Positions 1 to 39,266 of a DNA stretch of 39,266 bases are shown here, piece after piece. The stretch spans positions 1 to 39,266 of the forward strand of contig JAIQEX010000061.1 of assembly GCA_020073615.1 (NCBI GenBank). The letters run 5' to 3'. Position numbers and translations under genes: made by a program. The notes under the pieces were generated by a model, which was not told the DNA's origin, made no database searches, and was given only the letters and a program-made list of their open reading frames with translations. Source of the DNA: Terriglobia bacterium (GTDB lineage Bacteria > Acidobacteriota > Terriglobia > Bryobacterales > Bryobacteraceae). Position 1 is the first letter of the stretch, and each line of letters starts with the position of its first letter.

Positions 1-168
1 GTCGGTATAGAGCCGGACCAACTTGAAGATCTCTCGGATCTCGATCTTCTCCTGCGCGGCCCCGCCGGGGAGCCCCCGGCTCCTCGTGCGGCGCCCAGGA
101 TCGGCCGCAATGATTATTGCCCTTGCGGGAGTGGCAAGAACTTCAAGAACTGCTGTGCAACCTCTTGA
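1..168 (+). CDS. SEC-C metal-binding motif protein, C-terminal fragment
   Basis: The frame is open from base 1 and stops with TGA at 166-168, giving the last 55 residues of a protein whose start lies outside the window. Residues 36-52 carry a complete SEC-C zinc motif, [16 protein letters not shown], preceded by an acidic stretch ([10 protein letters not shown]) and a Pro/Ala/Arg linker. SEC-C motifs bind one zinc ion; they end SecA, where they contact SecB and ribosomes, and also end many unrelated bacterial proteins of unknown function. The fragment is too short to separate SecA from these others. The acidic, proline-rich linker fits either. The reading frame and motif are certain; the family is not. 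Confidence 0.8.
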
Positions 169-243
169 GCCCATGGAAGCGAAATCACTGGATCATGCAA
201 ATCGCGGAACCCAAGGCTGACTGACGGCTGGAACTCGGTACTC

Positions 244-3200
244 TCAAGTAGCGTACATTGCGCCGCTAAATGCAATTCCAAAGTAGCCGGAGTGAAGGTA
301 GCCCGCGATATCAATCATCGGCTCGTACCCTCCCGGATACGAGGACCCAATCGGCGACAAACCGGTGTTGCCATCGACGCGATATAGACCGTCACCGCAC
401 ATGCCATAAACGTACCCGTTTTGGCCGATCGCTGGCGCGCCGCCAAACCCTCCGCAGACCGCGGAACTCCATTGGATGGGGCCTTGAGCCATCGCGGTAC
501 CGCCGACAAAGAAATAAACAGCGCCGTTGATACCGATGATCAACGAGCTTGGCGAACCCATGCCCGAAGAGATTATCATTGGGTTCTGCAGATGTTTTGT
601 ATAACGAACCAAATCCCACCCTGAAGCCCCATTCCGCTGACCAATGTAGACGTAGCCGTTGCGATCATCAATCGAAGGGCCGGTTACGGCGGTCATTGAG
701 ATGGGCGATGCGAAAGCAGAACCGTCGGGAGCTAGAGCGTAGAGGGCGGTGTTCGTCGCAAAATACAGATTGCCCTCAGCGGATATAGTCAAATCCCCCG
801 CTACGGGTGATCCTGGGTCGAACACAAGCTGGCCACCACGGGGAATAAGGGATGTCCCAACGAAAACACTCTGGCCCGTCCGTTGCGGATCATGACCGGA
901 CATCGGCCAGACACTGACAGGCGCAGCCACGGTAAAACACCACGCACTCCAGTATGCAATTTGGCCGGTTGCGTTGTCCGCATAGACACTCCATTGGTAT
1001 TGGCCCACGGGTAACGCGGGTGCTACCGTCACCTGCGTATTCGTCGTGGTAGACTGCGAGAATACCAACTGGGAGGTTGCGTTATTGTAAACCACTACGT
1101 CATAACGTGTCGTGCCCGGAACGGCATTCCAAGTAAGCATCGGTGTGGGCATAGAGAACGTCGCATTGTTTGCGGGCGACAATAGCTGCAATTTCTTGGA
1201 CAGCGGCATGTCGCCCACATTCGTTTGTTTGCCACTGACGATTGTGACCGTGTAGCCTGCCCAATCCCAATAGTCGCTGGTCGGGGCAACGGCGTAAATC
1301 ATGTAGCTCCCGGTTGGCGGATTTGCCAATGTAAATCGGCCATCGCTTCCCGTCGTGGTGCCGGCTAGCACTGGCAGTGTATAGTAATTGCCGGACTGCT
1401 TCAGTTGAACGCCAGCGCTAGCAACAGGAGATCCATTCCACGTCACGCGGCCAACAACTAGCGTGACCGATTCTATTACAACTACACTACCGGTCGCCGC
1501 CGGGCCATAAGCGCCTTTATCGTCACCAACGAACAAGCTGACATGGTGGTTTCCCTTAGGTAGGGCGCGAAAACAAGTTGGCACCGTTGATGCCTGCGAC
1601 CCATCAATGGACCAGAGCCAAGAAACGACATTTCCATCCGGGTCACTGCTATAGAGAGGCGTTGAGCCGTCAAAGGCTACAACAGCAGTTCCGCCAGCTG
1701 GAACTGTCAAAGTGAGCGGCGTCGAGCCTTCGCGAACTGCTTGGCTACCAGAGGTCATTAGAAAGCCAGCTCTTGGCGGTAAATTTGCTTTTGGAACTAA
1801 ATCAGCTACCTTCTCTACCGCAGCGACCGCATTTAGCAAATATATTGTGTTGTTGCCACCGGGATAATAGCTGTCGGTGTTACCGGTGTTTGTAGCTATC
1901 TGTTTATCAATAAGTATTCTTTTTACGTCTGAGGGCGTGAGCTGAGGGTTCACGCCCAGCATCATGCTCGCCACGCCTGCCACAAGGGGTGCCGCCCAGG
2001 ATGTTCCCGCATAACACTCGCGTGTGTACTCGCCGCCTCTCATCGCCAGGACCAGGTCTTTGCCTGGTGCATACAAATCGACATTCACACCGAAGTTCGA
2101 TGCAGCGTTCGGTTCCGCACCGGCGCAGTCAGTCCAGATCGCGCGCTGGTTGAATTCATCCGTCGCTCCGACTGCTATCACATTAGAACGCGATTGCGAA
2201 TACGAACCCGGTGATTGAATGGAGGAACTATTATCATTGCCGGCAGCCGTCACAATCAATACGCGTTGCATGTTCGCATAATCAATAGCCTTCTCAATTC
2301 CGTCCCCGGTCGCTAGGCTCAGATTGATCACACGAGCGCCCAAGTGAATTGCGTGCACTATGGCTGCTGCCACAGAAGCATCAGTGTGGTACAGCCCATG
2401 TGGTATAGTCACCTTTTCAGCAATGATCGGCGCCTGACGGTTTGTAACTAGGGCAGCCAGACTTGCGACTCCGGTTCCGTGTCCCCAGGTATCCATCGGC
2501 CAACTCCCCTCCAAACAGCGTCCTGCTACAACCGAAGCACAAAAATCTCGGCCTGGCGTAACGAATGAGAGGTAATCATGCGTGTAGTCCACACCTGTAT
2601 CGACAACCCCAATCGCCTTGGCACTCTTTCCGCCAAGTACCGACCATGCTTGTGAAGCATAAATCGCGTTGAGAAGCCACTGACTGCTAAAATCCTGGTA
2701 AAATGCGAGACTGAGCGTGCCGCCTACATAGTTCCTTTTAACCGAGCTCACTGTTGGCTGCGCTTGGAGCGCGAGTGCAGCCGAGTTCAGCAGTCCGAGG
2801 TCACATCGCGGCAAGCCAACTTGGTAAAGGCCCAATTCTGGCATCCAGCCTAGAATTGTTCCGGAAACCAACGATACTGTTTGTGTGACCAGACCCGTCG
2901 GTACACTATCGTTGAAACTCACAAGGAGTTCGTTGCAGACGACTTGCTGACCGGAGACCGGATCTAGTACAATATCGTTCTCATTGAGAAGGCTAGTAGT
3001 GATGGGGATAGGGGTCGATACGACCGGCAGACCTAGAATAGGAGAAAGCGCTCGTTGTAACTGTCCCTTGAAGGCGGCAGACACGCGTAAGTAAATATAC
3101 CCATCCGCTGATGGGCTGAACGTAAATGTGCCGCTGTAACGCCCATCGCCTGGGACGGCGTCGCCATTAATCCCCGAGTCACTTAGAACGCCTAGAGTTG

Positions 3201-3435
3201 ATAGGGTAGCACCAGGTTGGGTGACAGCTAGGAGATTGACCCCGTTTGCCAGAACGCTTTGATTCGCGCCAGGAACAACGAGGGCGCTGACAACAACGGT
3301 CGACTGGGTGCCCGGCTTGATGGCAGCCGGGCTAGCAATTGGGGACATCACAGTTTGCCCATCCAACGGATACCCTAAGAACAGAACAACTCCCATCAAG
3401 AGGGGAGTGATAATAAGTCGGCGGGACTGGAACAT
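244..3435 (-). CDS. Secreted multidomain subtilisin-like serine protease (S8)
   Basis: A 1063-residue exported S8 peptidase. Residues 1-27 look like a signal peptide. About 160-240 is a fervidolysin-type propeptide-like segment (NELLVSFNDSVPTG onward). The catalytic domain spans about 250-545 with Asp279 (GVVDTGVD), His319 (WGHGTG), oxyanion Asn400 (AAGN) and Ser479 (GTSWAAP), so it should be active. Then come a PKD-like segment (about 555-660), a carboxypeptidase-regulatory-like segment (about 665-750), an FN3-like segment (about 755-850) and a C-terminal PQQ-type propeller portion. There is no PEP-CTERM tail, so release to the surface or medium is likely. It follows the free propeptide-like gene by 44 bases and probably shares its transcript. 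The region is more AT-rich than genes beyond 6 kb. Protease identity is firm; C-terminal domain names are by appearance. Confidence 0.9.
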   Translation of the reverse strand: MFQSRRLIITPLLMGVVLFLGYPLDGQTVMSPIASPAAIKPGTQSTVVVSALVVPGANQSVLANGVNLLAVTQPGATLSTLGVLSDSGINGDAVPGDGRYSGTFTFSPSADGYIYLRVSAAFKGQLQRALSPILGLPVVSTPIPITTSLLNENDIVLDPVSGQQVVCNELLVSFNDSVPTGLVTQTVSLVSGTILGWMPELGLYQVGLPRCDLGLLNSAALALQAQPTVSSVKRNYVGGTLSLAFYQDFSSQWLLNAIYASQAWSVLGGKSAKAIGVVDTGVDYTHDYLSFVTPGRDFCASVVAGRCLEGSWPMDTWGHGTGVASLAALVTNRQAPIIAEKVTIPHGLYHTDASVAAAIVHAIHLGARVINLSLATGDGIEKAIDYANMQRVLIVTAAGNDNSSSIQSPGSYSQSRSNVIAVGATDEFNQRAIWTDCAGAEPNAASNFGVNVDLYAPGKDLVLAMRGGEYTRECYAGTSWAAPLVAGVASMMLGVNPQLTPSDVKRILIDKQIATNTGNTDSYYPGGNNTIYLLNAVAAVEKVADLVPKANLPPRAGFLMTSGSQAVREGSTPLTLTVPAGGTAVVAFDGSTPLYSSDPDGNVVSWLWSIDGSQASTVPTCFRALPKGNHHVSLFVGDDKGAYGPAATGSVVVIESVTLVVGRVTWNGSPVASAGVQLKQSGNYYTLPVLAGTTTGSDGRFTLANPPTGSYMIYAVAPTSDYWDWAGYTVTIVSGKQTNVGDMPLSKKLQLLSPANNATFSMPTPMLTWNAVPGTTRYDVVVYNNATSQLVFSQSTTTNTQVTVAPALPVGQYQWSVYADNATGQIAYWSAWCFTVAAPVSVWPMSGHDPQRTGQSVFVGTSLIPRGGQLVFDPGSPVAGDLTISAEGNLYFATNTALYALAPDGSAFASPISMTAVTGPSIDDRNGYVYIGQRNGASGWDLVRYTKHLQNPMIISSGMGSPSSLIIGINGAVYFFVGGTAMAQGPIQWSSAVCGGFGGAPAIGQNGYVYGMCGDGLYRVDGNTGLSPIGSSYPGGYEPMIDIAGYLHSGYFGIAFSGAMYAT

Positions 3436-3479
3436 GACGGTTGTACCTTCTTTCTGTCAATCACGAAGTCTCATTGTCC

Positions 3480-3899
3480 TTAGGGTAGACTACTTACACT
3501 GTTGGGTGTCACTTGTTCGACCTGGGGCAGCGTCGATAAGAACCTTATGGCGCCTTTGATGTTGTCGGCTGTGTCGTTCATTGATGATGGCAGGCCGATA
3601 TCCCACATTCCCAGTGCGAGGCTCCTTTGTAAGACCGTACCGTGGACCCGGGCGACGATACTGTCAATCTCTGCTGGCGTAGTTGTTGAGGAGAAAAACA
3701 CCAACACTTCATCCTTCATCACGACGCCGAATTGCGGATCGCGGACGACGGCAAGGTCTGATAGTTCCGCGGTGCGCGTGAACGGATGCGAATAGAGCAG
3801 AATTGTAACCGCAAAAATCAGAGCGACTATTATGATGAGAGTTCTAAAGTTAGGCATTTCTGCTTTAGGCAAATAACTAAGAAAAGAATAACGAGACAT
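3480..3899 (-). CDS. Membrane-anchored stand-alone protease-propeptide-like protein
   Basis: A 139-residue protein with one hydrophobic segment (about residues 19-37, TLIIIVALIFAVTILLY), so it is anchored or exported. The rest resembles the propeptide domain of fervidolysin-type subtilases: KDEVLVFF, a Thr/Pro-rich turn, an amphipathic helix, HGTVLQ, then a last strand VEQVTPNSV. The adjacent subtilase has a similar segment before its catalytic domain (NELLVSFN ... VSSVKRNY). There is no catalytic domain here. It starts inside the 3' end of the PEP-CTERM gene (70-base overlap from the ATG at 3899, or 28 bases if the ATG at 3857 is used) and lies just upstream of the protease. A role as inhibitor or folding helper of that protease is inference. 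Confidence 0.7.
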   Translation of the reverse strand: MSRYSFLSYLPKAEMPNFRTLIIIVALIFAVTILLYSHPFTRTAELSDLAVVRDPQFGVVMKDEVLVFFSSTTTPAEIDSIVARVHGTVLQRSLALGMWDIGLPSSMNDTADNIKGAIRFLSTLPQVEQVTPNSVSSLP

Positions 3900-4447
3900 A
3901 TTCCTACCGATGATCTCGGTTCCGGCACGGCAGTTGTGTACGTGACGTCATCCATCACAAACGATCCCCCGGCCGGATCACCGCTAATGGTGACACTGGA
4001 AATTCCGCCCAGGAAGGTGACGGAAAGGAGTTCGTTGGGGCTGCTGCCTGCGTCACCGGAGAGTGCCAGGTTGCTAGAGAACGAGGATACGGCAGAGGCG
4101 ACTTGGGTGCTAGAGGCGTCGAAGGCAAGAATGGTCAGCGGTACAGTATAAGTGAAATAACCGTCAAAAAGATCGGTTGGGTGTGAGAACTGGATGAATA
4201 TCGGGCCGCCGTCATCAAATGCGACATTGCTACCGGAGTGAGGCGGGAATTCAAGTTCATTCAGGCTGATGCCGGCTGTGATGACGGTGGCGTCGGTAAA
4301 GGTCAGGCCAGGGTACTGGGTGGTGAGGGAGGTGCTGTCAGGAAAGCCCTCAAAGTCCAAAGTGATAATACTGACGGCGGACGCACTGTGACTGAATAAT
4401 ACCACCCCTGCCAGGATTTGCAACACCTTAGGTGTGGATAAGGTCAT
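3830..4447 (-). CDS. PEP-CTERM sorting-domain protein
   Basis: A 205-residue exported protein. A signal peptide covers about residues 1-24 (ends HSASA). The body is rich in Ser/Thr/Gly/Asp and beta strands (LDFEGFPDSTSLTT, ... SVTISGDPAGGSFVMDDVTYT), a common pattern in such proteins. The C-terminus has the sorting tripartite signal: VPEPRSS, then a hydrophobic helix (VGICLVILFLVICL), then a basic patch (KQK). PEP-CTERM proteins are processed by an exosortase and linked to exopolysaccharide export; no exosortase is in the window. A GGAAGGAAA ribosome site precedes the ATG at 4447. The gene is first in a minus-strand set with the propeptide-like protein and subtilase. Confidence 0.85.
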   Translation of the reverse strand: MTLSTPKVLQILAGVVLFSHSASAVSIITLDFEGFPDSTSLTTQYPGLTFTDATVITAGISLNELEFPPHSGSNVAFDDGGPIFIQFSHPTDLFDGYFTYTVPLTILAFDASSTQVASAVSSFSSNLALSGDAGSSPNELLSVTFLGGISSVTISGDPAGGSFVMDDVTYTTAVPEPRSSVGICLVILFLVICLKQKCLTLELSS

Positions 4448-5634
4448 AAAACCGGATTTCCTTCCTGGCCTCGCGGCCCGCTAACGCTACAACCCGCCTG
4501 TCCCGGAGCTGAAAAGGCTGTCTATACCCGAATGTCGTTAAATGTGCCATTGTTGTGGACGAACGGTCCTTCCTTCCAGGGAAATCACGCCCGCTGGGGC
4601 AGTCGGTCCCAACGATTCCTGCGCGTGGGTTTTCGATAGACCACCAGAAAGAGGTACGATACTCTGGTTATGCCCGCAGGCGCAAGCGCAAACACGCGCA
4701 TTAAAGCGCAAGTTCAGTATTATGAGGACGTGGGTGAGACTGGCAGGCGTGAACGACAGCAATTGGACACCTGGGCGGAGATCGCCCATTACCTAGGCTA
4801 GGCGAGGCTAGGACTGAGTATTCGTGCGGGACAGAATCATGAGAAGCGACGGGTCTGTCGGTTAAGCATTATGCCGGGTGCCAGTGGACGCGTTTGGGCG
4901 TACCCGGCATGAACTGGACGGGTGGAAATGTGAATGTGGCCAAGGGCGTCAGATCGAGTCCGCCGACAGTGACAGTCCGCATGGTTCCAATATTCCGGGT
5001 CGCGGCGACGTACCCGAGTCCCCGCCAAAGATACCAGAAGCTCCCGCTCCGGTCCGGGAAAGGACGGGTTCTCGGGGGACACTCGACTCACGCCGTGCTG
5101 ACGACTGCCTTTTAGGTGTTCTCTGGGGCCGAATCCGTCTTGATTGAGGTTGCCCATCGTTTGCCCGAGCTCCGTGCAGCGGCGTTGAAATCCTCAACAC
5201 TCATCCGTGCTGTGGCCTTCGTCGTGGTTCTGACTGGCCTTCTACTCGACGCGCGACTCAATTCCGCGAAGACCCTTGGCTTAATCCTGCTGGCCGCCGT
5301 CTGCTCGCAGGTCGAAGGCTTCGCAACTCTTGCCAAACAAGCCGATCACGAGAGCGAGTTTCCCCGCCTGCACCCGCAGCCTATTTAAGAAACATCGTCC
5401 TCTACGTCCTGATTTTGCGCTTGTATTCGTATCCTTGCCGTTCCATACCGTGCCGGAAATCCAGGCTGCTGCGGGGTTGCCTTCTGGTCTCTGCCGGGTT
5501 CTTTGGATTCTAGTAGGGAGTTCGCACGTGGAATTCCTTTTCGTTGCAACCGCAGCTGAATACACGGTGTGTACCACATCACCACCAACCGACCGCTGTG
5601 ATCCGACTTGAGGTCACCGAGAGGCGAGCCGGCT
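4448..5634. other. Region with no convincing gene
   Basis: About 1.2 kb between the PEP-CTERM gene and the tRNA repeats. Several short open frames exist on both strands (for example 5116-5388 plus and 5281-5577 minus), but they overlap each other and none shows a recognisable domain, signal peptide or clear ribosome site. Composition is mixed. The only clear structure is the inverted repeat at 4871-4910. It may be a decayed element or simply intergenic DNA. Confidence 0.55.
4871..4910. repeat. Perfect 9-bp inverted repeat
   Basis: ATGCCGGGT at 4871-4879 is perfectly complementary to ACCCGGCAT at 4902-4910, with a 22-base loop. It is not followed by a T-run, so it is not an obvious intrinsic terminator. 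It may be a hairpin or a protein-binding site in an otherwise gene-poor stretch. Chance occurrence is possible. Confidence 0.5.
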
Positions 5635-5752
5635 GGGGAAAACACATCTACAAAAATGACTACAGCGGCTCGCGCCATAGTCTCCAAAACGCTTCTAAAC
5701 GAAAAAGCTGGTCGGGCCGCCGAGATTTGAATTCGGGACCTCTTGCACCCCA
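5635..5752. repeat. Imperfect direct repeat, copy A
   Basis: This segment repeats at 5831-5952. Shared blocks in order are GGGGAAAACACATCTACA, CGCCATAGTCT, and then the tRNA-Pro 3' half with its CCA end. Spacing between copies is 196-200 bases. Copy A ends at the tRNA anticodon-loop position and lacks the tRNA 5' half. Confidence 0.85.
5709..5752 (-). pseudogene. Partial tRNA-Pro (3' half only)
   Basis: About 44 bases matching the 3' half of the intact tRNA-Pro at 5909-5986: CCA end, acceptor 3' strand, T arm and the GGGGTGCAAGAGGTCCCG region. One visible change is GAATTCG against GAACTCG in the T arm. Sequence beyond 5752 no longer matches, so no 5' half exists and no functional tRNA can form. 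Copies of tRNA 3' ends are typical attachment-site remnants of integrative elements, but here the flank is duplicated too. Confidence 0.85.
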
Positions 5753-5830
5753 AAACTGTAATCCGGAAGGGTCACCCTCGCGAGAATCTCGACGGAGATT
5801 TCGAGGGCAAATCGCGCGGGAAAAATCGGC

Positions 5831-5952
5831 GGGGAAAACACATCTACAGATTTATCTACACCGTACCACGCCATAGTCTGAAATTTGCTTGTATCCGATT
5901 GAAAAGGCTGGTCGGGCCGCCGAGATTTGAACTCGGGACCTCTTGCACCCCA
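5831..5952. repeat. Imperfect direct repeat, copy B
   Basis: Second copy of the repeat at 5635-5752. It contains the 3' flank and 3' half of the intact tRNA-Pro. Compared with copy A it has a few substitutions and about 4 extra bases between the flank blocks. Together the copies form a duplication with about 78 unique bases between them. Confidence 0.85.
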
Positions 5953-5986
5953 AGCAAGCGCGCTAGCCAGGCTGCGCCACGGCCCG
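5909..5986 (-). tRNA. tRNA-Pro (anticodon GGG)
   Basis: Read on the minus strand from 5986 the sequence folds into a full cloverleaf: acceptor CGGGCCG pairs with CGGCCCG, D stem GCGC/GCGC, anticodon stem CTTGC/GCAAG around the loop TTGGGGT (anticodon GGG, codon CCC), variable loop AGGTC, T stem CCGAG/CTCGG around TTCAAAT, discriminator A, and an encoded CCA at 5911-5909. All stems are perfectly paired by eye. The gene ends about 25 bases before the TPR gene. Its 3' half is duplicated 200 bases downstream. Confidence 0.95.
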
Positions 5987-6011
5987 AACGTATCTATTGT
6001 ACACGCTTTCG

Positions 6012-6326
6012 TTACCCCAGCAGGTCCAGCGCGGCCTGAATTTCGCTGCGCGTGTGCAGATCACCCTTGCGCGTGGCCGCCTCGATTCCCGCGCGGTAGA
6101 ACTGGCGCGCTTCTTCCAGCCGGCTCAAAAGCTCCAGGGTCTGGCCGCCGTGAAAGTACGCGGCGGTATAGTCCGGGGCGGCGGCAACGAGCGCGCGGAA
6201 CTCGCCGATCGCGGCTTCGAGATCGCCTGCCTTGCGGTATTCCATCGCCAGGCCGTAGCGCGAGAAGCTGTCGTTGGGATTCTGCGCCACCATGCTCTTC
6301 AGGATGTCCAGCCGTGTGCTCGCCAT
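6012..6326 (-). CDS. Small TPR-repeat protein
   Basis: A 104-residue all-helical protein with about two and a half tetratricopeptide repeats: NPNDSFSRYGLAMEYRKAGD (about 16-35) and APDYTAAYFHGGQTLELLSR (about 50-69), followed by an alanine-rich helix. There is no signal peptide, so it should be cytoplasmic. TPRs bind protein partners; nothing in the sequence names the partner. I chose the ATG at 6326 because the TPR pattern starts directly after it, and the divergent gene at 6351 then has its own short upstream space. Upstream extensions of this frame are shadow coding of that divergent gene. Confidence 0.8.
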   Translation of the reverse strand: MASTRLDILKSMVAQNPNDSFSRYGLAMEYRKAGDLEAAIGEFRALVAAAPDYTAAYFHGGQTLELLSRLEEARQFYRAGIEAATRKGDLHTRSEIQAALDLLG

Positions 6327-6350
6327 GTCCTGTGATACCATACCTGCGAA

Positions 6351-6779
6351 ATGTCCTGCCCCTACTTCTGTCCGGTGGCTCCGCGCGCGCGGGGGGCCGG
6401 GCCCGAAAGCGCCATGCTGCCGCTGGGCGACGAATGGGCGGGCGTCTGCCGCGCGGCGCCCGATCCGCCACCCGAGCCGGAGGAAGCAATCCTTCGCTCG
6501 CTCTGCAATTTCGGCTACGCGCGCGGCTCTTGTACCCGTTTTCCCGGCGATGAAGGCCCCGATGCAGTGCGGTTCTCCGTTTCGCGCGACGACGGCGCCT
6601 CGCTGCGGATCTACTACGTCATGGAGCGGGACCATCACCCCTTTGCCCATGGGCCGCTCGAGTATTCGCTGGCCGCCGCGGCGTTCGTGAATCCACCCCT
6701 GCGCGAGATCGCCATCCGGCAGGCGACCGCGTACGTGGAAAGCTATCTGCGCCGGCAAAAGGAAGCTTCCGGGCGCTGA
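6351..6779 (+). CDS. Conserved-looking hypothetical protein with N-terminal cysteines
   Basis: A 142-residue protein I do not recognise. The N-terminus has MSCPYFCPV with Cys3 and Cys7; Cys33 and two more cysteines lie at about 52 and 61, a pattern that could hold a metal or Fe-S cluster, though the spacing matches no family I know. The middle (FSVSRDDGASLRIYYVMERDHHPFAHGPLEY) looks globular and the C-terminus is an amphipathic helix ending YLRRQKEASGR. There is no signal peptide. It is divergent from the TPR gene (24 bases apart) and lies 8 bases before the thioesterase gene, so it is likely in one transcript with the latter. The start is uncertain; no clear ribosome site precedes 6351. Confidence 0.7.
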   Translation: MSCPYFCPVAPRARGAGPESAMLPLGDEWAGVCRAAPDPPPEPEEAILRSLCNFGYARGSCTRFPGDEGPDAVRFSVSRDDGASLRIYYVMERDHHPFAHGPLEYSLAAAAFVNPPLREIAIRQATAYVESYLRRQKEASGR

Positions 6780-6787
6780 GGAGCATC

Positions 6788-7279
6788 ATGACAAGCAGCA
6801 TGACGACCGGCAAGGCGGTGCGCGAATCGGTATCCGAATACTCCGAGGTGGCGCTCCCCAACGACGCCAATGGCCTGGGCGCCGTGCTGGGTGGGAAGGT
6901 GATGCACCTGGTGGACCTGGCCGGCGCCATGGCCGCGATCCGTCACGCACGCAAGCCGGTCGTCACCGCCGCGGTCGACAGCCTGCATTTCATCCATCCA
7001 GTACGCATCGGGGAGTTGATTGTGCTGCGTTCCTCGGTGAACCGCGCCTTTCGCACATCGATGGAAGTAGGGGTGCAAGTCGAGACGGAAAACCTCCTGA
7101 CGGGGAAGAAACGCCACACCTGTTCGGCGTATCTGACCTTCGTGGCGCTGGATGAAACCGGCAGGCCGTCGCCGGTGATCCCGGTCATCCCCGAGAGCGA
7201 AGACGAGAAGCGGCGCTATGAGGAGGCGGGACAACGCAGGGAATACCGCCTGACGCAGCGCAAAGGACTACGGCCGTAA
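6788..7279 (+). CDS. Acyl-CoA thioesterase, hot-dog fold (YciA/BACH type)
   Basis: A 163-residue single hot-dog domain that hydrolyses acyl-CoA to free acid and CoA in the cytoplasm. The family pattern is clear: LPNDANGLGAVLGGKVMHLVD, with the catalytic-type Asn28 and Asp43 on the central helix, then VDSLHFIHPVRIGELIVLRSSV and the strand TCSAYLTFVALD. Length is usual for the bacterial single-domain enzymes, which form hexamers. The C-terminal 25 residues are charged. The start at 6788 has GAGGAGC about 5 bases upstream; the Met at residue 5 is an alternative. It follows the 6351 gene closely and converges with hfq, 9 bases away. Substrate chain length cannot be told. Confidence 0.9.
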   Translation: MTSSMTTGKAVRESVSEYSEVALPNDANGLGAVLGGKVMHLVDLAGAMAAIRHARKPVVTAAVDSLHFIHPVRIGELIVLRSSVNRAFRTSMEVGVQVETENLLTGKKRHTCSAYLTFVALDETGRPSPVIPVIPESEDEKRRYEEAGQRREYRLTQRKGLRP

Positions 7280-7288
7280 CCGGTCCGG

Positions 7289-7594
7289 TCAGGCCTCCTT
7301 GTACATGTACTTGATGCTGGGCTTATAGAGCAGCAGATTCGGACCGTCGGTGCGATTCACCTTCAGACAACACTTGTCGTACCACTCGATCACGCCGTGG
7401 AGCGTCTCCCCGTCGCGGAGCACGAACACCATCGGGGTTTTGGCCTGCATCTGCTTGACGTAGTAAAAATTCTCGGCGTTGGTCTGGTCCGGTGGCACGG
7501 GCTTTTTTTGCAGCGGGGCGCGGCGCGGAGGCGCAATCTGTTCTTTGATCTCGTTCAGAGACGGACGAATGAGTTTCCGATTGACAGCTTCCAC
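7289..7594 (-). CDS. hfq: Hfq-like RNA chaperone with N-terminal extension
   Basis: A 101-residue protein with an Sm-like core at about 40-99: [41 protein letters not shown] (Sm1) followed by [15 protein letters not shown] (Sm2). Hfq forms a hexameric ring that pairs small RNAs with mRNAs. About 38 residues precede the core, basic and proline-rich ([14 protein letters not shown]), instead of the usual C-terminal tail; such a tail could bind RNA. The conserved YKH of Sm2 reads YKP. I chose the GTG at 7594 because AAGGATGG lies about 7 bases upstream; the frame continues upstream without a better start. It converges with the thioesterase gene. Family assignment is good; function as a true Hfq is likely but untested. 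Confidence 0.8.
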
Positions 7595-7768
7595 GGGATG
7601 CCATCCTTTGAAGTGACGATGATCGACCGGTCGCTTATCAGCGGAGCGGTTGCAGTTGGATCGATTTCCGACTTGACCCCATAAATAACACAATGACCGG
7701 GCCGCCGCAACGTCCCTTTGGGGCCGCTGGCGCGGTGTCCGCGAGGTGGGCGGCTGGGTCTGGTGCGA

Positions 7769-9058
7769 TTACCCTCCAAACAGGCTCCGCTTGATGGCAT
7801 GCCAACGCTTCTTTATACGTTCGGTAAGCGGTTCGGTTTTTTGCTGGGCCGGCGCGGGGGCGGTGGCGGGCGCCGGTGCGGGCGCCTCTAAGATGGGGGC
7901 GGCCGCCTCGCACGGCTTCTCCCCGGCGGACCTGACTACGTTACCCAGCAGAGCATAGTCGCGCCGGTACCGCTGGCCGTCTTTCTTCTCCAGGCAGAGC
8001 GAAAAGCCCTGGTATAAGGCCGCCGCGGGCTCGCTTTTTGCTTTGCCGCCGGCTGAAATCGCCACATTCTGAAGCAAAACAGGGGAGTAGCCCTGCAGAT
8101 TCCGCTCGATATACGCGGTCTCGTAGCGGTGGCGCCGCAGGCTCCAGACGAACACCCGGAAGCTGTCGAAATCGTACGGATGCGCTCCGCTCCCGACCGT
8201 GGTCCAGAGCCAGGTATTCTTTTTCTGATCGCCGTCTAGCACCTCCCCGAGCGAAAAATAGGAAACGATGCGCCGCCGTTCCGCATACTGCGCCACTTCA
8301 TCCGGGATGGCCATGGAAAGGCGCCGCGTGAGCACCCAGCCGGACTGGCCGCCGGCGGCGCGGACCAGCGTCCAGTCGTCGGTAGGGGGAGCGGGTTTCT
8401 CGCTGGGCTCCTCGTCCGCCGGTTCCGCTTCTTCCGAAAGTACGGTCTTGGAAAGATCGAGCCAATCGGGAGGAGGGCCGGGAGGTTTCGGCAGGGGCGG
8501 CGGCGGATACTTCGGCTCCTTCTTCACCGCCTTTTTCGGAGTGCTCTTCTGCTTTTTCGGCGGGGGAGGGAGGAGCGGCGTGCTTCGCGCCTGCTCCGTT
8601 CGCGGCATCACCACGTGGGTGAGGACATCCACCTTCTCGTTCTCCCGGATTACGAGAAAGCTGGGCGATTGCGCCGCCGGTTGCGTATGCACGCGCAGGT
8701 CGGCGAAGGTCGTGGCCTGTCCCTGCGAGGGCATTCCGGCGGCGCGTGCGGCAAGGTATCTCAGACGAGCCATGTCTTCGGCGGCAAGCAACTGGCGTTC
8801 TTCGGTCCAGCCTTCGGCGCCATTGGGCGCGCGCACCTTCAGGAAGCTGCGCCGATGCTGGAGAATCTCCAGGCGCTCGCCGTGTTTGACGATGGCCACG
8901 GTGGAGGACTGCGTGGGAAGGTCGCTGCGGATCTTCAGAGTGGCCGGCCCGACGTACGCTTCACCGATGGAAGCGGGACGCTGCGGGCCGCCGCGGCACC
9001 CGGCCAGCAGCAGGAATACAGCCGCCGCCCCGATTCTCGTTAGGGAACTCGCGTACAC
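7769..9058 (-). CDS. SH3-domain lipoprotein with proline-rich linker
   Basis: A 429-residue predicted lipoprotein. The signal peptide ends in the lipobox LLAGC with Cys21. The mature part has an SH3b-like domain (about 33-92, VGPATLKIRSDLP ... GAEGWTEERQL), a second one (about 115-145), a disordered linker rich in Pro, Lys and Glu (about 155-225), and the rest of the second SH3 domain (DDWTLVRAAGGQSGWVLTRRLSM), so the linker interrupts an SH3b unit. After that comes an unrecognised globular domain (about 255-385), an Ala/Pro repeat and a basic tail. Bacterial SH3 domains usually bind cell-wall peptides. The start codon is GTG at 9058. It probably acts in the periplasm on the envelope; the exact role is unknown. 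Confidence 0.8.
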   Translation of the reverse strand: MYASSLTRIGAAAVFLLLAGCRGGPQRPASIGEAYVGPATLKIRSDLPTQSSTVAIVKHGERLEILQHRRSFLKVRAPNGAEGWTEERQLLAAEDMARLRYLAARAAGMPSQGQATTFADLRVHTQPAAQSPSFLVIRENEKVDVLTHVVMPRTEQARSTPLLPPPPKKQKSTPKKAVKKEPKYPPPPLPKPPGPPPDWLDLSKTVLSEEAEPADEEPSEKPAPPTDDWTLVRAAGGQSGWVLTRRLSMAIPDEVAQYAERRRIVSYFSLGEVLDGDQKKNTWLWTTVGSGAHPYDFDSFRVFVWSLRRHRYETAYIERNLQGYSPVLLQNVAISAGGKAKSEPAAALYQGFSLCLEKKDGQRYRRDYALLGNVVRSAGEKPCEAAAPILEAPAPAPATAPAPAQQKTEPLTERIKKRWHAIKRSLFGG

Positions 9059-9085
9059 ACCTGCTTCAAGTGTATCAGCCGTGCC

Positions 9086-9478
9086 TTATCCAGCGGCCGC
9101 GAAGGTGGCCTGGCCCGGCCGCGAACAGGCGTTGTACAAGATGCGGCGCACCTCGGGTTCATAGAACGGCTGCGCCAGCAGATCGTATGCTCCCAGATTC
9201 AGCGCTTCGGCCCACAAACGGGCGTCGGCCTGCGGATCGGTGACAATCACTTCCACATCGCGGGGGTGTTCGCGGGCGAGGTGGAGCGCATCCAGCCACT
9301 GGCCGTCGGGAAGCGCCGCTTCCGTGAGAATGACGTCGTAGTCGTGCTGTTGTAGTTTGGCGTGAGCTTGCCGCAAGGTTCCGGCGTGGTCCATCGCCAG
9401 GGGGAGGGAGTGCAGCATTTGCAAGAGGCGCCGGGCATCCTCGCGACACCCGGAAATGAATAGAATTCTCGATCCCAT
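9086..9478 (-). CDS. Degenerate response-regulator receiver-domain protein
   Basis: A 130-residue stand-alone receiver fold: strand RILFISG, helix, strand YDVILTEAALPDG, strand VEVIVTD, helix, LLAQPFYEPEV. The key phosphorylation residues are missing. The acidic pair after the first strand is Ser9-Gly10, the phospho-Asp position is Glu53 (in LTEAALPDG), and the conserved Lys before Pro is Gln103. The Thr at about 80 is kept. It therefore cannot be phosphorylated in the usual way and may act as a constitutive or protein-binding pseudo-receiver. There is no output domain and no kinase beside it. The ATG at 9478 follows an AT-rich intergenic stretch of about 200 bases shared with hpt's 3' side. 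Confidence 0.8.
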   Translation of the reverse strand: MGSRILFISGCREDARRLLQMLHSLPLAMDHAGTLRQAHAKLQQHDYDVILTEAALPDGQWLDALHLAREHPRDVEVIVTDPQADARLWAEALNLGAYDLLAQPFYEPEVRRILYNACSRPGQATFAAAG

Positions 9479-9685
9479 TGTGCGCGGTCCTCTTTTTGGT
9501 TTATTCGTTAATCTATTTTAATCCAGTTGCGTTACCGGACAATGACAAATGTTGTAAATTTTGTGCAATACTGCACGCTTCCACGCAAGCCATTGATCCT
9601 ATTAACAATTTTGGACATCGGCAGGCGCCGCAAGGCGACCGGCGGAAGTGGCGGTAGCATAGAATTCCTGGCTAAAAACCTACAT

Positions 9686-10228
9686 TTACCGCTCGATTTT
9701 CATAACGGCCACGTAACCCAGGTTGCGGTAGAGCTGGTTGTGATCGAGCCCGAAGCCCACCACGAAGTGATCGGGAATCTCAAAACAGCGGTAGTCCACC
9801 GGCACCTGGACAATGCGGCGCGAGTTGCGGTCCAGAAACGTGCAGACCGCGAGGGAATTCGGCGCGCGGCCGGCCAGCGTCTGCAAGAGGAACCGCAGGG
9901 TGAAGCCGGTGTCGACAATGTCCTCCACCAGCAGAACATCCTCGCCCTCGATACTCTCATCCAGATCCTTGCCAATGCGCACCAATCCGGGTGCGCCGCT
10001 CTTGTTGGAGAAACTCGAGATGCCCAGGAAATCGATTTTGAGCGGGACATCCATGTGGCGCGCCAGCGCGGTGAGGAAGAAGACGGACCCCTTCAGCACA
10101 CCCACGAGTTTGACGGTCTTGCCCCGGTAATCGCGGGAGATCTGCGCGCCTACTTCGCGGATGCGTTCGGCGATCTGCTCCTCGGTAAAGAGGATGCGTT
10201 CCACGCCGGGCAACAGGTCCGCGCTCAT
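9686..10228 (-). CDS. hpt: Hypoxanthine phosphoribosyltransferase
   Basis: A 180-residue purine-salvage enzyme that makes IMP or GMP from hypoxanthine or guanine and PRPP in the cytoplasm. The diagnostic PRPP loop is present at 99-110 (LLVEDIVDTGFT), the flexible-loop region at about 70-85 (ISSFSNKSGAPG), the KG motif at 46-47 (VLKGSVFF), and the C-terminal purine-binding stretch with FEIPDHFVVGFGLDHNQLYRNL. Length is standard and all catalytic features look intact. It overlaps the upstream kinase-like/nuclease-like fusion by four bases (ATGA), so the two are translationally coupled. In other bacteria hpt often neighbours tilS and ftsH; neither is here. Confidence 0.95.
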   Translation of the reverse strand: MSADLLPGVERILFTEEQIAERIREVGAQISRDYRGKTVKLVGVLKGSVFFLTALARHMDVPLKIDFLGISSFSNKSGAPGLVRIGKDLDESIEGEDVLLVEDIVDTGFTLRFLLQTLAGRAPNSLAVCTFLDRNSRRIVQVPVDYRCFEIPDHFVVGFGLDHNQLYRNLGYVAVMKIER

Positions 10229-11178
10229 GCCTGCACCGGCCGTTCGGCGAGCCCGTATTTGAAGATCAGGTTTTCAAAATCCTTCTGATAGAAGACTTGA
10301 ATGTTGAGGTTGGGGTAGAGCTGGCGGAGCAGGCGCACCTTGCGGTTCTTCCTGGTCACCAGCGACTGCTTCATGGTGGTCAGCTCCACGTAGAGGTCGA
10401 ACTCCGGCAGGAAAAAATCCGGCGTGAACGATTCCAGAACGCTGCCATCGCGGTCGTACTGAATGGGGAAGCTGCGCGGCTCGTATTCCCAGGCGATCCG
10501 GTAGAAATCGAGCAGGTTGGCGAACATCTCCTCGCTCTGGTGCGCGAACATCTTCCGCCGCAGCGTGATATTGCCGGGGGGCACGATCCCGTAGCGCGCC
10601 AGCTTGAGGCGCATCTGAAACTGGAGCTGCGCTTCGGCCGCCGCCGAGAGATAGCCGCGCTCCTTAAGCCCGGTGGAGACGACCGTGGTTTCAATCAGGC
10701 CGGCCATCTGTTCGCTGGAGAGCGATTCGGCGTTGAGCACCACGTCGAAAAGGTCGGCGGTGGCCCTGGTTTTGCCGAATTTGGCTTTGCGGTCGGCGCG
10801 GTCGGCGGCTTCCAGTTGCAGCAGGAACTGGCGCGCGGCGGCGCGGTCGGTGCGGTTATCGAGCATCAGATTGCCGATGCGAATGTTCTCCGGCGCCACC
10901 ACGTGCACGCGCAGCATGCCGGGAAAATGCCGCGCCTGGAGCTCGCCTCCGACGGCGCAGTAGACGATGTGATTCGCGGTGGCGAGCCGGCCCAGGAGGG
11001 AGGTCACCAGGATGGTGTACGCCTTATCGGGAATGCGGGCATCGGCGCCGAACTGCTCGTCGGTGAGGGTGCGGATGCGGGATTGCGTGAGCAGCTCGAA
11101 CGCGAGCCGTTGCGCGGTGAGGCGCGCCACCTCTTCGTACCGGCATCCGGGATGGCCCGAAACGGCGATCAGCGCCAT
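10225..11178 (-). CDS. Cytidylate-kinase-like domain fused to PD-(D/E)XK nuclease-like domain
   Basis: A 317-residue, probably cytoplasmic two-domain protein. Residues 1-170 resemble the cytidylate-kinase-like P-loop family (ALIAVSGHPGCRYEEVARLTAQRL; FPGMLRVHVVAP; DRAAARQFL), but the loop is GHPGCRY and lacks a standard GK[ST]. Residues about 205-310 look like a PD-(D/E)XK nuclease core: helix with Glu (SEEMFANLLDFY, about 215-226), WEYEPRSF, then FTPDFFLPEFDLYVELTTMK with Asp254, Glu265 and Lys270, followed by a basic KNRKVRLLRQLYP helix. The gene overlaps hpt (ATGA) and starts 107 bases from the divergent C1 peptidase gene. The nuclease assignment rests on residue spacing by eye. A role linked to nucleotide salvage or RNA/DNA processing is open. 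Confidence 0.7.
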   Translation of the reverse strand: MALIAVSGHPGCRYEEVARLTAQRLAFELLTQSRIRTLTDEQFGADARIPDKAYTILVTSLLGRLATANHIVYCAVGGELQARHFPGMLRVHVVAPENIRIGNLMLDNRTDRAAARQFLLQLEAADRADRKAKFGKTRATADLFDVVLNAESLSSEQMAGLIETTVVSTGLKERGYLSAAAEAQLQFQMRLKLARYGIVPPGNITLRRKMFAHQSEEMFANLLDFYRIAWEYEPRSFPIQYDRDGSVLESFTPDFFLPEFDLYVELTTMKQSLVTRKNRKVRLLRQLYPNLNIQVFYQKDFENLIFKYGLAERPVQA

Positions 11179-11285
11179 GTCATCCGCTCATCATAGCGCG
11201 CGGCGATGGCTGGAGATAGAATCGTCAGGAAGCCGGAGACACGAATTCACTACTCAGGTCATGTCGCTGCGCGGGGAGGACAACC

Positions 11286-12293
11286 ATGCCGGAAACGAAG
11301 ATCGAAGATGTGCCGGAATTGAAGGACCACGCCGAGCGGCTGCAATCGCTCGGTTACCGGAACACCGACCAGGTGGTAGGAGCTGCCAAGGCGGCCGGGG
11401 ATTCATTGGCCCGATATCTGAAGTTGGACGGGAAAGCGCTGGAGGCGCTGATGCGCAGCATCCCGCGGCGTCCGCAGCCCAAGGGAATTCAAGCGCCGGC
11501 GTTGCGGAAGGGTGCGCTCGGGGTGCGGCTGGACCGCGTGCCGCGGCCGCGGCGCGCGCTCATGATGTCGGCGATCGCCGCCACACCGCTGCCGCCCATG
11601 GTGAACCGGATCGCGGAAATGCGGCCGGTGCGCGATCAGGCGGAGCGGGGCACCTGCGTGGCGCACGCGGCCACGGCGGCCGCCGAGCACTACTGGCGCT
11701 CGCAGAACCAGGTGGTGGACCTCTCGCGGCAGTTCCTGTACTGGGATTGCAAGCAGCACGATGGACACCCCGACGAGGAAGGGACCTGGATCGGTGTAGC
11801 GATGCCGCAATTGCAATCCGACGGTTGCTGCCTCGAAGCCGCATGGCCCTATGTGACGACACAGGGCGCCAGCGAGGGGCAGGGCCCGGCGCCCGATGGC
11901 GCAACGGCCGCGGCCGCGCCATACAAGATCCCGTCGTTTCGCCAGCTTGCCCCGGCGTCTTTGCTCGATATTAAAGGAGAGCTGGCGCGCGGCCGGTGCG
12001 TGGCGTTTTCCATACCCGTCTACAATTCCTGGTACCAAAACGACGAAGTCGCGCGCACCGGCGAAATCGTGAATCCCATCCCCGGCGAGGAGGACGTGGG
12101 CGGACACGCGATGTGCTTCGTGGGATACCAGGACATTGCGGGCGAACCGGACCTCGGCGGCGGTAAGTTTTATCTGCGCAATAGTTGGGACAGTTACTGG
12201 GCGACCGAATCGGTGTTGGGCCAGCCCGGGTACGGAACGATACCCTACAGCTACATTGCGCGCTTCGGAAGCGAAGCGTATTCTATCGATTAG
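11286..12293 (+). CDS. Papain-family (C1) cysteine peptidase with N-terminal helical domain
   Basis: A 335-residue protein without signal peptide, so it should act in the cytoplasm. Residues 1-60 form an all-helical domain resembling DUF4332/helix-hairpin-helix modules (LQSLGYRNTDQVVGAA ... LARYLKLDGKALEAL). Residues about 105-335 are a C1 peptidase: oxyanion Gln118 and nucleophile Cys124 (VRDQAERGTCVAHA), His274 (VGGHAMCFVGYQ), Asn299 (FYLRNSWDSYW). All catalytic positions are present. There is no long propeptide; the helical domain takes that place. GGGGAGG sits about 6 bases before the ATG. It is followed after 11 bases by a small gene that resembles its N-terminal domain, and converges with a CHAT/pseudo-archaemetzincin/M4 operon. 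The substrate is unknown. Confidence 0.88.
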   Translation: MPETKIEDVPELKDHAERLQSLGYRNTDQVVGAAKAAGDSLARYLKLDGKALEALMRSIPRRPQPKGIQAPALRKGALGVRLDRVPRPRRALMMSAIAATPLPPMVNRIAEMRPVRDQAERGTCVAHAATAAAEHYWRSQNQVVDLSRQFLYWDCKQHDGHPDEEGTWIGVAMPQLQSDGCCLEAAWPYVTTQGASEGQGPAPDGATAAAAPYKIPSFRQLAPASLLDIKGELARGRCVAFSIPVYNSWYQNDEVARTGEIVNPIPGEEDVGGHAMCFVGYQDIAGEPDLGGGKFYLRNSWDSYWATESVLGQPGYGTIPYSYIARFGSEAYSID

Positions 12294-12304
12294 GAGTAGC
12301 TGAA

Positions 12305-12583
12305 GTGCCGGCGGAGTTCTTGAAGAATCTTCCGATAGGCGAAGAGGAACGCGCCAAGCTGTCCGAGTTCGGCGCGGCGACTCCGCTGGCGCTGCTGGCC
12401 ATGCGCAAGGCCTCGAAGGACGCCTTCGACAGTTACTTAGGCCGGGATCGCGCCGACGCGATCGCCTGCGAGCTGGAGAAGTTGCTGACGCCCGGCGAGG
12501 CCGAATCCCTGAAGCAGCCAATCAAGAGTGTGGGCCGATTCGGGGCCCGTCTCGATCCTCTGCCTACGGCCTCGAAGGGGTGA
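12305..12583 (+). CDS. Small helical protein resembling the C1 peptidase N-terminal domain
   Basis: A 92-residue, all-helical protein without signal peptide or membrane segment. Starting at GTG 12305, with AGGAG about 10 bases upstream, it follows the C1 gene by 11 bases. Residues about 17-50 align without gaps to residues 18-51 of the C1 peptidase: a K/R-L pair, an F/L-G step, K-A, D, then YL..D at matching positions. This suggests the same helix-hairpin-helix-like domain as a free unit. The C-terminal 30 residues are polar and probably disordered. It overlaps the end of the convergent CHAT gene by 20 bases. A role as an adaptor or regulator binding the peptidase through like domains is inference. 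Confidence 0.7.
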   Translation: MPAEFLKNLPIGEEERAKLSEFGAATPLALLAMRKASKDAFDSYLGRDRADAIACELEKLLTPGEAESLKQPIKSVGRFGARLDPLPTASKG

Positions 12584-13805
12584 GGATCGTTTTGGAAACC
12601 GCGGCGCGAATGAACAGCCGCGGATCGCCGTAGAAGGTGTACGAGGCCCAGCCCAGGTCATCGGGGTAGTCCGGGTTGCGCACCTGGCGGCGCGCTTCGC
12701 GCGTCGCGAAGCCGAGCGAGTTCCCCTCGAGAAAGCACTGATAGAATCGGCTGGCGAAGGAGGCGGCGGTGTCGTCCTCGATCTCCCAGGTGCTTCCCAA
12801 CAGGTACGAGCCGGTGTCGAGAATCGCGCTGCCGAGTCCGTATAAATTGTATTGGCCCTTCCAGCCGCTGCCGGCGATGCGCGTGGTCTGACAACCGTTC
12901 AGGAAACAAAACACCGGCGGGTGCGCGCCGAGCATGCCGCTCAACTGCGCGGTGGTGAGCAACCGGTCCTGCAGGACGATTCCGCTGCTCTTGATATCGT
13001 CGGGATTCGACACGGCGTGGCCGCTGTAATGCACGATGTCGTACACGCCATCCTGCAGCTTATCGAAGACCGCCATCAAGGTTGCGTCCTCGACAACTTC
13101 CAGTTGCACGAATGGAATGTGAGCGAGGGTTTCGGAAACGGCCTCGGTCTCGGCGATGGCGCCGGTGAGCTTGCGGTATTCGACGGCGTTCCCGTCCTTG
13201 TCCTTGAGGACGTTACCGCTCCTGTCTTTGGGGTGCGGCTCGGGCACGCTGATCACCAGGATGCGCAGTTTCTCGAGTTCGACGCCGTACACGGGCGCGA
13301 CCCGCTGCTGAGCGGCGATCCGCGATTCCGACAGATTGACAAAGCGGCCGACAAAATTGCTGGCGCAAAGGAAATCGTTGCCATCGTAAATCAGTTCCCA
13401 AGGGAGGTCGAGCAGGGCTTCGTCGGTTCCAATCTCCAGATACAGATCGCGAATCTGTAGTTCCGAGCGGATACGGGGCGGCAGAACCAGGGTGAGCAAC
13501 AACTGGCCCAGCTTCTTCAATTCGGTGTCGACTTTGCCGGGCGGAGGAGGAGGCGGCGGCGCAGCCGGCCCTCCTTTTCGCGAGCCGCCGGCCTTGAGCC
13601 AGGCGGCAACCTTATCAAGCTGGATGTAGATCGGGTCCAGATCCTGCAGCGTCTGCAGTTGTGCGTCTGCGAAAGGCGGCCGCAGAGTGGCGCGAAACGG
13701 AGGCGTATAGCGGAACTGGCTGCGCTTCGTTTCCGACGGGCCCAGGATTTCAAGCTGGCCGCTGGCGCCGGGATACCAGTCGAAGCAATACCGTTCGTCA
13801 GGCAA
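12564..13805 (-). CDS. CHAT-domain (caspase-like) protease
   Basis: A 413-residue protein without signal peptide. The N-terminal 75 residues are unrecognised (FDWYPGASGQLEI ...), followed by a poly-proline linker (about 80-90). The CHAT domain covers about 100-400: LPWELIYDGNDFL, the nucleotide-fold strand LRILVISVP, an ETEAVSETL helix, the catalytic His263 (DIVHYSGHA) and Cys305 (FCFLNGCQT), and the C-terminal FYGDPRLF. CHAT proteases are clan CD enzymes related to caspases and separase, and in bacteria commonly act in conflict or cell-death systems. The start is TTG at 13805, inside the end of the upstream gene, with AAGGATGG upstream, so translation is probably coupled. It is last in the M4/pseudo-M54/CHAT operon. 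Identity is firm; target unknown. Confidence 0.88.
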   Translation of the reverse strand: MPDERYCFDWYPGASGQLEILGPSETKRSQFRYTPPFRATLRPPFADAQLQTLQDLDPIYIQLDKVAAWLKAGGSRKGGPAAPPPPPPPGKVDTELKKLGQLLLTLVLPPRIRSELQIRDLYLEIGTDEALLDLPWELIYDGNDFLCASNFVGRFVNLSESRIAAQQRVAPVYGVELEKLRILVISVPEPHPKDRSGNVLKDKDGNAVEYRKLTGAIAETEAVSETLAHIPFVQLEVVEDATLMAVFDKLQDGVYDIVHYSGHAVSNPDDIKSSGIVLQDRLLTTAQLSGMLGAHPPVFCFLNGCQTTRIAGSGWKGQYNLYGLGSAILDTGSYLLGSTWEIEDDTAASFASRFYQCFLEGNSLGFATREARRQVRNPDYPDDLGWASYTFYGDPRLFIRAAVSKTILTPSRP

Positions 13806-14619
13806 GGGCCTGCCATCCTTTCGGTTGCGGATTCACTTCCACCGGTTGCACCGCGGCCGGGTCGCCGGATGGCACGGAGAACCCCTTTTCCGCCAGCTCC
13901 GGCAATTCGCGGTGCTCGGCGCCGAGCCGTACCATGCCGTCCAGCACTTCCGGATCGCCGGCGAGCCGATACATGTAGCAGGCCGGCTCGGGACATTGCT
14001 TGAGGCCCAGCCGTTCGCCGATGAACGCCGCGCAGGTGGCACGAAACCGCTGCTTGATCAGCGCCAGAGGATTCGCTTCCTTAATGTCCCAATACTCCGG
14101 ATCCATCGGGACCGTGGAGATGATGGCCTGATCGTCTCGCGGGCCGTACGACTTGCCGATGATGTACACAAAGCCCTCGGGCGGCGTGATTCTTTGATCC
14201 ACCACCACCAGCAGCGCCTGCTGGTCGCTCACACCGGCCGTGCTACGCACGAACTCCAGAAGCTTTTCGGGATTGACCGTGTCGACAAATTTGCCCTGCG
14301 AAGCCTCCCAGAACTTGAGCTTCTGATCCCCGAGCGGAACGGCATTCCACATGATCCCCGGAGGTTCAGTCGCTTCGCCGGTGAAGCTGCTCCAGGTCCT
14401 CTTCATAAACCTTACCAGCAGCCAGTCGCTCTCGCCAGGGCCGCGAATCGGGACATCCGAAATCAGATGGCGCGTCAGGAGGATGCGCTGCTGTCCCAGG
14501 TTATATAAGGTTTCGATTTCGCCAATCGCCGCCTGGAGCACGCGTCCGAGCCTCTGTGCCTGGCTGGGCTCGCGAAACACGAGAGCGACGCTGATGGGAA
14601 GCACAGCCGCCTCGCTCAT
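13798..14619 (-). CDS. Archaemetzincin-like (M54) pseudopeptidase, catalytic HExxH lost
   Basis: A 273-residue protein without signal peptide. Its C-terminal half matches the shape of archaemetzincins: strand ALLVVVD, FVYIIGKSYGPRDDQAIIST, DPEYW, then the helix before the zinc site. The family motif is HExxHxxGxxHC-x4-C-x-M. Here residues 198-216 read AFIGERLGLKQCPEPACYM: Gly205, Cys209, Cys214 and Met216 are kept at exact spacing, while the three zinc His and the catalytic Glu are Ala198, Phe199, Glu202 and Gln208. It should be inactive as a peptidase. The downstream CxxC of the family is also absent. It overlaps the M4 gene (ATGA) and the CHAT gene (8 bases). A scaffold, sensor or inhibitor role is inference. 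Family call is by motif only. Confidence 0.65.
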   Translation of the reverse strand: MSEAAVLPISVALVFREPSQAQRLGRVLQAAIGEIETLYNLGQQRILLTRHLISDVPIRGPGESDWLLVRFMKRTWSSFTGEATEPPGIMWNAVPLGDQKLKFWEASQGKFVDTVNPEKLLEFVRSTAGVSDQQALLVVVDQRITPPEGFVYIIGKSYGPRDDQAIISTVPMDPEYWDIKEANPLALIKQRFRATCAAFIGERLGLKQCPEPACYMYRLAGDPEVLDGMVRLGAEHRELPELAEKGFSVPSGDPAAVQPVEVNPQPKGWQALA

Positions 14620-16361
14620 GCGATTCCCACCTGCTGGTAGGCGTTCTCGATGGCCGTAAGGCGCGCCTGTTGCTCGCCGTCCGGCAGGCCGGAGAAGAAT
14701 GTCTTGGCGAAGTCGGCGATGGTGGCGCGCGCCTTCAAGAAGTCGGCTTCGGGCGGCAACCGGCACAGAGAGACGTAGTAGATGACGATGGCCTCCATCC
14801 ACCCCAGCAATAACTTCCCGGCGGCGTCGCGGGCGGTGAAGACGTCGTACGCCGCCTTGCTGTGGATGCCGCTGAGAGTATGGACGCCGCCCCAATCGTC
14901 CATGGTGGCAACAAACTGGCTGAGGTTGGTGAGCGAAGGCGCCGTCAGATCGCGCAGCGGTCCCCCGTTCTGGCCCAGTCCGGAGCCGATCTGCCAGCTC
15001 CACTGGTCGGCCGTGCTGTTGTTCCCGAGACGGGAAACATTGTCGATGGTGACGCCGAAAAGGTCGGCGAACGATTCATCGAGCGCGCCGGACTGGCCCC
15101 AGTATTTGAGCCCCGACGAGTATTCGGTGACTCCGTGGGTGAGCTCATGGGCGACGATGTCCAGGTGCCGGGCGTAACTCTTCAAGTTCCCCTGGCCGTC
15201 GCGGTACTGCCCATACCACATTTTGTTGTCGTACCATTGCGCCTGCTTCCATTCCGGAGCGTACCCGTCGTGCGCGGTGTTGTTCACCACCGAGACGAGC
15301 ACCATCTGTTCGTCGTCAATCCCGCTGCGCCCCAGCACCGCGCGATAAAAGGCGATCACCTTGCCGCCGTTGATGTGGGCGGAGACGGCTGCCGCGTTCG
15401 CCTGCCCGAAATTGGCGTTCCCGCAGCGCACTGCGATCTCGGGTTGGGGATGGGTATCGTAGCTCTTCATGGCATTGTCCATGGTGATGAGGCGGTGCAG
15501 CTCATCGTGCATTTCGATGCACGGGGGGGCGGCGATCCGCCTTCCGAGGAAGGCGCAGGAGGCGCCGTCTTCGTCCCGGCCATTGCAGCCGGCGGGAGCC
15601 ATTTCCCGGAGCGCCGGAGCCGAACCGTACCAGCGCAGGACGCGGCCGGTGCCGGCATCGACCAGATAGTCGAAGCGCGGCGGCATCTGGCGCGGCGACT
15701 CGCCCGTCAACTCTCCGGGTGAATTGCCGGGCGCAGCCATGGGCGGCGGGGAGGCGGGAACTTTCTGGTACAGCCAGGCCAGGCGCCACCGATCGTCTGC
15801 GCGATCGTGAACGTAGACGAGCGATCCGCGAACGGGGCCAAGCTTCTCCAGGGGGACGGTCACAAAGCCGGCCAGCGCGTGGCGGGCGTCTTCCTCCGAG
15901 AGTTTCGGCTCGCGTGGAACTTCGCTGAGATCGGCCACGTTGACGTCGGCGGAGATGAGCTTCCGGCTTTCATCGAGCTCCACCACGGCGGAGGAGCCAA
16001 ACACCGGAATCTCGCCGTGCACCTGCCGGAACCGCACGAGGCTGGTGGCCCGTCCGCTGGGCTTGCCGGTTCCGGAACCCCGGCGAACGGGATTGCGGGC
16101 CTTGTCGAACGGCCACGGAATCTCGAACGCCTTTTCCTTCGCCAGTCCGGGGACCAGTTGCGCATCGGCGGAGAGGGCGACGCCGCGCAACGACGGCCGG
16201 GTGTCCTTGCCCAGGAGCTGGTGCAGGTAATAGCGCGCGGCGTCCTCCGTGCTGCCGGACCAGATGGGCGAAGGACGAGCCTCGGCCGTTCGGCTGCGCG
16301 GTGGCTCCGCCGGTTCCGGCGATTCGGAGAAATGAAAATGCAAATTCTCGAGACCGGGCAT
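14616..16361 (-). CDS. Thermolysin-family (M4) neutral zinc metallopeptidase without export signal
   Basis: A 581-residue M4 peptidase. An FTP/PepSY-type propeptide covers about residues 60-235 (VRFRQVHGEIPVFGSSAVVELD ...), followed by a catalytic domain with VAHELTHGVTEYSSG (His405, Glu406, His409) and ALDESFADLFG (Glu429), so zinc binding is complete. The N-terminus (MPGLENLHFHFSESPEP) is polar with no signal peptide, unlike classic secreted thermolysins. I chose ATG 16361 because a TATAAT lies just upstream and because a GTG at 16430 would leave only 23 bases to the divergent helicase gene; the GTG would add 23 basic residues. It is the first gene of an overlapping operon with the pseudo-archaemetzincin and CHAT protease. 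Confidence 0.87.
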   Translation of the reverse strand: MPGLENLHFHFSESPEPAEPPRSRTAEARPSPIWSGSTEDAARYYLHQLLGKDTRPSLRGVALSADAQLVPGLAKEKAFEIPWPFDKARNPVRRGSGTGKPSGRATSLVRFRQVHGEIPVFGSSAVVELDESRKLISADVNVADLSEVPREPKLSEEDARHALAGFVTVPLEKLGPVRGSLVYVHDRADDRWRLAWLYQKVPASPPPMAAPGNSPGELTGESPRQMPPRFDYLVDAGTGRVLRWYGSAPALREMAPAGCNGRDEDGASCAFLGRRIAAPPCIEMHDELHRLITMDNAMKSYDTHPQPEIAVRCGNANFGQANAAAVSAHINGGKVIAFYRAVLGRSGIDDEQMVLVSVVNNTAHDGYAPEWKQAQWYDNKMWYGQYRDGQGNLKSYARHLDIVAHELTHGVTEYSSGLKYWGQSGALDESFADLFGVTIDNVSRLGNNSTADQWSWQIGSGLGQNGGPLRDLTAPSLTNLSQFVATMDDWGGVHTLSGIHSKAAYDVFTARDAAGKLLLGWMEAIVIYYVSLCRLPPEADFLKARATIADFAKTFFSGLPDGEQQARLTAIENAYQQVGIA

Positions 16362-16376
16362 ACGATATTGCTGGCG

Positions 16377-16382
16377 ATTATA
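16377..16382 (-). promoter_or_regulatory. Possible -10 box for the M4-pseudo-M54-CHAT operon
   Basis: On the minus strand 16382-16377 reads TATAAT, a perfect -10 hexamer, about 15 bases before the ATG at 16361. The matching -35 region is poor. If used, the leader would be only about 9 bases, so translation could be nearly leaderless. Confidence 0.35.
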
Positions 16383-16453
16383 CCTCCGAACAGCGCCCCG
16401 CAAAAACTTCGACCGCGTAGTCACCGCCACTGCTAAGCTGAAGGGTTCGCAGC

Positions 16454-19153
<2,700 letters not shown>

Positions 19154-19156
19154 TCG

Positions 19157-20044
19157 GTGGGATATTACGGTTTTGGATGGAAGCCCTATGTAACGGTAGC
19201 GGAGCGGCGGCGCAAAGCGGCGCGCGAGATGGAAAAGCGCAAGAAGCAGGGGCACGCGGTCTCGCCGGTCAGCATCCCGGACCGCATCATCGCCAGGACC
19301 TTTTGGGGCAAAGCGTGGTGCGAGAACCTGGAGCGGTACAGCGATTACGCCAACCGCCTGCCGCGCGGGCGGACCTATGTGCGCAACGGGTCGGTGATCG
19401 ATCTGCAGATCACGACCGGCGCGATCCACGCGTACGTCAGCGGCTCGGAGTTATACCAGGTGGCGCTCGAAGTGGCGCCGGTCGCAAAGGCGAAGTGGAA
19501 ATCCATCTGCAACGACTGCGCGGGCGGGATCGATTCGCTGGTCGAACTGCTGCAGGGGCGGTTGTCGGAGGGCGTGATGGAGCGGATCTGCCGGCAGGGC
19601 CACGGCCTGTTCCCATCGCCTGCGGAGATCCGCCTTTCGTGCAGTTGCCCCGACTGGGCGGACATGTGCAAGCACGTTGCGGCGGTGTTGTATGGCATCG
19701 GCGCGCGCTTCGATCACCAGCCCGAGCTGCTCTTTCGCCTGCGTGCGGTGGACGAGAAAGACCTGATCGTGCATGTGGGCAAGGGGACCCCGCTGACCAA
19801 GCAGGGACCGGCCGCCGGGAAGGTGCTGGGAGGGGAGGACTTGTCGGAGTTGTTTGGACTCGACCTGGCCGAGAGCGGCGGGGCGGGTAAAGCAGTTAAG
19901 GCAAAGCGCGCCAAGAAGGTGGTGTTGTCGCGGAAGGGTATGAGCAAGCCGCGAGTGGCGGCCGCTTCGACGCAGGGCCGGAGGAGTGCGGCGGGCGCGC
20001 GGAAGCGCGTGGGACGAGAAGAGAATAACCGGACTGACAGCTGA
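19157..20044 (+). CDS. SWIM zinc-finger protein
   Basis: A 295-residue protein starting at GTG 19157, 3 bases after the SNF2 stop, so it is in the same operon. The SWIM motif is at 162-173: CSCPDWADMCKH, with Cys162, Cys164, Cys171 and His173 as zinc ligands. The N-terminal region has the typical opening GYYGFGWKPYVTVAERRRKA and the segment FWGKAWCENLERYSDY. SWIM domains bind DNA or protein and this kind is commonly paired with SNF2 ATPases. The C-terminus is a long basic Ala/Lys/Arg tail that may bind nucleic acid. Nucleotides from about 19699 to 19915 are repeated at 21514-21730. Confidence 0.88.
   Translation: MGYYGFGWKPYVTVAERRRKAAREMEKRKKQGHAVSPVSIPDRIIARTFWGKAWCENLERYSDYANRLPRGRTYVRNGSVIDLQITTGAIHAYVSGSELYQVALEVAPVAKAKWKSICNDCAGGIDSLVELLQGRLSEGVMERICRQGHGLFPSPAEIRLSCSCPDWADMCKHVAAVLYGIGARFDHQPELLFRLRAVDEKDLIVHVGKGTPLTKQGPAAGKVLGGEDLSELFGLDLAESGGAGKAVKAKRAKKVVLSRKGMSKPRVAAASTQGRRSAAGARKRVGREENNRTDS
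19699..19915 (+). repeat. 3' part of SWIM gene, repeated at 21514-21730
   Basis: About 215 bases beginning CGGCGCGCGCTTCGATCACC and ending in the codons for AVKAKRA are nearly identical to 21514-21730 in the same orientation. Most differences are silent or conservative (Lys to Arg, Glu-Leu to Gln-Met). The copies are about 1.8 kb apart and bracket the M15/lipoprotein cassette. Confidence 0.9.
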
Positions 20045-20460
20045 TTACGAATCCGGCTGGTAGCCGTGTCATGGGCGTTGCGGGATCTCAGAAGCAGCTA
20101 TTGGCGTGGGTTTGGCGAGTGCCCTTGTCTCCAGGATAGTCTAGTTTCTCCGGGCGTTGTTGTCACCGTTGCTGTCAGACAACAAGCCGCACCTTTCCCC
20201 CTGTTAGCGGTGCGGGTGTTCGGGCCTCCTACCCGCTATAACAACATCGCTTTCGGAGTAAGGTGACGGATCGAGACAGTCGTGGTCTCATGTTCAGGCT
20301 GAAGCGGCGACCCTGGCAGCTCACGATGGCCACATTTCTCAGGCTCGATAGTAAATGCATCCTGAATTTCCGGAGCAGTCGTGAATCTGACGAGTGGTGG
20401 ACATCTGACGATATACAAGCGTAGAATGAACACCAAGGGTGAAGCGACGGAGGTCGTTTT
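20045..20460. other. Intergenic region between SWIM gene and M15-like gene
   Basis: About 415 bases, more AT-rich than the SNF2/SWIM genes. I see no gene with a domain or good ribosome site. The short frame at 20066-20266 has no family features. The last 65 bases carry a plausible promoter for the downstream pair. Confidence 0.6.
20398..20427 (+). promoter_or_regulatory. Possible sigma-70 promoter for the M15/lipoprotein pair
   Basis: TGGACA at 20398-20403 and TAGAAT at 20422-20427 are separated by 18 bases, about 34 bases before the ATG at 20461. A GGAGG ribosome site follows at about 20450. This would give the cassette its own transcription, separate from the SNF2/SWIM operon. Confidence 0.4.
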
Positions 20461-20913
20461 ATGGGCGCAGTCATTCGACCGGCTACTGTCGAGCAGCTCA
20501 TTGCGATTATTCAGCGAGAGTTTCCTCGCGCCGGCATAAGAATTACGGGACGAGGCCGTACAGTCCGCCGACAGGCAGAACTGATGGCTGAACAGATCCG
20601 GGCAAACAGACCGCTGTTTCTCGCGACACAACGATCTGCTCGGCACATCACGGAAATGGATCAGTGGGTCACGAATAATCCACGGGCGAGCATGCAGCAA
20701 ACTGTCGACCAGTTCGAAGCCATCATACGACGGGCTCTTGCATCTGGCGCAATGGTTTCGGATCACCTTTCAGACAACGCCAGAGACATCAGCTTACCCA
20801 TCGGCACACCGCAGGAACAAAATGCGGTGGAGGCTCGGATACAAGCTCTTGGCGCACGAGTCCTTCGTGAGCCGCACGCGGCAGGTGGACCACACTGGCA
20901 TGTTGACTGGTAG
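20461..20913 (+). CDS. M15-like peptidoglycan carboxypeptidase, no signal peptide
   Basis: A 150-residue single-domain protein. The C-terminal half carries an M15/DD-peptidase-type zinc site: MVSDHLSDNARDISLP, with His102 and Asp109 in the SxHxxxxAxD arrangement, then GGPHWHVDW with His145, His147 and Asp149. Such enzymes cut D-Ala-containing peptide bonds in peptidoglycan. The N-terminal half (residues 8-45) is helical with GIRITGRGRTVRRQAELM, also typical. There is no signal peptide, so it needs another route or cell lysis to reach the wall. GGAGG is 7 bases before the ATG. Its last 14 bases overlap the start of a lipoprotein gene. Base composition is more AT-rich than neighbours. A phage lysin or effector origin is possible. 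Confidence 0.72.
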   Translation: MGAVIRPATVEQLIAIIQREFPRAGIRITGRGRTVRRQAELMAEQIRANRPLFLATQRSARHITEMDQWVTNNPRASMQQTVDQFEAIIRRALASGAMVSDHLSDNARDISLPIGTPQEQNAVEARIQALGARVLREPHAAGGPHWHVDW

Positions 20914-21409
20914 ATTGTCATTGGCGGCTGGCTTACTTGTCGTAGCAGCGTGCCATAACGCGCCCCACCAGCCTCAAGCGGCATGGTGGTACGACATCGA
21001 GTTTGCCCCAGACGCCGCTTCGGTCCGCGGCATCAGCGTGAGCAGCATGATGCCAGAGTGGCGCTCTGCAAGAGATCTTACCGACCGGGAAGTTCAAGAC
21101 CGCATATCTCGATCCGAATTTCAGAACTTCAAAGCATCTCCGTTTGCATTCAACACGACCGCAGACTTAAATAGGGATGGCTCCGCTGAGGATTTCTTTG
21201 TCGGTGTTTTCAAGGCATCCGACGGGAGCACGGGCAGGTTCGCCGCAGTAACAAAGAACCACACGGTTCTTAAGGTCTTTCAGGAACGGGGAAAGCCTGG
21301 ATTTAGTGCTCTGCTCAAAATCGGCGATGCTGTCCGCTGGTACAAATGCATGGACTGCGGCGAGTTTGAAACGATCACGTGGACTGGCACTTCCTACCTT
21401 CTCGAGTAG
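20900..21409 (+). CDS. Predicted lipoprotein, possible immunity partner
   Basis: A 169-residue lipoprotein: signal peptide MLTGRLSLAAGLLVVAAC with lipobox VAAC and Cys18. I chose the ATG at 20900 because the signal peptide begins there; it overlaps the M15-like gene by 14 bases, suggesting coupled translation. The mature part has WWYDIEFAPDA, a DLNRDGSAEDFFVG stretch like FG-GAP or calcium-binding loops, and a C-terminal CMDCGEFETITWTG. I do not recognise the family. A periplasmic lipoprotein encoded directly after a peptidoglycan hydrolase without export signal fits the pattern of effector/immunity pairs, but this is inference. Confidence 0.72.
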   Translation: MLTGRLSLAAGLLVVAACHNAPHQPQAAWWYDIEFAPDAASVRGISVSSMMPEWRSARDLTDREVQDRISRSEFQNFKASPFAFNTTADLNRDGSAEDFFVGVFKASDGSTGRFAAVTKNHTVLKVFQERGKPGFSALLKIGDAVRWYKCMDCGEFETITWTGTSYLLE

Positions 21410-21513
21410 TCAATTTTCCTTGCCAGTGGTGACTTTCGTATCAAGCCCAAGGCTCGCAGCTACTATTGCAGCGCCGCTGAAAAGGACGTCCATACACTTG
21501 ATCGGGCACGGGC

Positions 21514-21814
21514 CGGCGCGCGCTTCGATCACCAGCCCGAGCTGCTGTTCCGCCTGCGTGCGGTAGACGAGAAGGACCTGATCGTGCATGTGGGCAAGGG
21601 GACCCCGTTGACCAGGCAGGGACCGGCCGCCGGCAAAGTCCTGGGAGCCGAGGACCTGTCGCAGATGTTTGGTCTGGATATGGCGGAGGGCGGGGAGGCC
21701 GGCAAACCGGTTAAGGCAAAGCGCGCGGGGAAGGCGCCAGAGGTGCAGACGGCTTCGGCGAAGCGCGGGAAGAGGCCGGCGGGCACGAAATTGGGCCGGA
21801 CCGGGAAGGGCTGA
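21514..21814 (+). pseudogene. Truncated second copy of the SWIM gene 3' end
   Basis: From 21515 the frame reads GARFDHQPELLFRLRAVDEK and on to a stop at 21812-21814, about 100 residues. It matches the C-terminal part of the SWIM protein after its zinc motif. The zinc motif and everything before it are missing, and there is no ribosome site for an internal start (a GTG at 21584 is the only option). The two copies diverge after KAKRA; both then end in basic Ala/Lys/Arg tails of different sequence. It is a gene fragment left by duplication or recombination. Confidence 0.85.
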
Positions 21815-21972
21815 GCCGCCCGCAGGTCTTCCCATGAGCCGCTTCTGCTCCGATACCGCGGAAGTTTAGTACTGCTATCCGGCAGTACTGCCCAGGTACT
21901 CGACGCTCTATCAAACGCTCCGGCCGTCAACAGATAATGGGACACGAAAGTCCAGACTAGGAGCCATACAAC

Positions 21973-22701
21973 ATGCGTAGTAGTTTCATTCTGTTCGCTC
22001 TCGCGTTCGTCCTGTCGGTTTCCACCGCTGGGGCGGGCACTATGCCCATCCCGGTGTGCAACACGGGAGTAACCGCGGATTGCACCGCACTCAACACGTT
22101 TCCGAATTTCGACGCACATTTTTCCTTAGTCCAAGTTCCACTAGTGGGCACTTCCACCCAGCCCGCGTTCACCGGACCCGCGTTTGTGACGACCCAGGGA
22201 TTTCCCCTCGACGGCACGGCGTGGATCGGCAACGGGCCCAACTCGCTATGGATCACCCCCACCGCGAACCAGGCGGACAACGTCCAGGCAAGCAGCAACG
22301 CAGACGGCATTCTGGATTACGTCTACGAAACCACGTTCGATCTGCCGGCCGGATTCCTGAATGCCGTTCTCGAAGGACTGTGGTCCACGGATAACGCCGG
22401 CCTGGCGATCGTGCTGAACGGCCACGATCTCGGCGCATCCATCCCCTACGGCACGAGCGGCAATTTCAGCTTCCAGTCCTTCACGGCGTTCAGCGCCGCC
22501 GATCAAAGCTTCTTCGTTGCCGGCACCAATGCCCTGGACTTCGTGGTGCAGAACGGGAACTTCGCCAACGACACCGACGGACCCTCGGGTCTGCGCGTGG
22601 AGTTCACCAACGCCACCTTCGACACTCCCGAGCCCGCCACCGCGGGACTGCTATTGCTGGGCGTGCCGGTGCTGTGGTTCCTGAAGCGCAAAATTGCCTG
22701 A
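21973..22701 (+). CDS. PEP-CTERM sorting-domain protein
   Basis: A 242-residue exported protein. A signal peptide covers residues 1-22 (ends STAGAG). The body is beta-rich with many Asn, Thr and Gly residues (ILNGHDLGASIPYGTSGNFSFQSF resembles carbohydrate-binding or jelly-roll segments). The C-terminal signal is TPEPATAGLLLLGVPVLWFLKRKIA: PEP motif, hydrophobic helix and basic end. Exosortase processing and attachment to extracellular polysaccharide are expected for this class. It has two cysteines near the N-terminus (VCNTGVTADC) that may form a disulfide. It is a single gene ended by a strong hairpin at 22707-22736. It is not similar in sequence to the PEP-CTERM protein at 3830-4447 beyond the sorting tail. 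Confidence 0.87.
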   Translation: MRSSFILFALAFVLSVSTAGAGTMPIPVCNTGVTADCTALNTFPNFDAHFSLVQVPLVGTSTQPAFTGPAFVTTQGFPLDGTAWIGNGPNSLWITPTANQADNVQASSNADGILDYVYETTFDLPAGFLNAVLEGLWSTDNAGLAIVLNGHDLGASIPYGTSGNFSFQSFTAFSAADQSFFVAGTNALDFVVQNGNFANDTDGPSGLRVEFTNATFDTPEPATAGLLLLGVPVLWFLKRKIA

Positions 22702-22706
22702 TCCAC

Positions 22707-22736
22707 TTTCCGGCCGCGGGATCTCGCGGCCGGAAA
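22707..22736. terminator. Bidirectional intrinsic terminator
   Basis: TTTCCGGCCGCG (22707-22718) and CGCGGCCGGAAA (22725-22736) pair perfectly over 12 bp around a 6-base loop GGATCT. It sits between the convergent genes ending at 22701 (plus) and 22741 (minus) and has A and T runs at its ends, so it can serve both. Confidence 0.85.
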
Positions 22737-22740
22737 ACTT

Positions 22741-23448
22741 CTATGGCGCGGGCGTGACCGTGAAGCCGTCGAAGTAACTCACGCTGTCGGTCTTCGACCA
22801 CACGCCGACTTTGCCCGAGACCGGTTCCGGCAGCGTGTAATCGAGCAGGTGCCTGCCGTTCAAATACCCTTCGAGCTTGGTGCCGTGAACGGCAATCTTC
22901 ATGGTGTGCCATTGCTTCATCGGCAGCGGCACATCCTCGGGGGCGCGCTTGACGAACTTGCGCGTTCCCTTATTGAAGGTCCACAGCACGAGGTTGTCTT
23001 CCTTGCCGTTGAAGCGCACCGTGAGATAGTCGCCGTTGGGCTTCACGTTGAACAGAATCCCGGCGCATTGATCGAGCGCGCCGTCGATGAGCTGGAAGCG
23101 CATCTCAATCTCCCCGTTCTGGAAATCGTCGATGCCTTGTGCCACGGCGTAGGGATAGTACGCGAACGCCTTCACGCTTTCGATGAACTCTTCGTGGCGC
23201 GATCCGTAAATGAGGCGGGCCTTATCGGCCAGGCCTCCGGAGGGATCGCCCTTCTTCCACTGCCGGCCGTCCACCATCAGCACGTTCCTGCCGCCGTCCG
23301 GCACCACCACCCAATTGCCCACCACGCCGAGGAAACGGGTGGGCTCGCTTCCGGCCTTGTCCTGGGCCACATCGACGCGAATCGTTTTTTGCGCGAACGC
23401 GGGCGCGAGCGCGCCAAGCGCGGCCACCAGGCCGAGAACTCTCTTCAC
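22741..23448 (-). CDS. Secreted LamG/DUF1080-like beta-sandwich protein
   Basis: A 235-residue exported protein with signal peptide ending APAFAQ (about residue 20). The rest looks like a concanavalin A-like fold of the LamG/DUF1080 kind: GEIEMRFQLIDGALDQCAGILFNVKPNGDYLTVRFNGKEDNLVLWTF, WHTMKIAVHGTKLEGYLNGRHLLDY, GKVGVWSKTDSVSYFDGFTV. Such domains bind or cut carbohydrates; no catalytic residues can be assigned. The start is GTG 23448 with AGGAGG 6 bases upstream, overlapping the permease gene by 4 bases. It is the last gene of the four-gene ABC operon. Confidence 0.83.
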   Translation of the reverse strand: MKRVLGLVAALGALAPAFAQKTIRVDVAQDKAGSEPTRFLGVVGNWVVVPDGGRNVLMVDGRQWKKGDPSGGLADKARLIYGSRHEEFIESVKAFAYYPYAVAQGIDDFQNGEIEMRFQLIDGALDQCAGILFNVKPNGDYLTVRFNGKEDNLVLWTFNKGTRKFVKRAPEDVPLPMKQWHTMKIAVHGTKLEGYLNGRHLLDYTLPEPVSGKVGVWSKTDSVSYFDGFTVTPAP

Positions 23449-24797
23449 GATCGCCTCCTATCCCGTAAGTGTAGCCAAGCGGCCAGCGCTACCGCCAGCG
23501 GCCACAGGGCGTAGAAGAGCGGGGCCGCCCCCTTGGGCCTGACGGCCAAGGGATGTCCGGGATATTCGCCGCCCGCGGCGCGCGGCGGGGGCTCGACGCC
23601 GGCGAGGCGATACAAGGTTTCGAGGACGATGGGCTCGGTGGTGGACCGGCTCATCGCCCGGCGGCCGTCCAACTGGTACCAGACCTCGCCGTAGTGGTCG
23701 CCCGCGCGTTCGAAAAGACCGGCGCTGCTGTGCGATGCGTTCTCGATATCCACGCGCGGGAGAATGCGCGCCAGCTTGCTGAGAATGTTGCGGTCGAGAT
23801 CCATGAGGCGCGGATCCTCGGGGGCCAGGTAGACGGTGACGGCGAGCGGCCGGCGGATCTGGCGCAGGGCGGCCTCATCGGCGGCGGGGAAAGAGTTGCG
23901 GCGGTTCTCGCTGAGGTCCCAGGTGGGCCGCAGGTGAGCGGCGCCCCACAGGATGGGGGCGAAGACCAGGACCGCGGCAAGCGACCGGGCCAGGCGCGAC
24001 GGCAGGGTGCGGCGCGTAGCCAGCCAGACGGCGGCCAGCGCGAAGCCGGCGAGCGAGAGCGCCGCGGCGACCACCACGGTGGCCAGGCGAAGCTCGCCCT
24101 GTTCGAAGACGCGCAGCGCGGCGGTGGGCGTGTATGCGGCGAGTTTGGCGAGGAGCCCGCCGCGGCCGGCGGCTACAAACTCGAGCGCCCAGGTGCCCAC
24201 CGTGAACCCCAAGGTGGCGATGGCGGCGCTGGCTGCTCCGTTGGCCATGGCCGCGGCGGCGACCGCCACACCACAGCTCAGGATCACGCGCAGGAGATGC
24301 CCCAGCAGGAGATTCAACAGCTCCGGCCCATAGATCCAGCCGCCGTACGCTTTCCACAGAAGCAGAGCGAGCAGACCGGGCATCCACGCCAGCAGCCACG
24401 CACCCACCAGCGCCAGGCCCTTGGCCAGGAGCATGGCCGGCAGACTCAGCGGCGCTTGCAGCATCAGCTTCCACGCTCCGCTGGCTTTTTCGGCGGACAC
24501 CAGACGGATGGCCACAAAGGGAAACAGGAGCGTGACGGCCAGATCGTAGGCGCCGAATGCCGGGACCAGTATGCCATCGAGGGGGGAGAGCCCCTGCGCC
24601 AAAGCGGCCGGCCCGCCGCCGATGCCGCTGGCCTCGGCGTACGAGTCCACGGCGGTGATGAAGCCGTGGCCCACCAGCGGGCCGATCATGAGCAGCAGGA
24701 GCCAGAAGGCGCGCGAGGCCAGCAACTCGCGCAGCTCCTTTGCCAGGAACCAGAACAGGCGCGTGCGCTCCGGTGCGCTGCCGCTAGGTGAGGGCAA
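23445..24797 (-). CDS. ABC-2 type permease, GldF/GldG-like fusion
   Basis: A 450-residue inner-membrane protein. The first 280 residues hold about six or seven hydrophobic helices of an ABC-2 permease (FWLLLLMIGPLVGHGF; LAVTLLFPFVAIRLVSAEKASGAWKLMLQAPLSL), similar to GldF. After a further helix (about 272-287) a soluble segment follows (LAVTVYLAPEDPRLMDLDRNILSKLARILPRVDIENAS), like the GldG-type extracellular domain, and a last helix near the C-terminus. GldAFG-type transporters are known from gliding bacteria but are also common in non-gliders. The start is TTG 24797, chosen because GAGGAGG lies 6 bases upstream; it overlaps the ATPase gene by 14 bases. The cargo is unknown. Confidence 0.82.
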   Translation of the reverse strand: MPSPSGSAPERTRLFWFLAKELRELLASRAFWLLLLMIGPLVGHGFITAVDSYAEASGIGGGPAALAQGLSPLDGILVPAFGAYDLAVTLLFPFVAIRLVSAEKASGAWKLMLQAPLSLPAMLLAKGLALVGAWLLAWMPGLLALLLWKAYGGWIYGPELLNLLLGHLLRVILSCGVAVAAAAMANGAASAAIATLGFTVGTWALEFVAAGRGGLLAKLAAYTPTAALRVFEQGELRLATVVVAAALSLAGFALAAVWLATRRTLPSRLARSLAAVLVFAPILWGAAHLRPTWDLSENRRNSFPAADEAALRQIRRPLAVTVYLAPEDPRLMDLDRNILSKLARILPRVDIENASHSSAGLFERAGDHYGEVWYQLDGRRAMSRSTTEPIVLETLYRLAGVEPPPRAAGGEYPGHPLAVRPKGAAPLFYALWPLAVALAAWLHLRDRRRS

Positions 24798-25506
24798 GGA
24801 AGACCTCCTCGAGTCCGCCCTCGTCCAGGCCCGCCCGGGCGCGCAATTCGGGGAGGGTACCCTCTCCCACCACCCGGCCTTTACTCAGCAGCACCAGGCG
24901 GTCGCACACGCGCGCGGCGTCGGTGAGCTGGTGGATGGAGAGAAACAGCGTGCGCCCCGCGGCGGGAACGGTGCGCAGGAGGGCCATCACCTCGCGGGTC
25001 TGGCGGAAATCCAGGCCGTCGAAGGGCTCGTCGAGCAGCAGCAGCGGATGCGGGGTGAGCAGCCCGAGCGCCAGCAGCGCCCGTTTGGCCTCGCCCTTGG
25101 AGAGCGAGCCGATGCGCGCGGACAACAACGCTTCGAGCTGGAGCGCGCGCGCCAGGGCGGCGCCTTCCTCCGGGGAACGCCCGTAGATCGCCGCGAAAAA
25201 TCGCAAGACCCAGGCGACGGATTGGCCGGCCCAGGGGCGAATGCCGTCGGGCAGATAAAAGAGGCACTCCTTGCGCCGAACGGGGGGACAGGCGCCTCCG
25301 CGAAACTGCACTTCGCCGGAATCGGTGGGGATCAGGCCCGCCAGGCATTCGAAGAGCGTGGTTTTGCCCGAGCCGTTCGGACCGATGAGTCCCAGGATTT
25401 CGCGGCCGCGCACGGTGAAGCCCGCATCCTGAAGAACCGCGTTTCGCCCGAAATGTTTGGAGATGCCCCTGGCCGAGAGCAGCATGGAGGCCGGCCCAGC
25501 GATCAC
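24784..25506 (-). CDS. ABC transporter ATP-binding protein
   Basis: A 240-residue ATPase that powers the permease encoded directly downstream. Walker A is GPNGSGKTT (about 42-50), the signature is LSKGE in place of LSGGQ, Walker B is LLLLDEPFDGLD, and the switch His is in LSIHQLTD. The Q-loop region is shortened (LFYLPDGIRPW, with no clear Gln). The set is complete enough for ATP hydrolysis. The start is GTG 25506, overlapping the upstream propeller gene by 4 bases; a Met at residue 8 is the alternative. Composition and context place it with the GldA-like importer/exporter group; substrate unknown. Confidence 0.92.
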   Translation of the reverse strand: MIAGPASMLLSARGISKHFGRNAVLQDAGFTVRGREILGLIGPNGSGKTTLFECLAGLIPTDSGEVQFRGGACPPVRRKECLFYLPDGIRPWAGQSVAWVLRFFAAIYGRSPEEGAALARALQLEALLSARIGSLSKGEAKRALLALGLLTPHPLLLLDEPFDGLDFRQTREVMALLRTVPAAGRTLFLSIHQLTDAARVCDRLVLLSKGRVVGEGTLPELRARAGLDEGGLEEVFLALT

Positions 25507-26513
25507 CGCCGGCCGGCCTCGAACCTGGCGATGGCGCCTTTGGCGCCGACTGCCCAGCCGGCTGCGCTGTGTCCTCCCACGAAGCTGACGGCGTTGTATC
25601 CATCGCCGGCCCGCGGCTGCCAGTCATGCCCGCCATCGAAGGACACATCGGAGCCGGAAGTGCCCACCGCCACCCAGCGCTTGCCCCCCGTGAAAGCCAC
25701 GGCGGACCGAAAGCCCGTGGGACGGCCCTTGGGCTCGGCCCAGGTTTTGCCGCCGTCGGAGGTCACGGCGGCGTTTCCCTGGCTCTTGCCCGGTTTGGTG
25801 TAGTCGCCGCCCACGGCGATGCCGGCGCGGGCAAAGAACGCCAGCGAGAAAATTCCGGCGCTGGGGGCATCGTTGCGGATGGGGGTCACCGCCACCGTCC
25901 AGGTGCGGCCGCCGTCGGCGGAGTGAAAGACTCGAGCGCCTCCGGGCCCCCCGGTGCCGAACCACGCTTCCCGCTTACCCATCACGGCCAGGCAGGTGTT
26001 GCTGGCCGCGAAGGCGCCCTCCTGCGGCTCCGCCGGCGGCGTCTGCCGCGCTTGCCAGTGCTCGCCGCCATCCTCCGTGGTGAGGACCTCGAAGTGGCCG
26101 TCGACCGGATCGCCCAACGCGATGCCGCGCAGTGCGTCCCAGAACGCCAGCGCGTCCAAGAAACCGCGCGGATGGGGATTGGTGAACAGGAGCCGCCACT
26201 GGCCGCCGGCGTCGCTGGTCTTGTAGATGCGGGACTTGTCGCCGGCGCCGATGCTCAGCAGGTAGGCGGTGCGCTCGTCGAATGCGCGCACAGCGCGGAA
26301 GTCCAGGCTCTCGGCGCCGGGAACGACGGCGGCCCGCCAGGTGGCGCCGCCGTCGGTGGTGCGCAGGTATGTGCCGCCCGCGCCGCTGGCCCAGACCACT
26401 TTGCCATTCACCGCGCTCACGCCGCGCAGCGACGCCGTAGTGCCGCTCCGTTGCGGAATCCAGATCTGGGCCGGCATCGCGGCGGCGAGAAACATCAGGG
26501 CGACCGGCTTCAT
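25503..26513 (-). CDS. Exported YCF48/BNR-type beta-propeller protein
   Basis: A 336-residue exported protein. I start at ATG 26513 because GGGAG is about 5 bases upstream and a signal peptide follows (MKPVALMFLAAAMPAQ). The chain is built of repeated Asp-box blades: TTDGGATWRAA, TSDAGGQWRLL, TTEDGGEHWQAR, SADGGRTWTVA, TSDGGKTWAEP, SFDGGHDWQPR, six in all, the S/T-x-D-G-G-x-x-W pattern of BNR/YCF48 propellers. In oxygenic organisms YCF48 helps assemble photosystem II; in other bacteria these proteins have no defined function. It is the first gene of the ABC operon, overlapping the ATPase gene by 4 bases. Confidence 0.88.
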   Translation of the reverse strand: MKPVALMFLAAAMPAQIWIPQRSGTTASLRGVSAVNGKVVWASGAGGTYLRTTDGGATWRAAVVPGAESLDFRAVRAFDERTAYLLSIGAGDKSRIYKTSDAGGQWRLLFTNPHPRGFLDALAFWDALRGIALGDPVDGHFEVLTTEDGGEHWQARQTPPAEPQEGAFAASNTCLAVMGKREAWFGTGGPGGARVFHSADGGRTWTVAVTPIRNDAPSAGIFSLAFFARAGIAVGGDYTKPGKSQGNAAVTSDGGKTWAEPKGRPTGFRSAVAFTGGKRWVAVGTSGSDVSFDGGHDWQPRAGDGYNAVSFVGGHSAAGWAVGAKGAIARFEAGRR

Positions 26514-26563
26514 GGGGTCTCCCATAGTATATGCGCGAAGCGCCGATCACCCGCGCCCGGCGG

Positions 26564-30172
<3,609 letters not shown>

Positions 30173-30207
30173 GCGCGGTTGGAAATGCGCTCCACATTCC
30201 TTATCGG

Positions 30208-30263
30208 CGGAAACGCGGCGGTTCATAGCCGGAAACGCGGCGGTTCTTAGCCGGAATCGCGGG
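30208..30263. repeat. 22-bp tandem repeat upstream of the hybrid kinase
   Basis: CGGAAACGCGGCGGTTCATAGC (30208-30229) is repeated with one change at 30230-30251 and partly again from 30252 (CGGAATCGCGGG). The array lies 36 bases upstream of the kinase start. Two turns of DNA per unit put each copy on the same helix face, so it could be an operator, or just slippage. Confidence 0.75.
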
Positions 30264-30448
30264 AAGCCGGACACGTCAAGGAGCCAGGTCGGGCAGTCCT
30301 TTCGGGTAGACATCCGACACGGAGAAGCCTATGCTTCGGGTAGAATGCTAACCCGAGGGAGCCGGGAACGCCTCTCGCCGTTCATGTCCACGAGGCGCAC
30401 CGGCACCAGCGCCGGCCGGTGGTGGGCCCCGCTGCGCCACAATGGAGC

Positions 30449-31861
30449 ATGCCCCACACCAAGATTGTCGCCACCCTGGGACCCGCCACCGACGCGCCGG
30501 GCGTATTGCGGGAGCTGTTCGCGGCGGGCGTGGACGTGTTCCGGCTCAACGCCTCGCACGGACAGTGGGAGGAGCACCAGGCGCGCATCGCGGCGGTCCG
30601 CGAGGGGGCGCGGGAGGCCGGAGCGGACGCGGGAATCCTGCTCGATTTGCAGGGGCCCAAGATCCGCCTGGGCAGTTTCGCGGGCGGCGGCTGCACGCTG
30701 CCCGCGGGGGCGCAATTCACCATCACCACCGAGCCGGTCGCGGGCACTTGCGAACAGGCGTCCACCGGTTACCCGGACTTTGCGCGCGACGTGGCGCCGG
30801 GCGACCGCATCCTGCTGGCCGATGGCGGCCTGGAACTGCGCGCGCTCGCGAGCGACGGCGTCCGCGTGCGCACCGAAGTGGTGCGCGGCGGCGCCATCCG
30901 CGATCGCCAGGGAATCAACCTGCCCGGCGTCGCGGTGCGCATTCCTTCGCTGACCGAGAAGGATCTCGGAGATCTCGAACGGGGGCTCGACGCGGGCGTC
31001 GATATGGTGGCGCTCTCCTTCGTGCGCAGCGCCTTGGACGTGGCACAACTGCGCGGCCGGGTGGGTTCGCGGCCGGTGGCCATCGTGGCCAAGATCGAAA
31101 AGCCGGAAGCCTGGGAAAACATCGAGCCCATCCTGGACGCCGCCGATGGCGTGATGGTGGCGCGCGGCGATCTGGGTGTCGAGACCGCGCTGGAGAAGGT
31201 GCCGTACATCCAGAAATCCATCATCCGGCGCGCGCGCCGCAAGGGCCGGTTCGCGATTACCGCCACGCAGATGCTGGAATCGATGATCGAACACCCCATG
31301 CCCACGCGCGCCGAGGTGAGCGACGTGGCCAACGCCATTTACGACGGCACCGACGCCGTCATGCTTTCGGCCGAGACCTCCATCGGCAAGTATCCGGTGG
31401 AGGCGGTGCGCTTCATGGCGCGCATCGCGCACGAGAGCGAGGATGCGATCCGCCGCAAAGGGTATCTCGATCCCCCGCACTCGCCCTCGCCGGGCAACGC
31501 CGAGATTCTGGCCGATGCCGCGTACCATGCGGCGCGAGAATCGCGCGCGGCGGCCATCGTGGTGTTTACGGCCACAGGATCGAGCGCGCGGCTGGTCTCG
31601 CGGTATCGTCCGCCGGTGGACATCTTCGCGATCACGCCCGGCGAAAGCACGGCGCGCCGCCTGACGGTGAACTACGGGGTGAAGCCGATTCTCGCGCCGG
31701 AGGTCTCCGACACCGACGAAATGCTGGCGCAGATGGACCGCGTGCTGATGGAAGGCGGGCATGTGAAGCAGGGAGAACTGGTGGTGTTTCTAGCGGGGCA
31801 GCCGGTGGGACGCGCGGGGACGACCAACCTGATGAAACTGCACCGCGTGGGCGAGGGCTAG
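30449..31861 (+). CDS. pyk: Pyruvate kinase
   Basis: A 470-residue glycolytic enzyme that makes pyruvate and ATP from phosphoenolpyruvate and ADP. The start MPHTKIVATLGPATD is at the usual place. Key parts are RLNASHG (about 32-38), the B domain (about 70-165), AKIEKPEAWENI with the catalytic Lys, VARGDLGVE (metal and phosphate site), ATQMLESM, and DAVMLSAETSIGKYPVEAV. The C-terminal domain is normal in length with GRAGTTNLMKLHRVG at the end. All active-site residues appear intact. GGAG precedes the ATG by only one base; a GTG at 30419 is a possible but less likely start because family proteins begin at the chosen Met. It is monocistronic and converges with the AT-hook gene. Confidence 0.96.
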   Translation: MPHTKIVATLGPATDAPGVLRELFAAGVDVFRLNASHGQWEEHQARIAAVREGAREAGADAGILLDLQGPKIRLGSFAGGGCTLPAGAQFTITTEPVAGTCEQASTGYPDFARDVAPGDRILLADGGLELRALASDGVRVRTEVVRGGAIRDRQGINLPGVAVRIPSLTEKDLGDLERGLDAGVDMVALSFVRSALDVAQLRGRVGSRPVAIVAKIEKPEAWENIEPILDAADGVMVARGDLGVETALEKVPYIQKSIIRRARRKGRFAITATQMLESMIEHPMPTRAEVSDVANAIYDGTDAVMLSAETSIGKYPVEAVRFMARIAHESEDAIRRKGYLDPPHSPSPGNAEILADAAYHAARESRAAAIVVFTATGSSARLVSRYRPPVDIFAITPGESTARRLTVNYGVKPILAPEVSDTDEMLAQMDRVLMEGGHVKQGELVVFLAGQPVGRAGTTNLMKLHRVGEG

Positions 31862-31889
31862 CGCCTGCGGCGAGCGGCCGTGCGAGAGG

Positions 31890-32105
31890 CTACGCGACGG
31901 CGGCGGTGTCTTTGGCGGCCGGAGGCACTTTGTTCTTGCTGCCGGGTGGGCGCCCGCGGCGCTTCCCGGTGGCTTCCGAGAGCCAGGCCGGGGGCCGGCC
32001 GCGGCGTTTGCCGCGCCCGCGCGCCAGTCGTTCGAGGCTGAGGATCGCCTCCTCGATCTGCTGCCGCTCCTCTTTCAGATCCGCTAGGATTTTGGTGACG
32101 TCCAT
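31890..32105 (-). CDS. Small AT-hook-type DNA-binding protein
   Basis: A 71-residue protein. Residues 1-29 form one amphipathic, coiled-coil-like helix (MDVTKILADLKEERQQIEEA) suited to dimerisation. Two AT-hook-like motifs follow, GKRRGRPPAWL (about 33-43) and GKRRGRPPGSK (about 48-58), then a short Ala/Pro tail. AT hooks bind the minor groove of AT-rich DNA; a helix plus AT hooks resembles H-NS-like or Lsr2-like nucleoid proteins in layout. I start at ATG 32105, which begins the helix and has GGGAGG upstream (about 11 bases). It is a single gene convergent with pyk. A xenogeneic-silencer role is inference. Confidence 0.8.
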   Translation of the reverse strand: MDVTKILADLKEERQQIEEAILSLERLARGRGKRRGRPPAWLSEATGKRRGRPPGSKNKVPPAAKDTAAVA

Positions 32106-32296
32106 ACTGTTGCGCCCTCCCGGCCGGTCTCGACCGGTTTGCCGCGGCCATGGTTGTGAAAGAAACCCGGCCTTTGATTCGAGTATACCCCTTGATTTTC
32201 CCTCCAATGCATCTGCATTTTCAAGACAAACCACGCATTTGAGGCCTTAATGAGGCGGACTTAAGTACTGCCAGGTTCCCCCCGTACGCCTGTGAC

Positions 32297-33670
32297 TCAA
32301 GCTTCACGGCGTTTCTTTCGCCAATACGAGTAGAACGGCAGGCCCAATAGAATCAGAGCGATACCCATTAGCGATTCGCGCGGACGGTCAAATGCCGTGG
32401 ATAGTATTAAAACAAACGCCCCGATTATGAAGAGGACGGGCACCAATGGATATCCGACCGTACGATATGGGCGGGCTAGATCGGGTCTCTTCTTTCGTAA
32501 GACCAATACGGCGGCGGCGGTCATGCCGTAGAGGATCCAACTGGCGAAAATCACCAGGTTGAAAAGATCGTCGTATTTGCCCGAGAGCACCAGCAATGCG
32601 GCCCAGGCGCTCAGCGCCAGAATGGAAACGGAGGGGGTGTGGTGTCGGGGGTGCACGCGGCCGATGGCGGAGAAGAAATATCCTTGGCGGGCGGCCGCGT
32701 AGGGCACGCGCGCACCCGACAGAATGGAGCCGTTGAGGGCGGCGAAGATGCTGATCATGGCGGCGATGGAGACGGCATTGGCGCCGCCGCCGTGCAGAAT
32801 CTTGCGCATCATATCGGCCGCTACACGCGTGCCGCCGGCCACTTCATCGGCGCGCAATACGTGGAAATAGGCGGCATTTGCCAGCAAATAGATGCCAATT
32901 ACGGCGGCCGTGCCGGCGATCAGGGCGCGCGGCAGGTTTTTCTGCGGATCGCGAATTTCCGAGGAGACCATGCTCACATTGTTCCAGCCGTCATAAGCCC
33001 ACAGGGCGGCCACCAGCGCGGCGATGAATCCGGTGAAGGTCAAGGGCGAGAGCGTGCCGGCGGCGGGCGCGTGCGCTTCCCCAAATCCGAGCCCGGCGAC
33101 GATAATGAAGGCGATGAGAGCCACCTTGATGGCCGTGACCGCCACCTGCACGTTGCCGCCTAGTTTGACGCCAAAATAATTCAGCCACGCCAGGGCGAAG
33201 ATCAGGCCGATGGCGAACAGTTGGCCGTAGCGCAGTTCGAGCGGGCCGCCATGAGGCCCCAGCGGCAGCGGCACACGGTAAAAGACGGTATCGAGCGGCG
33301 CGAAAAAATTGGACAAATAAAGGAAAAAACCGGTGGCCAGAGTGGCGATGGAGCCGCTTTTGGCGACCCACATCTGCGTCCAGCTATAGAGAAATCCCCA
33401 CAGGGGGCCATAGGCTTCGCGCAGGAAGGCGTACTCCCCGCCGGCTTCGGGGATGGCCGCCGCCAGCTCCGCGTAGCTGAGAGCGCCGGCGAGCGAGAGC
33501 AGGCCGCCCACCACCCAGACGGCGAACACCATGGGCACGCTGCCCACGCGCTCGATCATGGTCTTGGGCACCAGGAAAATGCCGCTGCCGATCACCGTGC
33601 CCACCACGATGGACATGGCGGCCCAGGTGCCGAGATCGCGTTTCAGTTCCGTGCGGGAAGATGGGTCCAT
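32297..33670 (-). CDS. APC-family amino acid permease
   Basis: A 457-residue, twelve-helix inner-membrane transporter of the amino acid-polyamine-organocation family. The first helix has the family signature SIVVGTVIGSGIFLVPK (about 20-36), and the sixth-helix region has FIAALVAALWAYDGWNNVSMVSSEIRDPQKNLPRA, both substrate-site segments. LAT-type transporters of this shape (GSGIF, WAYDGWN) often exchange or import neutral amino acids. The start at ATG 33670 follows the preceding symporter gene's stop by 5 bases on the minus strand, so the two are cotranscribed. Substrate cannot be told. Confidence 0.92.
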   Translation of the reverse strand: MDPSSRTELKRDLGTWAAMSIVVGTVIGSGIFLVPKTMIERVGSVPMVFAVWVVGGLLSLAGALSYAELAAAIPEAGGEYAFLREAYGPLWGFLYSWTQMWVAKSGSIATLATGFFLYLSNFFAPLDTVFYRVPLPLGPHGGPLELRYGQLFAIGLIFALAWLNYFGVKLGGNVQVAVTAIKVALIAFIIVAGLGFGEAHAPAAGTLSPLTFTGFIAALVAALWAYDGWNNVSMVSSEIRDPQKNLPRALIAGTAAVIGIYLLANAAYFHVLRADEVAGGTRVAADMMRKILHGGGANAVSIAAMISIFAALNGSILSGARVPYAAARQGYFFSAIGRVHPRHHTPSVSILALSAWAALLVLSGKYDDLFNLVIFASWILYGMTAAAVLVLRKKRPDLARPYRTVGYPLVPVLFIIGAFVLILSTAFDRPRESLMGIALILLGLPFYSYWRKKRREA

Positions 33671-33675
33671 TTCGG

Positions 33676-35121
33676 TTAATCCTCGGCGAGCGGCTTCTCG
33701 AACCACGATGCGGCGAGCCCCGCGCCAAACGTGACCACGGTGCCGATCAGAACATACCAGGTGAAGGCGATGTGCGTACGGAAGACGACCACCAGGATCA
33801 CCGCGATTCCCGCAGCCACGCCGGCCATGGCCGCACCCTCGCGCGGCTTTTTGGTGAGTACGCCCAGGAGAAAAACTCCCAGCAGCGCGCCCGAAGGAAT
33901 GGAGCCGATGGTGAGCCCCGCCTCCAGGACAGAATGGGAATGCCGCGCGCCGATGGCGATGGCGAGCAGCACCACGCCCCAGGCGACGGTGGCCAGGCGC
34001 GCCAGTTGCAGCGAGCGGGTTTCGTTCATGCCGCGCCACCGGGTGCGAATGAAATCCACCACCGTGGTGGAGGAGAGCGAGTTCAGCGCCGCGCTCAAAT
34101 TGGCCATGGCGGCGGCCAGGATGGCGGCGATCAGCAGGCCGGCGATGCCGGGAGGCAATTGCCGCCAGATGAATTCGGGATACACGCGATCGGTATGTTG
34201 CGGGGGCGGCAGGCGCTGGTCGCCGTAGTAGACCGAGAGCAGAACGCCGATCAGCAGAAATAGCGTGAACTGAACGCAGATGACCACCCAGCTTGCCAGC
34301 AGGGCAGCGCGGCTCTGGCGTTCGTCGCGGGCGCTCAGCAGACGCTGCACCATGAGCTGGTCGGTGCCATGGCTGGCGGTGGTCAGGAAACAGCCGCCCG
34401 CCACACCCGCCCAAAAGGTGTAAGGGCGGGAGAAGAACTCCATGGCGGGCGAGAAGCGGAAATCGAAGATGGTGAATTTATGGGCCGCGCCGGCCACCGC
34501 CGCGACATGCTCCCATCCGCCGGGAATCCGGCCCAGGATGGCGAAAAAGCTGACGACGGCGCCGGCCACGTACAGACTCATTTGCACTACGTCCGTCCAT
34601 ATGACAGCCGTCATGCCGCCTTCAAAGGTGTAAAAGAGGGTGAGCAGGACGATCAGCGCGATGGAGGCGATTTCGCCGGTGCCGAGCACAATCGAGATCA
34701 CCAGCGAAATGGCGAAAACCCGTACCCCTTCGGCCAGCGCTCGCGTCACAAGGAAGATCGAGGCAGTGAGTTTGCGGATTCGCTCGCCAAACCTGCGCCG
34801 CATCAGCTCATACGCGGTAAACATTTCTCCCCGGAAGTACTGCGGCAGGAAGACCACCGAGATCACGATACGGGCCAGCAGGTATCCGAGGACGATCTGG
34901 AGGAAGCCCATATTGCCGGTGAAGGCGAGCGCGGGGGTGCCGACGATGGTGAGGGTGCTGGTTTCGGCCGAGACGATGGAGAGGCTGATGGCCCACCACG
35001 GGGCGGTGCGTCCGCCCAGGAAGTAGTCGCGCAGGCTTTTCTGGCCGCGGCGGAAGCGGGCGCCAAACCAGGTGATGCCGGCCAGGTAGGCGAGGATGAC
35101 CGCCAGATCGAGGTAGCGCAT
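33676..35121 (-). CDS. Sodium:solute symporter (SSS family)
   Basis: A 481-residue transporter with about thirteen helices. It opens MRYLDLAVILAYLAGITWFGARF and continues with the family pattern DYFLGGRTAPWWAISLSIVSAETSTLTIVGTPALAF, which lines the sodium and solute site. ALNSLSSTTVVDFIRTRW matches the SSS eighth-to-ninth helix sodium-binding region. SSS proteins take up sugars, amino acids, sialic acid or nucleosides with sodium. It is first in a two-gene operon with the APC permease. The start at ATG 35121 fits the family N-terminus; ribosome-site support is weak. Divergent from the TPR gene. Confidence 0.92.
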   Translation of the reverse strand: MRYLDLAVILAYLAGITWFGARFRRGQKSLRDYFLGGRTAPWWAISLSIVSAETSTLTIVGTPALAFTGNMGFLQIVLGYLLARIVISVVFLPQYFRGEMFTAYELMRRRFGERIRKLTASIFLVTRALAEGVRVFAISLVISIVLGTGEIASIALIVLLTLFYTFEGGMTAVIWTDVVQMSLYVAGAVVSFFAILGRIPGGWEHVAAVAGAAHKFTIFDFRFSPAMEFFSRPYTFWAGVAGGCFLTTASHGTDQLMVQRLLSARDERQSRAALLASWVVICVQFTLFLLIGVLLSVYYGDQRLPPPQHTDRVYPEFIWRQLPPGIAGLLIAAILAAAMANLSAALNSLSSTTVVDFIRTRWRGMNETRSLQLARLATVAWGVVLLAIAIGARHSHSVLEAGLTIGSIPSGALLGVFLLGVLTKKPREGAAMAGVAAGIAVILVVVFRTHIAFTWYVLIGTVVTFGAGLAASWFEKPLAED

Positions 35122-35271
35122 GAAGGGGGCGTCGTCTTCTTGGAATGCAGTGCCCGCCGGTACTGGTGGTTCCAATAGGCCGAAAAGGCGGCCGGGCACG
35201 GTACCAGCATACCGTCGATCTGTTATGATCTGTGATTCGGAACTGGACGGCGATAAGCGGAGTCGAATGAG

Positions 35272-35300
35272 TTGCGCCACCATGGTGGTTCGGCTATACT
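35272..35300 (+). promoter_or_regulatory. Sigma-70-type promoter for the exported TPR gene
   Basis: TTGCGC (35272-35277) and TATACT (35295-35300) are 17 bases apart, the ideal spacing, about 105 bases before the GTG start at 35407. Confidence 0.6.
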
Positions 35301-35315
35301 CCGCAAGTGCCCACC

Positions 35316-35366
35316 GGTCGCCGGGCCATGGGCGAATGCCGGAGCCGCGAAGGCGGACCGGCGACC
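35316..35366 (+). promoter_or_regulatory. Inverted repeat in the 5' leader of the TPR gene
   Basis: GGTCGCCGG (35316-35324) pairs perfectly with CCGGCGACC (35358-35366) across a 33-base loop, downstream of the predicted promoter and 30-odd bases upstream of the AGGAGG ribosome site. It may be a leader hairpin or an operator. I recognise no riboswitch class. Confidence 0.45.
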
Positions 35367-35406
35367 CATTGCCGTCGATAAAATGCGGAACAGGCAGGAG
35401 GCTCAC

Positions 35407-36735
35407 GTGCACAAGTTTTCGAAGACCCTGAGAGGGATGGCGGCAGTGGCCGTGATCGGCGCGCTCGCCATGGCCGCGGCGGCGCAATATGCCCGCGCCC
35501 AGACGGCGGGCTCCGCGCCGGCGGCGCCCGAGAAGAAGCCTAAGGATCAGGGCGAGTACGATATCTATAACGAGGTCTTAAAGGACATAAACCCCGCCAG
35601 TCCTAATTTCGCGAAAGCGCTGACCGACCTCGACACCTGGAAACAGAAGTATCCCGAGAGCGACTTCAAGGACGAACGCCTGTATTACTACGTCGAGGCC
35701 TATAACGGAACCAAGCAGTTCGCTAAGGCGGTGGACACGGCCGCCGAGTTGTTGTCCAAGGATCCCAACACCATATTTAAGGACTGGCGGCAGGTGATCA
35801 AGATCTACTTCAACACGTCGGCCGCCGTGTCGCAGATCCCCAACCCCACCCCGGACGAACTGGCCGCCGGCGACAAGGCGGCGCACCTGTTGGCGGACTA
35901 CGACAAGAAGCCCGAGGGCATGAGCGATGCCGACTGGACCACCCTGCGCGGCCAGCTGCAATCCCAGGGCAAGGCTACGCTGCTGTGGCTGGCACTGTAT
36001 CCCGGCAATCTGGCGATGAAGAAGGATCCCAAGGATTGCGCGGGAGCCGAGGCGGCCTACACCAAGGCCTTACAGGATTATCCCGACAACGCCGGGATCG
36101 CCTATGCGCTGGGAGGCGCGCAAATCTGCCAGCAGAAGACCAACCCGGACAAGATTTCGCAAGCGCTGTATGAGATCGCGCGCGCCGCGGCGCTCGATCC
36201 CGCCAAGGGCGGCGTGGACGCGCAGGGCCAGCAGCGCATGAAAGATTATCTCGACAAGGTGTACACCCAGTACCACGGGGCCGACGATGATGGCCTGAAG
36301 AAGCTCAAGGAAGATGCGCTCAAATCGCCCACTCCGCCGCCCGGCTTCCATATCGAGAGCTCCAACGAAGTGGCGACCCGGAAGCAGCAGGAGTTCGCCA
36401 AGAGCAATCCGCAGTTGGCCATGTGGATGGGCATCAAGGCCCAACTGACCGGTCCGGGCGGCGATCAATACTTCCAGTCCACGTTGAAGGACGCCGACGT
36501 CAAGGCGGAGGCCGGCGGCAAGGCCCTGAAGGGTACGGTGGTCGAGGGCAAGCCCGCCTGCCGTTCCAAGGAACTCCTGGTGGCCATTTCCGACGCCACG
36601 CATCCGGAAGTGGCCTTGAAGCTGGACGCGCCGCTGACCGGAAAGCCGGAAGCGGGCGTCGATTTGCCAAGCTGGGCGCAAAAATATACGAAGGGCACGC
36701 CCGCCTCAACGTTTTCAATGCCCAAGTGGTGGTGA
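35407..36735 (+). CDS. Exported TPR-like protein, C-terminus replaced by murC sequence
   Basis: A periplasmic protein of about 442 residues as read. The GTG at 35407 is chosen because AGGAGG lies about 6 bases upstream and a signal peptide follows (KFSKTLRGMAAVAVIGALAMAAAAQYARA). The body is helical with TPR-like pairs (FAKALTDLDTWKQKYPESDF; YYYVEAYNGTKQFAKAVDTAAELLSKDP; YTKALQDYPDNAGIAYALGGAQIC). From about 36663 the same bases encode murC in another frame, and the last residues (SWAQKYTKGTPASTFSMPKWW) are probably out-of-frame murC. The natural C-terminus is missing. Role unknown; it probably binds protein partners in the periplasm. Confidence 0.82.
   Translation: MHKFSKTLRGMAAVAVIGALAMAAAAQYARAQTAGSAPAAPEKKPKDQGEYDIYNEVLKDINPASPNFAKALTDLDTWKQKYPESDFKDERLYYYVEAYNGTKQFAKAVDTAAELLSKDPNTIFKDWRQVIKIYFNTSAAVSQIPNPTPDELAAGDKAAHLLADYDKKPEGMSDADWTTLRGQLQSQGKATLLWLALYPGNLAMKKDPKDCAGAEAAYTKALQDYPDNAGIAYALGGAQICQQKTNPDKISQALYEIARAAALDPAKGGVDAQGQQRMKDYLDKVYTQYHGADDDGLKKLKEDALKSPTPPPGFHIESSNEVATRKQQEFAKSNPQLAMWMGIKAQLTGPGGDQYFQSTLKDADVKAEAGGKALKGTVVEGKPACRSKELLVAISDATHPEVALKLDAPLTGKPEAGVDLPSWAQKYTKGTPASTFSMPKWW
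36655..36675. other. Junction between two unrelated sequences
   Basis: To the left is the high-GC TPR gene in one frame; to the right, from about 36663, is murC in another frame, starting mid-protein (FAKLGAKIYEGHARL). Base composition falls across this point and stays lower to the window end. Neither gene has its proper end here. This is either an assembly chimera or a true rearrangement. Confidence 0.8.
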
Positions 36736-37961
36736 CCTCGTCGGCGGTATCAGCCGAGAATCCTGAGGTGCTGGAGGCCGCACGCCTGGGTATCCCCGTC
36801 ATTCGGCGCGCAGAAATGTTGGCTGAGTTGATGCGGATGAAATTCAGCGTGGCGGTCGCTGGCGCGCATGGAAAGACCACAGTGACTTCGATGATCGCGG
36901 TGATCCTTGCGCAGGCAGGCCTCGACCCCACCGCGGTAATTGGCGGACGTCTGGACGTCTTCGGCTCGAGCGCGCGTTTGGGCAAGGGTGAGCTGATGGT
37001 GGTGGAGGCAGACGAAAGCGACCGCTCCTTCCTGCACCTTCTGCCCACCATTGCTGTGGTCACCAACATCGACCGCGAGCACCTGGATCACTATGGCGAC
37101 CTTGAAGACATTGCCAACGCGTTTACCTCGTTCATGAACAAAGTGCCGTTCTACGGCGCGGTGATTGCGTGTGTGGACCCGCCGTGGCAGGCGCTTTTTC
37201 GAAGCCTGCAGCCCCGCCTCCATCGCCGCGTGGTGACCTACGGCATCGAACCCGGCGCGGATGTCACGGCCTCAAGTGTGAAACTGAGTCCGGCTGGAGC
37301 GGATTTTGAGGTTGAGGTCAAAGGCAAGCCGCTGGGGCCGTTCTCGATTCGAGTTCCCGGGCGCCACAACGTTCAAAACGCCTTGGCCGCGATTGCGGTG
37401 GGCCTGGAGTTGGACCTCAACGCGGCCCAAATCCGAGAAGGGTTCAAGCAATTCCGGGGAGCCGACCGCCGCTTTCAGGTGAAAGCCTCCTACGACGGAA
37501 TAACTCTGGTGGACGATTACGGGCATCATCCGTCGGAAATCCGTGCCACGCTTGATGCGGCCCGCCTGGGTAAGTGGAAACGAATTTGGGTGATTTTCCA
37601 ACCCCATCGGTACACGAGAACCAAGTTTTTGATGGATGACTTTGCGTCCTGCTTTAACGGCTGCGACCGCGTCGACGTGCTGGACATCTACCCGGCCAGC
37701 GAGCCGCCCATTCCCGGGATCACGTCGCAGCGACTAGTGGAGCGGATGGGTGAGTTGGGGTTTGGCCGCGCGCGCTACGCCCCTTCGGAAGAAGCCGTAA
37801 TGAACGAAGTTTTAAACCAGGCTCAGCCCGGGGAATTGATCATGACCATTGGAGCAGGCAGCATTACGAAGATGTCGGAGACCCTCGCCGAAGCGATGCG
37901 GAAACTGGGTACTCCTGCAAAAAAGAAGAAGGACTCTTCAGAGCGCCCGGTTTCGCATTAA
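36663..37961 (+). CDS. murC: UDP-N-acetylmuramate-L-alanine ligase, 5'-truncated
   Basis: About 432 residues of MurC, which adds L-Ala to UDP-MurNAc in peptidoglycan synthesis. Present are the ATP loop VAGAHGKTTVTSMIAV, the EADESDRSFLHLLP segment, TNIDREHLDHYGD, GRHNVQNALAAIAVG, DDYGHHPSEIRATL and FQPHRYTRT. The N-terminal 50-60 residues with the Rossmann GxGGxGM motif are missing; the frame simply enters from the TPR gene at LGAKIYEGHA. No start codon belongs to it here; the open frame upstream is out-of-frame TPR coding. As present it should not be functional. It lies 29 bases before ftsQ, in the usual division and cell-wall cluster order, though murB is not between them. Confidence 0.9.
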   Translation, partial: FAKLGAKIYEGHARLNVFNAQVVVTSSAVSAENPEVLEAARLGIPVIRRAEMLAELMRMKFSVAVAGAHGKTTVTSMIAVILAQAGLDPTAVIGGRLDVFGSSARLGKGELMVVEADESDRSFLHLLPTIAVVTNIDREHLDHYGDLEDIANAFTSFMNKVPFYGAVIACVDPPWQALFRSLQPRLHRRVVTYGIEPGADVTASSVKLSPAGADFEVEVKGKPLGPFSIRVPGRHNVQNALAAIAVGLELDLNAAQIREGFKQFRGADRRFQVKASYDGITLVDDYGHHPSEIRATLDAARLGKWKRIWVIFQPHRYTRTKFLMDDFASCFNGCDRVDVLDIYPASEPPIPGITSQRLVERMGELGFGRARYAPSEEAVMNEVLNQAQPGELIMTIGAGSITKMSETLAEAMRKLGTPAKKKKDSSERPVSH

Positions 37962-37990
37962 CTTCAGCGCGAATGGTCCACTGAATTATT

Positions 37991-38923
37991 TTGGCCGATC
38001 GAGGATCCAGAGCTTTGGAAGCACTTGAAAACAACCCGGTGCCAGGCGATTTCGACGTCGAGGAAGAAACACTTTACCGGCCACGTCAGAGAAACATCTC
38101 CGTCAAGCGGCGCCGGTTCCCTCATCGTCTCCGGCGCATGATCGGCTGGTTTCTTCTGGGCGCGCTGGCGATGGTTCCTTTCGCCTACGGCGGCATTCGC
38201 TTGATGGGCTACGCGCTCCACTCGCCTCGATTTCGTTTAATCGGGAGCGATGATGTGGTGGTGGAAGGGAACCGATTTGTCTCGCGCGAAGAGGTTTTGG
38301 GGGCCATGGGGCTTCCTCTTTATTGGACGGCCGGCGAAGCAGTGAACGTTTTTCGGGTAAACCTTGACCTGGAGCGCAGGCAGGTGGAGGCCATTTCATG
38401 GGTTCGTTCCGCGACGGTTACGCGGGTGTTCCCGCATCGCCTGGCGGTGCACATTGTGGAGCGCACTCCCGTGGCCTTCGTAAATGTGGGCGGGCGGATC
38501 AAATTGATCGACGCCGAGGGCGCGTTGCTGGAGAAGCCTGACAAGAGTGATTTTAATTTTCCCGTGCTGGAAGGGCTTACCGAGCCCGCCAATGGGAGCG
38601 AGCGGATGATCCGGCTGGCTCTCTACCAGGATTTCATGAAGCAGCTCAGCGCCGATACCCCCTCTTCCGGCTGGCTGATTTCGGAAGTTAACCTGGCCGA
38701 CGCGGATGATTTAAAAGCCCTGCTGGTTCAAGGCCGGGAAACCATTGACGTCCACTTTGGCCACAACAGCTTTCATGAACGGTTTTCTGACTTCCTTACC
38801 TTGTTACCCGAAGTGCGGAAAACTAATGTTAAGATCGATTCGATTGACTTGCGATACCGCAATCAAGTGGTCGTCGATCCGCAGAAGGATGGGGATCAAC
38901 GGCGAGCTAATAGTCGGCCGTAA
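37991..38923 (+). CDS. ftsQ: Cell division protein FtsQ
   Basis: A 310-residue bitopic division protein. A basic cytoplasmic segment (about 1-49, with KRRRFPHRLRR) is followed by one membrane helix (about 51-68, IGWFLLGALAMVPFAYGGI). The POTRA domain spans about 80-152 (DDVVVEGNRFVSREEVLGAMGLPL ... WVRSATVTRVFPHRLAVHIVERTPVAF), and the beta domain follows. FtsQ links early divisome proteins to FtsL/FtsB and FtsWI. The start is TTG 37991 with a weak ribosome site; no better upstream start exists in frame. The position between murC and ftsA is the standard one. Confidence 0.9.
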   Translation: MADRGSRALEALENNPVPGDFDVEEETLYRPRQRNISVKRRRFPHRLRRMIGWFLLGALAMVPFAYGGIRLMGYALHSPRFRLIGSDDVVVEGNRFVSREEVLGAMGLPLYWTAGEAVNVFRVNLDLERRQVEAISWVRSATVTRVFPHRLAVHIVERTPVAFVNVGGRIKLIDAEGALLEKPDKSDFNFPVLEGLTEPANGSERMIRLALYQDFMKQLSADTPSSGWLISEVNLADADDLKALLVQGRETIDVHFGHNSFHERFSDFLTLLPEVRKTNVKIDSIDLRYRNQVVVDPQKDGDQRRANSRP

Positions 38924-39003
38924 GATTTGTCCTCGCGTGGCCGCCTCATGGGGGCTTTAGGGGACATGTTCCTTGCGTACGGCCACGGGTTACTCCTCTT
39001 AAG

Positions 39004-39266
39004 ATGGGACGCAAAGATTATTCTGTAGTCGGGCTCGACGTGGGAAGTCACAAAACGTGCGCGCTTGTGTGCCTTCCGGGTGACGACAATAAGCTTGAAG
39101 CGGCTGGAGTTGGTGTGGCGGAATCCAAGGGCTGGCGCAAAGGACTGATTGTCAGCCTCGACGCCTGCGTTCTGGCTATCAAAAAGGCCGTCGAAGCGGC
39201 TGAAGCGGCCGCCGGCGTCACGGTCGACTCTGCCTATATCGGGATCGGGGGCGCGCACATCAAGGG
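39004..39266 (+). CDS. ftsA: Cell division protein FtsA, N-terminal part
   Basis: The first 87 residues of FtsA, cut by the window end. The start MGRKDYSVVGLDVGSHKTCAL contains the actin-fold phosphate-1 loop GLDVGSHKT, followed by GVGVAESKGWRKGLIVSLDAC and AYIGIGGAHIKG, the usual FtsA opening. FtsA anchors FtsZ filaments to the membrane. It starts 80 bases after ftsQ in the same orientation. Confidence 0.93.
   Translation, partial: MGRKDYSVVGLDVGSHKTCALVCLPGDDNKLEAAGVGVAESKGWRKGLIVSLDACVLAIKKAVEAAEAAAGVTVDSAYIGIGGAHIK

Follow-up and report, generated by a model that had tools for sequence, protein, structure and literature searches.

A conserved gene pair for a papain-family peptidase and a putative propeptide-like partner within a compact bacterial multi-protease locus

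A gene for a C1 (papain family) peptidase and the small gene directly behind it form a real, smaller unit inside a cluster of five genes in a 39,266-nucleotide stretch of bacterial DNA, referred to here as the window. The two genes occurred together in all five genomes in which a C1 peptidase with the same N-terminal domain was found. Sequence comparison indicates that the small protein is a distant free-standing copy of this N-terminal domain including its tail, with similarity that is low and modest. The M4, pseudo-M54 and CHAT genes of the cluster constitute a separate convergent operon that was found only in the window genome. The best explanation for the pair, favored tentatively and at slightly under an even chance, is that the C1 zymogen is controlled by a propeptide-like inhibitor acting in trans, by SpeB/Spi-like logic in another family.

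The first-pass annotation described five tightly packed protease-locus genes in 11286-16361, all of which were recovered with refined coordinates:

11286-12293, plus strand: C1 (papain family) peptidase, 335 aa (Pfam PF00112, E 2e-13)
11286-11560, plus strand: domain and tail at the N-terminus of the C1 peptidase, without a Pfam match
12305-12583, plus strand: small protein, 92 aa, GTG start, apparently a free-standing version of the domain at the C1 N-terminus; proposed inhibitor or partner
12564-13805, minus strand: CHAT (caspase-like) protease, 413 aa, TTG start (PF12770, E 1.9e-31)
13798-14619, minus strand: pseudo-archaemetzincin (M54-like), 273 aa (NCBIfam NF033823, E 1.8e-5, under the model cut-off)
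14616-16361, minus strand: M4 (thermolysin-like) peptidase with a partial FTP propeptide, 581 aa (PF01447, E 1.1e-21; PF02868, E 5.1e-27)

The M4 and pseudo-M54 genes overlap by 4 nt, the pseudo-M54 and CHAT genes by 8 nt, and the CHAT and small genes by 20 nt in a tail-to-tail arrangement. These coordinates agree with the description of the M4, pseudo-M54 and CHAT genes as one overlapping operon that converges on the C1 and small-gene pair. The assignment of three active-looking peptidases and one dead one also was borne out: the motifs of the C1, CHAT and M4 proteins are present, and the zinc ligands of pseudo-M54 are gone. Export was judged solely by a crude hydropathy scan of the best N-terminal window of 17 residues, which gave values of 0.39 for C1, 1.06 for the small protein, 0.13 for CHAT, 1.18 for pseudo-M54 and -0.51 for M4, compared to 1.74 and 2.06 for two genes of the window that are assumed to be exported; the gene upstream of the pair in L102, translated out of frame, is left out of the scan. 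Hydropathy thus agrees with the earlier statement that none of the five bears an export signal and suggests that the proteins are not exported, pseudo-M54 being the least clear case. A promoter scan found none, and terminator-like sites occurred at a frequency near chance so that none is claimed.

The C1 peptidase possesses the catalytic residues Q118, C124, H274 and N299, whose motifs are kept in all five orthologs. Its catalytic domain is of the papain fold, with the Gln, Cys, His and Asn of xylellain-type C1 enzymes. The closest solved relative of the peptidase is 3OIS (profile positions 97-328, E 9e-26), which we take to be xylellain; the database entry is titled 'Cysteine protease'. A helical N-terminal domain (residues 1 to ~60) is followed by the tail LGVRLDRVPR (residues 78-87) and then by the catalytic domain. 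In Pfam searches at E values up to 1, nothing matched the N-terminal domain and neither the C1 peptidase nor the small protein matched the I29 domain; Pfam returned PF00112 (C1) only, which places the enzyme outside family C10. The predicted model locates helices at residues 16-21, 27-36, 38-44 and 49-58 (pLDDT 62-81 for residues 1-60). As the model of the full protein is poor (pLDDT 47, low in the catalytic domain), it does not show docking in the cleft. On plasmids, C1 matches were obtained in 15 records, all at <60% identity, with the best in Priestia, where the next gene after the match carries an I42 protease inhibitor annotation. Phages yielded two distant C1 matches. In viral contigs, the pattern-bearing stretches, 29 for C1 and 116 for the small protein, included no confirmed relative of either.

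The first-pass annotation listed a small helical protein. The protein is present as described, and it is not unrelated to its neighbor, as the N-terminal domain of C1 resembles it. In single comparisons, the whole length of the small protein was aligned with C1 residues 1-87 by blastp (E 2e-6, 22% over 87 residues), phmmer (E 8.8e-6) and hhalign (E 6.7e-6, probability 85). Among the reading frames of locus L153, the small protein scored E 2.9e-5 against a profile of the C1 N-terminal domains from the other four genomes. The highest score among about 9,500 reported shuffles was surpassed by the cross-scores in two of five tests in one direction and three of five in the other; the remaining three and two tests, respectively, fell short of it. 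When the C1 N-terminal domains were cut at other offsets, they scored 5.6-9.8 bits against the small-protein profile, for which the unrelated background was 9.8. With four-row profiles, the L102 small protein alone matched the N-terminal domain profile (E 0.03), and the small-protein profile detected none of the C1 proteins at E 0.1. The predicted helices are similarly placed in the small protein and in the C1 N-terminal domain. Third codon positions of the small gene were the most variable in all 10 comparisons. The small protein had no match in Pfam, NCBIfam, PADLOC or PHROGs, and none that was convincing by sequence among solved structures (best E 0.17).

The likeness extends to the tail. 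The letters GARL are kept in all five small proteins, reading FGARL in that of the window, and the C1 orthologs carry LGVRL, LGARI, LGVRL, LGAAL and LGVDL ahead of the catalytic domain. In a profile alignment the position of the tail corresponds to the pre-catalytic segment of C1 relatives that lack the N-terminal domain. Fourteen of the domain-less C1 loci, repeats included, reached this segment: eight displayed GWxPDxPDxRD-like letters, and loci L133, L032 and L141 displayed LGARL, LGLRL and LGRKV, respectively. In the 14-row alignment, C1 residues 58-68 rather than the tail lie opposite the GWIPD segment.

The domain-bearing C1 peptidase and the small gene are shared by the window genome with L100, L101, L102 and G885/L153, all five being draft or metagenome assemblies. 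Identity among the full-length C1 orthologs is 48-59%, and values of 59%, 59% and 46% were recorded for L100, L101 and L102, respectively. The gap between the C1 stop and the start of the small gene is 11 nt in the window, 111 nt in L100, 14 nt in L101 and 0 nt in L102; neither gene of L153 has a clear start codon in the sequence examined. Among 99 C1-bearing loci, repeats included, the N-terminal domain was detected in 10, representing the five genomes, and each of these 10 also had the small gene. The remaining 89 had neither at E 1e-3, many of these loci comprising only ~1.5 kb of flank, some reaching contig edges and some repeating a genome. The window enzyme is like xylellain-type C1 peptidases (3OIS) in its catalytic domain, and unlike them in the additional N-terminal domain and the partner gene. 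Genome searches covered samples of 101 to 299 genomes, with two of the match lists capped, the two contig scans followed short peptide patterns and were not exhaustive, and Pfam annotation extended to some genes of L100, L101 and L102 and to none of L153.

In the opposing operon, the CHAT domain scored 110 bits against a Pfam cut-off of 24, and the His and Cys motifs HYSGHA and NGCQT are evident in the translation; weak matches were to NCBIfam HetF (E 7.5e-6) and, in part, to PADLOC BovA (E 3.6e-5), and the one match among solved structures by sequence was unrelated (E 0.037). Pseudo-M54 scored 24.8 bits with NF033823, for which the cut-off is 145, and lacks a Pfam match. Compared to an intact archaemetzincin domain (G015), it has no HExxHxxGxxHC zinc site: A, E and Q stand in place of the three zinc His residues and F in place of the catalytic Glu, and CPxPxCxM is retained. 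Assignment to the NCBI Myxo_non_zincin group was rejected as NF033824 gave no match at E values up to 1. No close relative of pseudo-M54 was found in the genomes searched, including the peptide-pattern scan of contigs, and its sequence matches to solved structures were mostly WD40 noise along with the zinc-dependent peptidase 3lmc (E 0.37). The M4 translation includes the motif HELTH and a match to the FTP propeptide PF07504 (E 3.6e-4) at 20.8 bits against a cut-off of 21; on hydropathy, it appears to have no signal-like N-terminus, even when read from a longer GTG start. CHAT matches were present in 8 plasmid records and M4 matches in 19.

In the preferred explanation, the five genes would not be the functional unit; that unit would be a two-gene operon comprising only C1 and the small protein. 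The peptidase would be made in the cytoplasm in a zymogen-like state in which the helical domain and tail occupy the place of a C1 propeptide, and the small protein would provide a domain and tail of this kind in free form. This free protein would dock on the catalytic domain, replacing the domain in cis, and would hold the protease off until removed or outcompeted. Zymogen control and inhibition are putative, as is any regulation by CHAT or M4. As the enzyme is C1 and not C10, the pair may work like SpeB/Spi, but is not a member of that system.

The main rival, which is judged rather unlikely, regards the small protein and its counterpart domain in C1 as a homotypic pair of interaction modules with an HhH-like fold. 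These would bring the protease to a partner in common, be it a complex, a nucleic acid or a signaling platform, much like death-like or EAD domains, and the small protein would be an adaptor or competitor and no active-site inhibitor. This proposal accords with the predicted all-helical fold, the best structural neighbors of which are the RAD51 N-terminal and Hel308 HhH-type domains; against the preferred explanation, this RAD51-type likeness would be equally compatible with an adaptor or DNA-binding role. Nevertheless, the best Foldseek E for the HhH-like bundle is 0.83, and VIA-align Z values of up to 6.9 (e.g., Z 6.8, 2.3 Å over 61 residues) are middling and may reflect only a common arrangement. 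Pairing of adaptor domains recurs in predicted bacterial conflict systems, as outlined in PMC8195603, and L100 and L101 have in common a large membrane protein, encoded upstream of C1 and 44% alike over 771 residues, that could provide a platform, but no relative of this protein was detected at E 1e-6 in the window or in L102. Furthermore, the small protein keeps the GARL tail that matches the pre-catalytic segment of domain-less C1 peptidases, a feature that would be needless for recruitment.

A five-gene cascade or defense module, in which the prodomain of C1, or else the small protein, would be cleaved off by CHAT or M4, with pseudo-M54 as a scaffold or regulator, is improbable. It draws on the overlaps within the M4, pseudo-M54 and CHAT genes and their tail-to-tail packing with the C1 pair, on a TPR-CHAT gene revealed by Pfam in L100 that also is convergent and directly behind the small gene, on two rhizobial plasmids in which CHAT genes adjoin TIR, S8 or caspase genes, and on the inactive zincin-like domains of predicted conflict systems that are described in PMC8195603. 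The first-pass annotation suggested that the five genes could be a proteolytic cascade or defense module and named as its refutation the failure to find them together in other genomes; no other locus examined contained the whole set, which was rejected as a general unit. A conserved neighborhood exists for C1 and the small gene, and does not include the other three. Single-sequence searches of 16-21 kb in each of the four remaining genomes revealed neither an M4 nor a pseudo-M54 relative near the orthologous C1; such searches overlook remote members, as they did the L100 TPR-CHAT protein, and that protein and the window CHAT share no specific similarity (E 0.05). The proteins searched gave no sign of a specific defense context. 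The named genes flanking the locus are ordinary, and no specific PADLOC system was identified with the 16 window proteins tried: four of the five locus proteins had no match and CHAT only the partial BovA match, whereas the 11 others gave strong but generic matches (SNF2, as ZorD and DpdE, and subtilase) and weak ones (PDC-S62 and HEAT_CxxC_PDDEXK). The literature returned no paper pairing 'CHAT domain' with archaemetzincin and, for three of papain, archaemetzincin, thermolysin and CHAT together, only work that seems unrelated. It is fairly probable that two unrelated operons adjoin by accident, which is compatible with the preferred inhibitor reading and does not compete with it. In three genomes the C1 pair has no detected relatives of the other genes nearby, and in a fourth, L100, only the different CHAT. 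No M4 match at E 1e-30 was obtained among 298 other genomes of the class, and a search of three genomes, conducted without a positive control, was empty. Among the matches listed for 297 genomes of the phylum, the sole near-full-length M4 outside the window is in G223; it appears to have no signal-like N-terminus, adjoins a Schlafen-type helicase, and has no C1, CHAT or pseudo-M54 match within 20 kb. Two plasmid M4 relatives are without annotated CHAT or C1 genes within 6 kb, although the annotation close to one of them does show a zinc metalloprotease, along with an M28 gene. An accident leaves the 20-nt tail-to-tail overlap unexplained, although compact genomes yield such overlaps.

The proposed C1 inhibitor pair can be compared with several known systems. 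Stand-alone propeptide inhibitors of C1 enzymes of the I29 type include CTLA-2, BCPI and crammer, and the C1 zymogens with separable propeptide inhibitors of which we are aware use the I29 fold. The window pair shares with them the notion of a free propeptide that inhibits C1 enzymes, but its proteins have no I29 match and the small gene is encoded as the partner of one protease. Spi is a propeptide analog encoded beside SpeB, as summarized in PMC2873492. Like SpeB (C10) and Spi, the window has a cysteine peptidase gene followed by a small gene resembling the N-terminal pro-region of that peptidase; unlike them, the peptidase is C1, no signal-like N-terminus is apparent, the helical prodomain has no Pfam match and inhibition is putative. 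Malaria parasites possess a free-standing subtilisin propeptide-like inhibitor, as PMC6993865 indicates; titles retrieved for C1 peptidases with propeptide-like inhibitors include no bacterial case. Emfourin belongs to the protealysin operon according to PMC9505478. That operon also combines an intracellular peptidase with an inhibitor, and the window M4 similarly appears to lack a signal-like N-terminus, but the inhibitor-like gene of the window accompanies C1 and not M4, whose partners in the overlapping operon are pseudo-M54 and CHAT. Finally, the loci on the two rhizobial plasmids resemble the window in that CHAT adjoins other peptidases, and differ in that the Pfam matches of 24 window proteins include no TIR, STAND, MoxR or vWA domain and that the partners are M4 and pseudo-M54.

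If the proposed inhibition in trans is correct, this bacterial, apparently cytoplasmic C1 pair with a different helical domain would represent an independent invention of propeptide-in-trans control, and an otherwise featureless small gene would acquire a function. Pseudo-M54, which shares its operon with two proteases that look active, would be a further candidate for a dead-peptidase regulator. A more speculative extension, thought to be a long shot, is a cytoplasmic protease switch in which an HhH-like, non-I29 zymogen domain of C1 would be controlled by its free copy and wired to the convergent CHAT, M4 and pseudo-M54 operon that would destroy this copy. Such a switch would amount to a cascade inside the cell in which one protease activates another.

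The first-pass annotation had grouped five genes as a possible proteolytic cascade or defence module. All five are in place in the window, which derives from a 6.96-Mb draft assembly of 252 contigs, and Pfam matches confirmed the C1, CHAT and M4 families.

11286-12293, + strand, C1 peptidase (Pfam, far over the cut-off)
12305-12583, + strand, small gene for a 92-residue protein (without a Pfam match)
12564-13805, - strand, CHAT protease (Pfam, far over the cut-off)
13798-14619, - strand, pseudo-M54, archaemetzincin-like (NCBIfam archaemetzincin model alone, E 1.8e-5, under the cut-off; without a Pfam match)
14616-16361, - strand, M4 peptidase (Pfam, far over the cut-off)

M4, pseudo-M54 and CHAT make up a separate, tightly packed operon in which M4 overlaps pseudo-M54 by 4 nt and pseudo-M54 overlaps CHAT by 8 nt, and CHAT overlaps the small gene tail-to-tail by 20 nt. 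The catalytic motifs of C1, CHAT and M4 all are present and the three proteases appear active from their sequences, as had been suggested. The description of a dead peptidase-like protein also held: aligned with the intact archaemetzincin domain of another genome (G015, same family), pseudo-M54 retains CPxPxCxM, but has A, E and Q in place of the zinc-binding histidines and F in place of the catalytic glutamate. In a crude hydropathy scan the N-termini of all five proteins were less hydrophobic than those of two neighbors taken as exported, which agrees with the proposed lack of export signals; pseudo-M54 was nearest to the exported-like proteins with a value of 1.18 vs. 1.74 and 2.06 for the two neighbors.

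The five-gene set was not found elsewhere in the genomes and loci searched, and as a general unit the proposed module fails. As a unit, the set is divided: C1 and its small neighbor are kept together in four other genomes, but no M4, pseudo-M54 or specifically similar CHAT gene was found there near the pair. C1 matches were detected in 33 of 297 phylum genomes, including the genome of origin, and every match except its own started at residue 72 or later. A scan with a two-row alignment (the window C1 and a Priestia plasmid C1) confirmed five loci among 42 pattern-bearing stretches, three of which are full-length orthologues that include the N-terminal helical domain (N-domain).

L100, C1 orthologue, full length with N-domain, 59% (record titled Burkholderiales, bog)
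L101, C1 orthologue, full length with N-domain, 59% (record titled Rhodospirillales, bog)
L102, C1 orthologue, full length with N-domain, 46% (record titled Acidobacteriia)

As the L101 genome also is among the relatives of the L100 genome, one of these two records may be loosely titled. The window's own family provided a fourth orthologue (genome G885, locus L153). The gene directly 3′ of C1 is an orthologue of the small gene in all four other genomes, and third codon positions of the small gene were the most variable in 10 of 10 pairwise comparisons. Among 195 and 200 relatives of the L100 and L102 genomes, C1 matches at E 1e-10 were present in 17 and 25 genomes, respectively, with no new full-length orthologue. 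The 299 class genomes gave 26 C1 matches at E 1e-20, full length solely in the window's genome and G885. By profile, C1 was present at 99 of the loci examined, repeats included, and the N-domain at 10 (five genomes), all with the small gene; at E 1e-3 the remaining 89 loci had neither. Directly upstream of C1 in both L100 (7340-9832) and L101 (4188-7175) is a large membrane protein (44% over 771 residues) that contains hydrophobic segments and matches no Pfam family.

Over its whole length the small protein can be aligned with C1 residues 1-87, with E-values in single comparisons of 2e-6 (blastp, composition adjustment off) and 8.8e-6 (phmmer). Profile-profile comparison with the N-domain yielded E 6.7e-6 and a probability of 85, and an N-domain profile built from the four other genomes matched the L153 small protein at E 2.9e-5. 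In contrast, with four-row profiles the link ran through L102 alone (E 0.03). The controls comprised 10,000 shuffles in each direction (9,530 and 9,528 reported). On the five small proteins the N-domain profile scored 26.8, 15.8, 8.9, 8.1 and 4.2 bits (best shuffle 10.2), and the small-protein profile scored 16.3, 15.0, 14.9, 5.6 and 4.1 bits on the five N-domains (best shuffle 12.6). The latter profile reached a maximum of 9.8 bits on a background of 3,580 windows, which N-domains cut at other offsets did not exceed. Thus, the profile matches and their controls indicate that the small protein and the N-domain probably are related, but that the relation is old. AlphaFold (single chains, four-row alignments) models the small protein with six helices (overall pLDDT 75) and a tail of low confidence, and the helices of C1 residues 1-60 are placed similarly. 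The structural neighbors of the predicted fold are RAD51-type HhH domains with middling scores.

The motif GARL is retained in the tail of all five small proteins, and the five C1 enzymes read LGVRL, LGARI, LGVRL, LGAAL and LGVDL at the corresponding position ahead of the catalytic domain. Profile alignments extend to this position for 14 loci that lack the N-domain, repeats included: eight have a GWxPDxPDxRD-like segment there, which a 14-row MAFFT alignment puts elsewhere, and three others have LGARL, LGLRL or LGRKV. Since tail-like letters occur in C1 enzymes that lack the N-domain, the tail appears to be an ancestral segment that precedes the catalytic domain in these enzymes and that the small protein has retained. 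The C1 peptidase with LGARL (L133:614-1549), which lacks the extra domain, bears LGARLSTAPRP at this position, closely resembling the tail of the pair.

A domain plus tail ahead of the catalytic domain corresponds to the layout of a propeptide, and a free copy from the next gene to that of a propeptide-analogue inhibitor. In the structure of xylellain the N-terminal part reportedly lies over the active site. Among plasmids, C1 is matched best in Priestia megaterium (L097:4965-6159), where the next gene is annotated as encoding an I42 protease inhibitor, and C1 peptidases of this type thus can come with inhibitor genes. The free N-domain copy of the C1 pair resembles the arrangement of SpeB and Spi, for which a propeptide-analogue inhibitor is described in an excerpt of PMC2873492; protealysin and emfourin form a protease-plus-inhibitor operon (excerpt of PMC9505478). 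On the basis of both layouts and the precedent of a C1 gene with an inhibitor gene, zymogen-plus-inhibitor control of a putatively cytoplasmic C1 protease is tentatively favored, at slightly short of even confidence. The main alternative, considered rather unlikely, is a homotypic pair of HhH-like adaptors.

The sole tie of M4, pseudo-M54 and CHAT to the C1 pair is adjacency in this one genome. Pseudo-M54 matched two of 101 genomes, namely its own and that of G015, where the match was weak and fell on the intact archaemetzincin; no relative was found on plasmids or in 80 stretches of the genome collection that bore the search pattern. M4 matches came from 92 of the 297 phylum genomes, including the genome of origin, and among the matches listed only that of genome G223 was near full length (35%, positions 98-580, E 1.7e-64); at E 1e-30 the window's copy stood alone in 299 class genomes. 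The G223 relative (L083:9207-13212) has an N-terminus that is not signal-like by hydropathy, and the gene after it encodes a Schlafen group 3 helicase, with no C1, CHAT or pseudo-M54 match within 20 kb. CHAT domains are frequent (108 of 297 phylum genomes), most of the matches listed being in much larger frames. Single-sequence searches gave no M4 or pseudo-M54 match near the C1 pair in the four other genomes, and a search without a positive control gave no M4 match in three of these genomes. A TPR-CHAT gene is convergent behind the small gene in L100; its similarity to the CHAT of the window is not specific (E 0.05). This gene adjoins a type IV secretion coupling protein and an S8 subtilase (14634-19655); the window also has an S8 subtilase (247-3435).

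The M4 operon is divergent from genes for an SNF2 helicase (DUF3670, 899 residues) and then a SWIM zinc-finger protein (16454-20044). The helicase scored strongly with ZorD and DpdE models, and no Zorya or Dpd component was detected among the other window proteins tried. PADLOC applied to 16 window proteins returned SNF2 and subtilase matches that were strong yet generic, and no specific defence context was seen in these proteins. The named flanking genes are ordinary (S8 subtilase, phosphoribosyltransferase, cytidylate-kinase-like gene, ABC transporter, hybrid histidine kinase, Mur ligase and FtsQ), and five of 19 other window proteins matched no Pfam family within the limits applied. On two rhizobial plasmids CHAT genes are beside TIR, S8 or caspase genes; on Ti plasmid pTiCFBP5877 (L157), CHAT adjoins S8 peptidases, a TIR-domain protein and a caspase-family protein by annotation. 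Predicted conflict systems include inactive zincin-like domains (PMC8195603, in part), and by analogy with these cases a regulatory or conflict role for M4, pseudo-M54 and CHAT is possible.

No description of the C1 pair or of the five-gene set was found in open-licence full texts. Systems that pair a cysteine protease with a propeptide-like partner are known, and the C1 pair differs from these in peptidase family, in domain and in its apparently cytoplasmic setting.
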